The position numbers and the translations under genes were made by a program. A stretch of 64,000 nucleotides of DNA from Cephalothrix simula (taxonomy: Eukaryota > Nemertea > Palaeonemertea > Archinemertea > Cephalotrichidae). Shown here in pieces: positions 1 to 64,000 of this stretch. The notes under the pieces are model-generated. The model was not told the DNA's origin and searched no databases. It saw only the letters and a program-made list of their open reading frames with translations. Within the stretch, counting starts at the first letter, position 1. Every line of letters begins with the position of its first letter. The DNA is taken from positions 1 through 64,000 of the forward strand of contig JAXIUW010000007.1 in assembly GCA_035591015.1 (NCBI GenBank), in the 5' to 3' direction.

Positions 1-330
1 CTTTTTTTACTTTATGGGAGCTTCGCTCCCAGCCATATGCGATGCGCAAAGGCTATGGTTTTTAGGTTTGGGTGTAAAAAGGCTTTTGGATTAGCTCCGC
101 TCTTCAACTTATATATTGTTTTTGGTAATTAATACTTCCAGCTTTAATTGACTTAGAAGTTCCTAATTGTTTTAGTCAGCCGTAGTGCAGTTTGATGTAG
201 CTCTTTTTATTCCTAAAAGCTACGGGCTTTTGAACCAACAAATTTGTTTAGTGGAAACCATAGTTTGTAGGCTATCCTTGGTTACAAGGCAATACCTACA
301 AAACACTTTTGAGCAGCAGTAGACCCACCT
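1..330. other. Left-edge stretch without a gene
   Basis: I see no convincing coding region. A perfect hairpin lies at about 16-30 (arms GGGAGC and GCTCCC, loop TTC) and a weaker one at about 197-230 (GTAGCT with AGCTAC). The tract runs into the shared leader of the repeat module that begins near 331. By analogy with the two complete facing pairs elsewhere in the window, this stretch may hold a diverged partner copy that faces left; that is inference. Confidence 0.5.
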
Positions 331-705
331 AAAAACCCTCTCGGTCTAAGTATTAGCAATGTTTAACTAATTTAAACTATCTAATGCCAAAGCCCTTTTG
401 GCCGAAGGCGTGAGCCTTCGGCCAAGTCCGGGAGTACAGAGGGCAATGCCCTCTGTCGGGGTTGTTAGGGGTGGAACCCCTGACACTAAATATTTTGGCA
501 AATAACCTTGCTTACTTGCATGGGTGCAAGGCAATTCTCTATTGCCTTGCCGGGGTGGAACCCCTAACACTAGCCACTTTGGCAAATAACCTTGCTTACT
601 TGCATGGGTGCAAGGCAATTCTCTATTGCCTTGCCGGGGCAGAGTCCCTAACACTAGTCGCTTTAGCGCATAGCCTTGCTGTGTTGGCAGCTGTAGCCTT
701 AGTCA
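331..705 (+). repeat. Hairpin-array repeat, copy A (3' of thiC)
   Basis: The order is: leader (331-399, similar to the leader of copy B read on the other strand), hairpin H1 (arms GGCCGAAGGC 400-409 and GCCTTCGGCC 414-423), H2 (ACAGAGGGC 436-444 and GCCCTCTGT 448-456), H3 (GGGGT and ACCCC, 468-480), then 84-bp tail units starting at 468, 552 and 636. Each of the first two units ends in a hairpin with arms GCAAGGCAAT and ATTGCCTTGC and loop TCTCT (526-550 and 610-634). The tail end lies beside the thiC stop codon. The unit length is a multiple of three, so an open frame runs through it, but the hairpin constraint explains the sequence better than coding does. Confidence 0.85.
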
Positions 706-719
706 AGAGCGGGTATGTG

Positions 720-2564
<1,845 letters not shown>

Positions 2565-2575
2565 TTAGATAAACT

Positions 2576-2621
2576 TTTATACATGCCCTTTATACGTACC
2601 ATTTATACATATTATTTATAC
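2576..2621. repeat. Four 13-bp direct repeats upstream of thiC
   Basis: TTTATAC occurs at 2576, 2589, 2602 and 2615, exactly 13 bp apart, in the 5' flank of thiC, starting 21 bp before its start codon. On the thiC strand each reads GTATAAA. They could be operator sites, overlapping -10 elements, or one more of the short-period tandem arrays seen across this window. Confidence 0.75.
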
Positions 2622-2751
2622 AACTATAAAACCTCGCTTCGGTCTATTAAAGATGCCCCTCAAGGCTATTATTTGATAGATGTATCGCTTGCAAATACTG
2701 CAAAGCCTCGTCTTTAATTTCTAGCGCAAAACCTTATTAGAATAATTTTTA

Positions 2752-3624
2752 TCAGTCAGATTTTGGTTGACGGCGAGTCAAAAAATACACCAGCAAACTA
2801 CTGATGAGCAGTGCCAGAGAAAACATAACCCAAGCCATCTGCACAAACCTGAACGACAGCGATGGAATAAACACAATTTCTATAAAAGCCATTCCGCTAA
2901 TGCTTTCCCAAACTGCCGGGCTAAGTTTAATACTTGGGTCAATCCCAGCATTAAGTTGTAGCAAAGCCGTTGATATTCCGCCCGAATTTTCAGCAATAAA
3001 CTCTTCGTAGTCTCCGCTAGCCCACTCAAGCACATTGTGAACAACCAGTGCATTTAGGGGTGAGTTGGAGTAGTCAAAGCCCTGCAAAGCCTTGTAAAGA
3101 TTAGGATATTCGCTGATTAGCTGTTCAGTATTAGATGCGTCAGGTTCAAGGATGGCTTCGTGCAAGGTGTCAAAGTCTTCTTCAAATTCTTCAGCAGAAA
3201 TGGCAGCAATGGCCTGTTCTAATTCACGATAATTAAGCTCAGAGCTTTCAGTAGATGCGGCTCCACCCCAGATTATATCTAAAAGAATTTTGCCAACAAT
3301 TGGTGCGGTATTTCGTGCATAGTCAGTAGTTACGATTTGTTTGGCTATAGAGTAAGAGTTTGTTCCGATAAGGTAAGCACCTAAAAACATAATCGTTACC
3401 AAGAGCCAAACTATAAATGAAGGATACGATAATCGCTTTAGAAGAATGCCTCCGCTGCGGTATAATCCAAATAAATATCCAAACACAAAATGCAGTCCAC
3501 TTGCGGCTAGTACGGCAGTGATTGCCACCACGGCAATGGTGTGCCAGGCTTGGTATGGATGCACTAAGAGCGCAATTACATCAGGCTGTTGAAGTAGGCC
3601 ACAAAATTGAAAAAAGGAGAACAT
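2752..3624 (-). CDS. Membrane protein of unknown function
   Basis: I do not recognise a family with certainty. The 290 aa protein has about four hydrophobic segments: near residues 28-52, 66-90 and 240-262, and a C-terminal one at about 260-282. Between the second and third is an acidic, soluble domain of about 140 residues containing short helical stretches (EEFEEDFDTLHEAI and similar). The C-terminus is basic (RRQPKSD), consistent with a cytoplasmic end. Some features resemble YIP1-like membrane proteins, but this is weak. It is transcribed in the same direction as thiC and lies about 200 bp upstream of it, so it may or may not share a transcript. Confidence 0.7.
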   Translation of the reverse strand: MFSFFQFCGLLQQPDVIALLVHPYQAWHTIAVVAITAVLAASGLHFVFGYLFGLYRSGGILLKRLSYPSFIVWLLVTIMFLGAYLIGTNSYSIAKQIVTTDYARNTAPIVGKILLDIIWGGAASTESSELNYRELEQAIAAISAEEFEEDFDTLHEAILEPDASNTEQLISEYPNLYKALQGFDYSNSPLNALVVHNVLEWASGDYEEFIAENSGGISTALLQLNAGIDPSIKLSPAVWESISGMAFIEIVFIPSLSFRFVQMAWVMFSLALLISSLLVYFLTRRQPKSD

Positions 3625-3865
3625 ATATCAAACCGGTTGGAAAAACGTACTTGCAATTAGAACAACGGATAGATAATGTTAGTCCAGAAATCGTTATTAA
3701 TCAATTAGGCTTTGGCTTAAGGTTATTATAATAGCCAAAGCAACAGCCCTGCCAACACTGTACATTTAGGCAGGATGTTTGTTATATTTGAATAATAACA
3801 GAGCATTAGTGGTTTGATGCTCAATAATTAAATGTTAAAAAACAAGGTATTAAAAACAGGGTGCT

Positions 3866-4147
3866 ATGGTAAAAGCAGATATTGTAAGACAGATAGAGTA
3901 TGAACACGGACTAGAGCGTGAGGATGCACGTAAGATTGTTGACGACATAATCGACAGCATCAAAGGCAGCCTAATTAGCTCTGATTCGGTGATGATTAGC
4001 GGTTTTGGACGCTGGAAGGTTGGCGATCGCAAAAAAAGAATGGGACGTAATCCGATGACGCTTGAGACGCATGAAATAGCTCCACGACGGGTGGTTACTT
4101 TTTATGTATCTCAGGTTTGGCGCAAGTCTATAGGCCATAAAGGCTAA
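3866..4147 (+). CDS. HU/IHF-family DNA-bending protein, IHF-alpha-like
   Basis: The 93 aa protein has the whole HU/IHF fold: N-terminal helices (MVKADIVRQIEYEHGL), the SGFGRW turn at about residues 45-50, the beta-arm proline region with GRNPMT at about 60-66, and the RRVVTFYVSQ strand. The combination RVVTF and a GRNP arm resembles IHF alpha more than HU. A second family member with IHF-beta-like features is at 21947-22240, so the two could form a heterodimer. It stands alone, about 70 bp upstream of the ABC ATPase. Confidence 0.88.
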   Translation: MVKADIVRQIEYEHGLEREDARKIVDDIIDSIKGSLISSDSVMISGFGRWKVGDRKKRMGRNPMTLETHEIAPRRVVTFYVSQVWRKSIGHKG

Positions 4148-4199
4148 GCAGTCTTAAACAATCTTTAGCCAATCTGTGCATTTGGCACGTTTAAGCGGT

Positions 4200-4205
4200 A
4201 GGAGG
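4200..4205 (+). promoter_or_regulatory. Ribosome binding site deciding the ABC ATPase start
   Basis: AGGAGG lies 9 nt before a GTG at 4215. This is the strongest Shine-Dalgarno in the area. It argues that the ATPase begins at 4215 rather than at the in-frame GTG at 4176, which has none. Confidence 0.8.
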
Positions 4206-4214
4206 TATCGCTTA

Positions 4215-5123
4215 GTGCTAGAAGTTAAAGATTTATGTAAAAGGTTGGTTAAAAAGAATATTCTTAGCGAAGTTGCTTTTGATATTCAGCCCGGCGAGGT
4301 TGTGGCCTTGCTCGGTCGTAATGGGTCGGGCAAGTCAACTTTACTGAATATTGTCAGTGGTCAAATGTGGCCGACCTCGGGCTTGATAAGGCTTGCTGGT
4401 CGTGATGTGACTAGAGACTCGATGCAGATTAGTCGCAGTATTGGCTATTTGGGCGACCGTTCACCGGTCTATGCCTATCATACCGTACACGACTATCTGC
4501 TATTTAGTGCATTGCTCCACGGACTAAGCAAAAAGCAAGGTCTGCTCAGAGTGGCTGAGGTCAGCCAAGAGACGGGCTTAAGCGATGTTTTAGATATTCC
4601 TACTCAGCAGCTGTCGCATGGCTATTTGAGGCGTCTGGGGCTGGCACAGGCTATAGTGCATCAACCGCAGCTTATTGTGCTTGATGAGCCACTGAATGGA
4701 TTAGACCCGTTACAGATTGAATACTTCCACAGCTTGGTTAAAAGACTGGGGCAAAGTTATACTGTAATCTTTTCTACACACAGTATTTTTAAGATTTCAG
4801 AGGTTTGCACTAGAGTTTTGTTTATTGACAGAGGGCAGCTAACCATAGATTTTAGTTTTGAGAAAAACCAAGCTGATAAAACATTTATGTGCCGTGTATC
4901 GGGCAGTCAAGCAGCCCTAGATGCTGTTTTAGATGAATACGATTGGCGCAGTCGCACTTTGGTTCAGCCCGAAAGTGCCTCAAGCTGGAAGATTACCGTT
5001 CGTCAGAATCAGCAAACTACTCCAACGCATTTTTGCCGACAGTGCGTGCTTAAAGGCTTAGGCGTTAATGAGCTTAACCCAATGAATACCAACATTGAAC
5101 CCCTGCTAGAGTTCTACTTATAA
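4215..5123 (+). CDS. ABC transporter ATP-binding protein (GldA-like)
   Basis: The 302 aa nucleotide-binding subunit has Walker A GRNGSGKST, a Q-loop region, signature LSHGYLRRLG (variant of LSGGQ), Walker B LIVLDEPLNGLDP and a switch His (FSTHS). A C-terminal extension of about 90 residues follows the ATPase core, as in ATPases of ABC-2 exporters of the CcmA/GldA type. It is monocistronic here. The matching permease pair, gldF and gldG, lies 5.3 kb away on the other strand with no ATPase of its own, so this gene is the likely partner. That pairing is inference. Start chosen from the Shine-Dalgarno at 4200. Confidence 0.9.
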   Translation: MLEVKDLCKRLVKKNILSEVAFDIQPGEVVALLGRNGSGKSTLLNIVSGQMWPTSGLIRLAGRDVTRDSMQISRSIGYLGDRSPVYAYHTVHDYLLFSALLHGLSKKQGLLRVAEVSQETGLSDVLDIPTQQLSHGYLRRLGLAQAIVHQPQLIVLDEPLNGLDPLQIEYFHSLVKRLGQSYTVIFSTHSIFKISEVCTRVLFIDRGQLTIDFSFEKNQADKTFMCRVSGSQAALDAVLDEYDWRSRTLVQPESASSWKITVRQNQQTTPTHFCRQCVLKGLGVNELNPMNTNIEPLLEFYL

Positions 5124-5146
5124 GGCTGGTTCTTCGGTGGTGATGC

Positions 5147-6499
5147 CTACAGACTGCGCACTTCAGAGTTGCGAAGAGTAACTAGCTCTTCAGCCACTGT
5201 TGGGTGAACGCCAAGAGTGGCATCAAACTGTGCCTTGGTTAGGCCGGCTTGCAGGGCAGTCCCCAGCAGTTGAATGATTTCTGGTGCGCTATCATCAAGC
5301 AAGTGCGCTCCAACAACCTTATCACTACGGTCATCAACGATTAGCTTGAATAATGAGCGGCGTTTTTGACTGCTGAGGCTTTGTTTAAGGCTAGCAAACT
5401 CGCTGCTGTAGATGCGAATGCGTCCAAATTTTAGCAAGGCGTCATCTTCGTTATAACCAACAACGCCAATGGCCGGATGCGTAAATATAGCCGTAGGCAC
5501 AAATTTATACTGAATGCTTGCGGTACGCTGATCAAATAATCTGGCGGCTACATATTCGGCCTCGGCCAAGGCTACGGGGGTGAGCATCACTTTCCCTAGC
5601 ACATCGCCCACGGCATAAGCCCAGTTGAGGCTTGTCTGATAGTGTTCATCAACTATAATTCCGCCTTGCTCATCTAGTCTAATGCCAGCCTCGCTAAGCC
5701 CCAAGCCGGCGGTGTTGGGAATGCGTCCCGTAGCGCAAAGCACAAAATCGGCTTTTAGAGCAGCACCTGTGCTGGTGTGTACGGTGTATTCATGGTCATG
5801 CGTAATGCTGTTTACGGTGCAATTAAGATGGAGATGCAGGCCGTGGTCATGCAGTTGTTGCATCAGCAGATTAACAACCGAGGCATCAAAGGCTTTAAGC
5901 AGGCGTTCTCCACGCACTACTTGATGCACCTCTGCCCCCAAGCCATGAAATATACAAGCCAATTCAGACGCAATATAGCCCCCACCAATAATGACCATGC
6001 GCCGAGGTAGATTTTTTAACGCAAAAACAGCATCAGAAATATTAGCGTGTTGGCTACCTTCAAATTGAGGCACATAGGGCGTGCTGCCCGTAGCGATTAA
6101 AACCCGTTCGCCACGCTCTAAGTTGCCATTTACGCTAACTTGATGATTGCCAACAATCTTGGCTGCGCCTTCAACTATGGTTACGCCCTGCTCTACAAGT
6201 AACCGCTGATAAATGCCATTGAGACGCTTTATTTCTGACTGAACATTATTGGCTAGGTGGCCTAAATCAAAACTAAGCTGGGGCATTTCCCAGCCATAGT
6301 TGCCGGCTAGCTCTTGATACTCAGACCATTGCGCTGCATAAGAGTAAAGTTTTTTGGGGATGCAGCCCACATTGACGCAGGTGCCACCCAAAGCACCCTT
6401 GCTGATTAGTAGCACTTTTGCGCCGTACATGGCTGCTCGGCGAGCTGCTCGAACTCCGCCAGAACCGCCGCCGATAACAATAAAATCCCAGTGTCGCAT
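5147..6499 (-). CDS. gor: Glutathione reductase (class I disulfide oxidoreductase)
   Basis: The 450 aa flavoprotein has an N-terminal FAD-binding motif (IGGGSGGVRAARRAA), the redox-active pair in GGTCVNVGCIPKK, an NAD(P)-binding motif (IGGGYIASELACIFHGLG), the second FAD motif around YAVGD and the C-terminal catalytic HPTVAEEL. The residues after the active site (KKLYSYAAQ) and the RGE segment after the second Rossmann motif fit glutathione reductase better than lipoamide dehydrogenase or mercuric reductase. I chose the ATG at 6499 over an upstream TTG at 6511. It is convergent with the ABC ATPase, 23 bp apart. It implies a glutathione-using, probably aerobic or oxygen-exposed cell. Confidence 0.92.
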   Translation of the reverse strand: MRHWDFIVIGGGSGGVRAARRAAMYGAKVLLISKGALGGTCVNVGCIPKKLYSYAAQWSEYQELAGNYGWEMPQLSFDLGHLANNVQSEIKRLNGIYQRLLVEQGVTIVEGAAKIVGNHQVSVNGNLERGERVLIATGSTPYVPQFEGSQHANISDAVFALKNLPRRMVIIGGGYIASELACIFHGLGAEVHQVVRGERLLKAFDASVVNLLMQQLHDHGLHLHLNCTVNSITHDHEYTVHTSTGAALKADFVLCATGRIPNTAGLGLSEAGIRLDEQGGIIVDEHYQTSLNWAYAVGDVLGKVMLTPVALAEAEYVAARLFDQRTASIQYKFVPTAIFTHPAIGVVGYNEDDALLKFGRIRIYSSEFASLKQSLSSQKRRSLFKLIVDDRSDKVVGAHLLDDSAPEIIQLLGTALQAGLTKAQFDATLGVHPTVAEELVTLRNSEVRSL

Positions 6500-6566
6500 A
6501 TTTGTGTACAATTATTGAAAGCTAATTTGACAGTCTACACTAAAAATAGGCATAATCTAGTACCTT

Positions 6567-6639
6567 GCGGGAGTAGCTCAGTTGGTAGAGCATCAGCCTT
6601 CCAAGCTGAGGGCCGCGGGTTCGACCCCCGTCTCCCGCT
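6567..6639 (+). tRNA. tRNA-Gly (anticodon TCC)
   Basis: The 73 nt gene has acceptor arms GCGGGAG and CTCCCGC with discriminator T, a D-arm AGCTCAGTTGGTAGAGC, an anticodon stem TCAGC/GCTGA around loop CTTCCAA (anticodon TCC), and a T-arm CGGGTTCGACCCCCG. The CCA end is not encoded. Confidence 0.95.
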
Positions 6640-7368
6640 GAGTAAATTAGCATGAATCAGACTGTAAGCGTGCTTTTGGCAGGGCAGCTTATGAAGGCAT
6701 CTTATAAGTGTGGCTTATAGGGGCATCCTTGAACGCCCTCATCAAAACACCATTAAAAGTGCGTTATTGTAAGGGCATTACTGCGAGAGCATGCTTGTAA
6801 AGCCATTCTTACAGAGGTGCTTTTATAGAGGCATCCTTATGGGGATTGTTGTTACGAAGCATGCCGCCAAGGTAGTCTTGCAAGAATACCTTTTTGTAGG
6901 CATTAACTTGCATGTATAAGCCTATAGATGTAGAGCGGTGGGTACAAGGTTGCAGTCAAGACAGTAAGTCATAAAATATAAAAACTGTGCTTGACTTACA
7001 CTTGAACTAGCTCTGTGAACTGCCCCTACTAAGGCTAAAAAGCGTGAGCGGTTAGCCAATATAGTCAGTTAATAGCACTATTGCACTTGGCTATGCCCTT
7101 ACCTAGGCTCTATCTATACTGCGCCAATCTTCTGCTAGAAAGATGTTTGAATGGTTGGTGTAGCGGTTCAACTGCTTAAACTAATGGTGTATTTCGCACT
7201 GAAGTCGCCCATTACGCTTTATATAGGTTTGTATAGATGGCAGACGTTAAACAAATTGCTAATTACATTATTAGATAGCTAGCCATGCCGGGGCATGTTA
7301 TGGTAGCATCTCCGTTGTAACTACGATGCGGTTATAACACTAAAGCATATTAAAAAAGCATCGTTCAT
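6640..7368. other. Gene-free stretch between two tRNA genes
   Basis: There is no convincing open reading frame. About 6670-6930 is filled by a degenerate tandem array with a 14 to 15 bp period; units resemble TATAGAGGCATCCT and TGTAAAGCCATTCT. The remainder, 6930-7368, shows no structure I can name. Confidence 0.6.
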
Positions 7369-7445
7369 CGCGGGGTAGAGCAGTCTGGTAGCTCGTTGGG
7401 CTCATAATCCAAAGGTCGAGGGTTCAAATCCCTCCCCCGCTACCA
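7369..7445 (+). tRNA. Initiator tRNA-Met (anticodon CAT)
   Basis: The 77 nt gene includes an encoded CCA. It begins CGCGGGG and its acceptor 3' strand is CCCCGC followed by T. Position 1 (C) therefore does not pair with position 72, the hallmark of a bacterial initiator tRNA. The anticodon loop is CTCATAA and the stem has the G-rich run (TTGGG) next to the loop. The usual 1:72 mismatch is C:A; here it is C:T. The 3' end is part of a direct repeat with a second copy about 206 bp downstream. Confidence 0.93.
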
Positions 7446-7514
7446 ATTAGCGCAATTATCTTATCAAATCAGCGGCTTTGCCTTGAGCGCAGTTCGGTTC
7501 TTGATGGCGAGCTT
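7438..7514 (+). repeat. Direct repeat copy 1, tRNA-fMet 3' end plus flank
   Basis: It begins with the last 8 nt of the tRNA (CGCTACCA) and continues through AATTAGC and about 65 bp of flank ending near GAGCTT. Copy 2 lies at about 7644-7728. Confidence 0.75.
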
Positions 7515-7643
7515 TAGTGCGCCAAAGTAGTGTACAAAAGCATCGGAGAGCGGCTCAGGGCAGGGTTTGCAGGCCACACGCAAGGGTGCAGACGCAGAAA
7601 TAGCGCACACGGCAGGAACATCAGTTGCCAAAGTGAGGCTCTT

Positions 7644-7728
7644 CGCTACCAATTAGCATAATGAGCGCAATTATCTTATCAAATCAGCGACTTTGCCTTG
7701 AGCGCAGTTCGGCTCTTGATGGAGCTTG
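7644..7728 (+). repeat. Direct repeat copy 2, tRNA-fMet 3' end plus flank
   Basis: CGCTACCAATTAGC recurs here without the rest of a tRNA. After about 8 extra bases it is followed by a near-identical copy of the flank (GCGCAATTATCTTATC, then the GCCTTGAGCGCAGTTCGG segment). The two copies enclose about 130 bp with only a doubtful 62-codon frame. The layout resembles attL/attR at a tRNA 3' end or a simple segmental duplication. Confidence 0.75.
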
Positions 7729-7770
7729 TTATTCAAAACTTCAACAGCACCCACTGCTATAAGGTTGGCT

Positions 7771-10176
7771 TTACAGAGCTTTGATGAGGGGAATCATTAC
7801 GCTTTGTCCAGCCTTGATGCCTGCAGAGTTTAGCCCCGGGTTTTGTTGCAAGAATAGCCATACCGGAATGCCGAATCTTTGGCAGAGTTCCCAAATTGTT
7901 TCACCGGGCTGTAGCTCAACTAGCATAGCGCCTTCAATCTGATTAGATTGAAGAAACTGATTAATGCGTTGGGCATGAAACCTAATGCGGTTATTGTTGA
8001 ACTCTAATTGAGAGGTCTGGTCAAAATTAATTCTTAACTGAACACCGTTTTTAATGTTTGAAGAGATATAGTTAGCACTACGGATTGAGCGTGCCGAAGT
8101 GCTAGCCCATTCTGCGTAATGGCCAATAGTTTCTCCAAAGGCGGTTACGATATAGCCAGAGTTAGAATCTTCGTCATAGTCAAATACTTTCAATAAATCA
8201 GGATTAAGCGAAATATCGCTGGTCTTAATACTCGGTGCGGGTATGCTGGCCGTATACTGAACCGGTGGTTTGGTTACAACAGGCGTATTAGTCACAGGTG
8301 CTTTAACAGGCTCTACGGCCGGCTTAGCATCCGCATCGGCTGTGCTAGCAATCGGAACGGGCATATTCTTTTGGGGAATAATCAGCTTATCACCGGGACG
8401 AATGCGATGCGAATTACGGATGTTATTGGCTAGGGCTATTTTTTGCCATGACAACCCATAGCGTCTACCGATGCTATACAACGTATCGCCACGCTGAACT
8501 CGCACATGAAACACATCTTTTTGGCTATCATGCCAATCATCATCACTAACGGCCACCAAGGCGTCTTCGGGAGTGATGTCAACGGGTATCTTCAAGGTAT
8601 AGTTTTTGGGAATATACTTTTCACCCTCGGTAACAATAGACAGCAAGGCCGGATTATAATCGGCTAAAGTTGAAGCCGGCAAACCAAGCCCTTCTGCTAA
8701 GGCATTGATTGAAACATAGGCGGGTAACTCAACCTCGTTATAAGTCCATTCGTCATTGTACTTAATGTTTTGGAAGTAACGCTCTGGATGCAAGGCAACC
8801 TCACGGGCGGCCAAAAACTCTGCATAGAAGTTTTTGCTGGCAAAGCTGAACATGCGGCAACCGCATTCTATAATCATATCTTCAAGATGATCGGTCTTCA
8901 GAGACTTCATTATTCTCGCAATGCCCGCTGGACCATGATTATAAGATGTTATAGCCAAAGGCCAGCTCTGGAAGCGGTCATAACTCTGCTTCAAAAACTT
9001 AGCAGCAGCATAGGCAGCTATGATGGGGTCAAGACGCTCATCTACGCTATCATTAACGGTCATAAATAATTTGCCCGTATAGTAGGTAAACTGCCAAACT
9101 CCGGCCGCACCATACTTAGAGCTAGATTTTAGATTGAATGACGATTCAACATGGGGCAAAAAGAATATATCTTCAGGCACTCCATAATGCCTAAGCGCCG
9201 CTAGAATTTTATTTCTGAAACTGCCTGATGTGTGTAAGCCCTGCTGAAAGCGATTTGATAGCCCTCGCTGAAAGCGAATATGCTTAGACATTTCACGGAC
9301 TTCATCTGGAGTAACGGCTACTGGCAACCGATTACGCAATTCTTGAAGCTCGGCAGAGAGCGCAGAGTTATTCTCTAAGGCATCGGCTATGGATAGCAGT
9401 TGAGAATGAACAACTCGCTTTTGTTTATTGATATAGCTTCTGCTTTCGTTACGAGACATACCCGTTAAGTCCAAGGCCTTAAAAATGGGCATAGTCAAGT
9501 TTCTGTAGTGCAATAAGCCCTGTTGGGTATTGTATTCAGCAAAAACTTTGACCCAAAAATCTTTTTGGCGATTGATTAAGTCTGTTGAGGGAAAAAGCTC
9601 GCCAAGATCATAGTCAATTCCAACTTCGTTGTAGGGCGTATCCGCATGAATAGCGTTGGCATTGTCAACAATCGTTACCTCTAAGGCATCTTTTGAATCT
9701 AAAACATCGCCAGCTAATAGGGCTTGCTCGTCACCACTGATAGAGCTATTAGAACTATCAGATATTGCTGATGGCGACTCTAGTAAGCCTTCGGTAGCGG
9801 TAGGTTCTGGCAAGACAACAATGTCAGCAGAACTATCTGTTGTTTCTATAGCTGTGGTCTCTACGGATTGGGGCAATGCCGGTTCGTTAGTAGTGGCTAC
9901 GGTCTCGCCAAGGTCTGGGCGGTAGTCAGGTTGCGAAGACTCGCTCCAAACTGAACAGCATGATGTTAGCTCGTCTTCTTGCAGATAGGCCGGGTCATAG
10001 CGGCGGTCTAAAGTTGGTCCTATTGCCGCAGATTCTGTAGAAATATCTTCTGTGGGCAAGGTTTGATTAGCTAAGGCATCATTCGCAATAAAGGCCTTGC
10101 CGGGCAACTGTGGCTCGGCCAGTGCCCAACTGCCACCAAGAAGGGCGATAAATATAAAAACAAATAATCGCATCAT
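7771..10176 (-). CDS. Membrane-bound lytic transglycosylase with LysM domains (MltD-like)
   Basis: This is a periplasmic or outer-membrane-associated murein hydrolase. The 801 aa protein has a signal peptide (MMRLFVFIFIALLGGSWALA), then an acidic low-complexity region to about residue 180. The SLT domain at about 330-450 has the catalytic Glu in the VESSFN motif, then GAAGVWQF and the SYNHGPAG segment. Three LysM-type repeats follow: about 480-535 (divergent), about 560-605 (RGDTLYSIGRRYGLSWQKIA) and about 755-800 (PGETIWELCQRFG). Between the second and third LysM is a Pro/Ala-rich linker and an extra domain of about 120 residues. It is longer than E. coli MltD. It stands alone. Confidence 0.9.
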   Translation of the reverse strand: MMRLFVFIFIALLGGSWALAEPQLPGKAFIANDALANQTLPTEDISTESAAIGPTLDRRYDPAYLQEDELTSCCSVWSESSQPDYRPDLGETVATTNEPALPQSVETTAIETTDSSADIVVLPEPTATEGLLESPSAISDSSNSSISGDEQALLAGDVLDSKDALEVTIVDNANAIHADTPYNEVGIDYDLGELFPSTDLINRQKDFWVKVFAEYNTQQGLLHYRNLTMPIFKALDLTGMSRNESRSYINKQKRVVHSQLLSIADALENNSALSAELQELRNRLPVAVTPDEVREMSKHIRFQRGLSNRFQQGLHTSGSFRNKILAALRHYGVPEDIFFLPHVESSFNLKSSSKYGAAGVWQFTYYTGKLFMTVNDSVDERLDPIIAAYAAAKFLKQSYDRFQSWPLAITSYNHGPAGIARIMKSLKTDHLEDMIIECGCRMFSFASKNFYAEFLAAREVALHPERYFQNIKYNDEWTYNEVELPAYVSINALAEGLGLPASTLADYNPALLSIVTEGEKYIPKNYTLKIPVDITPEDALVAVSDDDWHDSQKDVFHVRVQRGDTLYSIGRRYGLSWQKIALANNIRNSHRIRPGDKLIIPQKNMPVPIASTADADAKPAVEPVKAPVTNTPVVTKPPVQYTASIPAPSIKTSDISLNPDLLKVFDYDEDSNSGYIVTAFGETIGHYAEWASTSARSIRSANYISSNIKNGVQLRINFDQTSQLEFNNNRIRFHAQRINQFLQSNQIEGAMLVELQPGETIWELCQRFGIPVWLFLQQNPGLNSAGIKAGQSVMIPLIKAL

Positions 10177-10446
10177 AACTCAAAAACTAAAGTTTCTCAT
10201 ATTAAACACTTATTATAGACTAGCTACAGTAATTAAGATAGTTAAAACCATTGAAACGCCTGCGCCAGCCCATTTTTTAATAATTTTTTATAGCAGGTGC
10301 TATAACCTGTGCTTCTCTAAATTAGCACGGCTTTTAGTGAAGAAAAATAAACTCCAACTTGATTAAAAGTTCACTCATTTATCACTAGCTCATTACTCGC
10401 CTATCACTAGTGCATTTGCAAGCAAAAACTATGCAATACGCCCTTA
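10177..10446. other. Intergenic region between gldG and mltD-like gene
   Basis: No gene is visible. Near 10370-10430 TATCACTAG occurs twice within a loose tandem repeat of about 25 bp. The rest is AT-rich and probably holds the promoter of the mltD-like gene. Confidence 0.4.
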
Positions 10447-12093
10447 TTAGGTTCTCACTAGTCTGCAATAAAATAAATAGAGCTTGCGCCAGCGCAGTAT
10501 AAGTAGCCCTAACAGCAATAGACTCAAGGGTACAACCACTACTGGTAAAGCAAACCATAAGAGCCAGCTTTGGCTGTTTTCAATAATGGTATCACCAAAA
10601 TTAGGCTGAGGGCGAAAGATGTTCTTTAGCTGTGGATTAAGCAGGTGTGTCAAGCTATAAAAAGCAAGCTGCTTATTTGCAGCATTATCAAGCAAATAGT
10701 CTGAAATAACATCTACATCTGAAAAAGCTAATAACTCGCCAAGCCCTGCTTTAAGGCTAAAGGCTAATAAATATCTTTGTTGATGCTCGGTGGCGTGGTT
10801 ATAAGCATAATCACGGTTAATATCACGCCAACTGCTAGGTTCTGAATAGATAAGAGGCACAACGGCTGCATTTGATTTAAGCTGCCACGAGCCTGCCCGC
10901 AAAAAATGCAGCTCGGCTTGAGCATTAGCGTCTTCTATGCCATCAACCAGCAAATAGGCATGGTCGGTCTTGCGAAACGATGCTCGGCCATGACGATGCT
11001 CTTGAGCTATCCATTCCGGATGATAGCTTACGTAATCACCAAGAATAGCCTCTAAGGCTGAAGATAACGGCAAGTCATTATAAAGCAGTATCTTGCCACC
11101 CTTAGCCATATATTGCTGAAAATCAAAATCAGCTAACTGATATGAATAAGGATTAATCATCAAGACCAAATCGCATGCGTCTAAATTATGCAATTCAGAG
11201 TTTTGATAATTAAGGCTGGCCATTAAAAGAGAAAATTCACTGTGCTCAAAATCTTGTGCATACTCGGAACCGATGATGCTACAAGCATTGCGTGGTGGCT
11301 CTATTAAGCGGAGCAAAGCATGGAATACCGAAAAATCAAGATTAACCAAACCTTGGCGAGCTTGGTACTCATTCAATCCAATATTGATGTTTAACCAGCC
11401 TTGCGGGGTTTTAATGCCTAATGAGCCGGGGACTATAGTGCCATCAGTAGTGTGTGGAGCTCCATCAAGATAGCTCAGGCTTACTTTTTGGCTGGCTTCA
11501 AGCTGCTGCAAATAGTTTTTAAGAGGCTCAAAAAAACGATTGTGCGTTGGATAAACAAGGCGCATCGTAACGGGTGCTTGAATAATTTTTATTAGGTCTA
11601 GGGTGCCTTGAGACGGTTGGGGTTGATTTTGCTGGGTTAAGTTTAGGTGCTGTGGAAAAACATGCAGTAAGTAATTAAAGCCGACTACCAAGGTTAGTAA
11701 GGCAGCAAAGAGCATAATGGCACGACTGACCAAAGCCTGATTTTGCTGGGCAAAAACTTCGCTGAGCATGATGATGGCCACTCCAGACGCTGCCAGCAGT
11801 AATCCCGCCCAATACAGAACTGCCCACGCCCGAAAGCCGACTTCGGAATAGTCATTGGCCAGCCAGATAATCTGACCTAGTGCTGCACCGCTGATGGCGC
11901 AAAGCCAGCCCCAGCTTAAACCATTACCGATGACTATGCGCCCAAGAGATGCCGCCAGTACTATTATGCCGCCCAAAATTAGGCCGTTGTATTGGGGCAG
12001 CAATGGCTCTAAATAGGTTAGGAAGACCCCTATCAGTATTAATAAGCCGATACTCCGAGGATTTACTCCCACCAGCGACGAGAGTTTAACCAT
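10447..12093 (-). CDS. gldG: GldG-family ABC-2 auxiliary transport protein
   Basis: The 548 aa protein has several N-terminal hydrophobic segments (about residues 15-35, 38-55, 60-78, 85-108, 120-145). These are followed by a large soluble domain of the ABC-type uncharacterised transport (GldG) family, where FFEPLKNYLQQLEA marks the usual start of the domain. A final transmembrane segment (WLLWFALPVVVVPLSLLLLGLLIL) has a basic cytoplasmic tail (RWRKLYLFYCRLVRT). The start overlaps the end of gldF by 31 bp, indicating translational coupling. Outside Bacteroidetes, such proteins occur with ABC-2 exporters not tied to gliding; no other gliding gene is in the window. Confidence 0.85.
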   Translation of the reverse strand: MVKLSSLVGVNPRSIGLLILIGVFLTYLEPLLPQYNGLILGGIIVLAASLGRIVIGNGLSWGWLCAISGAALGQIIWLANDYSEVGFRAWAVLYWAGLLLAASGVAIIMLSEVFAQQNQALVSRAIMLFAALLTLVVGFNYLLHVFPQHLNLTQQNQPQPSQGTLDLIKIIQAPVTMRLVYPTHNRFFEPLKNYLQQLEASQKVSLSYLDGAPHTTDGTIVPGSLGIKTPQGWLNINIGLNEYQARQGLVNLDFSVFHALLRLIEPPRNACSIIGSEYAQDFEHSEFSLLMASLNYQNSELHNLDACDLVLMINPYSYQLADFDFQQYMAKGGKILLYNDLPLSSALEAILGDYVSYHPEWIAQEHRHGRASFRKTDHAYLLVDGIEDANAQAELHFLRAGSWQLKSNAAVVPLIYSEPSSWRDINRDYAYNHATEHQQRYLLAFSLKAGLGELLAFSDVDVISDYLLDNAANKQLAFYSLTHLLNPQLKNIFRPQPNFGDTIIENSQSWLLWFALPVVVVPLSLLLLGLLILRWRKLYLFYCRLVRT

Positions 12094-12827
12094 ATCGTTG
12101 AAGCTCCTAAAGCCAAAGTGATTACACTAAAATAATAAGTAACATCCATGGCATTAATTGTGCCTGAGGCCAGCACTGAAAAATGCGTATTGTATAAGGC
12201 CAAATAATGCAAAATATAACGCCAAGGCTGGCTGCTAATCTGTGCTGGAAGCCACATAATCAATAGTAGACTAACCATGGCAGTGGCCAGCACATTAGCT
12301 GAAAATAGATTTACCGCCATCACCGATGCTAGTAAACCAAGAGACATTACTGCACAGCCCAACATAAATAATCCTAAGTAACCGCCAATTAACGCCCCTA
12401 ACGGAAGATTAGAACTTAATCCAATTAAAAATATTAAAGGCAGTGTGGTGAGTAGCATTAAGGCCAAAACTACACTCAAAGCTATAAATTTGCCGCAAAT
12501 GATGCCTCTGGCACCTAACCGAGAGGTATATAGCAGCTCAAAGCAGCCGGCTAGCTTTTCTTCAATCAAGGCTCGGGCTGAAATAACCAAGCACATGGCC
12601 GTGGTAACTCCGCTGGTTAAAAATAAAAATCGGTCAATCACCTGATAGACATCACGATCCAGACGACCAATTCCATATGCATAAAATAGCAATCCGACCA
12701 ACAGCGCATAGGCAGACAACAGCAAATAGCCTGCAAAGCTACCTAAGAGCATCTGCAAATCCTTTTTAGCCAGCACCAAGATTAGTTTTAACTGCGTCAT
12801 TATTATAGTATGGCTAAAGACGGCCAT
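12063..12827 (-). CDS. gldF: ABC-2 type permease, GldF-like
   Basis: The 254 aa integral membrane protein has six hydrophobic segments and the ABC-2 permease pattern (ISARALIEEKLAGCFELLYTSRLGARGIICGKF in the loop after the second segment, shared with the GldF and NosY type). It is followed by gldG with overlap. An alternative start, the ATG 9 codons in at about 12800 (MTQLKLILVLAKKDLQ), fits the family N-terminus better; neither has a clear ribosome binding site. The likely ATPase is the gene at 4215-5123. Confidence 0.86.
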   Translation of the reverse strand: MAVFSHTIIMTQLKLILVLAKKDLQMLLGSFAGYLLLSAYALLVGLLFYAYGIGRLDRDVYQVIDRFLFLTSGVTTAMCLVISARALIEEKLAGCFELLYTSRLGARGIICGKFIALSVVLALMLLTTLPLIFLIGLSSNLPLGALIGGYLGLFMLGCAVMSLGLLASVMAVNLFSANVLATAMVSLLLIMWLPAQISSQPWRYILHYLALYNTHFSVLASGTINAMDVTYYFSVITLALGASTIWLNSRRWWE

Positions 12828-12836
12828 TATGTAGGT

Positions 12837-12908
12837 CTATTATTAGATTTATTATTAGGTTTATTGTCTAGCTTGTTATCTAAACTACTACCTAAGCTAT
12901 TGTCTAAA
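12837..12908. repeat. Six 12-bp tandem repeats upstream of gldF
   Basis: Units at 12837, 12849, 12861, 12873, 12885 and 12897 resemble CTATTATTAGAT, TTATTGTCTAGC and CTATTGTCTAAA. They fall within a possible 63-codon frame on the minus strand (12827-13018) that would encode Asn/Asp/Lys-rich repeats. I do not accept that frame as a gene. Confidence 0.7.
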
Positions 12909-13093
12909 TCTATGCCCGCTACATTGTAAAACGCATTTGCTGCTCTGTAGTACCCATTTTTAACAAGATTAACAGTGTTTTGTTGCTGAATAGCTGTTGT
13001 ATAAGGCAATGTTGTCAAGGCTTGCGTAGAGGCTGATATTTATGTAGTCTAGCGGTACGGGTTAGGGTTTAATTTATCTGGCGTATATTTCTT

Positions 13094-14272
13094 ATGAAAA
13101 TACATGAATATCAAGCCAAGCGATTACTAGCTCAGCAAGGAGTTGCTGTGCCTAATGGTCGTGTTGCCACAAGCGTGGACGAGGCGGAGGCTGTTGCTAA
13201 AAGCCTTGGCGGAGATAAGTGGGTGGTTAAGGCACAAATTCACGCCGGTGGTCGTGGAAAGGGCGGCGGAGTAAAGGTAGTTAACGGTCTTGACGAGCTT
13301 AAAGAAGCCGCCAGCAGTATTCTAGGAATGCAGTTGATTACTCCACAAACCGGCCCTGAAGGTCAAAAGGTGCGGCGCATACTGATTGAAGAAGTTCTTG
13401 ACATCAAAACCGAGCTTTATATATCAATACTGGTTGACCGTGAGCGGCGATCTTTATTAATACTGGCCTCTAGCGAAGGCGGAATGGAAATTGAAGAAGT
13501 CGCAGAAACCATGCCTGAAAAGATTATTCGCCAACATGTAAGTTGGGAACTTGGCTTACAAAACTATCAGTCATTGGTATTAGCCTATGCTATGGGCGCA
13601 CAGCGCTTTGGTATGAACTATATTCGCCCTCTATCTGAAATAATTAAGGGTTTGTGCAATAGCTTTTTAGCCTATGACTGTAGCTTGGTAGAGGTCAATC
13701 CATTGATTCTTTCTGGCGACGGCCGGGCAGTCGCCTTAGATGCCAAGATAACTCTAGAAGATAATGCACTGTTTAGGCATCCTAAACTGCACGATTTAAG
13801 AGATACCAGTGAAGAAAACGAGTTAGAGCTTGAAGCCAGCAAATACTCTCTAAATTACATTAAACTTGATGGCAATATCGGATGTATGGTCAACGGAGCT
13901 GGCTTAGCTATGGGTACAATGGACATAATCAAAGCCGCTGGTGGTGAGCCGGCAAACTTTTTAGATGTGGGTGGCGATGCTACCCAAGAAAGAGTTGAGA
14001 AGGCTTTTGAGGTTATAACCAGCGACCCTAACGTAAAAAGCATCTTGATCAACATTTTTGGCGGCATTGTACACTGCGATGTAGTGGCAAAGGGCGTTGT
14101 TAGTGCCTATAAGAATATTGGCTTAGATGTACCGGTGGTGGTACGTTTGCAAGGCACTAATGCGGTTGAAGCCGGCAAGATAATTGAGGGTGGCGGTTTA
14201 GGAGACAAGCTGTTGCGAGCCGATGGTCTGCGTGAAGCCGCAGAGCTAAGCGTAAAGATGGCATCAAATTAG
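13094..14272 (+). CDS. sucC: Succinyl-CoA synthetase beta subunit
   Basis: This is the TCA-cycle enzyme that interconverts succinyl-CoA and succinate with nucleotide phosphorylation; it works with SucD. The 392 aa protein is full length, starting MKIHEYQAK and with an ATP-grasp domain: [17 protein letters not shown] near residues 44-60, VEVNPL and the LDAKI region near 200-220. The C-terminal ligase domain contains [11 protein letters not shown] and NIFGGI. sucD follows after 12 bp. The 5' flank to the divergent gldF region has no strong promoter match that I would assign. Confidence 0.97.
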
Positions 14273-14284
14273 GAGATTGATACA

Positions 14285-15151
14285 ATGTCTATTTTTGTAG
14301 ATAGCCATAGCAGAATAGTTGTTCAGGGAATTACCGGAACGCATGGGCGGTTGCATACTAAGGCCTGCCTAGAGTATGGCGCAAACATAGTTGGCGGAGT
14401 AACTCCGGGTAAGGGTGGCCAAAAGGTAGAGGGTGTTCCCGTTTTCAATCTTGTTCATGATGCAGTGCGTAACGTTGCCGCCAATACGGCGTTGATATTT
14501 GTGCCGGCTCCCTTTGCATCCGGAGCCATTATTGAGGCTGTTGACGCTGGGATAGATTTTGTGGTTTGCATCACCGAGGGCATTCCGGTGCTTGATATGA
14601 TCAAAGCCACCAATTATGTGAGAGCCCGTGGCAAACGGTTACTAGGTGGTAATTGTCCGGGAATAATCACCCCCGGAGAAACCAAAATTGGAATTATGCC
14701 GGGCTATATTCATAAGCCGGGTCATGTAGGAGTAGTCTCACGTTCAGGAACATTGACCTACGAGGCGGTGTGGCAACTTACTGAACTGGGCTTAGGGCAA
14801 AGCACCTGTGTGGGGATTGGTGGAGATTCGGTCAATGGCACCGGCTTCATTGATTGCTTAGAAGAATTTGAAAAAGATGAAACAACCCACGGCGTAGTGC
14901 TTATTGGTGAAATTGGAGGCTCAGCTGAAGAAGAAGCTGCCAAGTACATTAAAAAGAAGATGACTAAGCCGGTAGTGAGCTTTATTGCTGGGCAAACCGC
15001 TCCTCCAGGACGACGCATGGGTCATGCCGGTGCCATCATCGCCGGCGGCAAAGGCGGTGCTAAAGAAAAGATAGCTACCCTTCGTGAATGTGGCGTGCAT
15101 GTAGTTGATACCCTAGATAAAATCGGCTCCCAAATGAAAGAACTGCTGTAA
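14285..15151 (+). CDS. sucD: Succinyl-CoA synthetase alpha subunit
   Basis: The alpha subunit binds CoA and carries the phosphohistidine. The 288 aa protein has an N-terminal CoA-binding Rossmann domain ([28 protein letters not shown]), the NCPG motif, and the active-site His in GHAGAII near residue 245. A ribosome binding site AGGAG lies about 8 nt before the ATG. It forms an operon with sucC. Its 3' end runs into hairpin repeat copy B, starting about 45 bp after the stop. Confidence 0.97.
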
Positions 15152-15189
15152 TTCCCGCCCACTAAGTATTTCAAAATAACTAAGAACTC

Positions 15190-15500
15190 TGCCCGGCAAG
15201 GCAATAGAGAATTGCCTTGCGCCCATGTAAGTTAGCAAGGTTGCTCTGGGGGGTGGCTAGTGTTAGGGGCTCTGCCCCGGCAAGATGATAGAGAATCATC
15301 TTGCACCCAAGTAAGTTAGCAAGGTTGCTCTGGGGGGTGGCTAGTGTTAAGGGCTCTGCCCCTAACAACCCCGGCAGAGAGCCAGCTCTCTGCACTCTCA
15401 GACTTGGCCGAAGGCTTACGCCTTCGGCCAAAAAGGGCTTGATGTTATATAACTTAACTTAGTTAGGTATTGCAAATACTTAGACCGAGAAGGGATTTTA
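15190..15500 (-). repeat. Hairpin-array repeat, copy B (3' of sucD)
   Basis: Read on the minus strand the order is leader, H1, H2, H3, tail. Plus-strand positions: tail hairpins 15196-15220 (arms GCAAGGCAAT and ATTGCCTTGC) and 15280-15304 (arms GCAAGATGAT and ATCATCTTGC), 84 bp apart, both with loop AGAGA; H3 about 15347-15365; H2 GCAGAGAGC 15374-15382 and GCTCTCTGC 15385-15393; H1 GGCCGAAGGC 15406-15415 and GCCTTCGGCC 15420-15429; leader to about 15500. The second tail hairpin differs at three positions in one arm with matching changes in the other. Confidence 0.88.
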
Positions 15501-15700
15501 GAAATCAAAAGAACCACTTTACACCTTACGATAGCCAATCAACAAACTTTAGCCCTGCCTATAGGATTGTGCTAAAAGTAAAAAAGTTGATTAGACTATT
15601 AAGAAGATTGCTCAAACCACCAGCCAGCCTTATACCCATGTTAGTAAGAGCCTTTAGCTAATAGAGTTAGCCATGAACTTATATCTAAAGGCATAGATTA
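15501..15700. other. Spacer between facing repeat copies B and C
   Basis: No supported gene. A 63-codon frame at 15470-15661 starts inside the leader of copy B and lacks a ribosome binding site. Confidence 0.4.
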
Positions 15701-16085
15701 AGCACCGTTGCTAGGGGTGTGGGGAGCGCAGCAGCTCCCCACTAGGGGGAGGGTGAGGTGGACTAGTCCCCCTCACGAAGCCTCACTGCCGATGCTGATG
15801 AGTTTCTATAATTTTGAGGAGGCCGCTTCGGCAAAACGAACAATAATAGTCTTATTACCCAAAAATATTTTCCCTTTCGAGTAAGCCGTGATGTGATTTA
15901 TTTATTGTGGGTGCGTAAGCCCGTGAGGGCTTATCCAGCCCCAAAGAACTATCCTGAGAGTGCAGAGAGCTGGCTCTCTGCTGGGATTGTTAAGGGCAAC
16001 GCCCTTAACTAAATTAAATTCCAAACCTAACCTTGCTTAATTTAACTGTGCAAGATGATTCTTCTCTATGTCCTTGCGAGGCAGT
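15700..16085 (+). repeat. Hairpin-array repeat, copy C (3' of mrp)
   Basis: Copy C is more divergent. Hairpins: GTGGGGAGC with GCTCCCCAC near 15718-15742, a GTGAGG/CCTCAC stem around the palindrome GGACTAGTCC near 15750-15775, TAAGCCC with GGGCTTA near 15915-15932, GCAGAGAGC with GCTCTCTGC near 15963-15982, and TTAAGGGC with GCCCTTAA near 15990-16008. The last two match the H2-H3 order and spacing of the other copies. A degenerate tail hairpin follows to about 16080, just before the mrp stop codon. Confidence 0.72.
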
Positions 16086-16099
16086 GGCATTAATTGGGT

Positions 16100-17128
16100 T
16101 TAGATATCTTCTTGATTGATGATGGAATCAACCTTAGTGGCGATTTCAAGGAACAGGGTTTTAACGGGGTGTTCATCCATCACGGATATTGGTAGTCCGG
16201 TATCTCCGCCCATGCAGATGTCGGCGTTGATGGGCAGGCTGCCCAATAATTGTGTTGAGTATTCTTCAAGAACGGCACTCAACTTACTGGGGCCGAACAC
16301 TGGTGTGGTTTGGTGGCAGTGCGGGCATTCAAATTGGCTCATGTTTTTGACTATGCCTAGTATGGGAACATCAACCTTAGAGAACATCGCAATACCCTTT
16401 ACGGCATCAACCAAGGCAACGTCTTGCGGTGTAGTAACGATAACGGCCGCAGATATTTCTAGAAGCTGGCTTAATGAAAGTTGAACGTCACCTGTGCCCG
16501 GTGGTAGGTCAATAATCAGATAATCGCCACCCGGCCATAATGTATCATTCAATAATTGCTCAATTACTCGGTGCACTATGGGTCCACGCCAAATGGTGGC
16601 ATTATTCTCATCAACCAAATTACCTAGCGATATCATGGATATACCATGCTTTTCAATCGGGTAAATATTTTGGTCATTGTATTTGGGTTTGATATTGCGC
16701 AAGCCCATCATTATGGGTTGGCTAGGGCCGTATACATCGGCATCAAACAAAGACACCGAGCGTCCCAAATTAGCTAAACTAATGGCTAAGTTAACGGCAA
16801 CGGTAGATTTACCAACGCCTCCCTTGCCACTAGCTACGGCAATAATATATTTGTAATTATCGCAAAGACTGCTTTTGACGGCAGATTCGGCCTCACGGGG
16901 TTGCGTGAAGACAAACTCAATCTGGTCAATTTCTTTAATATCAACGACTTGCTCACGAATGGTAGCACTAATTTTATCTTGCAGGTCACGTTCTGGAATA
17001 GCTAGGGTAATCACCACCTTAGAACCCTGTACAACACAGCCCTGAACTACTCCAGCATCTAACAGATGCGAAGAGCCATAAGCTATGCTGGTGAATACAT
17101 TTTTAAACTGTTCTTCAAGATTACTCAT
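16100..17128 (-). CDS. mrp: Mrp/NBP35-family Fe-S cluster carrier ATPase (ApbC)
   Basis: This cytosolic P-loop ATPase holds and delivers 4Fe-4S clusters to apo-proteins. The 342 aa protein has an N-terminal MIP18/DUF59 domain (about residues 5-75), the deviant Walker A GKGGVGKST at about 105-113, the LIIDLPPGTGD switch region and the metal-binding CPHC. I chose the ATG at 17128 (MSNLEEQFK), because the 14 residues upstream do not belong to the family. No operon partner. Its substrates could include the Fe-S proteins encoded nearby (ThiC, the GlpC-like protein), which is inference. Confidence 0.93.
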   Translation of the reverse strand: MSNLEEQFKNVFTSIAYGSSHLLDAGVVQGCVVQGSKVVITLAIPERDLQDKISATIREQVVDIKEIDQIEFVFTQPREAESAVKSSLCDNYKYIIAVASGKGGVGKSTVAVNLAISLANLGRSVSLFDADVYGPSQPIMMGLRNIKPKYNDQNIYPIEKHGISMISLGNLVDENNATIWRGPIVHRVIEQLLNDTLWPGGDYLIIDLPPGTGDVQLSLSQLLEISAAVIVTTPQDVALVDAVKGIAMFSKVDVPILGIVKNMSQFECPHCHQTTPVFGPSKLSAVLEEYSTQLLGSLPINADICMGGDTGLPISVMDEHPVKTLFLEIATKVDSIINQEDI

Positions 17129-17248
17129 GTTAGCAAATATTACAGTAGCAACAACCGTTAGCCACTGCAATCACGCTATCCTAGCTACGGATTTGTATAT
17201 AGTTGAAAGGCAGGAGGCTGAAGAAGATCAGCCTCCCAATATTTATAC

Positions 17249-18298
17249 TTATCGATTGACGCGGAAGAAGACTATGTCAGAATAGTACACGGGATCTAGG
17301 TCTCTAATTACAGCTAATTGCTGCTGCACGCCGTCTTGGTCACCGATTCCATTTAAGGCGATTGCTTTAAGATGAGCCGCATAAACGGCCTCTTTATCGG
17401 TTGGGCGATAGTCAACCGTAGTAGCTCTGTCAAGTAATATAAGGGCTTCTTCATAGTTCCCAAGTTGCAGATTAGAGAAGCCCAATCTGTAGTAAACGTA
17501 GTAAAGCTCTTGGGGAATAGTTAGGCCGTCAATTAATTTGTAATTAGGATTACGATTATTTAAAAGCACAAACTCGGTTAAAGCACCGTCTAAATCACCA
17601 CCAGCACGACGATAAACACCGCGTGAGAAGGTAAGATGATTGTTTTCAGTAGCTGAGCTGGCCGAGTTTAAGCCAAACTCGCCTTTTAGCCACTCAAGTT
17701 TTTTGCGTGCTTCAATAAAGTTACCCTTGGCGTAATCAACAGAGGCCAAATTGAGTAGTATCCGTGACAAAGTAAGGCTGATTATAGGCACCTGATCTTC
17801 GGGGAGGTCTTGCTGTAGTTGCAATAAAACTTGCTTTCCACGCTCAATATTTTCTTCAGATAAGGTTCTAATAAGGCTAATCCCAAGTAAGTAGCGAGCA
17901 CTTTCCATTTTTGGAACATCACTAACCAACTGTTCTAGCACCTCAATGGCTGCTTGATTATTGCCTATCAAAGAATATGAGTAGGCCAGTGCGTATCTTA
18001 GGTCACGTACATTCTCTACTGCATTATCTAAGGCGAAATCTTTTTCGGTGGCTATATCCAAGGCCGCCTCAAAAGATACCGAGGCTTCATTGATTAGATT
18101 GTTTTGAAGGTCTTCTACGCCCTGCTCGTAATAAAGCCCTACTAACTCGTTTCTTAAAACGTTGTTTTCAGGGTCTTGTTTAAGTGCAGCTACGGCCTCT
18201 TCAATTTCTTCAGTAACAGTAACGGTTTGCCCCAGCGCAACAGGAGCTGTCGCCACAAAAATGGCGCATGCGATGGCTAAAGTACTTAGTCGCTTCAT
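17249..18298 (-). CDS. Secreted or periplasmic TPR protein
   Basis: The 349 aa protein has a signal peptide with a signal peptidase I site (MKRLSTLAIACAIFVATAPVALGQ). The mature part is alpha-helical, built from TPR units through the whole length: around 30-70, 75-140 (ALAYSYSLIGNNQAAIEVLEQL), 150-200, 210-250, 260-310 (YRLGFSNLQLGNYEEALILLDRA) and 315-345. TPR arrays bind proteins; the partner cannot be inferred. It is monocistronic, with a 400 bp AT-rich region dividing it from rubrerythrin on the other strand. Confidence 0.82.
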   Translation of the reverse strand: MKRLSTLAIACAIFVATAPVALGQTVTVTEEIEEAVAALKQDPENNVLRNELVGLYYEQGVEDLQNNLINEASVSFEAALDIATEKDFALDNAVENVRDLRYALAYSYSLIGNNQAAIEVLEQLVSDVPKMESARYLLGISLIRTLSEENIERGKQVLLQLQQDLPEDQVPIISLTLSRILLNLASVDYAKGNFIEARKKLEWLKGEFGLNSASSATENNHLTFSRGVYRRAGGDLDGALTEFVLLNNRNPNYKLIDGLTIPQELYYVYYRLGFSNLQLGNYEEALILLDRATTVDYRPTDKEAVYAAHLKAIALNGIGDQDGVQQQLAVIRDLDPVYYSDIVFFRVNR

Positions 18299-18697
18299 AG
18301 CAAAGTTCCTATATCAGATATTCAAAATAAAATTGCATCGTTCCACATTCTACATGGAATTGTGTAATAAGCAAACTCATTTATTATTTAAGGTTAAACT
18401 AATAGCATGGTTTAACCACAGTCAACATAATAAAGCGATCTAGATAAATACATAGTAAACTGCACGGCAAACTACATAGTATATGTATAGATCGTAGCCT
18501 ATTTGCAATAATCAGTTACTAATTAACCATAAATTGAACATAATTACAAAGCATAAATTGAATATGGCGTAGATTTTATGCTGAATTACAATAATAAAAT
18601 TGTTCTATATAAAAAATATTACTTGATCAAATTTTTTTATGATACAATACGCACAGTAGTTAGTAGACAATATAATATAAGACTAAGGAGATAAGAA
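18299..18697. other. AT-rich divergent intergenic region
   Basis: This region separates the divergent TPR and rubrerythrin genes. Both promoters should lie here. A possible -10 TACAAT for rubrerythrin is at 18643-18648. No reading frame is credible. Confidence 0.5.
18620..18648 (+). promoter_or_regulatory. Possible promoter of rubrerythrin gene
   Basis: A -10-like TACAAT at 18643-18648 is preceded at 17 bp by TACTTG, a weak -35. The region between is T-rich. A clear Shine-Dalgarno AAGGAG (18685-18690) lies 7 nt before the ATG at 18698. Confidence 0.35.
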
Positions 18698-19114
18698 ATG
18701 TCTAATCTAAAAGGTTCAAAAACACATCAAAACTTGAAAGAAGCCTTTGCCGGAGAGTCTCAAGCAAATAGGCGTTATTTGTACTTTGCAAAGGTCGCTG
18801 ATGTAGAGGGATACGCTGATGTTGCCGGTTTGTTTCGTGATACGGCCGAAGGTGAAACGGGGCATGCGCATGGTCATCTTGACTATCTTAAGGTTGTCGG
18901 TGATCCGGCCACCGATAAGCCCATTGGTAGCACAGAAGAAAACCTAGCTTCAGCGGTTGAGGGCGAGACTCATGAATACACCGATATGTATCCGGGAATG
19001 GCTAAGTCTGCTCGTGAAGAAGGTTTTTCAGAAATAGCCGATTGGTTTGAAACCTTGGCTAAGGCTGAAAAATCTCATGCTGGGCGCTTTCAAAAAGCCT
19101 TGGATAGTCTTTAA
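18698..19114 (+). CDS. Rubrerythrin-type ferritin-like diiron protein without rubredoxin domain
   Basis: The 138 aa four-helix-bundle protein has the paired metal motifs of rubrerythrins: [29 protein letters not shown] and EKSHAGRF. The C-terminal rubredoxin domain (two CxxC pairs) is absent, so this is the short erythrin/sulerythrin type. Family members reduce hydrogen peroxide. The next two genes, an Fe-S oxidoreductase and a DUF3501 protein, form a well-known genomic trio with it; the oxidoreductase may supply electrons in place of the missing rubredoxin (inference). Strong ribosome binding site, probable operon head. Confidence 0.95.
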
Positions 19115-19148
19115 GAACTAATTTATAGGCTTATAGGGCGTTGCACTG

Positions 19149-20456
19149 ATGACATCTGAAAGAATAAAAAATCTGCCCGGCCCCGAACTGACTTATCAGC
19201 CAACCGACAGTCACTACAGCAATGCTGATTCTTTGCGAGTAGAGATAGAACGTGTTTTTGATATTTGCGTTGGGTGCCGACTATGCTTCAATATTTGTCC
19301 GTCGTTTCCGGCGTTGCTAGATTATGCCGACCAGCATGATGGCGAAGTTAGAGGTCTTAGTCAGGCAAATATTGATGAGGTCGTTGACAAATGTTATCAG
19401 TGCAAGCTGTGCGACTTAAAGTGTCCATACACTCCCGGTGATGAGCACGAATTTCAGCTATCCTTTGCGGGCTTAATGCAAAGAGCTAAGGTTGAGCAGC
19501 GCAATAGACGTGGCACCAAGCTCCGTGATTGGGTTTTATCTAAGCCAGATTTGCTGGGCAAGGTGGCGGGGTTGACGCCGGCTATAGTCAACTACTTCAA
19601 CCGCTTAAGCTGCTTCAGGTTGATCTTAGAAAAGGTTTTGGGCGTTCACAGAAAGAAAATTCTGCCGGCCTTTGAAGGGCAGACGTTTCAAAGTTGGTTC
19701 GCCAAACATCGTCCCCAGCCAAAAGATGCGCAACCTAAGCAAGGCGAGGTGTTTTTATTTCAGACCTGCTTTGTAAACTTTAATGCTCCCCACATTGGCA
19801 AGGCCGCCATTGATGTGCTAGAGCGCAATAATTGCGGGGTTACCTGCGATTATAAAAATTGTTGTGGCATGCCGGCTTTGGATAGTGGCGATGTTAAAGC
19901 TGCCCAACGGCTTGCCCAAAACAATGTAGAGCTGCTTTTTCCACACGTTAAAAGCGGTAAGCCAGTGGTAGTTATTAACCCAACCTGCGCCCTAACTATG
20001 AAGCATGAGTACCCCGGATTATTAGATGATCCGCGGGCAAAAGAAGTTTCTGAAGCGGTGGTTGATGTTCATGAATACCTTTACAAAATGCGTAAAGAGG
20101 GCAGCTTTAATCAAGATTTTAAGTCGGCGCCGTCCGAGCTTGGTTATCATGTACCCTGCCATTTGCGGGCGCAGCAAATAGGCTATCGCACACGTGACAT
20201 AATGCGGCTGATGGATGGTTGTAAGATTCATCTTGTGGCCGAATGCTGTGGTCATGATGGCACTTGGGCAATGAAGAAAGAATTTTTTGAACTTTCGCTT
20301 GAAGTGGGTCAAAAAGCCTTTAACGGCTTAGAAAAACATGAGCTAACGGTTACAGACTGCCCTATGGCGGCCATACAATTTGAGCAAAAATTTGGTAAAC
20401 GCCCCTTGCATCCTCTGGAGGTTTTAAGCAAGGCCTATCAGGGAGAAGAATTTTGA
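19149..20456 (+). CDS. GlpC/HdrD-like Fe-S oxidoreductase with two CCG domains
   Basis: The 435 aa protein has two N-terminal ferredoxin-type 4Fe-4S motifs (CVGCRLCFNICP at about residues 42-53 and CYQCKLCDLKCP at about 90-101). Two cysteine-rich CCG domains follow (CCGMP near 240 and ECCGHDGTW near 360). This is the architecture of GlpC and the heterodisulfide reductase D type. There is no membrane anchor. It lies 34 bp after rubrerythrin and its stop overlaps the reading frame of the DUF3501 gene. In this trio it is thought to be part of an electron path, not glycerol-3-phosphate oxidation; no glpA or glpB is nearby. Confidence 0.92.
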   Translation: MTSERIKNLPGPELTYQPTDSHYSNADSLRVEIERVFDICVGCRLCFNICPSFPALLDYADQHDGEVRGLSQANIDEVVDKCYQCKLCDLKCPYTPGDEHEFQLSFAGLMQRAKVEQRNRRGTKLRDWVLSKPDLLGKVAGLTPAIVNYFNRLSCFRLILEKVLGVHRKKILPAFEGQTFQSWFAKHRPQPKDAQPKQGEVFLFQTCFVNFNAPHIGKAAIDVLERNNCGVTCDYKNCCGMPALDSGDVKAAQRLAQNNVELLFPHVKSGKPVVVINPTCALTMKHEYPGLLDDPRAKEVSEAVVDVHEYLYKMRKEGSFNQDFKSAPSELGYHVPCHLRAQQIGYRTRDIMRLMDGCKIHLVAECCGHDGTWAMKKEFFELSLEVGQKAFNGLEKHELTVTDCPMAAIQFEQKFGKRPLHPLEVLSKAYQGEEF

Positions 20457-20470
20457 TTGAGAATGGCACT

Positions 20471-21055
20471 ATGCCGGTCAAAATGACCGAAATCATGGAT
20501 TTAAGCACCTATCATGAGCAACGGCCAAATATTCGTAGCCAGATTATCAAGGTTAAGGATGCTCGGCGTGTGCTGGTGCCACCGGCCATGAATATCATGT
20601 TTGAAAATCGGTTGACGGTGTTCTATCAGGTGCAAGAGATGTTGCGTATTGAAGACATCACCAGCCCTGAAGGCATTGCCCTTGAGCTAGAAGTTTATAA
20701 TGCATTACTGCCCAGCAAAGGTAATCTTAGTGCCTCTATGTTTCTTGAGTACGAAACCCCTGAAGAGCGCAGTGTGATGCTGACTAAGCTGCTTGGACTA
20801 GAGCAGCACGTTAATTTGCTGATTGGCGAACTGCCACCGGTCAAAGCGATATTTGATACCGCTCAGATTGGCGTTGAGCGCATTAGCTCGGTTCATTATA
20901 TAAGGTTTAATCTTTCCGAAGAGCATCGCCAAAATTGGGCGAAGGCTAGTCTGGAACAGCAGATTTCAATTAAGGTTGACCATCCATCTTACTATGCAGA
21001 GGCTGTTGTGCCTCAAGCAGTCGCTAACAATCTGCTTGTAGACCTTCAAAACTAG
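20471..21055 (+). CDS. DUF3501 family protein
   Basis: This conserved protein of unknown biochemistry is found downstream of rubrerythrin and the GlpC-like oxidoreductase in many proteobacteria. With the ATG at 20471 it is 194 aa. A TTG at 20453, overlapping the upstream stop, would add six residues. Family features are visible: YHEQRPNIRSQIIKVKDARRV near the N-terminus, then LTVFYQVQEMLRIED, and HYIRFNL near residue 145. No transmembrane segment, no cysteine motif. Probably cotranslated with the gene before it. Confidence 0.9.
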   Translation: MPVKMTEIMDLSTYHEQRPNIRSQIIKVKDARRVLVPPAMNIMFENRLTVFYQVQEMLRIEDITSPEGIALELEVYNALLPSKGNLSASMFLEYETPEERSVMLTKLLGLEQHVNLLIGELPPVKAIFDTAQIGVERISSVHYIRFNLSEEHRQNWAKASLEQQISIKVDHPSYYAEAVVPQAVANNLLVDLQN

Positions 21056-21946
21056 TTGTAAAGCACTTTGATGGGCCTCCTAGCTTCGTCTGTGGGATGC
21101 CAGCTATCGCTTGCAAGTAGCCGCTTAGAGGCTGACGTGGGCTTGGCAGGTAGTTGCTAGCGGTCATAATGCCGTTGAGAGGGCTTTAATGTGGTGAGTT
21201 TCCGAATGTCGGTTAGGCGTTAGGAGGCTTGGTAGGCAGTCGCTTGCGGGTAGGCATCAGTAAGCAGTCGGTTATAGATAGTCGTTTAGAGGCATTTGCC
21301 GTTGATTATTGGTGAGCACTCTGACGGAGGCAACTTTCGCTGTGGTCAGATCGTAGTCAGTTTGTGAGGTTGCTAATGAAGCCTTTGATTGCTTGCAAAC
21401 TGCCATAAGCAACTATATGTAGTCTGTATATAATCTTACATGTAGAATACACATAGAAGCTATATACGCTATAATAATATACAACTATAATATATAGTTA
21501 CCCTCGGCAAACTCTGCGCCAAGCTCTAGGCAGTTTAGCGGAATTCTCCACCAAACCTGCCAACTCATGGAGGGGCTTAGTGATAACTTAACGCCATGCT
21601 TATTGTGGTATGGTGTAAATTACAACTTTAACTTACAGAGTTTCTACAGTAATTTCAGCAGTGATGCACATAAAGCAATGCTGACGTTTAATAATTAAGG
21701 ACTGTTTTTGTATGAAAATACGAATAAGCAGTTGTCTTTATGTTTTGTTTTTGATATTGAATACATAAACCTTGCTAACGCATGATGTAATTTTGTGAAT
21801 ATAGCACTGCACAATAGAGTAGCTATGAATGCAGGCCTGCGGATTTTGCGATCTGATAATGGCTCTGTAGACGGTAGCCTCTTGAGTAAGGGTTCTATAG
21901 GCGGGTTTTAATGGACGTAGTTTATGAATAAAATGAGCAAAGTACT
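21056..21946. other. Long gene-free stretch with degenerate repeats
   Basis: Nearly 0.9 kb without a supported gene. About 21070-21370 is a GC-richer, loosely repetitive tract with recurring words such as GTCGCTTG, AGTCGTTTAGAGGCA and CCGCTTAGAGGC at irregular 14-16 bp steps, similar in feel to the tract at 6670-6930. About 21420-21500 is AT-rich with TATATAGTT-like words. I looked for tRNA, SRP RNA, RNase P and tmRNA signatures and saw none. Confidence 0.5.
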
Positions 21947-22240
21947 GTGACTAAATCAGAATTAATAACTAAGATTGCCGATAAAAGAGACTTGCCTCGC
22001 CGAGTGGCTGAAGCATCGGTGAATACTTTTTTTCAGTCAATCAAAGATGCCCTAGGGCGTGGTGATAAAGTAGAGCTGCGTGGTTTTGGTTGCTTCAAGC
22101 CTAAGCAATATGAAGCCTATAAAGGTCGTAATCCACGTACGGGAACTCCGGTAGAGGTACCGCCCAAGACTTTACCAACTTTTAGGGTTGGTAAAGACCT
22201 CCGCATGCGAGTAGATGCTTCGCGCAAGTCTAAAGGCTAG
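21947..22240 (+). CDS. HU/IHF-family DNA-bending protein, IHF-beta-like
   Basis: The 97 aa protein has the HU/IHF fold: N-terminus MTKSELITKIADKRDLPRRVAEASVN, VELRGFGCF turn at about 44-52, GRNPRTGTPVEVP arm at about 62-74, and a strand ending FRVGKDLRMRV. VELRGFG and GRNPRTG resemble IHF beta and its deltaproteobacterial relatives. Start is GTG at 21947. The C-terminus is lysine-rich. It is the first of four closely spaced same-strand genes that end with NAD kinase. Possible partner: the IHF-alpha-like protein at 3866-4147. Confidence 0.9.
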   Translation: MTKSELITKIADKRDLPRRVAEASVNTFFQSIKDALGRGDKVELRGFGCFKPKQYEAYKGRNPRTGTPVEVPPKTLPTFRVGKDLRMRVDASRKSKG

Positions 22241-22255
22241 TCAGGTATCAAACAA

Positions 22256-23077
22256 ATGTGGGGCGATGCAGAAAAATCTTCTGAGTCGGCTATAAAGTGG
22301 TGTGATACAGGCTTTAAGTGGCTCAGAGGCGGTGCGGTGCGGATGGGTACAGAGTACATCGATCGCGCAACGGCCGTTTTTAGGCGTACAGTTGAAAATG
22401 ATAGCGCTCACCAGTCCGAGGGCTTAGGTTGGCTAACTTATGCGCTGCACGGCAAGCTGACTTCGTTATTGCTGTCTGACAAGCAATACGAGGTAGAGCC
22501 GGTGTTTGAAGAGCTAATGCATAATTATTTGCAGCTTAACACCCCTCATAATCGGGCGGTGGCATTGGTGCAAAGGGCTTATGCCATGATTAGTGAAGGT
22601 GCTTTGGATATGGCTCAGGCGCAGCTTAATTTGGCCGAAACGCTGGTTAGGCACTATGAGTTGGCTGAGTTGACTAATCTGGTTTGCTTAGCTCAGGCCG
22701 AGCTTGCCCAAGATAATAGTCAGGCGTTGCTATGCATTGACTATGCTCGGCATCGGCATAATGATGGCAACATTGATGAAGCTATCTATCAGCTGATTTT
22801 GCTTGAGGCCGATGCCCTTAGTCTTATTGGTCAACGCCCGGTAGCTATTGCCATTATAGAAGAGCTAGCGCAGGGCTTAGTTGAGCAGCGCATGTATTTT
22901 CAGGCGATTCAAGTTTTGCATCGCCTGCGTAGGCTATACGGTCAAAGCGGCACAGAACAAGAAAATGCACGCATTGAAGAAGTGCTAAACTACTGCAATC
23001 AAAGCCATCTTAAAGGGCTGGGATTGCCGATGGCCAAGGCTAATATTATAGACTGGCTACAGAGACCAACCGATTAA
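22256..23077 (+). CDS. Cytoplasmic TPR-like helical protein
   Basis: The 273 aa protein has no signal peptide or membrane segment. It is composed of helical pairs with TPR-like spacing (ALVQRAYAMISEGALDMAQAQLNLAETLVRHYEL; LEADALSLIGQRPVAIAIIEELAQGLVEQRMYFQAIQVL split over about residues 180-225). No catalytic motif. It lies 15 bp after the IHF-like gene and 60 bp before the next gene. The IHF-TPR-membrane protein-NADK order suggests a constitutive housekeeping operon. Function unknown. Confidence 0.75.
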   Translation: MWGDAEKSSESAIKWCDTGFKWLRGGAVRMGTEYIDRATAVFRRTVENDSAHQSEGLGWLTYALHGKLTSLLLSDKQYEVEPVFEELMHNYLQLNTPHNRAVALVQRAYAMISEGALDMAQAQLNLAETLVRHYELAELTNLVCLAQAELAQDNSQALLCIDYARHRHNDGNIDEAIYQLILLEADALSLIGQRPVAIAIIEELAQGLVEQRMYFQAIQVLHRLRRLYGQSGTEQENARIEEVLNYCNQSHLKGLGLPMAKANIIDWLQRPTD

Positions 23078-23137
23078 ATTTTTGTTTATATCTGCCGATA
23101 ATAGCAGTGTTGAACGAAGGTTAAAGGAGGGATAAGT

Positions 23138-23968
23138 ATGTTTCCACGATATTCAGTAGGCTTTTTGGCGTTATTTATTATATGTATGTTGGCGGCCTCG
23201 CTGTATTTTTTGGGTCAGGTTCAGGCTAGCTCTTATTTAGTCAATCAAGGGGTTTCTATTAATCGCATTGTTTCTGACTATGCCACTTACAATAGTGGTT
23301 TGCAGGGCATGGTGTTTTCAGCAGGGTTTTTGCTGGGAAGTTTATTACTAATTGTATTCCTGTTAATTCCAAACCAAGAGATTGCCCATCAAGTTGTAGA
23401 AGAAGCTCCACAGCCCGAGGGCTTTATGCCACCCAAGGCAACCGCCACAATACCCTCACCAATGGCTGATGCAGAGCCAGTGGCTAGTCCAGCAGTTGCG
23501 CCAACAGTGCCAATAGCACCAGTAGTCGCTATGACTGAAGAACATTCCAGATTAGATGTGCCTCCTGCTTCACAAACGCATCCAGAAAAAACGGCCACTC
23601 AAACGCTAGAAGAAGAGCTAGAAATTGACGGCGGAGATTCTTTGGATGAAGGCGATATCATCTTCAAAAGTGAAGAGAGCGATGTTATTTTTGGTAGTGG
23701 CAAAATAACTACAGATTCTTTGTGGAGCTTTGTACACGGCTATCCAGAAAGCGCAATAAAGTACCTTTATAATAAGACCGTAGATAATAAAACGTTGCCC
23801 ATAAAAGACAGCAAAATTCACCATGAATGGACTAAGCGTGGCATGTCTAGGCGCAAGATATTGTCTGTGGTTCTTGAGACCATGAATTGGGATAAGTTGC
23901 CCGCCGATGAGCCACCACATAGTGTCTGGAGAATGCTTCGTGACCGTGTTATGGATTTGAGGGGATGA
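23138..23968 (+). CDS. Membrane-anchored protein of unknown function
   Basis: The 276 aa protein has two transmembrane segments (residues about 5-27 and 67-85), spaced as in LapA-like proteins. A Pro/Ala-rich linker runs from about 90 to 150. A C-terminal soluble region of about 120 residues is rich in charged and aromatic residues (WSFVHGYPESAIKYLYNK, HHEWTKRGMSRRKIL), possibly a DNA- or protein-binding helical domain. A strong ribosome binding site (AAAGGAGGG) lies 8 nt before the start. The stop overlaps the NAD kinase start by 4 bp (ATGA). Function not recognised. Confidence 0.75.
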   Translation: MFPRYSVGFLALFIICMLAASLYFLGQVQASSYLVNQGVSINRIVSDYATYNSGLQGMVFSAGFLLGSLLLIVFLLIPNQEIAHQVVEEAPQPEGFMPPKATATIPSPMADAEPVASPAVAPTVPIAPVVAMTEEHSRLDVPPASQTHPEKTATQTLEEELEIDGGDSLDEGDIIFKSEESDVIFGSGKITTDSLWSFVHGYPESAIKYLYNKTVDNKTLPIKDSKIHHEWTKRGMSRRKILSVVLETMNWDKLPADEPPHSVWRMLRDRVMDLRG

Positions 23969-24756
23969 TCAACCCTAAAAAAAACTGGGGGGTGTTCAGT
24001 AATTGCGATTTACCACCCTCAGATAAGAGCATTATTACAGACTTTTGCGCTGACCGTGGCATAAGTTTGCAGTGGATTGATAAAGATATTCGCCCAGACT
24101 TAGACTTAGTGGTGGTGCTTGGCGGCGATGGAGCGGTGCTGCGCTTGGCCAATCTAGACCCCCCCTGCCCAATTTTAGCTATTAACTACGGTACCGTGGG
24201 CTTTCTTAGTGCTGGAGATAGAGCCGCATTAAAACCGCTATTAGAACGAGCTTGGTCTGGCGATTATGTAATCAGCCAACGCATTCGGTTACAGTGTTCT
24301 AGTAATACTGAACAGCTCTACGCCCTGAACGAGGTTGGACTAAGTATCGCTCGTGGTTTAATTGAGATTGAGTGCTTCATAAATAATGCCCATGTGCGTT
24401 GCTTTAGGGGTGATGGCATTTTGGTGGGTACTCCCACGGGCAGTACAGCATATTTGATGTCTACGGGCGGACCGGTGGTTATGCCCGGTGTAGAGGCATT
24501 AATTATCAATGGCATTAATGAATGTAGTTTTTCTTCACGACCATTGGTGGTAGAGGCTGGTGCCAAGATTAGACTAGAGGTAAAGCAAATTCGGCACAGC
24601 CAACCAGCACAGCTGATTATAGACGGTAGTTTATGCCAAAAATTACCACTAGGTGCTGTGGTTGAAATAAAAAAATCCGAACGCCCAATACAGCTAGTAT
24701 CACTTGCGCCAGAAGACTTTTTTAAGAGCTTATCAGCACGCCTCAAGTGGAATTGA
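23965..24756 (+). CDS. nadK: NAD kinase
   Basis: This enzyme phosphorylates NAD to NADP in the cytosol. The 263 aa protein has the GGDG motif (LGGDGAVLRLA at about residues 52-62), the NEVGLS motif near 126 and the conserved TPTGSTAY near 156. Length is slightly under the usual 290-300 because the N-terminal Rossmann lobe is short. It is translationally coupled to the gene before it, and convergent with lptC (14 bp gap). Confidence 0.95.
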   Translation: MINPKKNWGVFSNCDLPPSDKSIITDFCADRGISLQWIDKDIRPDLDLVVVLGGDGAVLRLANLDPPCPILAINYGTVGFLSAGDRAALKPLLERAWSGDYVISQRIRLQCSSNTEQLYALNEVGLSIARGLIEIECFINNAHVRCFRGDGILVGTPTGSTAYLMSTGGPVVMPGVEALIINGINECSFSSRPLVVEAGAKIRLEVKQIRHSQPAQLIIDGSLCQKLPLGAVVEIKKSERPIQLVSLAPEDFFKSLSARLKWN

Positions 24757-24769
24757 CACTGGCTTAGTG

Positions 24770-25534
24770 CTACTGAGGGCTCACGATTGGTGCTGTGCTG
24801 GGAGCTGTTTGCGGTTCAACGTAATAGATTAGCGGTTGTTCATAGTCAATAATGCCCGCATTGATGTTGTAAGTTAGGGCATAGCCCTCATAATTACTAT
24901 AGCCCCACTGTGCGGTAAAAAACTCGGGAGCTGTGGCAAGCCTCAAGTTTTTGTTATAGGTCAGTAACTCAGACTGTAGGGTTAGATCTGGCGTAACTAA
25001 TTGGGCTTGATCCGTTAGCACAAGCTCCGTTTGGCTATTATTAAAGGTGGCGGTGTTGGCCGTGGCGGTTATTTCGCTACTAGTAATATGGGCGTTACCC
25101 GTTAAGACAAGGGTGTCGTCTGAATAATTAAAGACGGCTGATTGAGATTTAGCATCAATATCGGCGGTAGTTATGCGCACATCGCCATCAAGGTTAATCA
25201 GGTTAAGACGATTATTTATGACTACAACCTTAGCCTGAGCGCTAATGGGCTGGGGCTGGTTATTATCATTTTGATTAATAATTATAGTGGCTGTGTAAAG
25301 AGTTGTGATTTGGGTGTCAATTTCAAAAACGCTTTCGCTGGCCTCAATAGAGTAGCGGGTTGAGTTTTTTTCATATAGCTCTGAGAGCATGCTATTGAGC
25401 ACAACGGTGTTGTTATTAACGCTGATAGGGGTTGTGATGTCATTGGTTAGATTTAATGAAGACTCTTTAGCTAAGAAGTTAATAAAAAACAATGATATAG
25501 CTATAAATATAACAAATAGTACTAGTCGTAACAC
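24770..25534 (-). CDS. lptC: LptC-like LPS transport protein
   Basis: The 254 aa protein has one N-terminal transmembrane anchor (LRLVLFVIFIAISLFFINFLA) and a periplasmic domain. The domain is made of repeated short beta strands (ITTADIDAKSQSAVFNYSDDTLVLTGNAHI; EITATANTATFNNSQTELVLTDQAQL, each split in two strands). This is the LptC/LptA beta-jellyroll pattern. Residues about 130-190 resemble OstA repeats. LptC bridges the LptB2FG exporter and the LptA bridge. No kdsC or lptA adjoins it, which is unusual for proteobacteria. Assignment to LptC versus a general OstA-like protein is likely but not proven. Confidence 0.78.
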   Translation of the reverse strand: MLRLVLFVIFIAISLFFINFLAKESSLNLTNDITTPISVNNNTVVLNSMLSELYEKNSTRYSIEASESVFEIDTQITTLYTATIIINQNDNNQPQPISAQAKVVVINNRLNLINLDGDVRITTADIDAKSQSAVFNYSDDTLVLTGNAHITSSEITATANTATFNNSQTELVLTDQAQLVTPDLTLQSELLTYNKNLRLATAPEFFTAQWGYSNYEGYALTYNINAGIIDYEQPLIYYVEPQTAPSTAPIVSPQ

Positions 25535-25678
25535 GGTTTAACCTTAACTAAGTTAATGGAATATATTCCATAGCCCTGCTACTATACTATAGTCTATTTT
25601 TATTCTTACTGAAGCACTGCACCATCTGGGCGAGATAATCAAGGCGGTTTTGCTGTCGGAATCGTTATCTTTAACAGG

Positions 25679-26668
25679 GTGAAGAGTGATTATTTTGGCA
25701 TAGATCTTATGTGGTGGAGATTATTTTTGGTGTTAGCGGTCTTTATCCCGGTAGGATTTTGGCTTGGTGACGGCTATAGTGAGTGGCAGCAAGCCCGATT
25801 TTTGCCCAAAGACAATCAACCGCCCCTTGTAGATAATGCCCCCCTGCCCGATTATTCACGGTGGAAAAGAGGTTTTGAAGACCACGCAAGCACCGCTGAC
25901 GACCCAGAGCTAGAGCCAGAATCTAGCCAACAGTCAATCAGTTCATCAGTGCCAGAAGTTAATAACAATTCGCCCCATCTAGCTATAGTGATTGACGATA
26001 TTGGCCACAGCCTAAGTCGTCTACAGCAATTTATAGATTTAGGCATTCCGATAACCTTTGCGATTATTCCAGACTTGCCACGGTCTAAGGCTTCGGCGAG
26101 GCTAATTAAAAGAAAAAAGTACGAAAGCATTATTCATTTGCCAATGGAGCCACAGGGCTATCCCAAAATAAATCCGGGGCAAGGGGCGTTATTGGTCTCT
26201 TATTCGCTAGATACTACTGCTAAAATTTTAGAGAAAGTGCTGAAAGACTTTCCCTATGTTGTGGGAATGAACAATCATATGGGTTCTGGCTATACTCATA
26301 ATGAAGCCCATATGCAGGTGGTTCAAAGCCATTTGGCAGCCCGGCAATTATTTTTTCTTGATAGCAAAACCTCACCATCTAAAACGCCACGCAATATTGC
26401 TCGGCACAACAGTTATCCGTACCTAGAGCGTGACATATTTATTGATAATGACCGCAACCCAAAAGCCATCCGTAGTGCGCTAGATAAGGCGGTTAAAATA
26501 GCCATCAAGCGTGGCCAAGCCATCGCTATTGGTCATCCATACCCCCAAACCTATCGCAGCATGCAACGCTTTGCTCGCCAAGAGCTACCGATTAGCCTAG
26601 TTTTTCTATCGGCATTAGATGCCTATTCGCAAAGCCAAGGCGGCGTGGCGATGAGTTCAAGGCATTAG
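25679..26668 (+). CDS. Divergent polysaccharide deacetylase family protein
   Basis: The 329 aa protein has an N-terminal hydrophobic anchor (LFLVLAVFIPVGFWLG) and a linker. The divergent NodB-like domain (Pfam Polysacc_deac_2) starts at about residue 100, with motifs IVIDDIGHS, LGIPITFAIIP, LPMEPQGYP, MNNHMGSGYT, LDSKTS and GHPYP. Members are envelope-located and often next to EnvC/Prc-type genes; substrate is unproven. Start: GTG at 25679, or ATG at 25709 just before the membrane segment. It is divergent from lptC. Confidence 0.9.
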   Translation: MKSDYFGIDLMWWRLFLVLAVFIPVGFWLGDGYSEWQQARFLPKDNQPPLVDNAPLPDYSRWKRGFEDHASTADDPELEPESSQQSISSSVPEVNNNSPHLAIVIDDIGHSLSRLQQFIDLGIPITFAIIPDLPRSKASARLIKRKKYESIIHLPMEPQGYPKINPGQGALLVSYSLDTTAKILEKVLKDFPYVVGMNNHMGSGYTHNEAHMQVVQSHLAARQLFFLDSKTSPSKTPRNIARHNSYPYLERDIFIDNDRNPKAIRSALDKAVKIAIKRGQAIAIGHPYPQTYRSMQRFARQELPISLVFLSALDAYSQSQGGVAMSSRH

Positions 26669-26713
26669 TTTATTTTAGTTATTTCTTATTTAGTTAGAAT
26701 ACGACCTATGTTG

Positions 26714-26773
26714 TTGCCTGAAGCATTGACTAAGCTATCGCCTGAGTCATCGTAGAAGCCATCGCTTAAACTC
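26714..26773. repeat. Five 12-bp tandem repeats at the 3' end of the glycosyltransferase gene
   Basis: Units at 26714, 26726, 26738, 26750 and 26762 resemble TTGCCTGAAGCA, TCGCCTGAGTCA and TCGCTTAAACTC. The array crosses the stop codon of the glycosyltransferase gene, so its last residues lie inside it. Confidence 0.6.
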
Positions 26774-27475
26774 TGGCCAAGCCTGCTTTAACCAAAGATA
26801 CTGATGCCCGATAGTGGTTAGCAGCCAACCTTGGCGATTATACTTGCGAGCACTGGTCAATAGCTTTGCTGATACGGCATTAACTGCAATGCACTGTTGA
26901 TGAGCACGCCAGACTAAAACATGGTCTTCGCCATAGTCAAGATGCAACGGATAGTCGCCAAGTTTTTTGAATATGGGCTTGGTGAGGCAAAACCCTTGGT
27001 CGCCAAAGGGCATTTTTAGAAGATGAGAGCGCACCCATACTCCGTAGGCATTAAGGTGCATTAGCCATGAGCCATCATAAAACCCTAAATCAAAGAAAAG
27101 CAGGCTATTTGGGTGCAGTTCTAAAGCAATCAAGAGGGTAGTCAGGCTACTCGGAGGCAATCTTGTATCAGCATGTAAAAACCAAAGTACATCATAAGCA
27201 GCAGCTTCGGCTCCAGCATTGAGCTGCTTCGCTCTGCCCGGAGGCGCAGTTATCCAGCGTAGATGCGGTATTTCTGGAGCTACTGCCGGCTCTGCTGTGC
27301 CAACGACTATAATCTCAATTTTGTGGTAATCGCCCTTAATGCCATGGGTAGCAGTAGCAGCGGGGTTAATGTGGCCGCTCTGTTGGTTATGGTTATCAAG
27401 GATAGCGGCGAGGTCTGCAAACAGGCCACCGCTAGCGGTTTCATGGGAGCTAAGGGGAATGATGATTGAGATCAT
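26747..27475 (-). CDS. Family 2 glycosyltransferase (TIGR04283 type)
   Basis: The 242 aa GT-A glycosyltransferase starts MISIIIPLSSHE. It has a GRAKQLNAGA segment typical of the rSAM/selenodomain-associated type (TIGR04283), the DXD-containing LHADTRLP, the FGDQGFC motif and GEDHVLVWRAHQ. No transmembrane domain. Substrate unknown. The start codon overlaps the mfd stop by 4 bp (ATGA on the minus strand), so it is probably cotranscribed behind mfd. The insertion after residue 30 (about 25 residues) is longer than usual. Confidence 0.88.
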   Translation of the reverse strand: MISIIIPLSSHETASGGLFADLAAILDNHNQQSGHINPAATATHGIKGDYHKIEIIVVGTAEPAVAPEIPHLRWITAPPGRAKQLNAGAEAAAYDVLWFLHADTRLPPSSLTTLLIALELHPNSLLFFDLGFYDGSWLMHLNAYGVWVRSHLLKMPFGDQGFCLTKPIFKKLGDYPLHLDYGEDHVLVWRAHQQCIAVNAVSAKLLTSARKYNRQGWLLTTIGHQYLWLKQAWPEFKRWLLR

Positions 27476-30400
27476 GCGCTGCGATGCTGGGTATGAATAG
27501 CCTTAGGTTGCAGGATTGCGCCCAATTGCTGGTGGAGACTCTGCGCAGAATCGGGTTGCGAGCGAAGAATCAAACTATTGTCCGTGGCCGGGCTTAACTG
27601 GGGGTTGGCGGCAATCTGCCCAATAAGATGCTCTATGTTTAGGTTATGTTGTTCGGCTAGCTCAATCTTGATATGGTCGCTATGCTGCTTGATGCTGGTA
27701 ATCCCCATGTTTTGCGCCCAGATTTTAAGTTGAATAACATCAAATAGTTCAATGGCTTCAGCGGGCAATTTCCCGAAGCGGTCTTCTAAAGATTGGCGCA
27801 GTTCCCAGCACTGCTCTTCGTGTTTCAGCTGTGATATTTGCTTGTAAATCTCTAAGCGCAGGCTGATGCCGGGGATATATTTTTCAGGCAGAATATACGG
27901 AAAATTAAGGCTAATCGCACAGCCTGTGGTGTTGCTCAGGGTGGCGGTGCCTTCTTTAAGCTCGGTTACGGCCTGATTAACTAATTCTGTATACATTTCT
28001 AGCCCTACAGAATGAATGTGCCCAGATTGCTCCGCCCCTAGCAAATTGCCCGTACCCCGAAGTTCTAAATCTTGCAGGGCGACCATAAATCCGGTGCCTT
28101 GCTCGGATAGCTCTTGAATGGTGCGTAAACGCTTGCGAGCAACGGAGCTTTGCGCACGCCCCGGAGTGGTTAACAACCATGCGTAGGCTGGAACGCTAGA
28201 GCGACCAACACGGCCTCTAATCTGATAGAGTTGCGCCAAACCATAATTTTCAGCACGATTGATAAAAATGCAGTTGGCCTCGGGAATATCAAGCCCTGAT
28301 TCGATGATAGTCGTACACAGCAAAACATTGGTGCGACCTTCAACAAAATCTAGCATGATGCGCTCTAGTTGAGTGGCCGACATTTGCCCATGAGCTACAC
28401 CAATTTTGGCTTGAGGCACTACTTTATGTAGCCAACGTTCTTGAATATGAATATCTTCAACGCGATTATGTACAAAGAAAACTCGACCATTTCGGCGTAA
28501 CTCACGCTCTATGCCCTCACGAACGGCATGTTCTGAACGCCTGATTATTCTGGTACGCACCGAGCGTCGTCCCGGTGGCGCAGTTTGAATAGTGCTGACT
28601 TTTAGTAATCCTGACAATGACATATGCAGCGTGCGTGGAATGGGCGTGGCACTCATGGTCAGCACATCAACCCGAGCCTTAAGCTGCTTTAGTTTTTCTT
28701 TATGAGTAACTCCAAAGCGGTGTTCTTCATCAATAATCAATAAACCCAAGTTTTTAGGTTTAACTTGCTTAGATAGTAACTTATGCGTGCCAATCAAAAT
28801 ATCAACCTTGCTCTCAGCAAAATCAGCTAAGACTTGCTTTTGTTCTGGAGCAGCCACAAAGCGACTGAATAGCTTGGTTTTTACCGCAAACGGTTCCATG
28901 CGCTTGTTGAAGGTATTAAAGTGTTGCGAGGCCAGCACGGTGGTGGGCGACATCAGCATCACCTGATAGCCATTTATCACGGCTAAGTAGGCTGCTCGTA
29001 GAGCGACTTCAGTTTTGCCAAAGCCGGCATCACCAGAGATTAGACGATCCATCGGCTCTAGGTTTTGCATGTCATTATAAACATCTTCAATGGCTGCTTG
29101 TTGATCAGGGGTTTCTTGAAAAATAAATGTATCGGCAAAAGCCTCTAGGGCAAGTTGATCAAACTTAAAGGCAATGCCATCAACAACTTTGCGCTCGGCC
29201 TGCAAGCGAATCAGCTCTTCGGTCATATCACGAATGGCCTTGTAGGTTTTATTGCGTGAGTTCTTCCAAGCAGCATCACCTAGTTTGTGCAGCGGCGGAT
29301 TGCTATCTCCGGAAGAATAACGATGCACCAAATGCATATTATGTACAGGCACATAAACAACATCGCTGCCGGCATAGCGAATAACTAGATAATCAGCCGT
29401 AGTAGACTGGGCAGCAATAGTTTTTAAGCCTTCGTAACGACCAACTCCATAGTCAACATGCACCACAGCATCGCCCAAACTAAGACGGCTTAAAGAACCC
29501 AAACTCTGCTGATTGCGCCGTGATTGACGCTGTTGTTGCCGTGGCGGGGCACCTTTTAATTCGTATTCGGTGATGAGGGCTAGTCGTGGAATATCAGCAG
29601 TGCCTTTGAGCTGAAAACCGGCCTGTGGAGCAGGTTCAATCAATTGTAGAAGCCCCGGCTTAATAGCCTCGGGTGTTAAGGGAATGTTGGCAATGGTTGA
29701 TGGCACAGCATTAAGGTCTTGGCGCAGAAGGTTAGACTGCATCTGTGCCAGCCGAGTTTGCGAGTCTGCACAAATAATAATTTGCGCTCCGGCTTGCTGC
29801 CATTCTTCTAAAACTTTAACGGCTGGCTGGTCATTAGCCATGAATTGTGTCGCTAAAAATTCATTGCTCACAAGGGGCGATTCTAGGGCATCAGGTTCGG
29901 TAAATTGGCTGGTTTCAATTCTAGAGAAGCGCTTGATGCGTTGCTGTAGTTGCTCCGGTTCAGTGTAGGTTTGCTCTAAGGCAGGGCAGGGTGTGCCTTC
30001 TTCAAGGCAAACTTGGTATTCTTCAAGCACATCTTGGTGATGGGCTTCAATCAATTCTTCAAACCGAGTCATTTCTTCAATAACTATAGTGGCATCAGCC
30101 TTTACATAGTCTAATATATGCCCTGTTTGTGGATATAAGAGACCCATCAAACGCTCTAAACCAGAAAAATGAACACCGCCCTCAAGATTTTCGGCTAGTT
30201 GCCAGTAGATTTCTGGCGCAATTTGCTTTTTATAGCGTGGTAATTCTTGCAACGCTCGCTCACGAGTAGTGGCATTAAGTACGGCTTCGGTGGCCGGCAC
30301 AATGCTGATGCTTGAGCAGGCTTTAATAGTGGTTTGGCTTTCTGCATCAAAAATACGCATTTCTTCAAGGTCTTCATCTAAAAAATCTAGTCGTACCGGA

Positions 30401-30936
30401 TTGATGTAATGCGCTGGAAAAACATCTATTATGTCACCATGCACGCTAAATTCACCGGGCAGTTCAACCATTTCGGTGCGTACATAGCCATTGAACAGCA
30501 AAGCCTCGGCAAGCTGGCTATATTGGGGTGGCGCGCTGAGATTATAGTTAAGCACACATTGCTTAAATAAATTGCGGGGCATGGTGTAGCCTAAGAGGGC
30601 TTGAGCCGTGGTTACCAAAACTTTTGCTGAGCCATCGCACAGCTTATAGAGGGCATCAAGTCGCTTAGCAATGGTGTCTTTGCTGGGTGAGAAGTCGCTG
30701 AAAGGTGGTGTTTCCCAATGCGGAAAAAAGGCTGCTTGCACCGAAAAATACTCTAGGTCTTGGCGCAGACTTTCGGCACGAGAAAATGATTCAACCACAA
30801 TCACCGTTAAGGCTGGTTGATGTTGACCATAGTACTGAATAAGCCACGGCAAGGCCGCTGGTGGCAATTTGCCAATTTTAAGGGGTTCGGCACGGCTTGC
30901 TCCTCTAGCGAGGCGATTAAAAAATTTATCGTCCAT
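27472..30936 (-). CDS. mfd: Transcription-repair coupling factor
   Basis: Mfd displaces stalled RNA polymerase and recruits UvrA. The 1154 aa protein is full length. N-terminal UvrB-homology region at about 1-330. RNA-polymerase-interacting domain at about 480-560 (GDAVVHVDYGVGRYEGL). RecG-like translocase at about 590-960 with Walker A GDAGFGKTE, DEEH and the TATPIPRTL motif. C-terminal TRCF domain at about 990-1120 with NFPYILPEKYIP. The 5' flank of about 400 bp to guaB has no other gene. Confidence 0.97.
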   Translation of the reverse strand: MDDKFFNRLARGASRAEPLKIGKLPPAALPWLIQYYGQHQPALTVIVVESFSRAESLRQDLEYFSVQAAFFPHWETPPFSDFSPSKDTIAKRLDALYKLCDGSAKVLVTTAQALLGYTMPRNLFKQCVLNYNLSAPPQYSQLAEALLFNGYVRTEMVELPGEFSVHGDIIDVFPAHYINPVRLDFLDEDLEEMRIFDAESQTTIKACSSISIVPATEAVLNATTRERALQELPRYKKQIAPEIYWQLAENLEGGVHFSGLERLMGLLYPQTGHILDYVKADATIVIEEMTRFEELIEAHHQDVLEEYQVCLEEGTPCPALEQTYTEPEQLQQRIKRFSRIETSQFTEPDALESPLVSNEFLATQFMANDQPAVKVLEEWQQAGAQIIICADSQTRLAQMQSNLLRQDLNAVPSTIANIPLTPEAIKPGLLQLIEPAPQAGFQLKGTADIPRLALITEYELKGAPPRQQQRQSRRNQQSLGSLSRLSLGDAVVHVDYGVGRYEGLKTIAAQSTTADYLVIRYAGSDVVYVPVHNMHLVHRYSSGDSNPPLHKLGDAAWKNSRNKTYKAIRDMTEELIRLQAERKVVDGIAFKFDQLALEAFADTFIFQETPDQQAAIEDVYNDMQNLEPMDRLISGDAGFGKTEVALRAAYLAVINGYQVMLMSPTTVLASQHFNTFNKRMEPFAVKTKLFSRFVAAPEQKQVLADFAESKVDILIGTHKLLSKQVKPKNLGLLIIDEEHRFGVTHKEKLKQLKARVDVLTMSATPIPRTLHMSLSGLLKVSTIQTAPPGRRSVRTRIIRRSEHAVREGIERELRRNGRVFFVHNRVEDIHIQERWLHKVVPQAKIGVAHGQMSATQLERIMLDFVEGRTNVLLCTTIIESGLDIPEANCIFINRAENYGLAQLYQIRGRVGRSSVPAYAWLLTTPGRAQSSVARKRLRTIQELSEQGTGFMVALQDLELRGTGNLLGAEQSGHIHSVGLEMYTELVNQAVTELKEGTATLSNTTGCAISLNFPYILPEKYIPGISLRLEIYKQISQLKHEEQCWELRQSLEDRFGKLPAEAIELFDVIQLKIWAQNMGITSIKQHSDHIKIELAEQHNLNIEHLIGQIAANPQLSPATDNSLILRSQPDSAQSLHQQLGAILQPKAIHTQHRSA

Positions 30937-31332
30937 AAAATATCTACAAAACAGTACTCACGGCATAACGCTTACACTAAAAGGCTGACAAAAGTTTAAT
31001 GCCGTATCTGTATGTCAGCAAGTTGTGCTGCTAACAAAATATCACTCAATGCTAAATAACTGCTAAACAAAATTAACGCTGAGTGCTAGAATTGATGGTT
31101 ATATAAGAGAGAAAACTTTGTGAAGACAAGTTTTTTGTACTTATCAGAGAGCTTTACAGCAGAGCGGACTAGTATTTGTTATTAAACATTATTGCTGGGC
31201 ATTGTTGAGAACTGCTCTACTTAGGTTTTCGCTTTAGATTTTTGCTGGAGCCTCTCGCTTAGTGTTTTCAGTTGATGCTTGCGCTGACTATGCGTAAGAA
31301 CTGTTAATGTTTTCTAGCTAGTATCTTATCTA
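30937..31332. other. Intergenic region between mfd and guaB
   Basis: About 400 bp between divergent genes, presumably with both promoters. I see no gene or clear repeat. No convincing -35/-10 pair stands out. Confidence 0.4.
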
Positions 31333-32730
31333 ATGAAGGCTAACCAAGTACACCACACCCTTAAAGATTTGCCCAAGTTAGCACTAACCTTTGATGACGT
31401 TCTATTAGAACCGCAATTTTCAGAGGTTATGCCGGCCAAGGTTGATCTTAAAACACGACTTACACGTAGACTAGAGCTTAATCTGCCCTTGATTAGCGCA
31501 GCTATGGATACCGTAACCGAGCACAGAACGGCCATTTGCATGGCTCAGGAGGGCGGAATAGGCATTATCCACCGCAATTTGAGCATTGAGCAGCAGGCCA
31601 CCGAGGTAGACATCGTTAAGCGTTCCGAAAGCGGTATGATATCTAACCCGATTACCGTAAACCGCACCGCTACCGTGGGCGAAGTGCAGGCGGTAATGCG
31701 TGAATACCGTATTTCAGGCTTGCCAGTCACCTGCAATAAAGAGCTAGTGGGTATTGTTACTAATCGTGATATTCGCTTTGAAACCAACCCACTAAGACCC
31801 ATCAATGAGCTAATGACTCAAGGCCGTGAAAACCTAGTTACGGTTAAGAAGGGCATTGATTTAGAGGATTCAAAAGCTATTTTGCATCGCCATCGTATTG
31901 AAAAACTTTTGGTTGTTAATGATGACTATGAACTGGTAGGCCTCATAACCATTAAAGATATTGAGAAAAGCACACGTTACCCGTTATCAAGCAAGGATGA
32001 ATATGGCAGGCTATTAGTAGGAGCAGCAGTAGGCGTTGGCAAGAGCGATATTGAGCGTGCCGAGGCTTTGGTAGCGGCCTCAGTTGATGTTTTAGTGGTT
32101 GATACGGCACATGCTAACTCTGCGGTGGTGCTTAAAGCCGTTGCCGAGTTCTGCGATAAATTCAAAGATGTAGAGGTGATTGCTGGCAATATAGTTACCG
32201 CCGATGCTGCCTTAGCATTAATTGAAAGAGGCTGCGCTGCGGTNNNNNNNNNNNNNNNNNNNNNNNNNNNNNNNNNNNNNNNNNNNNNNNNNNNNNNNNN
32301 NNNNNNNNNNNNNNNNNNNNNNNNNNNNNNNNNNNNNNNNNNNGGCAATCTATTTGCTGGAACAGAAGAAAGCCCCGGCCAAACAGTGCTTTATCAGGGG
32401 CGACGCTACAAGATTTATCGTGGAATGGGTTCTATGCGAGCGATGCGGTCTGGCTCTGCGGAGCGTTATTTTCAGGATTCAGATTCTAGCAAGCACATTC
32501 CCGAAGGCATAGAAGGGCGAGTGCCGTTTCGGGGTAGTTTGTCAGAAAGCATATTTCAATACCAAGGCGGTATTAAAGCCGGAATGGGTTACGTGGGTTG
32601 CGCTAATATTCCAGAGTTGCATCAGAAGGCTCGCTTTGTGCGTGTTAGCAATATGGGATTGCGTGAAGGGCATATTCATGATGTGCAAATTACCGAAGAA
32701 GCCCCTAATTATCACCGTAGCGAAGGCTAA
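31333..32730 (+). CDS. guaB: IMP dehydrogenase, interrupted by a scaffold gap
   Basis: GuaB oxidises IMP to XMP, the committed step to GMP. Visible parts: N-terminal [21 protein letters not shown], two CBS domains at about 95-215, DTAHANSAV, and after the gap [10 protein letters not shown], then [13 protein letters not shown]. The 100 N at 32244-32343 hide the active-site loop and catalytic Cys (GPGSICTTR in the family). By comparison with the family about 66 residues (near 200 bp) should lie there, so the gap size is a placeholder and the joined protein length is not real. The gene is otherwise intact. Confidence 0.95.
32244..32343. other. Assembly gap of exactly 100 N
   Basis: One run of N inside guaB. 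The round number and the mismatch to the expected missing length mark it as a scaffold gap of unknown size. Confidence 0.98.
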
Positions 32731-33000
32731 AGGATTATAAATGCAATAAACTGCCTGAAAATAGAGGCTGGCAGCATCAGAGGTTAAAGAGAACGCCATA
32801 TACTTTGCAATACTAGTAAGCCCAGTATTATCAACAAAGAAGGCTTTATTCTAAAAAATAAGAGAATGCTCTACAAAAGTATTAAAAAAGTGTTCCGCAG
32901 GGTTATTAACAGTAGCAATCTAGGCATTGGCGGTGCTAACCGAAGCACCGCCCGTCAGTCGGCTGGCAGAGTGTTGCCCAAGGGTACTCAGCACCGCATT

Positions 33001-33090
33001 ATGTCAAGGTTAATTATGTCAAGATTGATTGTGCCGAGATTAACTGCACCAAGACTAATTGCATCAAGGTTAATTGCGCCGAATTTAGCA
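33001..33090 (+). repeat. Six 15-bp tandem repeats encoding MSRLI-like pentapeptides
   Basis: Six consecutive 15-bp units (first ATGTCAAGGTTAATT) encode MSRLI, MSRLI, VPRLT, APRLI, ASRLI and APNLA just before the hydrophobic core of the lipoprotein signal. Change in copy number would lengthen or shorten the signal n-region and add or remove start codons. Confidence 0.8.
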
Positions 33091-34116
33091 CTTATGTTAT
33101 TGGCGATGTGGTTGCTGTCAGCGTGCAGTTTGAGCTATTTTGAAGGCAATACCTACCAAAAAGAAGAACGCTGGATACAGGCCGAAGAAAAATATAATCG
33201 TGCCTTGGCCTTTCCTAATGCTGATGTAGCCACTATTGAAGAACAGTTAAGTAAGGTTCGCCCGCCAGCAGCCCTGATGCATTTAGAAGAGTATCAACGT
33301 TATTTGGCAGCTAGGGAGTATCATAAGGCTTTTGAAAGTATTGAGAAGGCTCATCAAGCCGATGCACAGGCAACTCTTAACACCGCTAGCGGAACAATAA
33401 GTGCTAGTGCAGAGTGGGCTAAGTGGTACAGAGTGCTACTAATTGGCCGAGTAGTGGTTACCGAGTTTATGGGTCTGACTCTGCGTGATTCAGATGCGAT
33501 AAACTTTGTGCTGCGCCTTGATACGCCTACGCTAGAAACGGTAGATGCCGATATGGATTTTAGTACGGGCTTGCTAACCTTTGAGAGCGTTATCTACGAC
33601 CCTCTACCCCAGCAGTTTTTTATGTATACTCTGCGTGACATAGGACTTAAACTGGTGTTTGAAAAATCATCTTTACGGCAGTATTCAAGCACAGAGTTAC
33701 TCAAAATGGTTAGCTTTCCTAGCTCAACTATTGATATTCAAGGCAATCTTAGGTTTCCGCAGTTAGGCGATGCCCAGCACAAGGTTGAATTGGCCGATAT
33801 TGGTCTAAAATCAACATATAGTTTAGTGCTTGATGCTACTAATCGCCCCGCAGTTAGCTTTGTGCTTGAAGCAGAGCAAGAGCAACTAAAATTAATACAG
33901 CCGCAAAAAAATATGACGATGCCCGCACGAGTATATATCAATCCTGATAGTCGGCATGTTCTAGTAGATTTTGGGCAGTATCGGTTAGAGCCTGTAGAAG
34001 ATGGATTACAGTGGCTAGTAAGCCGTGAAGAGGGCAATTATGTAACTATAATTGCTAAAAATATTGCTTTACAGCCCTATTTGTATTACCGTGGAAATAG
34101 TCTGTTAGTTAATTAA
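33001..34116 (+). CDS. Outer-membrane or periplasmic lipoprotein, unknown function
   Basis: The protein carries a lipoprotein signal (LMLLAMWLLSAC, Cys at about residue 42 from this start). The mature part has helical TPR-like repeats near its N-terminus (ERWIQAEEKYNRAL) and a beta-rich C-terminal half of about 200 residues with DUF4403-like strand pattern. Start is uncertain: an upstream ATG at 32866 adds 45 basic residues that do not look like a signal, while the ATGs at 33001 and 33016 fall in a 15-bp tandem array. It precedes the TerB-like gene by 15 bp. Family not recognised. Confidence 0.72.
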   Translation: MSRLIMSRLIVPRLTAPRLIASRLIAPNLALMLLAMWLLSACSLSYFEGNTYQKEERWIQAEEKYNRALAFPNADVATIEEQLSKVRPPAALMHLEEYQRYLAAREYHKAFESIEKAHQADAQATLNTASGTISASAEWAKWYRVLLIGRVVVTEFMGLTLRDSDAINFVLRLDTPTLETVDADMDFSTGLLTFESVIYDPLPQQFFMYTLRDIGLKLVFEKSSLRQYSSTELLKMVSFPSSTIDIQGNLRFPQLGDAQHKVELADIGLKSTYSLVLDATNRPAVSFVLEAEQEQLKLIQPQKNMTMPARVYINPDSRHVLVDFGQYRLEPVEDGLQWLVSREEGNYVTIIAKNIALQPYLYYRGNSLLVN

Positions 34117-34131
34117 TACGGATACCACCAA

Positions 34132-34722
34132 ATGTTTGCCACTCCACAAGAAGAATGGCCAGATATAAGTGAATATTCTTGGCAAAAAAGAAGAAGCTAC
34201 CTAATTGCTGTGGCCTTGGTGTCATCGGCTGATGGAGCTTTAGATCGTAATGAAATCAATCTGCTTGAGCGGTGGATGGTTGAGTTTAGACTGTCACAGC
34301 TCAGTCGTAATCAAGTTTGGCGTGCTGCAAAGCATCATGATGCAGACTTGAGTGACTTAGTGCATAAATTTGTTGATACAGACTTAACCTATTCTTTGGT
34401 GCTTGACATGATGGGGATGGCCATGACTGACGGCATCCTTGCTGATGAAGAAGTATTATTATTGGGCGGAGCATCAAGATTGCTAGGCATTAGTGATACG
34501 GCCTTTCATATTATGGTTGAGTTTGTACACTCGGTTTGGCAACAGTTTCATCTTTCAAATCCAGAACCGCTTTTTGATTACAACATAGAGAAAACCTTTG
34601 AGCTGTTCATTACCAACAAGGCTAAGTTGTTTCGGCACACGCTGTTCTGCACTGTTTCTGAAATCTATGACAGTGCCTTAAAAAAACGTTGGCTAGAGTA
34701 CAAAAAAGAACATGGATTCTAG
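34132..34722 (+). CDS. TerB-like tellurite-resistance-domain protein
   Basis: The 196 aa soluble alpha-helical protein has the TerB/DjlA-type pattern: YLIAVALVSSADGALDRNEI and MAMTDGILADEEVLLLGGAS. It has two acidic (A/S)DG-containing helices about 80 residues apart, which bind metal in relatives. It lies between a lipoprotein gene and ftsE with short gaps (15 and 45 bp) on the same strand. Role unknown; TerB-domain proteins are often linked to membrane-associated stress complexes, but nothing here shows that function. Confidence 0.78.
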   Translation: MFATPQEEWPDISEYSWQKRRSYLIAVALVSSADGALDRNEINLLERWMVEFRLSQLSRNQVWRAAKHHDADLSDLVHKFVDTDLTYSLVLDMMGMAMTDGILADEEVLLLGGASRLLGISDTAFHIMVEFVHSVWQQFHLSNPEPLFDYNIEKTFELFITNKAKLFRHTLFCTVSEIYDSALKKRWLEYKKEHGF

Positions 34723-34767
34723 TTGGCATACCTTGGCAAGTATTGGGCAATTAGTTGCAGTTAGTGG

Positions 34768-35490
34768 ATGATTGCATTCAAGAAAGTATCTAAGCGCTAC
34801 GGAGAGTTCCCCTTTCTGCTAGAAAACATAGACTTAAAAATAGAGCGCGGCAGTTTTTTTTATTTGACCGGAATAAGTGGAGCGGGGAAAACCACGGTAT
34901 TCAAGCTGTTGCTAGGGCAAGAACTGCCCACTAAAGGGCAAGTGCTGTTTGATGGTGATGACATAACCATGTATCGGCCACGCACCAAAGCCCGCCATCG
35001 CCGCCGAGTGGGCATGGTGTATCAGGATGTTGACAACTACCTACTGCGCTCAGAAAGTATAGAGCGCAATGTGATTATTCCGCTAGAAATAGCTGGTCAA
35101 TATAACCGTCAAGGCAAACAGCGTGTGGCCGTACTGCTAGAGAAAATAGGATTATACGCAAGACGCAAAGAGCCGGTTAGCACGCTTTCAGGGGGTGAAA
35201 AGCAGTTAGTGTCTATTGCCAGAGCCATGGTCTTTGAGCCAGATACTTTTTTTGCGGATGAACCAACGGGCAACCTAGACCCTAAAGCCTCAATTAAGGT
35301 GCTTAATCTTCTTAAAGACATCCATCAGCTGGGAACAACGGTATTGGTGGCTACGCATGACATTTCTTTTATTCGCAAATACTCAGCTCGCACGCTGCTG
35401 ATCAGTAATAAAAACATACGTGAAACACGCATAAAAAAAGACAAAGAGAAAGATAAATATAAAGATAAAGACGGAAGAACTCACCAATAA
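34768..35490 (+). CDS. ftsE: Cell division ATP-binding protein FtsE
   Basis: FtsE is the ATPase that, with FtsX, controls septal murein hydrolysis through EnvC. The 240 aa protein has Walker A GISGAGKTT, signature LSGGEKQL, Walker B ending FADEPTGNLDP and the switch His in VATHD. The last 25 residues are a Lys/Asp-rich tail (KDKEKDKYKDKD) coded by a 6-bp imperfect repeat; FtsE normally ends about 15 residues earlier. ftsX starts 35 bp later. Confidence 0.95.
   Translation: MIAFKKVSKRYGEFPFLLENIDLKIERGSFFYLTGISGAGKTTVFKLLLGQELPTKGQVLFDGDDITMYRPRTKARHRRRVGMVYQDVDNYLLRSESIERNVIIPLEIAGQYNRQGKQRVAVLLEKIGLYARRKEPVSTLSGGEKQLVSIARAMVFEPDTFFADEPTGNLDPKASIKVLNLLKDIHQLGTTVLVATHDISFIRKYSARTLLISNKNIRETRIKKDKEKDKYKDKDGRTHQ
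35435..35475 (+). repeat. 6-bp microsatellite in the ftsE 3' end
   Basis: Imperfect AAAGAY/AAAGAG hexamers encode a Lys-Asp/Glu tail at the FtsE C-terminus, beyond the conserved ATPase. Confidence 0.6.
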
Positions 35491-35525
35491 AAGATACTAA
35501 AGAACGCATGAAGTAATCATTTGCT

Positions 35526-36407
35526 ATGAAATTTATTATTAGTCGTAGCTTTCAAAATCTAAAAACTAATCTTGGCTCTAACATTAATCATGTGGTGATT
35601 ATTGCCACGGCGTTAACTTTGTTAGCGGTGGGGTTATTGCTGTATTTGAATATTAAGCATATCTCAGAAAATATGCTCTCTAATACGATGGCTTCAATTT
35701 TTTTGGTGTCAAGCATTAGTGAGGATGAGCGCAATGCTATTTTGCAAGAACTACTAGAACATCCCTTTATACGGAGTGCTGATTTAGTTTCGCCAGAGCA
35801 GGGCTTGCAAGAACTAGAGTCTAAACTAGGCATAGATTTTTCAGAGATTGCCAACCCCGAGATAATTCCCTACACCATAGATATTCATGTATTTGAAGAA
35901 TATGCCGACCAACTAAATGCGATTATTGATGAATATCGCTCATCACCCCAGATTAGCGATGTAGTGATTTCGGCACACATAGAGCAGCAAGTGAATTTAT
36001 TTCATACGGTGTTAGACAACGTAGGGCTTATATTTGGAGTGGTTATGTTGTTGGCTTTTTGCTTGATTATAGCCAATGCCAGCAAGCTATCATTATTTGT
36101 GCGCCGCAATGAGATAGAGATATTCTACTGCCTCGGAGCCACACGCATTATGATTTGCCTAATATTTACCCTAGAAGCGGTAGTGATGGCTGTGGTTAGC
36201 TGGGGGATAGCTTTAGGGGCAATATCTTCTATTTATTACACTTTTTTGGCGGGCATAACTTGGGAGGGTATGCCGCTAAGTTTGACGGATTTAACGATTT
36301 TTTATTCAGTATCAGAGGTAGGGTTATTCTTAGCGATTATTATTGGGCTAAGTGCCTTTAGTGCCTTTTATTCAAATTACCGTGTTTTACAGGGCTTAGA
36401 ACCATGA
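35526..36407 (+). CDS. ftsX: Cell division protein FtsX
   Basis: FtsX is the inner-membrane partner of FtsE. The 293 aa protein has the canonical layout: N-terminal cytoplasmic segment, TM1 at about 20-40, a periplasmic extracellular loop domain at about 50-160, then TM2-TM4 (about 165-190, 215-240, 260-285). LGATRIMICLIFTLEAV after TM2 matches the FtsX-family helix before TM3. The stop overlaps the envC start by 4 bp (ATGA). Confidence 0.93.
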   Translation: MKFIISRSFQNLKTNLGSNINHVVIIATALTLLAVGLLLYLNIKHISENMLSNTMASIFLVSSISEDERNAILQELLEHPFIRSADLVSPEQGLQELESKLGIDFSEIANPEIIPYTIDIHVFEEYADQLNAIIDEYRSSPQISDVVISAHIEQQVNLFHTVLDNVGLIFGVVMLLAFCLIIANASKLSLFVRRNEIEIFYCLGATRIMICLIFTLEAVVMAVVSWGIALGAISSIYYTFLAGITWEGMPLSLTDLTIFYSVSEVGLFLAIIIGLSAFSAFYSNYRVLQGLEP

Positions 36408-37585
36408 AAAACATTGCGTTTGGCTTGGTAATCATAGCCCTAATACTGTTTTTTCAGCTATTAGCTTTTGGCCAAGACAAGGTAGAAGATAAAGAAGAGC
36501 ACCTAACCAAAGTTCGCTTTGAAGAGGCGCAGACATCTTCATTATTAGAAAAGGTAACTATCTCACATAGTAAATCTATTAAAGAAATAGAGGCCTTGAA
36601 TGCGTCAGCAGAGCAACTTGACCGAAGTATAAAGAGGCTCACTAAAGAAAAAAAACAGCTAGCCAAAGATTTAGCCAATATTCGTGAGAGTATCAGGAAT
36701 AATCTAAACCTATTAGGCAAGCTCAAAACACGTTCGGTTCGGTATACAGAGTTTTTATATTACTTATCTAAGCAGGCTGACTTCGGCAATATATTGTCTT
36801 TGACCTTGCAAGAGCAGTCTGCCAAAAGCATGAATTATATTGCCAGCATGCTTTATCGTGGTCATAAAATGGTGATTGAAAGTCGCCAAGCCTACAATGA
36901 ACTCAGTGCTGATGAGAAGGAGCTTAGTAGCACTTTAGATACATTACGCCGTGCTGAAGCAGAGCTTGAAGCCCAGCAGCTAGAACACAAAATAGCCAAA
37001 CAAAAACTTAAAGAACAAATAGATAAGTTTAAGCATGATGCCAAACTATATAAATCTTATCTGCAAGAGCTAGCTGTACTGCGTGAGTCTTTAGAGCAAA
37101 GTATTCGCAAGCTAGAAGAAGAACGCCAGCAACAAAGTGAGCAAAGTCAAGCCATTGAACTACAACAGAAAATGCTGCCACCATTAGCTGAAGGGCGCAT
37201 AGTCGTCAACTTTAATGAGCAAGACCCCCGCTATGACTTCAACAAAATTCAACGTGGCCTAGTAATTTATCCTACCGAAAGAAGCCCGGTGAAGGCGGTA
37301 TATGGTGGTGAGGTTATTCATGCAACCGTTATGCGAGGTTATGGCTACGTGGTTATTGTTCAGCATCGGCCGGGGCTACATTCTGTGTATGGCCACCTCG
37401 CCTCTATTGATGTAGAGCTTGGCCAAGATGTAGCTACTGGCACAGTACTGGGCTATACGGGCTTTCAGCCCCTGCAAAACAATTATGCTCTGTACTTAGA
37501 GATACGCTATAACGGCAACGCTCAAGACCCGCTAGACTGGATTAATCGCCAACAACTAAAGCTAAAAGGCGCTAATAGCAATTAG
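36404..37585 (+). CDS. envC: EnvC-like murein hydrolase activator
   Basis: This periplasmic activator of septal amidases is recruited by FtsX. The 393 aa protein has a signal peptide (residues 1-24), a long coiled coil at about 40-265 broken by a short hairpin, and a C-terminal LytM/M23 domain at about 275-385 (GGEVIHATVMRGYGYVVIV and YGHL). The zinc-site HxH of active M23 peptidases is missing (NNYALYLEIRYN), as in EnvC, so it should be a non-catalytic activator. It is translationally coupled to ftsX and overlaps the convergent prc 3' end by 4 bp. Confidence 0.92.
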   Translation: MKNIAFGLVIIALILFFQLLAFGQDKVEDKEEHLTKVRFEEAQTSSLLEKVTISHSKSIKEIEALNASAEQLDRSIKRLTKEKKQLAKDLANIRESIRNNLNLLGKLKTRSVRYTEFLYYLSKQADFGNILSLTLQEQSAKSMNYIASMLYRGHKMVIESRQAYNELSADEKELSSTLDTLRRAEAELEAQQLEHKIAKQKLKEQIDKFKHDAKLYKSYLQELAVLRESLEQSIRKLEEERQQQSEQSQAIELQQKMLPPLAEGRIVVNFNEQDPRYDFNKIQRGLVIYPTERSPVKAVYGGEVIHATVMRGYGYVVIVQHRPGLHSVYGHLASIDVELGQDVATGTVLGYTGFQPLQNNYALYLEIRYNGNAQDPLDWINRQQLKLKGANSN

Positions 37586-39534
37586 TAAGCTAGTAGCTCT
37601 TGCTCTAGCTCTGCCCAGTCGGCAACTATCTCTAGTCCCTCTTCAAGATAGGCGTCGCCATCATAGCTGTCTTGCTCTGTTTTATTAAGCTCTGCCTGTG
37701 AATTGCGCATAGATTGAATAGTTATTGAAGAAGCATCTTTTTCTTCAGCAACCCAGCGGTCTACACGTTCTTGTACGGCCTCAAAGTATTCTGATTGTGA
37801 AATTCGTTCTTGTGAGCGCTCTAGTATCTGTGGCAGAATGCGTGGCAATTCGGTTGGGTTGTAATCAATTTCAAGCGGGGGTGTGCTGTCCCAAGCCAGG
37901 GCATTGGGCAAAGATGCCTCGCCAACATCAATATGATTATTGATTGAAGGCAATACAATATGTGGCTCTACTCCCTTGTTTTGCGTTGACGAACTGCTTG
38001 GGCGGTAAAATTGAGCAATGGTAATCTTTAGTGCGCCAAGATCATTATTCAACTGCATTACATTCTGAACCGTGCCCTTGCCATAGGTAGATTTATCGCC
38101 AATGATAATTGCCCGTTCATAATCTTTAAGAGCCCCGGCCAATATTTCTGAGGCTGATGCGCTGTAGCGGTTGATAATTACCACCAATGGCCCGCTATAA
38201 ACTCTTTGTGAAGGGCTGGTTAATATAGAAATGTGATTCATGATATTTTTAATCTGCACAATGGGCACATCACCAGTTAACATGCCTGAAATGGCTACGG
38301 CTTCTTCTAGCGAACCACCGCCGTTATCACGCAGATCTAAGACTATTCCCGAGACATCTTCTTGGCTTAATTCTTGTAATAGCATAAGAACGTCACGTGC
38401 CGAGCTTTTGAAGTTTTCACCATCATCGTTATTACGAACCATGTCCATGTAAAATGAAGGCAGGGTAATGACGCCGATGCGATAAGTTATTCCGTCACGC
38501 ACAATCTCTTTAATTTCTTGCTTGGCTTCGCCCTCGGTCAGCAGAATTTTGTCACGAACAATCTTGAAAGCGTAGGGAGTTTCATCACGATTATCGCTTC
38601 TACGCAAAATCTTTAGGCGCACCACTGTGCCACGCTTACCACGAATAAGTCCCACCACGTCTTCTAGGCGCATGTTGAAGATATCCTGAAATTCACCATC
38701 TTCACCCTGAGCAACGGCAACTATTTTATCTTCTTTTTTAAGATTACCCTCACGCTGAGCGGCTCCGCCCGGAGTAAGCGATGTAACTACGGTATAGCCG
38801 TCTTCCCAGCGCAAAGTAGCCCCAATTCCCTCTAGTGAAAGACGCATACCAATGTTGAAATTCTCTAAATCTTCGGGTGAAAAGTATGTTGAATGAGGGT
38901 CAAAACTAGTGGTTACCGAGTTGATAAAGTCACTGGCAATATCATTATGGGTTTGCTGTTGCAGTCGCATAGAGACTGCCTCGTAGCGCCTAATTAGCCT
39001 TTGTTTGGCCTCGTCAAGGCTAATGTCGTCTAAGAGCATCTCAAATAACTCAAACTTGAGCTTCTTGTTCCATAATTGATTTATTTCATTTGAAGATTTG
39101 GCAAAGCCCAGTTCTTTGCGATCAATAACAAACTGGTCATCGGTTTCAAAATCAAAGTCTTGTCCAAGTAGTTCTTTAATTAGTGCATGGCGTTCTTCAA
39201 CTCGTTGCTTAAACTTATCGTATATTTGCAGAGCCAGCTCTAAATTACCGCTGTAAATAAGTTTATGGATGTCAGAAAGTTCATTGCTAATGGCGGCAAT
39301 GTCATCTTCTAAAAAGTAGAAGTGTCCGGGGTCTAAGGCGTTGATGTAGTTCATAACCACCTGCTGCCCTTTTTCTTCGGTCAGCTGACCGCGAGGATAG
39401 TGGTTACGCAAGAAAGTGCGCACTATGTACGAAAAATCCTGAGCATTAATCTGATGCTGTTCTTCAGCATAAGCATTGAAAATCAGACAGAAAATTACTA
39501 AACTAGTTGCCAATGTGGCGATTTTCTTAAGCAT
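37582..39534 (-). CDS. prc: Carboxy-terminal processing protease Prc (tail-specific)
   Basis: This periplasmic S41 serine protease trims murein enzymes and lipoproteins. The 650 aa protein starts at the ATG at 39534 (signal MLKKIATLATSLVIFCLIFNAYA); an upstream frame extension is not part of the signal. The tail-protease N-terminal domain spans about 30-210, the PDZ domain about 225-310 (GIGATLRWEDGYTVVTSLTPGG), and the protease core about 330-500. The catalytic Ser is in RYSASASE and the Lys in STYGKGTVQ. The C-terminal helical DUF3340-like region is present. It lies tail to tail with envC. Confidence 0.94.
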   Translation of the reverse strand: MLKKIATLATSLVIFCLIFNAYAEEQHQINAQDFSYIVRTFLRNHYPRGQLTEEKGQQVVMNYINALDPGHFYFLEDDIAAISNELSDIHKLIYSGNLELALQIYDKFKQRVEERHALIKELLGQDFDFETDDQFVIDRKELGFAKSSNEINQLWNKKLKFELFEMLLDDISLDEAKQRLIRRYEAVSMRLQQQTHNDIASDFINSVTTSFDPHSTYFSPEDLENFNIGMRLSLEGIGATLRWEDGYTVVTSLTPGGAAQREGNLKKEDKIVAVAQGEDGEFQDIFNMRLEDVVGLIRGKRGTVVRLKILRRSDNRDETPYAFKIVRDKILLTEGEAKQEIKEIVRDGITYRIGVITLPSFYMDMVRNNDDGENFKSSARDVLMLLQELSQEDVSGIVLDLRDNGGGSLEEAVAISGMLTGDVPIVQIKNIMNHISILTSPSQRVYSGPLVVIINRYSASASEILAGALKDYERAIIIGDKSTYGKGTVQNVMQLNNDLGALKITIAQFYRPSSSSTQNKGVEPHIVLPSINNHIDVGEASLPNALAWDSTPPLEIDYNPTELPRILPQILERSQERISQSEYFEAVQERVDRWVAEEKDASSITIQSMRNSQAELNKTEQDSYDGDAYLEEGLEIVADWAELEQELLAY

Positions 39535-39672
39535 AGCGATATTGCAGACAAGTAAAGTAGGCTGATAAATCCGGGCGCTGGCCATTCATAGATAGCACTC
39601 TAAGATAAACGCCTAATCTCATAAATTGTAGCATATTAACATCTGTTTTAGGTTGTTTTAGATTGATTTAGA

Positions 39673-40449
39673 TTGAAGCACGCAAACAATAATCTGCAGA
39701 ACAACGCAGAAATAACTCAGCAACTGGCCAAGATGATCCTTGCCGCACAGTCGGTAGTGGCATTCAGCGGAGCAGGCATCAGTACGCAGTCTGGCATTCC
39801 AGACTTTAGAGGCCCCGGCGGTGTTTGGTCAAAGTACAACCCCAGTCAGTTTCATATCAAAAATATACTAGGTAGCGCAGAGCAACGCCGTGAATATTGG
39901 AAATATGCCACCGAGCTCTACAATGAAATGCTGCTCGCCGAACCTAATCCATCGCATCAAGAACTAACCCGGCTGCAAAATGATGGTCGCTTAAATAAAA
40001 TAATCACCCAAAACATTGATGGCCTGCATCAGCGTGCCGGTAGCCAAGACGTGATTGAACTACATGGAACAGCATTATTTGTGAATTGTTTAAGCTGTGG
40101 TTGGCGTGAAGACCGCAAAATCTATCAGCCATTAGTCAATCCAGACCCTCCGCCCTGCTCTAACTGCGGTGGCATAATAAAGCCGGCAACAATATCATTT
40201 GGGCAAAACCTTGACCCGCAAGTCTTAGAATATGCCATAACCGCAACAGAGAACAGCGATTTATTCATCGTCATTGGCTCATCGCTAACGGTGTATCCAG
40301 CCGCAGGATTGCCGACTATTGCCCTTGATAATGCCGCTAAACTTGTCATCATCAATCATGAACCTACGCCCCTTGACCCCATGGCCGAATTAGTTATTAA
40401 TCAAAGTTCAGCAGAAATTTTAAGCGCAACCGCTGATATAGTCTTATAA
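39673..40449 (+). CDS. Sir2-family NAD-dependent protein deacylase
   Basis: This sirtuin removes acyl groups from lysines using NAD. The 258 aa protein has GAGISTQSGIPDFRGPGG, TQNIDGLHQRAG, catalytic His in ELHG, zinc ligands CLSC and CSNC, and the GSSLTVYPAAGLP strand. Lacking the Tyr and Arg substrate pair of CobB (class III), it fits the deacetylase type near Thermotoga Sir2. The start is a TTG at 39673, since the next ATG (39733) would cut into the first helix. Monocistronic. Confidence 0.92.
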   Translation: MKHANNNLQNNAEITQQLAKMILAAQSVVAFSGAGISTQSGIPDFRGPGGVWSKYNPSQFHIKNILGSAEQRREYWKYATELYNEMLLAEPNPSHQELTRLQNDGRLNKIITQNIDGLHQRAGSQDVIELHGTALFVNCLSCGWREDRKIYQPLVNPDPPPCSNCGGIIKPATISFGQNLDPQVLEYAITATENSDLFIVIGSSLTVYPAAGLPTIALDNAAKLVIINHEPTPLDPMAELVINQSSAEILSATADIVL

Positions 40450-40566
40450 ACTTATATTGACACATAACAATAAATTCATAATCCATACATCCATAATATT
40501 CCGCAATATATTCTGCGATTTGATGGATTTAACCTGTACCAATTCCATCAACAAAAATTTTAAGCT

Positions 40567-40836
40567 ATGACTACCACAAACATTGAACCGCATTTATTAG
40601 AGGTATTAATTTGCCCAAAAAGTCAGCAACGTCTTGAAGAAGCTCCAACAGAGCTACTAGATAGGCTTAATAAGGCTATTCAAGCCGGCTCGCTCAAGAA
40701 CAACAGTCAGGTACTAATTGAAGAGCCCCTTGAGGGCGGTTTACTGCGTAAGGATGGCCAGATTTTGTACATTATTCGCCAAGGCATCCCGGTAATGTTG
40801 TTTGAAGAGGCTATTGAGCTCACTAACCTACTCTAA
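40567..40836 (+). CDS. Trm112-like small protein (UPF0434)
   Basis: The 89 aa protein matches the bacterial Trm112p-like family: LLEVLICPKSQQRL at the N-terminus and LLRKDGQILYIIRQGIPVML at the C-terminus. About 30 extra residues lie between them compared with the usual 60 aa YcaR type. Only one Cys remains of the usual zinc site. It ends 4 bp before the ParA-like gene. Role in bacteria is poorly defined. Confidence 0.85.
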   Translation: MTTTNIEPHLLEVLICPKSQQRLEEAPTELLDRLNKAIQAGSLKNNSQVLIEEPLEGGLLRKDGQILYIIRQGIPVMLFEEAIELTNLL

Positions 40837-40840
40837 TTTA

Positions 40841-41455
40841 GTGACTATTCTGTGCTGCTTCCATCATAAAGGGGGTACTGGTAAAAGTACCTTAGCCATT
40901 GCGCTAGGCCTTAAATATGCCCAAGCCGGGTTCACTCCATTAATCATTGACCGCGATCCACAAGGAACTTCTGGCCAATGGGGGCAAAGATTCTCAACTA
41001 AGCTGGGTATTGAGGTTATCTACCGTACTCAACACGATTTTGCTCAAGAGCTAGCCCGAGATCAGCAAAAATTTGCGCCAATTATCCTAGATATGCCACC
41101 TAGTCTTGCTGACGATCTTGAACATACCTTAGCCAAGGCTGACCTAGTATTGATGCCCGTTAAGCCCAGCCAGCCTGATCTGTGGTCGCTCAACTGGCCG
41201 CTGGCCATCACCAAAAAGATTGGCACTAAAAGCCTAGTAGTCATTAACATGCTGGCCAAAGAGAGCCTCACAAAAATAGACGCACAATTGGCTACACTTT
41301 CAGCACCAAGGCTTAACAGCTGCTTGCCCCTTAATCAGAATGCCGCCGACCAGCTCTATAAAAATGGAGTGCTGTTACCAGAGTTTGATAAAGCTCTCAC
41401 CAGCCTTTATACAGAACTACAACAACAACTTAGAGCAATACCTAAAGTTACCTAA
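40841..41455 (+). CDS. ParA/MinD-like P-loop ATPase
   Basis: The 204 aa protein starts GTG at 40841 (MTILCCFHHKGGTGKST, deviant Walker A with the signature Lys). It continues with IIDRDPQGTSGQW and the Walker B-like ILDMPPS. It is short, like the orphan ParA proteins that position cytoplasmic cargo or act in plasmid partition. No ParB or parS-like repeats are adjacent. It follows the Trm112-like gene by 4 bp. A hairpin (GTGGGGC with GCCCCAC) begins 6 bp after its stop. Confidence 0.88.
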   Translation: MTILCCFHHKGGTGKSTLAIALGLKYAQAGFTPLIIDRDPQGTSGQWGQRFSTKLGIEVIYRTQHDFAQELARDQQKFAPIILDMPPSLADDLEHTLAKADLVLMPVKPSQPDLWSLNWPLAITKKIGTKSLVVINMLAKESLTKIDAQLATLSAPRLNSCLPLNQNAADQLYKNGVLLPEFDKALTSLYTELQQQLRAIPKVT

Positions 41456-41550
41456 CCACTTGTGGGGCTCTGCCCCACGCCCCGACAGAGGACAAAGTCC
41501 CCTGTACCCCTAGTCTTGAGCGCAGCCGAAGCCTGCGCTCAAAAAGACTT
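41456..41550 (-). repeat. Hairpin-array repeat, copy D (3' of ParA-like gene)
   Basis: Read on the minus strand the order is H1-H2-H3. Plus-strand positions: H3 GTGGGGC 41462-41468 and GCCCCAC 41472-41478; H2 ACAGAGGAC 41485-41493 and GTCCCCTGT 41497-41505 (one mismatch); H1 TTGAGCGCAG 41516-41525 and CTGCGCTCAA 41533-41542. It has no 84-bp tail units. Confidence 0.85.
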
Positions 41551-41594
41551 AGGCAACAGTAAATGCAGTGGTAATTAGCTAAAAACCTGAGCCA

Positions 41595-41900
41595 ATACCC
41601 TTTTGACCGAAGGCGTAAGACTTCGGTCAAGTCAGTGGGTGCAGGGAGCATGCTCCCTGCTGGGATTGTTAAGGGCAAAGCCCTTAACCCTAGTAGCTTT
41701 CACAAATAACTTTGCTTTCACGACTGAGCAAGGCAATTCTCTATTGCCTTGCTGGAGCATCGCCCCTAACGCCAGTCGCATTGCCACGTGGCCTTGCTTA
41801 TTTGCATGGGTGCAGGGCAATTCTCTATTGCCCTGCTGGGCATCGCCCCCTAACAACTAGCCACTTGGTCAGGTAACCTTGCCTTGCTGGGCAAAGCCCT
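41595..41900 (+). repeat. Hairpin-array repeat, copy E (3' of VKOR gene)
   Basis: H1 TTGACCGAAG 41603-41612 and CTTCGGTCAA 41621-41630; H2 GCAGGGAGC 41641-41649 and GCTCCCTGC 41652-41660; H3 TTAAGGGC 41669-41676 and GCCCTTAA 41680-41687. Tail hairpins at 41728-41752 (GCAAGGCAAT and ATTGCCTTGC) and 41812-41836 (GCAGGGCAAT and ATTGCCCTGC) are 84 bp apart, loop TCTCT. It ends at the VKOR stop codon and faces copy D. Confidence 0.88.
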
Positions 41901-41903
41901 TAG

Positions 41904-42812
41904 CTAGTGGTTAGACGCAATGGGTTGTTTGAATTGACTAAGGGTGCTGAGTGTTTCAATAGATTGAACGCCTATATGGCGTTGGCCGTCAATTACCCAA
42001 GTGGGGTAATTTGTGATGTTGGCCTTAAGGCATTCTACTGATTGAGGAGCACCTCTGCCACCGGGGCTACATTCTACATAGGGTAGTCGTTTAACAGAAT
42101 TGGCGAAAAGTTTTTTCTGTTGCGCACATGCTGGGCACCAAAAAGCTCCGTAGAAGGTTGCTCCGGTATCTTGGAGGTGTACGGCCAACGCTCTGAGGCT
42201 AGGGTTTTCTTCACCACTTAGAATGTCAGTGTAAAGGGTAACATGTACAGCGGCAATCAATATTAGGGCTGTCACTAAAGGCATGATTAGTGTTGGTTTT
42301 TTTTCTTGACGAACAAAGGTTGTTGTTGCTGCTACAAAGGCTAGCCATAGCAAAACCGATGTAGTAAGGCAATAAACACAGGTTGCGCCAATTACAAATA
42401 GAGATATTGAGGTTAGATATACTTGGTACAAAGAGGCAAACCCAAGTAAATACACTACCTTTTTTAAGTGCTGTTTGATGTCTCTGCTGCTGAGTAGAAA
42501 ATAAATTACAACTCCATTAAGTAATAAGCCCCAAAAAGCAACGGGCAGGCCTAACAAACTGCCCCATTGGCTACGCTGTACTATTCCGCAGTCACTCTCA
42601 TTACCACAGAGGGCTAATTCGGTGGCTGTAAATGAGCCATAGGATAAATAAAGGCTGACGAGTGATGCTATAGACAGCGTTCCAACAATAAACCATTTAA
42701 CCCAATTCATAGTCGCTGCAGATTCAAGGCGGTCTGCAGTGATCTCATGTTGAGAAGATTTATTTTTAGTAACACGAAGATTATTTTTTTTTCGACTATT
42801 TTTATTACTCAT
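41904..42812 (-). CDS. VKOR-thioredoxin fusion protein (disulfide-bond formation)
   Basis: This inner-membrane enzyme re-oxidises a periplasmic thiol oxidase using quinone; here the two functions are fused. The 302 aa protein has a basic cytoplasmic N-terminus, five transmembrane segments at about 40-190, the VKOR Cys pair (CGNESDCG) and active CVYC. A C-terminal thioredoxin-like domain at about 205-300 has CPAC. Substitutes for DsbB/DsbA. A good ribosome binding site (AAGGAG, 9 nt upstream) supports the start at 42812. Confidence 0.92.
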   Translation of the reverse strand: MSNKNSRKKNNLRVTKNKSSQHEITADRLESAATMNWVKWFIVGTLSIASLVSLYLSYGSFTATELALCGNESDCGIVQRSQWGSLLGLPVAFWGLLLNGVVIYFLLSSRDIKQHLKKVVYLLGFASLYQVYLTSISLFVIGATCVYCLTTSVLLWLAFVAATTTFVRQEKKPTLIMPLVTALILIAAVHVTLYTDILSGEENPSLRALAVHLQDTGATFYGAFWCPACAQQKKLFANSVKRLPYVECSPGGRGAPQSVECLKANITNYPTWVIDGQRHIGVQSIETLSTLSQFKQPIASNH

Positions 42813-43064
42813 GGTGAGCAGCTCCTTATTATCTATCTAATTTAACAGTTACGTTGTGTCAACTTACAAAATGCCGTATCTTATTCGTACATTATTGTAT
42901 TATATACATAAAGCCATGCTAAACATCTATGCAGGCCTTTCAAAGCGTGCTACATTATAGTGCGTACAACGCTTCATGAGAAGTTAGATGCGCATTATGC
43001 GTGATAGGTTCAAAGGCATTGTATTTATGCGACTGGTGGCAGTGTTAGTGTCAACAGGTATCTT

Positions 43065-43946
43065 ATGGAAAACAAAAAAACATCATTAAATGCCTTAAAG
43101 ACTTTTGAGGCCGTAGCTCGCAATCAAAGTTTTAGAGCCGCCGCCCAAGAGCTAGAGGTAACACCCGGTGCGGTTAGCCAGCAGATTAAAAGATTAGAGC
43201 AATCGCTTGGTCAAAAATTGTTTGAGCGCGATACTCGTAACTCATGCCTTACTCCAGCTGGAGATCAGCTGTACTTTGACGCTCAGAAGTCTTTTTTAAG
43301 GCTTGAAGAGTCTGTGTTAAGAATCAGAAATTTTGGCATTGACTCGACCTTAGCCGTGGCTACTTTGCCGGGCTTTGCTCATGAGTGGTTAGAGCCACGG
43401 TTAGCTAACTTTAAGAGCCGCTATCCAGAATACAATTTGCGCATTGTGGCTAGCAATGGCTTAATAGATCTTAACCGGGGCGGAGTAGATATTGCTGTTA
43501 GGTTGGGGCTTGGTTCATGGGGAAATATTCGTGGTAAGTGGCTATTTGACCACGGTTTACACCCAACTTGTAGGGCTCATTTTAGCATTAACGACAAAAA
43601 GTTAACTACGGCTAAATGCCTTTGCAGGTATCCCTTGCTACATCTTAAAACCACCGATGCTTGGCGGGTTTGGTTTAAGGCGCATAACATTGACTTTACA
43701 GAGCAATGCGAGGGAATAATTTTAGAAACCCCTGCTGAGCTGATTGAAGCCGTTGTTAATGGAGAGGGTATTGCCCTATCTTGGAACGTTCCCCAAGGTA
43801 TTATTGAAAGAGAGGGATTAATTAATCCCTTAACTATTGGGCAACAACCCACACGCCTTGCCTATTATGTTGTGCCCAAAAATAGAGCCTTGCCTAAAGT
43901 AAAAGATTTTTGTGACTGGATTTTCTCTCAAGTTAATTACGCTTAG
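43065..43946 (+). CDS. LysR-family transcriptional regulator (GcvA-like)
   Basis: The 293 aa protein has an N-terminal winged helix (ALKTFEAVARNQSFRAAAQELEVTPGAV) and a C-terminal periplasmic-binding-like effector domain (about 90-290, VDIAVRLGLG). The layout matches the GcvA/AmpR branch of LysR regulators. A target is not evident, since no divergent gene abuts it: the upstream VKOR gene is divergent with a 250 bp gap and could be controlled by it. The 3' end overlaps the next gene by 35 bp. Confidence 0.92.
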   Translation: MENKKTSLNALKTFEAVARNQSFRAAAQELEVTPGAVSQQIKRLEQSLGQKLFERDTRNSCLTPAGDQLYFDAQKSFLRLEESVLRIRNFGIDSTLAVATLPGFAHEWLEPRLANFKSRYPEYNLRIVASNGLIDLNRGGVDIAVRLGLGSWGNIRGKWLFDHGLHPTCRAHFSINDKKLTTAKCLCRYPLLHLKTTDAWRVWFKAHNIDFTEQCEGIILETPAELIEAVVNGEGIALSWNVPQGIIEREGLINPLTIGQQPTRLAYYVVPKNRALPKVKDFCDWIFSQVNYA

Positions 43947-44730
43947 TATAGTTGTTTCAATCAGTTGGGGGCTTTGCTTAAACTCGGCTTATGGCACAAC
44001 ATATTCTGAACAGCTAGATTTTGCGCAAGACCTCATCAACAAACGGCAATATTACCGAGCCGTATCAGAGCTACTGCGCTTCAAAGAGCAGTATTCTGTA
44101 GAAGAGCATCCTAATTCGGCCTTGCTGCCCTTAGCTGATGCGCTAATTGTACGGGCCTACTTGCTGGGGCTTGACTTTGAACAGGCCATGGCTTGGGCAG
44201 ATCGGTTTTTGGAAGAACCCGATGCCCTGAGTGATGACTTATACTTCTACCGTGCTTTGGCTCAGCTTGAGATACTATATCCGTATGAACAAGTTCGCAT
44301 TGACAGTGCAAAGTCTAGCCTAGATTCTATCTCAACAGATTTTCCATTCTATGCGCAAACCAAAGAGCTTAGCGAAGCACTAGATAACGTTCCTGAAGAT
44401 GAAAAACTGCCCTTCGTAGCCGGACTGCTTAATGTTATTCCCGGATTAGGCAGCGTTTACACCTACCGCTACCGTGATGCATTTATAACTTTGGCTATCG
44501 TTGGGTTGCTCGGCTATAGCAGCTATGAGGCTTATCAGGCAGACCAATTAATACTAAGCATTACCGCCGGCAGTTTAGCGGTAATCTTTTACGGAGGCTC
44601 TTTTATTTCGGCTATCGGTAGCGTGTATAAATATAATGACGACCTACGCCGTGAATATATCCGTCAGGAGCAAAACAGACTACGATTATTCGTATCACCT
44701 TGGGGAATAGGCATGGGGGCTACATTTTAG
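43912..44730 (+). CDS. Membrane TPR-type protein of unknown function
   Basis: The 272 aa protein starts with GTG at 43912, inside the LysR gene, giving a signal peptide (LITLSIVVSISWGLCLNSAYG). An N-terminal helical region at about 30-150 has TPR spacing. The C-terminal part has LPFVAGLLNVIPGLGSVYTYRYRDA followed by two hydrophobic segments and YKYNDDLRREYIRQEQNR. That C-terminal pattern is found in conserved TPR membrane proteins encoded near yidD or yfgA-like genes. Function unknown. Confidence 0.78.
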   Translation: MTGFSLKLITLSIVVSISWGLCLNSAYGTTYSEQLDFAQDLINKRQYYRAVSELLRFKEQYSVEEHPNSALLPLADALIVRAYLLGLDFEQAMAWADRFLEEPDALSDDLYFYRALAQLEILYPYEQVRIDSAKSSLDSISTDFPFYAQTKELSEALDNVPEDEKLPFVAGLLNVIPGLGSVYTYRYRDAFITLAIVGLLGYSSYEAYQADQLILSITAGSLAVIFYGGSFISAIGSVYKYNDDLRREYIRQEQNRLRLFVSPWGIGMGATF

Positions 44731-45152
44731 ACATTGTTAGTTACTGCTAGATGCTGCTAGAGATTATTAGATGCCCCCTCAGCCGGCGTTTTTGCCCTGC
44801 GCCTCGCGCCCTGCCTTAGTTACCACAGTTACCAAGTTTTAGTTCTATCGGCTAGTCATTACTGGGCTAGTTGGGTGGTTGTAGCGATGCCAAATAGCAC
44901 TCAAAAGTTCTATTCAAGCTATGCCGAGGCTATTATTCTCAATAATTTTTAGATAAATTTACTAAAAAAATCTCTCAATCTTAATTAGTTTTATATTAAA
45001 GCCCTACAAGAGCTTAGTTTTTAAGCTATGGCTGGCTTGAGCCTAGTATAGAATAGTTAGAGAGGGCATTGCCAATTTCAAATAGACTATTTATCTGACA
45101 ATTACAATAAGTTGGCGCAATAGGCCTACATAATTTTTTGCAAGATTTATTG
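44731..45152. other. Intergenic region before the porin promoter
   Basis: No gene visible. AT-rich, with a run of A and T near 44940-45000. Confidence 0.4.
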
Positions 45153-45181
45153 TTGACAGAGTACTACCCAAGGGTTTATAA
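45153..45181 (+). promoter_or_regulatory. Sigma-70-type promoter of the porin gene
   Basis: TTGACA (45153-45158, perfect -35) and TTATAA (45176-45181, -10) are spaced by 17 bp. The transcript would have a leader of about 130 nt. Confidence 0.72.
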
Positions 45182-45201
45182 GGTACAGTCATAACGCAAA
45201 G

Positions 45202-45248
45202 ACTTCTCTTCGACGAGCTAACTCGTTAATGAACCCGTGTTGAGAAGT
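45202..45248 (+). promoter_or_regulatory. Structured 5' leader hairpin of the porin mRNA
   Basis: ACTTCTC (45202-45208) pairs with GAGAAGT (45242-45248), enclosing a second stem ACGAG (45213-45217) with CTCGT (45222-45226). It lies between promoter and start codon, where mRNA-stabilising or sRNA-target structures of porin genes are found. Confidence 0.5.
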
Positions 45249-45317
45249 TGTTAGACACGGCTACTTTTTGTTTAGTATGTGGTAGTCGTTTAATTATAAA
45301 CTTAATAGGAGAATGCA

Positions 45318-46496
45318 ATGAAGAAAGCATTTATTACTTTAGTCGCATTGGCAGCAGTCGCTTTTATGGCCACCCCAGCCAGTGCTCAAGGCCTTACCTT
45401 TGATGGTTCTGTGTATGTAGGTCTTAACATTGGTCTATACAAGGTTCCCCAGGCTGATGGAACATATACCCCTACTGGTGGAGCAGCAGGTACAGCCCTG
45501 CCTGCTGATGCGGAGAGCACAGAGGTTACAGGCGATTGGCAAGTTGATATTAATGCCAAGTATACCAGCGAAATGGTCAAGGCTCGTGCTAGAGTCCGTG
45601 GTCGTGATAATTACGACAATCCTGGTCAGAACCTAGTTAAAGGAACTGCACAAATAGTAATAATGCCCATTGAAGGCTTAGATATTCGCCTTGACAGTGG
45701 CTTTGGCGGTAATTATAAAGATGTCTCCAACACTGGAACCTTTAGCGGTTCTGGTACTGGTGGTAATGCTAATGGTTATTTAGGTGGTGGCCACGGACCA
45801 GATTCAGGTGGTATCAGCCATGGTAACTTTGAGAAAGCAGTTGATGTTACCTACTCAGTAGCTGGTGCGTCACTTGGTGCTGCATATCTGTTTAGCGATC
45901 CTTTGGGAACGGGTGCTTCTGGAGGGATGGGCTATGGTGCGCATCTGCGCTATGCGGGCTTTGGTGCCACAGCAGCCTTTTACTACTTAGGGACTATGTC
46001 TAAGACTGTTGTCGCTGCTGATTCCAAAAGCAATAGCGGTATGGAGCTAGGCTTCTCAGCCAATTATGGTATTGCTGGAGCCAGCCTTGGCTTTGCGCTA
46101 ACCTATGGCAACACAAAAACCCATACAAGTGCTACTGCTGACACAACCGTTGGTCAGAAATGGATGAACATCAGGGCTGGTGCCAGTTATGATACTGGCG
46201 GTTTTGGCAAGATAGCCTTCCGCTACAGCATGTTTACCAATACCCCACAGACTGATGGAGCAGATACTCCGAATGCTATTAAAGGTGATGCAATGCAACT
46301 CGGAGTAAGCTATCAGTACAGCATTGCTGATGCTAATACCACTGTTGGCTTAGGCTATATAATGACGCAGTCTAACGAAACCAGTAAGAAGTTTGGCCAC
46401 CACGGAACTATTGGTGGCTTCCCATCTGTTGTGCTAACTGGCGAAGCTAAAGCTACTAGCAACAACATCATTATTGGTGCAGTAACCAGCTTCTAA
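45318..46496 (+). CDS. Outer-membrane porin-like beta-barrel protein
   Basis: The 392 aa protein has a signal peptide ending in ASAQG. The mature part is Gly/Ser/Thr-rich with alternating amphipathic strands. Its C-terminus (IIIGAVTSF) ends in Phe, the BAM recognition feature. No Pfam porin motif is obvious by eye, so the specific family is unknown. It has its own promoter, a long leader, a strong ribosome binding site (AGGAG, 7-8 nt before ATG) and a perfect terminator, indicating a strongly and independently expressed gene. Confidence 0.85.
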   Translation: MKKAFITLVALAAVAFMATPASAQGLTFDGSVYVGLNIGLYKVPQADGTYTPTGGAAGTALPADAESTEVTGDWQVDINAKYTSEMVKARARVRGRDNYDNPGQNLVKGTAQIVIMPIEGLDIRLDSGFGGNYKDVSNTGTFSGSGTGGNANGYLGGGHGPDSGGISHGNFEKAVDVTYSVAGASLGAAYLFSDPLGTGASGGMGYGAHLRYAGFGATAAFYYLGTMSKTVVAADSKSNSGMELGFSANYGIAGASLGFALTYGNTKTHTSATADTTVGQKWMNIRAGASYDTGGFGKIAFRYSMFTNTPQTDGADTPNAIKGDAMQLGVSYQYSIADANTTVGLGYIMTQSNETSKKFGHHGTIGGFPSVVLTGEAKATSNNIIIGAVTSF

Positions 46497-46521
46497 TTCA
46501 GTTTTTAGTTAGCTAAGTTTG

Positions 46522-46556
46522 GCCCCACCCCCCAGTTGAGGGGGTGGGGCTTTTTT
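46522..46556 (+). terminator. Rho-independent terminator after the porin gene
   Basis: An 11-bp perfect stem (GCCCCACCCCC at 46522-46532 and GGGGGTGGGGC at 46540-46550) with a 7 nt loop is followed by TTTTTT at 46551-46556. Confidence 0.95.
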
Positions 46557-46560
46557 GCGT

Positions 46561-47244
46561 ATGAACTACCAACTAACCATTATTATTGTTGCCCTGTGCC
46601 AACAGCACCGCTTTCATGCCAGCCTATTAGACAATGCCGAGCTAGAAAAACCCTTTGCCGAGCTACTAGGCCAAAACCTAGTTGAAATTGGCACCGATGA
46701 CTACTACCAACCCAGCCCCAAGGGCAAAGAGGCTTATGAACGCTTGCTGAGTATGCAAACGTCTTACCTACGACACTTTGATGTATATGGCCATGTTGAC
46801 TTAGTTAAAGGCTGCTTTGCCAACCTTGATCGCGATAACCTTGATGACCCCCGCTGGAATGACCTTAGAATAGCCGTAGCTACCTACAAGGGCATAGCGG
46901 CGCAGCGCATGGTCTTTTTAGCTCTATTGGCTGATAACTACTTTTTTGAGCAATCTGATTGGACCTTTGATTTAGCTTTAGGCGAGCCCGTTGAACAACT
47001 GATAGATGACATAGTTGCTAACCAAATCAAGCCCGAAGACCTCGCCTATACCACAGAAGATGGTCAGCTAATCACCGCCGATGAGGTAATTGAAGACATC
47101 ATCAGTGCCGGAGCTAAGGTAAATCAATCTCATTACGAGGCGCAGACCGACCAACAAAATCCCCAGCTACTGGCAACCATCAATAGCTACATTAACAACC
47201 CCCGCTATGCCGAATCTATTTGGTATGAGCCGCTGTGGGAGTAG
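46561..47244 (+). CDS. Hypothetical protein after the porin terminator
   Basis: The 227 aa acidic, soluble protein begins with ATG at 46561, only 4 nt after the terminator T-run, with no ribosome binding site; a TTG at 46555 would lie inside the terminator. It could be translated from read-through or from a promoter I cannot see. The N-terminus (NYQLTIIIVALCQQHRFHAS) is mildly hydrophobic, the rest is helical with no motif I know. Its 3' end overlaps the convergent antiporter gene by 29 bp. Confidence 0.6.
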   Translation: MNYQLTIIIVALCQQHRFHASLLDNAELEKPFAELLGQNLVEIGTDDYYQPSPKGKEAYERLLSMQTSYLRHFDVYGHVDLVKGCFANLDRDNLDDPRWNDLRIAVATYKGIAAQRMVFLALLADNYFFEQSDWTFDLALGEPVEQLIDDIVANQIKPEDLAYTTEDGQLITADEVIEDIISAGAKVNQSHYEAQTDQQNPQLLATINSYINNPRYAESIWYEPLWE

Positions 47245-48550
47245 TGCTTGTGGCGGCTTCATCTGTGGTGATGGTCTTATTCAAGGCCAACCGAAACAAA
47301 ACCGGACCAATAATCTGATTAACGGCAATCGCCGCCAATAAGCATAGCCCAATGCTAGAGCCGATTTGCGGAACTTCTTTGATAACTACCGATGTTAGCC
47401 CAATTGATATGCCGGCTTGGGCTAAAAACCCCGTCCAGCCCAAGCGAGTATATTCGCTGTTCGCTGCGGTTAACTTGCCGGCCAGTGTCGTCCCCAAAAA
47501 AATACTCAAACAGCGTAGCGCAACGATAACTAGCATCAGTGGCCAAGTTTGGTAGATGGCGTTAAGATTAAGCTCTGCGCCGGCCATGGTGAAAAAGATT
47601 ATGTAAATGGGTATGCTGTGGCGCTCAATGGCCAAGATTAGCTTGGGCCCCTGACTAGAGGTGTTCTCTATCAAACAACCAGCCACCATGCACGCCAAAA
47701 TGCCTGACAGATGTAGCAAGGGCAAAAACAAAACGGCTACAAAGCCCAAGCAGAGTATAAACAAAGAAAACTCGGCCGATATGTATCTTAGATAAAGCAG
47801 AATTGCGCCTCCAATGACTAGGCCAATCAGCACCGAGCCTGATATCTCCCACAAGAGTAATGCTAAGCCGTGCTGGTCGGTGTCTGTTGCTAACAACTTA
47901 GCCACAATGAACATGGCTATAGAGAACATAGAGATGACTACAACATCTTTAGCTACGGTTACGGCAATAACCATGCGCCCAAGCTCGTTCCAGCGGCCAA
48001 ACTCTTGAATAACGGCGAGACTAGCTGCCGGCGAATTGGCTAATCCAACAGCGGCTACTAGCAGTATGGCCGACCATAACTCACCGCCAGAGTATTCTGC
48101 TAGTGGTGGATAAATATAGTACATGGTCAGTAAGCCTAGCGCAGCGAAGGCTATGCCTAGTCCGATGTGCATGCCAATGGTTGCGCCAATGGTAGACACC
48201 TTGCCTCGTAATAGCTTAAATTTAAGCTCACCGCCGGCAGTTAAGGCGATTAATCCCAAGGCGGCGGCATCGACAATCTCAAAGTAGTCTGTAGCTTGAT
48301 GATTAATCAGCAATAGTCGGTCATAGACCAAGCCCAGTCCATACGGACCAAATACAATGCCCACCAATATGTAGCCGGTAATTGAAGGTATGCCGAGATT
48401 GGTGATAAGGCGATTGCCGATGTAGTAAGAAAATATCAGCACAAAGCCCAGCACCAAAGCCGCATGTGCGCCAGAGGTAAGCCCTGCGGAGTTATCAAAT
48501 AAAAGAGCCAAGGCCATGCAGGCTGCTAGACCCAAAAAGAGGCGGATCAT
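47216..48550 (-). CDS. CPA2-type cation/proton antiporter
   Basis: The 444 aa protein has 12 or so transmembrane segments of the Na_H_Exchanger family. ITGYILVGIVFGPYG marks the start of the core, ALTAGGEL and AAVGLANSPAASLAVIQEF the crossing-helix region. There is no KTN nucleotide-binding domain. It is cotranscribed with a second antiporter (4 bp overlap), a PII-like protein and a PTS IIA protein. This arrangement suggests regulated K+ or Na+ exchange in the inner membrane. Confidence 0.9.
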   Translation of the reverse strand: MIRLFLGLAACMALALLFDNSAGLTSGAHAALVLGFVLIFSYYIGNRLITNLGIPSITGYILVGIVFGPYGLGLVYDRLLLINHQATDYFEIVDAAALGLIALTAGGELKFKLLRGKVSTIGATIGMHIGLGIAFAALGLLTMYYIYPPLAEYSGGELWSAILLVAAVGLANSPAASLAVIQEFGRWNELGRMVIAVTVAKDVVVISMFSIAMFIVAKLLATDTDQHGLALLLWEISGSVLIGLVIGGAILLYLRYISAEFSLFILCLGFVAVLFLPLLHLSGILACMVAGCLIENTSSQGPKLILAIERHSIPIYIIFFTMAGAELNLNAIYQTWPLMLVIVALRCLSIFLGTTLAGKLTAANSEYTRLGWTGFLAQAGISIGLTSVVIKEVPQIGSSIGLCLLAAIAVNQIIGPVLFRLALNKTITTDEAATSTTPTAAHTK

Positions 48551-49710
48551 GAGTGGTTCTTTTGAAGATGTTTGCTAAGCCACAGCATAAGTAGCTCATT
48601 GATAATTAAAGCAAAAATAGCGATTGATGCCATCTGTTGACCCAGCTTAGAGGTAACCAAATGCTCATATTCAACAACTATCAGTAAGGCCATGCCACCA
48701 TGACAGATGAATAGCCAGCGTAGCCGAGGATTAAGATGCCTAAATATAGTTTTAGCTACTTGAAAGCCCAGCAGTTTACCCGCAATGCGAGCGGTTAAGT
48801 AAGCTAGAGCTCCAACCAAAATTATTAATGAGTGCGTGATGAGCGTTGTTCCGGCGATAATAAGGCAAACAATGTATACATCACGTTCACGGGCAGCTTG
48901 GAGGCGCCTGATAGCACTGCTGCCACGATTAAGATTGGCGAAAGTCGCACCGGCGATTGACATGCCCAAAATTGCTGATAAACCCTGCGTACCCAAAAAC
49001 CCAGAGCCAATACAAACAATACCCAGTAACAACAAAAAGTTAGTGCTGTTGGTGTTATGATATGAAAACAGCCAGTGGATAGCAATTCCGCACAAAACTC
49101 CAATGCCCAGCGGAGTAAGCAAGCTGATGATACCCGTAGTAAAATCATTTTGGTGCAACGCATAAAGCAGTCCGAGGCCAATTAAAGACGGAACGTCATC
49201 AAAGGCACTCATGATGCTAATGGTAGTGCGGTCATCTCGGTTGATATTTATTTTTTTCAGTATCCGATGAATGCCTGCCGGGCTACTCCCCGAGGCGCAC
49301 AAAGCAAGCATAAAGGCCGCTTCAAGCTGAATCTGTGCGGAGTCTGCGGACAGAAAAATGCTGAGCAACAACCAAACCGTAATCCCAACCATAAGCATGG
49401 TTGACAATGAAATTGCAGTTGCAGCAATATAAATTCGTGCTGGGTAGCGAGAGATTATTCTTAAATCAAGCTGAGCACCAAAGAAAAAGCCAATCCAACC
49501 CAGCCCGATAACTAGTGCCATCTCAAGGCTGTCAATAACGGGTGCTGATAGAACTCTGAGCTCGGCTAAAATCCAGCCCACAATAATGAACAATAGCCCC
49601 GATTCTACGCCAACCCTAAATAAGGGTGCATCAGATGAGCGTGTAGCCAGGCGCGCTCCGCCGAGCATGATGGTCAGCAACAGGCCAATATAAACCCAAG
49701 TCATAGGCAC
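48547..49710 (-). CDS. Second CPA2-type cation/proton antiporter
   Basis: The 387 aa protein has 11-12 membrane segments. GLGWIGFFFGAQLDL and ALCASGSSPAGIHRIL match the same Na_H_Exchanger core as the downstream gene, but sequence is well diverged, so not a recent duplicate. The start at 49710 follows the PII-like gene by 12 bp. The pair could form a heterodimer or act at different pH (inference). Confidence 0.88.
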   Translation of the reverse strand: MPMTWVYIGLLLTIMLGGARLATRSSDAPLFRVGVESGLLFIIVGWILAELRVLSAPVIDSLEMALVIGLGWIGFFFGAQLDLRIISRYPARIYIAATAISLSTMLMVGITVWLLLSIFLSADSAQIQLEAAFMLALCASGSSPAGIHRILKKININRDDRTTISIMSAFDDVPSLIGLGLLYALHQNDFTTGIISLLTPLGIGVLCGIAIHWLFSYHNTNSTNFLLLLGIVCIGSGFLGTQGLSAILGMSIAGATFANLNRGSSAIRRLQAARERDVYIVCLIIAGTTLITHSLIILVGALAYLTARIAGKLLGFQVAKTIFRHLNPRLRWLFICHGGMALLIVVEYEHLVTSKLGQQMASIAIFALIINELLMLWLSKHLQKNHS

Positions 49711-49722
49711 TTGTTGGAGGTT

Positions 49723-50067
49723 CTATATAGACAGGCTTTTGAAGTCTAGTACAGGCAATGAGAATATAATACCCTTAGAGCTTCCTTCTTCATCAGACAG
49801 CACCTGCTGCAACAAAGCCGTCAATTCAATAAATATTTCAGACTTATCAATGACGCTAAAGATGGTTTTGTTGTAGCTTTTGGCACCAGAGAATAGCTCA
49901 TTAAAGCCACCAAAAATGGGTATTTCATCACGCAGTAGCTTGCCCATGCCCTGAGATTCGAGCACAGTGGCACTACGCACGCCGGCTTCAACAAATGCGG
50001 TTAACACATCATTAAGGCGATCGGGTTCATTAAGCACACAGATGATAAATTGCCGAGAGTTACTCAT
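49723..50067 (-). CDS. PII-like signalling protein
   Basis: The 114 aa protein has a ferredoxin-like GlnB/CutA fold pattern: FIICVLNEPDRLNDVLTAFVEAGVRSATVLESQGMG at the N-terminus (split over two strands and a helix). It lacks the GlnB T-loop uridylylation Tyr context. PII-like proteins often control transporters encoded beside them, here two antiporters. Its start overlaps the PTS IIA stop by 8 bp. Confidence 0.78.
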   Translation of the reverse strand: MSNSRQFIICVLNEPDRLNDVLTAFVEAGVRSATVLESQGMGKLLRDEIPIFGGFNELFSGAKSYNKTIFSVIDKSEIFIELTALLQQVLSDEEGSSKGIIFSLPVLDFKSLSI

Positions 50068-50506
50068 ACTGCCCTAGTGCGTTTTTAATATCTGCGGGTT
50101 CTTGAAGCTCGCTGATGCACTTGATTAGCTTGGTGTTGTGGAAAACACGAACCAAATGCGCCAACCGCTGCAAATGAAGGCTAGAACTGCGTAAAGAACC
50201 GGCTAGCATAATAACTAGCCATATTGGTGAATTACTCAGCTCAGGGCAGGGAATGGGCTTGTTGAAGCGTGCAACGGCGATGAGGTTATCATCAATGCCA
50301 TCCATATAGGCATGCGGTATGGCCAAGCCATTACCAAGATTGGCTGAACGCACATGCTCATCATCTAACAAAATGCGCAAAAACTCATCACGGATACCAT
50401 GCTCCACAATATGATCATCAATGCGATTGATAATCATCTTATAGGCTGAGGCAAGGTCATTAGCCTCGGGAAAAATATATACTAAGGCATTATCAAGTAT
50501 CTTCAT
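50060..50506 (-). CDS. PTS EIIA domain protein (PtsN/fructose type)
   Basis: The 148 aa EIIA protein has the phospho-acceptor His in the NGLAIPHAYMD motif near residue 70. There is no EIIB or EIIC nearby. Orphan EIIA-Ntr proteins control K+ transport and nitrogen metabolism; the next genes are a PII-like protein and two antiporters, so control of ion exchange is the likely job (inference). First gene of the four-gene run. Confidence 0.88.
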   Translation of the reverse strand: MKILDNALVYIFPEANDLASAYKMIINRIDDHIVEHGIRDEFLRILLDDEHVRSANLGNGLAIPHAYMDGIDDNLIAVARFNKPIPCPELSNSPIWLVIMLAGSLRSSSLHLQRLAHLVRVFHNTKLIKCISELQEPADIKNALGQYE

Positions 50507-50537
50507 CGGAGTATCTGCTAACCATGAGGGTTAGAAA

Positions 50538-51248
50538 TTAAGCAGCACAAGAGCTATGACGCTTGCGAATACCCGCTTGAGCTTCAGCCAATACATTGGG
50601 CAAGAGCTGCGGATTATTACGCAGGGGGCGACCAATTACTAGATGGGTAGCACCCTTAGCGCAGGCATCATGCGGCGTTATAATGCGTTGTTGGTCATCA
50701 TCAGATACATCATCGGCTAAGCGGATACCCGGTACAATGCGATAAAACTCTTGGTAGTCGGCCTCTAACTTGTTCAGCGTCTCTAGTTCATGCCCTGAGC
50801 AGACTACGCCCTTACAACCGATGCCTAATCCTTGTTCGGCAAGCGCATACACCCGCTGTGCGGTATTGGGACTGGGTTTAGCACTGGTTAGTACCGTAAC
50901 CCCCACTATATCAATGCCTATTTCGGGCAGTTTATAGTCAAAAATAGACTGGTGCAAGGCAATGGTCATCAGGCTAATTCGCTGTAAATGCTGATGATAA
51001 GTGTTGGCTAAACTCTCTAGGGCACGGTGTACCGTAGTGGGAATATCAAACAGTTTAAGGTCAAGAAAGATATTAGCCTCTGTTTCATCCAAAATTTGCT
51101 CAATGATTGTGCCCTTGCTGGCATAGAACAACTGCATTCCCACCTTAACGGTACAAATGCTGCCTGAAAACTGTGCGACTTGCTGTAAGGCCAAGTCTGC
51201 GCTGGGATAATCTAAGGCAAAGATTATCGGATTATGGCTTGGCTTCAT
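50538..51248 (-). CDS. pyrF: Orotidine 5'-phosphate decarboxylase
   Basis: PyrF makes UMP. The 236 aa TIM-barrel enzyme has IIFALDYPSADLAL at the N-terminus, the catalytic FLDLKLFDIPTTV (Asp-Lys-Asp), VVCSG, PGIRL and VIGRPL. The start at 51248 (MKPSHNPIIFALD) is preferred over the ATG at 51272 because the extra eight residues are not conserved. It overlaps the end of the rhodanese-NifU gene by 17 bp, so they are cotranslated. Confidence 0.95.
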   Translation of the reverse strand: MKPSHNPIIFALDYPSADLALQQVAQFSGSICTVKVGMQLFYASKGTIIEQILDETEANIFLDLKLFDIPTTVHRALESLANTYHQHLQRISLMTIALHQSIFDYKLPEIGIDIVGVTVLTSAKPSPNTAQRVYALAEQGLGIGCKGVVCSGHELETLNKLEADYQEFYRIVPGIRLADDVSDDDQQRIITPHDACAKGATHLVIGRPLRNNPQLLPNVLAEAQAGIRKRHSSCAA

Positions 51249-51846
51249 AATAGGGGTTTTCGCCTTGGTCATGATCGGTTAGGTCTATTAGCTCTTTCAT
51301 GTCGGGGAAAGCCTGACGTAAACGCTCTTCAACGCCCTGTCGCAGAGTTACATCGGCCATGCCACAGCCTTGGCAGCCGCCACCGAGGCGCACGTACACT
51401 GAGTTATCACGAATATCAACCAGCTCAAAATAACCACCATGAGCGGCTACTTGGGGGTTAATCTCCATATCAAACAGATTTTGTATGATAGATTTTTGCT
51501 GTTCTGGAGCGTCTTTGGCCGATGTTTCAAGCACAATGCGATGCGGTGAGGTTTCAAGCAGCTCAGTTAGCTGGCCGTAGCTCTTATTGGTGTAGCAAAC
51601 ATCGGTAAAGCCATTTTCACCAAGGATTTCAGAGCATTTTTCAGCAATGCCTTCGCCTCCATCATACAGAAGAATTGAGCCGCTAAAGGGCATTCTATGC
51701 AGATTAGCCTCAAAGTAAGAATAGGGTAGGTTGTATGATCCAGCTAGGTTGCCCTGCTGAAATTCTTCTACATCACGCAGGTCAAAAACATAGTTAGGGC
51801 GGTCTTCTTTGCGACGTCTTAAAAACTCTTCAGGTTCTACTAACAT
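51232..51846 (-). CDS. Rhodanese-like domain fused to NifU-like Fe-S scaffold domain
   Basis: The 204 aa protein has an N-terminal rhodanese domain at about 1-105 in which the usual active-site Cys is replaced (ILLYDGGEG), so it should not transfer sulfur. A linker and a C-terminal NifU-like domain at about 120-195 follow, with the CxxC cluster site in GGGCQGCGMAD. Such fusions are likely Fe-S carriers. The start at 51846 is ATG with no strong ribosome binding site. Confidence 0.9.
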   Translation of the reverse strand: MLVEPEEFLRRRKEDRPNYVFDLRDVEEFQQGNLAGSYNLPYSYFEANLHRMPFSGSILLYDGGEGIAEKCSEILGENGFTDVCYTNKSYGQLTELLETSPHRIVLETSAKDAPEQQKSIIQNLFDMEINPQVAAHGGYFELVDIRDNSVYVRLGGGCQGCGMADVTLRQGVEERLRQAFPDMKELIDLTDHDQGENPYYEAKP

Positions 51847-52048
51847 AATTTTGGTGGGAACGAATGATTATCAATTCTATAAATCTTAACTATCGCCACA
51901 AAACAATCAAGTAGCATTAACTATATACTGTAGGCCAATTTTTTTCTATATATGTATGCGAGATATATCTGCACGGTTTGTTTTTTAATAATTTTTTAAC
52001 CTCAAGCAAGGCATTTAGTCAGCACCACAACAAACTTACATTATATGC

Positions 52049-53278
52049 TTATTCTAAACAGTTGGCGACTATTTTTTTGAGCCAAGCCTTGCCCAGTAGC
52101 ACCGCATTATCATCTAAAGATTTAACGGCATTGATATACTGATGGTGCCCTGCAAAGGCATGACTACAGGCCTCCAAAAATTGAGGTGGCGGTGCTACGG
52201 CTAGATTTGGAGTTAGCTTGTTTTTTGCTGAAGGCCACTGTTTGGTAAGAGCTTTAAGCTGGTCAGCTTCCGTAAGATTAGAACTTGGCCAGCCATGACT
52301 TTGGGCGATGAACTCATCAAGTCGCTTGATGCGCTCGGCGAGGTTTAAGGCAATGATTTTTTGGGCACGCTCATAGAGTAGACGCTGATTATCCTTGGCA
52401 AAGGCAATCCGTACATGTGTATACCAAGCATATAAGGCCAATAACTGGGCTATGAATTGGGTTTGCGATGCGTATACAGACTTAAAAACCTTTAGGCTAT
52501 GCAGAATAATTGGCCGTGGTGGACGAGTTTGTTGCGGCTGGCGTGGATGATTAAAGCCACTTTCAAGACGATGAGTAACGCGTGAAAATGCCGGAGTAAA
52601 TGCCGCAAAATCAGCCTGCAAAGGCCCGACTAATCCACCTAAACCACCTATAAATAAGGGTTCTTCTCGCAGAAAAACTCCATCGGTTACATTGCCGAAT
52701 AGGCTTGCAGTGGCCTTATCACGGCGTGGGGTATAGTTAAAATGAATAGAGCCGCTGCCGATTTCGGTAGAATGAGTAAGGCTAGTACCCCCGCCAATAA
52801 GTGCATCGCAGAAGTTGAGGTTGGCACCAAGGGTAACCCAGGGCAAGAGGATGGTCATTTTTGTATCGGTAAACTGCTTGGATGAGGCATCTTCTTCGTA
52901 CAAGGTGCCTGTTCGTAGTCTAAATCCGTAACCGCAGGTTTCTTTGGTTTTGTAACGTCCCAGCAGTACAGACTGCTCTATGCACCCCGAACCCAGCACA
53001 GAACCCGGCCCAACGGTGCTGTCTTCTACTAATACCTGACCCAAGGTGCCTACCCTTGCGTCAGCCATTATGTGGCTGTTGCGAATAGTTACCGCTCCGC
53101 CCCGGCCAATTTCTACATTTTTATCAATTTTGGTTTGTGAGCCCTCAATCCTTGAATAGGGATAAATAACTGCTCCCGCCGCTATAGCCGTAGGTGGCAG
53201 CTGGTGGTCAATATAAACAGTATCTTCATCTATAAAGCGCACCCCTCGTTGCTTAAAAAGCAGAATATGCGGTGACAA
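52049..53278 (-). CDS. Left-handed beta-helix sugar-nucleotide-type protein
   Basis: The 409 aa protein has hexapeptide-like repeats from about residue 25 to 190 (AAGAVIYPYSRIEGSQTKI; VGTLGQVLVEDSTVGPGSVLGS; TLGANLNFCDALIGGG). It resembles UDP-N-acetylglucosamine pyrophosphorylase-related proteins known from spirochaetes and relatives. A C-terminal helical region of about 150 residues follows. There is no nucleotidyltransferase domain. Start is TTG at 53278. The gene upstream begins 26 bp away on the same strand. Confidence 0.78.
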   Translation of the reverse strand: MSPHILLFKQRGVRFIDEDTVYIDHQLPPTAIAAGAVIYPYSRIEGSQTKIDKNVEIGRGGAVTIRNSHIMADARVGTLGQVLVEDSTVGPGSVLGSGCIEQSVLLGRYKTKETCGYGFRLRTGTLYEEDASSKQFTDTKMTILLPWVTLGANLNFCDALIGGGTSLTHSTEIGSGSIHFNYTPRRDKATASLFGNVTDGVFLREEPLFIGGLGGLVGPLQADFAAFTPAFSRVTHRLESGFNHPRQPQQTRPPRPIILHSLKVFKSVYASQTQFIAQLLALYAWYTHVRIAFAKDNQRLLYERAQKIIALNLAERIKRLDEFIAQSHGWPSSNLTEADQLKALTKQWPSAKNKLTPNLAVAPPPQFLEACSHAFAGHHQYINAVKSLDDNAVLLGKAWLKKIVANCLE

Positions 53279-53303
53279 ATCAATCTAGTACGGTTAGAGG
53301 TTA

Positions 53304-54479
53304 TTAGTTGGGAACAAAGAAAGTAGTTAGTGCTTCATTAATATCAAAGCCTTCAATATGGTCAAAGGCATAAATAAAGGGCAGCACATAATGCCGTAGT
53401 TGCGCAAAATAATCGCTGGGATTAATTAAATCTCGGTTACGAACTTCAATCAAATGTCGGCCTTCTCTAAGGAATGGTTTAATGTAATAAACCATATTAG
53501 ATGACGATGGATGCCTGTCAAAATTCTTTATTCCTAAGCCAAATAAGAGAAATTTTTTATTGTTGTTATCTTTGTCATGCCATTCAAAAATGCTGTAACG
53601 GCGCTGCTTAAGCAGTCCAAAATTATTCAGAACTGCATCTATCCACTCTACAAAAGATTTTTCAATTAATTCGTGGTGCTTGCCCCAAAAGTCTTTATTA
53701 GAAAAAGTGCTTTCTAAAGTGTCATGAACACTAAGATGCTCGCTCATGTCAATATCAACTTCGCGTATGCTCAGTTTAAGTAGCTTGGTTAGCTGATGAC
53801 GCTTATAGGTTTGAACAAGCTCAGCTATTTTAGTGGGTGGCATTCCTAGCAATTTTTCTTCAGGCACCGGTGAAAATTTGCGTAGCCACTCTGTTAGAGC
53901 ACGATTTTTTAGATCTTCGTAAATTTCAAAGGCCTTGTGGCTACGCAAAGTATTGGCTTTTTCTTGCAACATAGTTGCCGACATATTGCCATTAAGAGCA
54001 GTTGTCATTATTTTGTTAAGAGCATTGTCTAGCTGACTGAGCATAGGGCGGCGCTCGGGATACATCTCAATTAAGTTTGCAATCTGCTCACGGGTATTCG
54101 CCATTTTTTTGGTCATCACCAGGCAGTATTTTTCATCGTTAAGTACTTGAGATTGACCCTTATGGAATCTACGAACATCTACAGTCTTGCCACTGGGGGT
54201 TGAAATAGAAGATAATGCTCGTAGGCGTTCTAATATTTCTTGTTCAGAAAGGCCTGCGGTAAAAATGGCCGTAATGCGATCAAATAATCCTGCGGTTTCT
54301 TTAGCTAGCTCTGGACGATGAGATAGTTCACGCAAAATTTCTATGCGCCATTCAACTTCTTGAATAACCTCTGGAGATTGTAACCCAAAGGCAAGGTCAG
54401 TGACTGGTGGTGGTTGAGTTGACTGTTCAGCGTTATCGACCGATGCCCACCATCCAGACCATTTTCTTTTGATATCCAT
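53304..54479 (-). CDS. Soluble protein of unknown function
   Basis: The 391 aa protein is not recognised. It is charged and helical with no signal, membrane segment or catalytic motif. Notable stretches: KWSGWWASVDNAEQ at the N-terminus, VEWRIEILRELSHRPELA near 40, FEWHDKDNNNKKFLLFGLGIKNFD near 300 and FLREGRHLIEVRNRDLI near 335. It lies 26 bp upstream of the beta-helix gene and is probably cotranscribed, and is divergent from fliL. Confidence 0.65.
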   Translation of the reverse strand: MDIKRKWSGWWASVDNAEQSTQPPPVTDLAFGLQSPEVIQEVEWRIEILRELSHRPELAKETAGLFDRITAIFTAGLSEQEILERLRALSSISTPSGKTVDVRRFHKGQSQVLNDEKYCLVMTKKMANTREQIANLIEMYPERRPMLSQLDNALNKIMTTALNGNMSATMLQEKANTLRSHKAFEIYEDLKNRALTEWLRKFSPVPEEKLLGMPPTKIAELVQTYKRHQLTKLLKLSIREVDIDMSEHLSVHDTLESTFSNKDFWGKHHELIEKSFVEWIDAVLNNFGLLKQRRYSIFEWHDKDNNNKKFLLFGLGIKNFDRHPSSSNMVYYIKPFLREGRHLIEVRNRDLINPSDYFAQLRHYVLPFIYAFDHIEGFDINEALTTFFVPN

Positions 54480-54849
54480 AGTTGATTATCTGGAAAAATA
54501 ATATGTTCATGAAATTATGCTTAGTCTGTGTCATAATTGCAAGCCACAATTGAGTGCGTTTATACACAGGCGTAACCTGCTATTAGTAATTTAGTATATG
54601 AAAAATATTTTTGTAATAAAAACCGACAATATATTTTCTGCATTTATACTGAGTCAGCGTTATTTTTTGAGTTGTCAGCAACCGTATCGGCTTGCACTTA
54701 CGGCTTGAAACTGTTAAAACGGCGCATAAGTATTTAACGCAAATATTATTTTTATTCCAAAACTGTTTTTCTAAAATAATTGGATTAAATCAGTGGCTAT
54801 AAATGAGGTACAGTACACCAGTGGTTTTTCGGACAAGGGAGGCTCTGCA
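54480..54849. other. AT-rich divergent region before fliL
   Basis: About 370 bp, very AT-rich at 54590-54790. No gene. Should hold the promoters for the divergent unknown gene and the flagellar run. I cannot assign a sigma-28 or sigma-54 site. Confidence 0.4.
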
Positions 54850-55311
54850 ATGAAGCGAGTTATACTGATAATATTGTTAATAGTTGTAGTTCTGGCATTG
54901 ATCGGAGCAGTGGTACTATGGTGGTTATCGCCGACAACTCAAGAAGAGGTGGGCACCATAGGAGAGACTATTATTGAGGCAGATGAGATAGCCGAGCCGT
55001 TGTATTTGTCTATCGGCACGTTCATCGCTAATCTTGCCCAAAGTCGCCGCTATGTTAAAACAAGCATTGAGCTTTTGCTTAGTGATGCCGAGGCTTGGGC
55101 GTTTCTTAACCAGCGCACCGTTGAGGTTAGAGACTTAGTCTTACGAGAATTGCAATCTTTAACGCCAGAACAACTACGTGACAGCGAACAGGTTATTATT
55201 CTAAAGCAAAATATCATTACAAGAATAGAAACCCTCTTTCCGCCTAATCCGCCATGGAAAGATCCATTCCCCATAAAAAAGGTTTTAATTACCGAGTTTT
55301 ACTTGCAATAG
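54850..55311 (+). CDS. fliL: Flagellar basal body-associated protein FliL
   Basis: FliL supports stator function. The 153 aa protein has one N-terminal membrane segment (MKRVILIILLIVVVLALIGAV) and the FliL periplasmic domain: YLSIGTFIANLAQSRRYVKTSIELLLS near 60-90 (in two strands) and VLITEFYLQ at the end. Start ATG 54850 preceded by AAGGGAGG, 8 nt upstream. It is 250 bp from fliN, where fliM would be expected. Confidence 0.9.
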   Translation: MKRVILIILLIVVVLALIGAVVLWWLSPTTQEEVGTIGETIIEADEIAEPLYLSIGTFIANLAQSRRYVKTSIELLLSDAEAWAFLNQRTVEVRDLVLRELQSLTPEQLRDSEQVIILKQNIITRIETLFPPNPPWKDPFPIKKVLITEFYLQ

Positions 55312-55561
55312 GGGCTTATTGTACGTATTTTGCTTGCCTCCTTTATCAGTGCTTGGGTGGCAGAGCTTAATTTACAGTGCTGGTCAGTAGATAATTCAAG
55401 CAAGTCAACAAACCCAATGCGAGGGTGCTTGCGCACAATAAGGCTGTAGACTGGCTGATTAATGGCGATATTCTGAGTTATTGCTCAAAATTAAGTGCTG
55501 GGTTAAGTGCAGGGCAACCATCTGAAAACTAAAATATATACGAACAAGCAGGAGGATAACA
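55312..55561. other. Gap between fliL and fliN without fliM
   Basis: Only 250 bp lie here, too short for fliM (about 330 codons). In all frames I see stops and no FliM-like residue pattern. A strong ribosome binding site for fliN is at its end (GGAGG, about 55550-55555). Confidence 0.6.
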
Positions 55562-55966
55562 ATGGCCGATGACATGAAGTTTGAGACCTTTGAAGAGCTA
55601 GAGAATATGGGTTGGGATGACCTAGAGAAAAAGCTTGACGATGATCCAGACCAGAAAGAAGCATCAGGCGGTGGTGCTAAAGAAGGTAAAGATTCTAGCA
55701 CCGAGGTTGATATATCATATATTGGTAATGTGCCCATACAGGCTAGAGTGCGCATTGCCAAGGGGTATCATTATATTAATGATGTACTCAACTGGGGTAA
55801 GGATTCAATTATAGAACTAGAAAAAATGGTTGGCGAACCGGTAGAGCTAACGGTTAAAAATAAGGTGGTGGCCGAAGGTGAAGTTGTGGTTGTCAATGAA
55901 AAATTTGCCCTAAAAATAACTCGGTTATTGACACCGGAGGAACGACTGAATGAGCTGTCGTTATAG
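55562..55966 (+). CDS. fliN: Flagellar motor switch protein FliN
   Basis: FliN is part of the C-ring and binds the export apparatus. The 134 aa protein has an acidic N-terminal part and the FliMN_C domain at about 50-130 (EVDISYIGNVPIQARVRI, ELEKMVGEPVELTVK and EKFALKITRLL). FliY-type CheC domain is absent. Without FliM it could not form a normal C-ring, so a fliM gene elsewhere is expected. It overlaps fliO by 17 bp. Confidence 0.92.
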   Translation: MADDMKFETFEELENMGWDDLEKKLDDDPDQKEASGGGAKEGKDSSTEVDISYIGNVPIQARVRIAKGYHYINDVLNWGKDSIIELEKMVGEPVELTVKNKVVAEGEVVVVNEKFALKITRLLTPEERLNELSL

Positions 55967-56843
55967 TCCAATAATCTCTATGCGTTTGGCCAGCACGCTG
56001 GTGGTGTTAGCTTGTTCTTGGGGGGGCTTGGCCGAGGCGCAAATATTGCGTCAACTATCAGATATTAAAGTTCATTCAACCCTAGAGGGTGAACGGGTGG
56101 TGCTGTACTTCAACGCTCCTTATACCGATATTCCGGTTAAGCGTAGCGATGCCCATGGGGTAACCTTGGTTTTTGAGCAAACCGGCAATAGCACGCAAGT
56201 TTCTAATTTGGTTTCACGAGAAAGCCTGTTCATCAATAAGATTACGCTTAGTCAATCACCATCAGAGTTGCTGGTGAGCATTGGCACAGCCTCACCGGCC
56301 TTGAATGAGAACATCAGATACGTAACCAAGGGCAATGAGTTTCAGATACTAATTGGTGATAAATCTGTGGCCAGTGTAGCCAATAATACGCCTGCAGAGC
56401 CAGTATTAGGTGCTGGCGAAGAAGACAACTTTTATGGACAGTTATTGCTGATGGGCATGGGCTTGTTGGGCATAGTTGGAGCTCTTTATGCGGTGCTGTG
56501 GTTGTTCAAGAAGTTTGTTTTTTCACGGCGGATTTTAGAAGGTCGCCATCCAATACGACTGGTTTCTTCTTTTTATGTAAGTTCACGACAGCGTATAATG
56601 GTTGTTGAGATTGATGATGAGTTGCTTGTGCTGGGCTCAACACCGCAGCAGATAACCATGCTGCATCATTTGGGGCGAGCCGGCGGTTTGCCTCCATCGT
56701 CACCACCGCCATCGTCATTGCAGACTGCTGCCCCTAATACAGAACCGCCGACTAGTTGGGTGGGAGGTGATAATAGTGATACAATACAGAAGTTCGCCCA
56801 GCGATTGAGAGATAAGATTAAGGATATGAAGGATATTAAATAG
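55950..56843 (+). CDS. fliO: Flagellar biosynthesis protein FliO with extra N-terminal domain
   Basis: FliO helps assemble the FliP ring. The 297 aa protein is far longer than the usual 100-140 aa. A signal peptide (ending GGLAEA) and a periplasmic AMIN-like domain at about 35-135 (DIKVHSTLEGERVVLYFNAPYTD, in two strands) precede the membrane segment at about 170-192. Then comes the FliO domain (RHPIRLVSSFYVSSRQRIMVVEI split near 210-232). Start at 55950 has GGAGG 9 nt upstream. It overlaps fliN and abuts fliP (TAGTG). Confidence 0.88.
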   Translation: MSCRYSPIISMRLASTLVVLACSWGGLAEAQILRQLSDIKVHSTLEGERVVLYFNAPYTDIPVKRSDAHGVTLVFEQTGNSTQVSNLVSRESLFINKITLSQSPSELLVSIGTASPALNENIRYVTKGNEFQILIGDKSVASVANNTPAEPVLGAGEEDNFYGQLLLMGMGLLGIVGALYAVLWLFKKFVFSRRILEGRHPIRLVSSFYVSSRQRIMVVEIDDELLVLGSTPQQITMLHHLGRAGGLPPSSPPPSSLQTAAPNTEPPTSWVGGDNSDTIQKFAQRLRDKIKDMKDIK

Positions 56844-57592
56844 TGCTAAAGAGAACACTGTTTCTATCCAGTTTGATTATGTTCTGTGCGTCGGCCACGC
56901 TCTTGGCGCAAGGCGTGCTGCCCGGGATTGATCTGCGGTTAGGCACTGCCGATACGCCCGAACAGGTCTCGACTAGCCTGCAGATTATAATCCTGCTCAC
57001 CATTCTTACTCTGGCTCCGGCAATTTTGATTATGACGACGTCTTTTACGCGTTTAATTATTGTTTTTGCTTTTATTCGTCAGGCACTTGGCACTCAGCAA
57101 ACGCCGCCTACGCAAATTTTAGTGGGCTTGGCCTTGTTCTTAACGTTCTTTATCATGGAACCGGTGTGGATGGATGTTTACAGAAACTCATTTACGCCGT
57201 ACATGGATAATCAAATTAGCCAATCCGAGGCACTTGATCGTGCGGCCGTTCCCATGAAGAACTTTATGCAACGCTTTGTGCGTAATCAAGATTTATTGCT
57301 GTTTATCAATATTGCTGATATTCCACGGCCACGAACTATTAATGATGTACCGCTTTATGTTTTAATTCCGGCTTTTGTGATCAGTGAGCTTAAAACGGCA
57401 TTTCAGATTGGATTTTTGATTTACATGCCCTTTTTGGTTATTGATTTAGTGGTTTCATCAGTGTTGATGGCTATGGGTATGATGATGCTGCCACCGATTA
57501 TGATCTCTTTGCCGCTTAAACTAATGCTGTTTGTGTTGGTTGACGGGTGGAACTTAATTGTGGGTAAACTTGTTGAAAGTTATTTTACGTAG
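56843..57592 (+). CDS. fliP: Flagellar type III export gate protein FliP
   Basis: FliP forms the pentameric core of the export gate. The 249 aa protein has a signal peptide (MLKRTLFLSSLIMFCASATLLA) and four membrane segments. Family motifs: ILTILTLAPAILIMTTSFTR, FAFIRQALGTQQTPP, the LIPAFVISELKTAFQIGF stretch and the final MLPPIMISLPLKLMLFV. Start is GTG at 56843, overlapping the fliO stop. Confidence 0.96.
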   Translation: MLKRTLFLSSLIMFCASATLLAQGVLPGIDLRLGTADTPEQVSTSLQIIILLTILTLAPAILIMTTSFTRLIIVFAFIRQALGTQQTPPTQILVGLALFLTFFIMEPVWMDVYRNSFTPYMDNQISQSEALDRAAVPMKNFMQRFVRNQDLLLFINIADIPRPRTINDVPLYVLIPAFVISELKTAFQIGFLIYMPFLVIDLVVSSVLMAMGMMMLPPIMISLPLKLMLFVLVDGWNLIVGKLVESYFT

Positions 57593-57649
57593 CTTAAAAT
57601 AGGTTTACACTAGTTGTATTAAAATTTGGGGGCATTCTCTAGTGAATAT

Positions 57650-57919
57650 ATGACGCAGGAATTTGTAATTGGGGTTGGGCGAGAGGCCATGGTTGCCATA
57701 TTTTGGCTATCTGCACCACCATTAATAGCTGCACTGGTCGTGGGCTTGCTAGTCTCAATATTGCAGGCAGTAACCCAAATTCAAGAAATGACCTTGGCCA
57801 TCATCCCTAAAATGATAGCCGTTTTGGTGGCTTTGCTAATTACTTTTCCGTGGCTGCTGGATGTTTTATCAGAGCATGCTATAAAAATTTTTAGAACCAT
57901 ACCCATAGTAGCCCAATAA
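57650..57919 (+). CDS. fliQ: Flagellar type III export gate protein FliQ
   Basis: The 89 aa protein is standard length. It has two membrane segments and the motif AVTQIQEMTLAIIPKM. Start ATG at 57650 (MTQEFVIGVG); the frame extends upstream but those residues are not conserved. fliR and flhB, which usually follow, are absent; the next gene is an ExbB/MotA-type channel. Confidence 0.95.
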   Translation: MTQEFVIGVGREAMVAIFWLSAPPLIAALVVGLLVSILQAVTQIQEMTLAIIPKMIAVLVALLITFPWLLDVLSEHAIKIFRTIPIVAQ

Positions 57920-57953
57920 GCTAAGCTACAGATATTCTTTTAATTTAAGACTT

Positions 57954-59063
57954 ATGAAAACAGATAACTATTCTTTAGAGCAAAACTCTGACCGCGTGGA
58001 TTTGATAAAATCCTTAATGCTGTCGCTAGTGCTAACAGCCTTTTTGTATGAGCTTTTTCCACTGCCACAGTTAGCTGGTGGAAAAATATATGAGGTCTTT
58101 AACAATAGAGTATCACTGATTATTTGCGCACTTACACTATGGTCTTTGTTCTTGCTGCTCTTTAAGTTTATTGATTACTCTAAGCGCAAAAAAACTACCA
58201 TACGCCTGTTTGATAGGCAGATTAGCGGTGTGTTATTCCAAGATATTTACGCCAGTAATTCTTTGGCTATTATTGATGAATTAAACCAGTTGATTGAGCA
58301 AAATAAAATTAAAAACTACCATAAATCGCCTCTTTATCGGCGTATCAATCAATTGCTTAACTATACGTCTTCGGCACCTAAAACTGAAAACTTACATAAT
58401 CTGATCAAGCAACAATCTTCTATTGAAATCAAGAGATTAGACAGTGATTATACCCTGTTACAGGTATTCGCTTGGGCTATTCCTATTTTGGGTTTTATCG
58501 GAACGGTGATGGGCATTGGCGACTCGGTGAATAACTTTGCGGTGTTTATTCAAACCGCACAAAGCGGCGCAGAGTTTAGTGGTCAAATCCGTTCGGCATT
58601 GGGTGGGGTTACCGGAGGCTTGGCGACCGCCTTCAACACTACTTTTTTAGCTTTGGTTTTAGTTATTCCGGTAATGATTATTACCTCAATACTACAGAAA
58701 TCAGAGCAAAGCGACCTCTTGCGAACCGAAGAATTTTGCCTGCACCAAATTTTGCCACGCATCTACGTTAGACCCTCTGATAAAACAGCATCACAAGATT
58801 TTGACAAGCACTTAGAGAACCTTATGCAGTTATCTTCAACGTGGATTAATCAGCTTCAACCGCTTGTGCATCAAATGTCGGGCGACTTGCAGATAGTCAA
58901 TGCCCAGCTTGGCGGAGTAGAGCCGTTGATCAAAAAGTTTACCGACAGCCTAATTGATGAGGTAGCGCACAAACCAGTTGCTGAATCTTCGTCTAGCTCA
59001 ACTGCTAATGCCTCGGAGACAGCTGCAACAACCAACAGAACAGAAGATGAAAACAACAATTAG
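57954..59063 (+). CDS. MotA/TolQ/ExbB-family proton channel protein
   Basis: This is the pore subunit of a proton-driven membrane machine. The 369 aa protein has four membrane segments: about 18-38, 50-70, 160-185 and 220-245. The cytoplasmic loop between the second and third is about 90 residues. The MotA_ExbB domain shows GFIGTVMGIGDSV and GGVTGGLATAFNTTFLALVL. A C-terminal cytoplasmic tail of about 110 residues is helical, then Ser/Ala-rich. The stop overlaps the start of the next gene by 17 bp. It is not the flagellar MotA (no PEEIE-type loop). Confidence 0.9.
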   Translation: MKTDNYSLEQNSDRVDLIKSLMLSLVLTAFLYELFPLPQLAGGKIYEVFNNRVSLIICALTLWSLFLLLFKFIDYSKRKKTTIRLFDRQISGVLFQDIYASNSLAIIDELNQLIEQNKIKNYHKSPLYRRINQLLNYTSSAPKTENLHNLIKQQSSIEIKRLDSDYTLLQVFAWAIPILGFIGTVMGIGDSVNNFAVFIQTAQSGAEFSGQIRSALGGVTGGLATAFNTTFLALVLVIPVMIITSILQKSEQSDLLRTEEFCLHQILPRIYVRPSDKTASQDFDKHLENLMQLSSTWINQLQPLVHQMSGDLQIVNAQLGGVEPLIKKFTDSLIDEVAHKPVAESSSSSTANASETAATTNRTEDENNN

Positions 59064-59655
59064 CCTGTTTCCATTTTTAAGCGTGTTGATTAGCGCAATG
59101 GGGGTATTGTCAATACTGGCTATCACTTTTATATTACTGGCCACGCCAGATATTAGTGCGGTTGACACTAAGGAAGTTGAATTTAGTTGGATTGGCGCGC
59201 CACCTCACGTTGTGCCACAGCTAATTGTTTGCGAGGCTGATAAGGTTAGGTTTGTGCAAAGAAAGGGCAGCAACATTGCGCCGGTGCGACCCGAGATTAG
59301 CTATGATGAATTGATTGCCGAGGTTATTGGAGTGCAAGCATTGGTTGAGCGCAATGGCAGTCTGCTTGTTCCACAAGTCAAGCAAGAACTAAGCAATGTG
59401 GTTATGCGCCAATCTCCAGCTAATTACGGTTTTTCTCAGAGTGTCATCAGCATGGAACGCAGTAATAAAGATGGCATTGTGCGGCAAAAAGAGCTGCAAT
59501 ATTACCCCATGTTACTAGTTTACGCCGAGGGCATTGACAGCTGTAAAATGGCTGATTATTTAATCGGAACATTGACTAATCTTAATATTGGTCGTGAGCC
59601 AATGCTCAAAGAGTGGCGCATTCCCTATCAAGATAGTCTTCCTACCGCTAACTGA
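59047..59655 (+). CDS. ExbD-like small membrane protein, Asp position replaced
   Basis: The 202 aa protein starts ATG 59047 inside the channel gene. It has one N-terminal membrane segment, about residues 8-36. The segment begins FPFLSVLISAMGVLSIL, which lines up with the PFVDVM pattern of ExbD/TolR; the proton-carrying Asp position is Ser (residue 12). The periplasmic part, about 165 residues, has no OmpA or TonB motif that I see. Same-strand neighbours: the channel before it and another ExbD-like gene 5 bp after it. Confidence 0.75.
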   Translation: MKTTISLFPFLSVLISAMGVLSILAITFILLATPDISAVDTKEVEFSWIGAPPHVVPQLIVCEADKVRFVQRKGSNIAPVRPEISYDELIAEVIGVQALVERNGSLLVPQVKQELSNVVMRQSPANYGFSQSVISMERSNKDGIVRQKELQYYPMLLVYAEGIDSCKMADYLIGTLTNLNIGREPMLKEWRIPYQDSLPTAN

Positions 59656-59660
59656 GTGCT

Positions 59661-60287
59661 ATGGAACCTCATCGCCAAAACTTAGATTCATTAGTTGATA
59701 TTGTTTCTAATAACCTGGGTATATTAGTTATTATAGCAGCATTTATGGCCTTAATCGGTATTACCCAGCCGTTGTTTGAAAACGAAGTAGAGCAGCAATC
59801 TGAGGCACCTGAAATACTAAAAATACCGTGGTCGCATGAGACCACTCGTACGCCATTATTGTTTGTAATTAAAGAAAATAAGATTCTGCACCTAGACCTG
59901 AAGCAGTTTTATGTAGACCTTGCCAATTATGAACAGCCGATGCGCCCGCAAAGCATAGACTTTGAGCAGCCTAATGCGCGGATTAAATTTTTTCCGGTAA
60001 CTTCACACATGTATTGTTTAGAGTTTTTTCCTGATTTTAGTCAGGGTGAAAATTGGGATAGTGCTCAAGAGGCAGCTTCAAATTGGCAAAAAGTGCGTAA
60101 TCAATACACGCCACATCGCTTTTACTATTATTTTTGGGTTTATGGCGATAGTTTTCAGACCTTCAACATTGTCCGCAACCATCTTTGGGATAGCCACGTT
60201 GAGGTGGGCTGGGAGCCGATTACGCCCAAAGATCAACTAGATTACTGCACTGGATTTGACCGTCAGGGAGGGCTGCGTCCGCAATAA
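59661..60287 (+). CDS. ExbD-like small membrane protein keeping the Asp
   Basis: The 208 aa protein has one N-terminal membrane segment, about residues 11-35. It starts LDSLVDIVSNNLGILVII, where Asp13 occupies the place of the proton-carrying Asp of ExbD, TolR and MotB. The periplasmic part of about 170 residues is aromatic-rich (HRFYYYFWVYGDSFQ). No peptidoglycan-binding motif. Probably a partner of the gene before it in a heteromeric stator. Confidence 0.75.
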   Translation: MEPHRQNLDSLVDIVSNNLGILVIIAAFMALIGITQPLFENEVEQQSEAPEILKIPWSHETTRTPLLFVIKENKILHLDLKQFYVDLANYEQPMRPQSIDFEQPNARIKFFPVTSHMYCLEFFPDFSQGENWDSAQEAASNWQKVRNQYTPHRFYYYFWVYGDSFQTFNIVRNHLWDSHVEVGWEPITPKDQLDYCTGFDRQGGLRPQ

Positions 60288-60523
60288 ATCTAGCACCATA
60301 CAATGGCTGTTTGAAGCATCATCTTGAATAGTCATCTTTGAAGCACTATCACCGAAGTAGCGAGCAAGATTGGCGCAATAGAGTTATTCAGGGCGTTGTT
60401 TAATATGTTAGAATGTTTGGGTATAGTGATTATTTAGGATTACTAAAGCAGGGGTATGGGTTCTGAACAAGAACTACTAAGCATCAGTAATTAGGTACTC
60501 GCAATTTATTATTTGAAGCAGTT
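60288..60523. other. Intergenic region with 14-bp repeats
   Basis: Four 14-bp imperfect units at 60310, 60324, 60338 and 60352 resemble TTTGAAGCATCATC. The rest to 60523 is AT-rich with no gene. Confidence 0.6.
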
Positions 60524-61726
60524 ATGTGGAACTTCTCAATAAAAAAGGAAGACAAACAGCAAACCCCAGAAGACCTTTATTATCAAGGTAATAGATATCT
60601 TGAGTCGCAGGATAGAAGCAAAGCTACCGAATATTGGTATCAAGCCAGAGAATTATGGAGTGGCTCAAAGATTGCGACTAGGCCGGGGCATAAATTAAAG
60701 GCACTGGTTTTGTTTCTGGTGTTGGTGCTGGGGCTGTATATATGGATTTACAGTGCTTTTCCACGTCATTTTACCCTAGAAGAGCTACTATCTGCGGGCA
60801 TGAGTGGCGCTACTCGTAATGACCGCAGCTTTTTAGAGCGTTGGCTAGATACTGGTCGTGAAAAGCCGCAATATGGTCGCTATGGCATTGAAGATTTTTG
60901 GAAAGGTTTGCGCCAGAGACTTGGCTTGGAAGGGGGTGAAGAGGGGCAAGGTGAGGGTTCTTTAGCTGGTTTACCTCAGATGAATAAATCTCTTGAAGAG
61001 CGCTGGGTAGAAATGTTGAATAGCTACGGAAAGATGAATGGCGAATCGCTTGACCTTGATCCGGCTACGATTAGTGGTGATGGCCTTAGCGCTTATGAGG
61101 GTTATGACGAAGCTATTGCGGTGTTAGAGAAAGCTATCGCAGAGAGTACTGACAAAGTCAAACTGGCTGATCTGTATCAGTCTTTGGCTTATTTATACTA
61201 TTGGAAGGGCTACCGCCAACAACCTGATGGAACTGCCGGCTATCGTCTTGATGATATTAAAAAAGCTACTCAGGCCTATGAGAAGTCTTTGGAATACCAA
61301 CAACGTGGACTATCGCATGGCAATTTAGGTTGGATGTATTTTTTGCTTGGAGAATACGAAAAGTCAGAGCTACACAGCCTGTTGGCCTTGCAGATTAATC
61401 CATCTTTGCTATATGTGCAGCTGAATTTAGGGTTGACCTATCTGATGGAGTATCGGAATGATGAAAGCTATGCAGCCTATGTGCAGGTGATTAGGCAAAA
61501 TCCTAGCCCAGAGGTTTACTTTGGAGGTATTACGGATTTACGAGAGATTATTCGTGATAATCCGGGGCAGTATCCGTTTGCGCACTTTTTGATTGGTTTA
61601 TTGTCATTGAACGAGGGCAATCTGCATCGTGCTAAAACAGAGCTTACTCAATACACTCAAATGGTTACTGGTGGCGAGTATTATAATCAATCTCTACAAA
61701 TGCTAGAGCAAATGCAAGGCCTGTGA
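60524..61726 (+). CDS. Membrane-anchored TPR protein
   Basis: The 400 aa protein has a cytoplasmic N-terminal region with one TPR-like unit (YYQGNRYLESQDRSKATEYW), one membrane segment at about 62-80, a Gly/Glu-rich linker, and a C-terminal TPR array at about 190-395 (GNLGWMYFLLGEYEKSELHSLLAL in two helices). Overlaps the PrsW gene by 4 bp (GTGA). It may be a scaffold for the channel or the protease; function not known. Confidence 0.82.
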   Translation: MWNFSIKKEDKQQTPEDLYYQGNRYLESQDRSKATEYWYQARELWSGSKIATRPGHKLKALVLFLVLVLGLYIWIYSAFPRHFTLEELLSAGMSGATRNDRSFLERWLDTGREKPQYGRYGIEDFWKGLRQRLGLEGGEEGQGEGSLAGLPQMNKSLEERWVEMLNSYGKMNGESLDLDPATISGDGLSAYEGYDEAIAVLEKAIAESTDKVKLADLYQSLAYLYYWKGYRQQPDGTAGYRLDDIKKATQAYEKSLEYQQRGLSHGNLGWMYFLLGEYEKSELHSLLALQINPSLLYVQLNLGLTYLMEYRNDESYAAYVQVIRQNPSPEVYFGGITDLREIIRDNPGQYPFAHFLIGLLSLNEGNLHRAKTELTQYTQMVTGGEYYNQSLQMLEQMQGL

Positions 61727-62421
61727 GCATCAACTGGATTATTATCGCTGTTGCGCCAGCTTGGGCTTTAGGATGGATACTACACACCATTTCACGCCCC
61801 CAACGATTAGGCTGGTGGACACTAGCTTTGCTATTTTGTTTGGGCTGGGTCAGTGCCTTTATTGCGCTGATTCTAAACCATTCGCTAGAGAAGTACACAG
61901 ATCTGTGGCAATACTCAACCGTAGACCTTTACAGGAATTTATTTTGGCTTTTCGGCGCAGGGCTGAATGAAGAATTTGCCAAACTGTTAATGGTATTACT
62001 CGTGGTTTATCCTCGCAAAAAGGCCACGCCGATAGAATGCGCAATCGCCGCTGGTATAGTCGCTTTGGGCTTAGCAGCCGCAGAAAATATTTTGTATTCA
62101 GAGCAATTTGGTCGTGGTGTTCTTTTAAGTCGATCATTTTTGACCATACCGGCTCATGCGTTTTTTAGTATTCCCATGGGGTGGTGTGCCGGCAAGGGAG
62201 CGAATGCCAGCAGTTTGCTGCGAACTGTTTTGTGGTTACTAGTCGGGTTAGCATTTTCTGCAGCCGTGCATGGTTTATACAACATAACCATCTCTAGCCC
62301 TCAGCCCGGCTATCATATAATCAGCTATTCAGGGTTGCTGATACTAGGCATGCTCAGCGCATGGTTGCTCTACACAGGCCGTTCAGAGAGTAAACAAGAT
62401 GATCACCGCCCAAGAGATTGA
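61723..62421 (+). CDS. PrsW-like intramembrane metalloprotease
   Basis: The 232 aa protein has about seven membrane segments. Metalloprotease motifs of the PrsW/CPBP type: NEEFAK near residue 84, GLAAAENILY near 117, and HAFFSIPMGWCAG near 146, with a last His in AAVHGLYN. PrsW proteases cut anti-sigma factors and other membrane proteins. Start GTG at 61723 overlaps the TPR gene stop. The end overlaps murF by 23 bp. Confidence 0.85.
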   Translation: MSINWIIIAVAPAWALGWILHTISRPQRLGWWTLALLFCLGWVSAFIALILNHSLEKYTDLWQYSTVDLYRNLFWLFGAGLNEEFAKLLMVLLVVYPRKKATPIECAIAAGIVALGLAAAENILYSEQFGRGVLLSRSFLTIPAHAFFSIPMGWCAGKGANASSLLRTVLWLLVGLAFSAAVHGLYNITISSPQPGYHIISYSGLLILGMLSAWLLYTGRSESKQDDHRPRD

Positions 62422-63889
62422 GCAAGCCACAGCAGGACGGTGGTTAGTCAATCATCTCAAGCCCGAAGCTAAGTTAATTGGTGCAACCCATGATAGTCGC
62501 CGTTCAACTACTGCGCAAATATTCTTTTCGTTACAGGGTAAGCGTGGCTACGGACATGAATTTATAGATTTTAACAGTTACCAACCCCAACTGATTGTGC
62601 TTGACAAGCCAGCAGAACTTAGCTGGTATGGGGGAAGCATTTTGCTGGTAGAAGACGTAGTGGTTGCGCTTGCCCAGCTGGGGCGTTTTTGCGTAGAGAA
62701 GTATCAGCCAAAAGTGGTGGCGATTACGGGCAGTTTTGGAAAGTCATCAACTAAAGAGTTTATGGCGCAAGCACTAGGGCGTTCTTTGAGCGTACTTAGC
62801 TCTGAAGGCTCGTATAATAATGAGATTGGAATACCGCTAACTTTGTTAAACCTTGAGGCGCAGCATAGGGTGGTTGTACTTGAGTATGCGGCACGTAAAA
62901 AGGGTGATATTGCCTATTTATGCCGTATAGCCCAACCTCACATTGCCGTGGTGACCGGCATTGGTCATGCACATATTGGTGAGTTTAAGAGCCTAGACAA
63001 CATTTATGAAACCAAGGGCGAGATTTTGACTCATCTTCACGACCAAGGTTTGGCTATTGTTAATGCCGATGATCAACGCTTATTTGAGCAAACTCAGAAC
63101 TTGCGGCGAGTCGGCTTTGGCTTTAAGAATGGCAATTTGCGTGCAACGCATAAGGTCTTTGATGCTAGCAATAAGATGCACCTTGAAGTGCCTCCTGAAG
63201 CACCTTTTGGAATGCCCCTTGAGATACCTCTTGAGATGTCCTTCACGGCTAGCTTTGACGGCCAGCAAATAGAATTAAGCAGCCATGCGCTAGGCGTGCA
63301 CGTTCCGCTTAACCTTCTGCCGGCATGGGCAGTTTTTCGTGAATTAGGCTTGACTGATGACGCATTTAAGACGGCGGTGAGTAGTTATCAGCCGAAACTT
63401 ACGGGCAGAATGCAGCCCCATCAGCTACCGGCGGGTGCTGTTATTTTAGATGATACTTATAATTCTAGCCCAGAAACAATTGTTAATCTGCTGCAAACAA
63501 TGGCTAAAATGCCTGCAAAACGGCGCATTGCTGTGCTTGGCGGATTAGCAGAATTAGAAGAAGATCTAACCGATGCTACTCAAATTATTCAGAGAGCCAT
63601 CACTCCAGCCATAACCGAATGCTTGATTTATGCTCCTCATCAGCCTCAGTTTAGAGGGCAGCTACCCCAAGTAGATAGTATTAAAGATTTTTCTAGCCTA
63701 GAACAGCTTTACAGTTATTTAAGATGGTTCTTGATACCCGGAACGATAATTGGCATTAAGGCAGCTCGGTCGGCTCATTTAGAGCGATTGGTGTACATGT
63801 TGCGCTCTGAGCGTGTTGATTGCAAGTTATTGTCTTGTAGCTTAATAATACAATGCGTTGCTTGCCCCAAGCTGCGCACCCAAGCATAA
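62399..63889 (+). CDS. murF: UDP-MurNAc-tripeptide-D-Ala-D-Ala ligase MurF
   Basis: MurF completes the UDP-MurNAc-pentapeptide in the cytosol. The 496 aa protein has an N-terminal domain (GATHDSRRSTTAQIFFSL), the P-loop TGSFGKSSTKEF, the YAARKKGDIAYL and GIGHAHIGEF motifs, NADD and the DDTYNSSPETI motif. An in-frame insert of about 20 residues at 261-280 is coded by five 12-bp units. The last 20-25 residues after HLERLVYML are an extension with four Cys, outside the usual family end, and might reflect a frameshift near the 3' end. Confidence 0.93.
   Translation: MITAQEIEQATAGRWLVNHLKPEAKLIGATHDSRRSTTAQIFFSLQGKRGYGHEFIDFNSYQPQLIVLDKPAELSWYGGSILLVEDVVVALAQLGRFCVEKYQPKVVAITGSFGKSSTKEFMAQALGRSLSVLSSEGSYNNEIGIPLTLLNLEAQHRVVVLEYAARKKGDIAYLCRIAQPHIAVVTGIGHAHIGEFKSLDNIYETKGEILTHLHDQGLAIVNADDQRLFEQTQNLRRVGFGFKNGNLRATHKVFDASNKMHLEVPPEAPFGMPLEIPLEMSFTASFDGQQIELSSHALGVHVPLNLLPAWAVFRELGLTDDAFKTAVSSYQPKLTGRMQPHQLPAGAVILDDTYNSSPETIVNLLQTMAKMPAKRRIAVLGGLAELEEDLTDATQIIQRAITPAITECLIYAPHQPQFRGQLPQVDSIKDFSSLEQLYSYLRWFLIPGTIIGIKAARSAHLERLVYMLRSERVDCKLLSCSLIIQCVACPKLRTQA
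63182..63241 (+). repeat. Five 12-bp tandem repeats inside murF
   Basis: Units at 63182, 63194, 63206, 63218 and 63230 (CTTGAAGTGCCT to CTTGAGATGTCC) encode LEVP, PEAP, FGMP, LEIP and LEMS in a surface loop. The frame is kept because the unit is a multiple of three. Confidence 0.8.
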
Positions 63890-63959
63890 TACTAATCGGA
63901 ACGGTTTAGGGCATTATGGCGGCATTCTTAGGATTGCTCTTCAAGGATTGATAGCACTT

Positions 63960-64000
63960 ATGAAGACACACCTACAACGCTATGACTTGATTTTGCTAGG
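63960..64000 (+). CDS. Start of a gene cut by the right edge
   Basis: An ATG at 63960 opens a frame reading MKTHLQRYDLILL to the window end. Position after murF and the hydrophobic beginning fit mraY or ftsW of the murein cluster; RYDLILL resembles the start of FtsW. Only 13 codons are visible, so this is a guess. Confidence 0.4.
   Translation, partial: MKTHLQRYDLILL

Follow-up and report, generated by a model that had tools for sequence, protein, structure and literature searches.

A dispersed composite hairpin repeat with two inverted arms in the intergenic regions of a draft assembly

The window analysed here, a stretch of 64 kb, begins with a row of hairpins which an earlier note had grouped with four similar rows as five copies (A to E) of one array, in which the letters of the arms differ between copies while the pairing is kept. 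The locus raises the question of what kind of element this is and what holds its arms together.

Hairpins, arms and copies

In the window, 22 perfect hairpins (stem of at least 9, loop of 3 to 14) were found, one of these being merely a run of masked N, whereas five mononucleotide shuffles of the window gave 1 to 4 per shuffle. The hairpins are genuine, and their number lies far beyond chance expectation. The five rows contained 14 of the 22 (A 4, B 3, C 2, D 1, E 4). The H1 arms that had been named were all present, in hairpins at 398, 15404, 41516 and 41603, and the tail hairpins were confirmed to lie 84 bp apart (526/610, 15196/15280 and 41728/41812), with TCTCT or AGAGA as the loop. The supposed five copies proved to be halves of larger two-armed units: A, C and E run in one direction, B and D in the other. 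The repeat around A, to which the limits 331-705 had been given, is longer and extends over 197-680. The shared order H1-H2-H3 holds in general and fails for C, which is without H1, carries Hx in its place and has a decayed tail hairpin. The parts are as follows.

197-680, + strand: repeat region with array A, defined by a depth of at least 3 self-matches in 311 kb; right half of a two-armed unit, the other half being cut by the contig start (base 1 of contig C1 is base 1 of the window)
398-425, + strand: H1 of A, perfect 12-bp stem TTGGCCGAAGGC, loop GTGA
436-456, + strand: H2 of A, perfect 9-bp stem ACAGAGGGC, loop AAT
463-485, + strand: H3 of A, stem TGTTAGGGGT with one T.G pair, loop GGA
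526-550, + strand: tail hairpin H4 of A, perfect 10-bp stem GCAAGGCAAT, loop TCTCT
610-634, + strand: second tail H4 of A, 84 bp beyond the first
15181-16081, no single strand: B+C, a complete two-armed unit filling a gap of 948 bp whose convergent flanking genes are sucD and an ApbC/Mrp-like gene (score below the curated cut-off of that family)
15196-15220, - strand: outer H4 of B, stem GCAAGGCAAT
15280-15304, - strand: inner H4 of B, stem GCAAGATGAT, its 84-bp unit 89% identical to the neighbour unit
15345-15367, - strand: H3 of B, one G.T pair on the outward strand
15374-15393, - strand: H2 of B, stem GCAGAGAG
15404-15431, - strand: H1 of B, stem TTGGCCGAAGGC
15719-15776, no single strand: core of B+C with two H5 hairpins, 15719-15742 perfect and 15753-15776 with one mismatch
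15913-15936, + strand: Hx of C, an alternative inner hairpin replacing H1, read from the sequence; the Hx type also occurs in other copies
15962-15981, + strand: H2 of C, stem GCAGAGAG
15989-16009, + strand: H3 of C, stem GTTAAGGGC
16050-16077, + strand: decayed H4 of C with a 3-base insertion, owing to which it was left out of the pair counts
41464-41885, no single strand: D+E, the second complete two-armed unit, in a gap of 448 bp flanked by convergent ParA-like and VKOR-like genes (both scores below the curated cut-offs)
41485-41505, - strand: H2 of D, one G.T pair on the outward strand
41516-41542, - strand: H1 of D, stem TTGAGCGCAG
41603-41630, + strand: H1 of E, stem TTGACCGAAG
41641-41660, + strand: H2 of E, stem GCAGGGAG
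41668-41688, + strand: H3 of E, stem GTTAAGGGC
41728-41752, + strand: H4 of E, stem GCAAGGCAAT
41812-41836, + strand: second H4 of E, stem GCAGGGCAAT

The repeat takes up 95% of the 948-bp gap (B+C) and 94% of the 448-bp gap (D+E), and B matches C in inverted orientation with 77% identity over 110 bases. The only open reading frame of at least 100 codons in the three units of the window is 462-776 (104 codons, TTG start), over array A.

A search for further copies was made in the assembly (8.6 Mb in 580 contigs, which may be incomplete) and many were found. Copy A gave at least 64 matches and the stretch 15500-16085 (core and arm C) at least 67, while the H4 hairpin pattern occurred at 119 places with at most one mismatch, against none for the reversed pattern used as control. 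Many of the listed matches lie at contig ends, as is expected since repeats break assemblies. The layout was determined in a sample of 311 kb from 17 contigs, the window included; the H4 pattern was also found on at least four contigs beyond these (C47, C91, C97 and C270). An 88-base profile of the tail unit (nhmmer), built from two seed units, gave 109 hits in the 311 kb, and the H4 counts below use the 97 complete ungapped ones, 12 having been dropped as incomplete or because of an insertion or gap.

Read outward, an arm consists of H1 (or Hx), H2, H3 and H4, the last often repeated and nearest to the flanking gene; slots can be missing. The 172 steps between same-direction neighbours comprised 124 forward steps, 40 repeats of H4, 6 restarts at H1 or H2 after H4 and 2 repeats of H3, with none backward. 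The modules are ordered and their tandem number varies, 164 of the 172 steps being either forward or a repeat of H4. Among 20 complete intergenic regions, 13 had the arrangement '<>', 3 '<><>', 3 '>' only and 1 '<' only, and none was simply inward, so that both arms, facing outward as in inverted terminal repeats, were present in 16 of the 20. In this count of arrangements the profile took a few H2 for H4, which are excluded from the 172 steps, and at one of the three '>' junctions (C1 near 117500) it missed an opposite-direction H4 present in the pattern list. At contig edges, three groups showed a '><' contact where two units abut, and 16 of the 18 one-direction groups pointed towards a flanking gene; next to the remaining two no gene was called on that side. 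The outer ends of the arms, judged by eye, vary in position and show no crisp end. The repeat is a composite of two inverted arms around a core, with a foldback-like layout; five separate copies were rejected, the arms pairing up as outward two-armed units.

Pairing of the arms and descent of the stem alleles

The two arms of H4 are held paired beyond independent variation. In the 311 kb, 45 of 970 H4 pairs were mismatched (4.6%, that is 95.4% pairing, with two badly decayed copies included), compared with the 19.1% (80.9% pairing) that independent arms of the same column composition would give. For H1 to H3, 34 of 1356 pairs were mismatched, a rate that is biased low in this set picked by a hairpin finder. 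The claim that pairing is kept is thus borne out against the independent-arm expectation, and is too strong where exact pairing was meant. In 42 aligned H4 units, 97.3% of the cells paired as against 89.6% in shuffles, the covariation score was 0.301 vs 0.155 (0/500 shuffles as high) and double-changed cells numbered 59 vs 15.7 (again 0/500). The shuffles keep relatedness in. The two measures least swayed by relatedness were both weak: 7 pairs with any double change vs 5.2 (19/500 shuffles as high) and 13 further pair types vs 14.5 (499/500).

The number of stem changes behind this pattern is small. Six perfect H4 stem alleles were found, namely GCAAGGCAAT (35), GCAAGATGAT (18, including three whose loop is changed), GCAGGGCAAT (11) and the rarer GCAGGGCTAT (4), GCAGGACAAT (3) and GCAAAGCAAT (1). 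Spanning trees of the perfect stems of the four slots, with the stems of H1 to H3 cut to 8-11 positions, required 19 steps and 27 pair changes; one pair changed in 13 steps, two in 4 and three in 2. The H3 alleles tracked the flank lineage in all 45 classifiable cases (27 + 18; 15 of the 60 H3 were unclassed), and the H2 alleles mostly tracked the kind of inner hairpin that precedes them. Since these alleles follow lineage, much of the apparent repeated compensation is descent. The covariation claimed earlier therefore survives in so far as aligned H4 units pair above shuffles, but few independent stem changes are involved, and much of it comes from few alleles, two arm lineages and block switches.

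Whole stem alleles also appear to have moved between units. Three H4 alleles each occur on both distinguishable spacer types. Of 22 perfect pairs of tandem H4 neighbours, 16 carried one and the same stem allele (0.33 expected). The neighbouring 84-bp units in B, which are 89% identical, differ in three base pairs, each changed in both arms. Where the spacers of two units agreed to 85% or more (131 unit pairs, some units entering several of them), the stems were identical in 48; in 40 the same base pairs were altered on both sides, in 26 a single arm differed, and in 17 the two arms differed unequally. There are also chimaeric hairpins, whose left and right arms belong to different alleles. Together, the chimaeras, the alleles on both spacer types and the two-arm differences indicate that block exchange is part of the story. 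The same chimaeras and two-arm differences, in B and in the 40 of 131 pairs, would be produced if the repeats were a purely mutational product, in which palindromes arise and are repaired through slippage, recombination and template switching at the fork, while the fold itself is not selected; template switching can cause compensatory changes in two arms, according to passages of PMC8794818. We regard this as an unlikely explanation of the whole, in particular because a neutral process leaves the near invariance of the H4 loop unexplained. Non-majority cells made up 1.2% of the loop, 12.6% of the stem and 20.4% of the spacer, and TCTCT was exact in 91 of 97 units. Inversion of the loop, a strong mark of template switching, was observed in 0 of 97 H4, and none of 60 H3 loops occurred in both orientations. 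The passages of PMC8794818 describe loop inversions together with compensatory changes as extremely rare too, so that their absence here counts little. Loops in both orientations were limited to AAA/TTT (H1, 2 and 4) and AAT/ATT (H2, 2 and 7). Hairpins that flip as a whole were rejected as a candidate, no H4 among the 97 having its loop turned round.

That the loop is kept on a drifting stem suggests that what is recognised is the folded hairpin, with its loop being read. It also means that the earlier conclusion, selection on the fold and not on sequence, went too far, as the H4 loop is more constant than either stem or spacer. With more than 100 hairpins of one slot in a single assembly, few stem alleles, a nearly constant loop, chimaeras and recent tandem duplicates, the family lends itself as a natural experiment, in which stepwise compensation, template switching and block exchange could be compared as routes by which two paired arms come to change jointly. 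It is also a warning for structure calls made from repeats, because 'covariation' among paralogous copies within one genome overstates the number of independent events.

Location of the units and the folded strand

Genes were taken as simple longest-ORF calls, and the gap types are accordingly approximate. Complete gaps with units (n = 19) comprised 8 convergent, 10 tandem and 1 divergent, while 207 background gaps from five sampled stretches comprised 22 convergent, 159 tandem and 26 divergent. Convergent gaps are thus enriched (8/19 vs 22/207, binomial p = 4e-4), also against gaps of at least 150 bp (11/66, p = 0.008), which are the fairer base since arrays lengthen gaps. The depletion of divergent gaps was not significant (1/19 vs 26/207, p = 0.50; vs 15/66 gaps of at least 150 bp, p = 0.10). 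Both arms were also present in 8 tandem gaps and in the one divergent gap, so that the two-armed form is a property of the element itself, and a reading as modules of gene 3' ends was rejected. Passages of PMC3049150 report that the pneumococcal BOX, RUP and SPRITE repeats also favour convergent gaps, which is taken there as a sign of mobile, tolerated DNA.

The enrichment between convergent genes would also suit a functional RNA, in which the transcribed arms would stabilise 3' ends, serve as processing sites or separate convergent genes as barriers acting in both directions, and selection on the RNA fold would keep the pairing. The stretch 331-705, folded alone, is in line with this (z of -8.35 on the + strand and -6.30 on the - strand), as is the H1 loop, GTGA in 13 of 32 and GTAA in 1 of 32, which in RNA would be a GNRA tetraloop. 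The presence of the same two-armed form in tandem and divergent gaps speaks against it. One-sided mismatches, counted on the outward strand with two decayed hairpins left out, were 41 G.T, 10 A.C and 15 others, the two contig strands being alike (19 + 22 G.T); such an excess of G.T over A.C would favour an RNA. The excess was 33 vs 10 for distinct hairpins and 19 vs 7 for distinct positions, and the spacers used as control showed a like bias of 1.5-1.9 to 1. At backgrounds of 0.60, 0.62 and 0.665, p was 0.0025, 0.006 and 0.04 for all mismatches, 0.03, 0.06 and 0.20 for distinct hairpins, and 0.23, 0.31 and 0.54 for distinct positions. The excess is at most a hint of folding of one strand. Moreover, the outward strand is antisense to the adjoining convergent gene, and a simple 3'-UTR role is therefore not favoured. 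The pair changes showed no excess of transitions over the spacers (20/27, p = 0.42). Intrinsic terminators were not in excess either, with 1 terminator-like site in 15100-16200 vs 1.0 expected and no U tract. With Rfam 15 at gathering score, no match fell in the arrays and the only ones in the window were two tRNAs elsewhere. An RNA function is possible, and as an account of the family as a whole we consider it rather unlikely.

The BIMEs of E. coli have been proposed as sites for a chromosome-structuring protein or gyrase, and the palindromes described here could be DNA-binding arrays of that sort. This would agree with the fixed orientation and with the constancy both of the loop and of spacer words, for instance CCTTGCTT, in the 84-bp unit. 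The stem letters differ among alleles, unlike those of a double-stranded binding site, and the arrays are unevenly distributed, being found on the 93-kb contig C11 at its start only. We hold such a role to be highly improbable.

The spacer word CCTTGCTT, nearly constant, occupies columns 23-30 of the 88-base H4 profile. Its first part (CCTTGC) could pair alternatively with the left arm of the most frequent H4 allele, to which it is complementary; this alternative pairing stays put while the H4 alleles change.

Proposed explanation, host and known relatives

The explanation towards which we lean, if only slightly, is that these palindromic composites, non-coding and dispersed, form a family of mobile DNA that is non-autonomous and read via a folded strand. 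The element would have been copied into many intergenic regions, favouring convergent gaps, where insertion harms least. An enzyme acting in trans would recognise and copy only units of which one strand folds well and exposes the H4 loop ATTCTCTAT, and this recognition would keep the stems matched while their letters drift among few alleles. The H4 units would multiply and shrink by unequal recombination or slippage in 84-bp steps, and short-tract conversion or template switching during replication may help to move whole stem alleles between units. Mobility of this kind is supported by the 119 H4 places, the two-armed layout, the convergent enrichment, the pairing of H4, the constant loop and the sharing of alleles. 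It is weakened in that no empty site, target duplication or crisp outer end was seen and no transposase of the three families searched was found in the assembly. Depletion of divergent gaps would be expected if insertions harm promoters, and its lack of significance counts against mobility as well.

The earlier note knew of no described family with this layout. This is right in that the arrays have no Rfam match and the two-armed layout is unusual; no paper was recognised as describing it in literature judged mainly by titles, starts of abstracts and passages. The general kind is known, however, from REP, BIME and BOX repeats. High-copy intergenic palindromes in arrays are shared with REP, REPIN and BIME sequences, and as in REPs the many intergenic palindromic copies have stem variants that are kept paired. 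Passages of PMC3733652 describe sub-families of REP stems with alternative complementary residues and G.T pairs, and passages of PMC3116915 describe REPINs as doublets in inverted orientation in which compensatory changes are called common. With compensatory and alternative stems already known in REPINs and REPs, covariation alone is not new; what is new is the composite repeat with its two-armed foldback layout.

Several differences from these families were found. The REP tag was absent as a regular feature, GTAG within 8 bases and reading in being present at 1 of 302 hairpins and CGTC at none of 302 (3.8 and 1.6 expected by chance). REPs and REPINs have one or two palindromes and an associated Y1/RAYT gene; here there are several ordered slots with an 84-bp tandem tail, and no such gene in the assembly. 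The BOX repeats of Streptococcus pneumoniae, as passages of PMC3049150 present them, have ordered modules, variable tandem middle modules, a predicted RNA fold and enrichment between convergent genes. They thus resemble the present repeat in being an ordered composite with a variable number of tandem modules and convergent-gap enrichment, and differ in forming a single A-Bn-C row instead of two inverted outward arms, each with its own variable tail. Foldback transposons such as Galileo of Drosophila are eukaryotic and have known transposase-coding sequence, while no defined ends were seen here. In sponge mitochondrial genomes, repetitive hairpin-forming elements also fill intergenic regions (PMC2800124); in the passages of that paper these lie in organelle DNA and consist of single to triple hairpins, not ordered multi-slot arms. 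A survey of 40 bacterial genomes reported 92 families of stem-loop repeats, many of them intergenic and predicted to fold (PMC2267715); a host of the present kind is absent from its table, and its passages describe no two-armed composite.

The host is perhaps a distant, SAR324-like bacterium. The only bacterial 16S found lies on the array-bearing contig C326 and is, over nearly its full length, 77% identical to the 16S of a Luteimonas genome, in a comparison in which 12 of the 20 named genomes tried gave any match. Among the best-ranked named protein matches, the S41 protease was closest to the SAR324 cluster (48%) and Mfd to a record labelled 'Deltaproteobacteria' (43%). SucC matched the SAR324 cluster at 63-64%, ranked after nameless matches of up to 66% and one called only 'bacterium'. 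Two of the three protein searches would thus place the host near the SAR324 cluster. ThiC (window 720-2555) is 72-73% like gammaproteobacterial ThiC, and the best 80 of its 588 matches are mostly from gammaproteobacterial genomes. This figure, compared with best matches of 43-66% for the three other window proteins, possibly reflects transfer.

Candidate partner enzymes were searched for in the assembly, whose draft state makes any absence weak evidence. PF01797 (Y1/RAYT transposase), PF02371 (IS110 C-terminal domain) and PF01609 (DDE_Tnp_1) each gave 0 matches in it, while as positive control they were present in 5, 4 and 9 of 14 genomes, respectively. A RAYT-driven REP was rejected on the lack of both PF01797 and the GTAG/CGTC tag, and partners of the IS110 and DDE_Tnp_1 types on the zero counts for PF02371 and PF01609. 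The integrase core rve was present at 8 places, none on the contigs listed with arrays; in assembly G000 these are C480, C363, C48, C171, C126, C63, C438 and C570. Five of the eight matches lie in open frames of about 1350-1580 codons, which we take to resemble eukaryotic retrotransposon polyproteins, and the assembly may be that of a eukaryote with associated bacteria.

The H4 pattern had no exact match in GTDB species genomes or IMG/VR, and copy A no blastn match among the plasmids and phages searched, the window's own records being perhaps excluded in both cases. On this evidence, which is weak, a phage, plasmid or viral origin was set aside. A more specific proposal is that the repeat represents a new kind of bacterial foldback element, with exchangeable hairpin modules making up its two arms. 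It would be copied via a folded single strand by an enzyme other than Y1/RAYT, which would read the constant H4 loop ATTCTCTAT while the stem sequence varies. We rate this proposal as decidedly doubtful.

Two other repeats were observed apart from the arrays. A tRNA in the window is followed closely by a direct repeat of 63 bases (7445-7507 and 7660-7722), whose copies are 95% identical and offset by 215 bases. On contig C11, 66260-66461 and 66623-66823 form a repeat inside a 608-codon open reading frame, with up to 11 self-matches.
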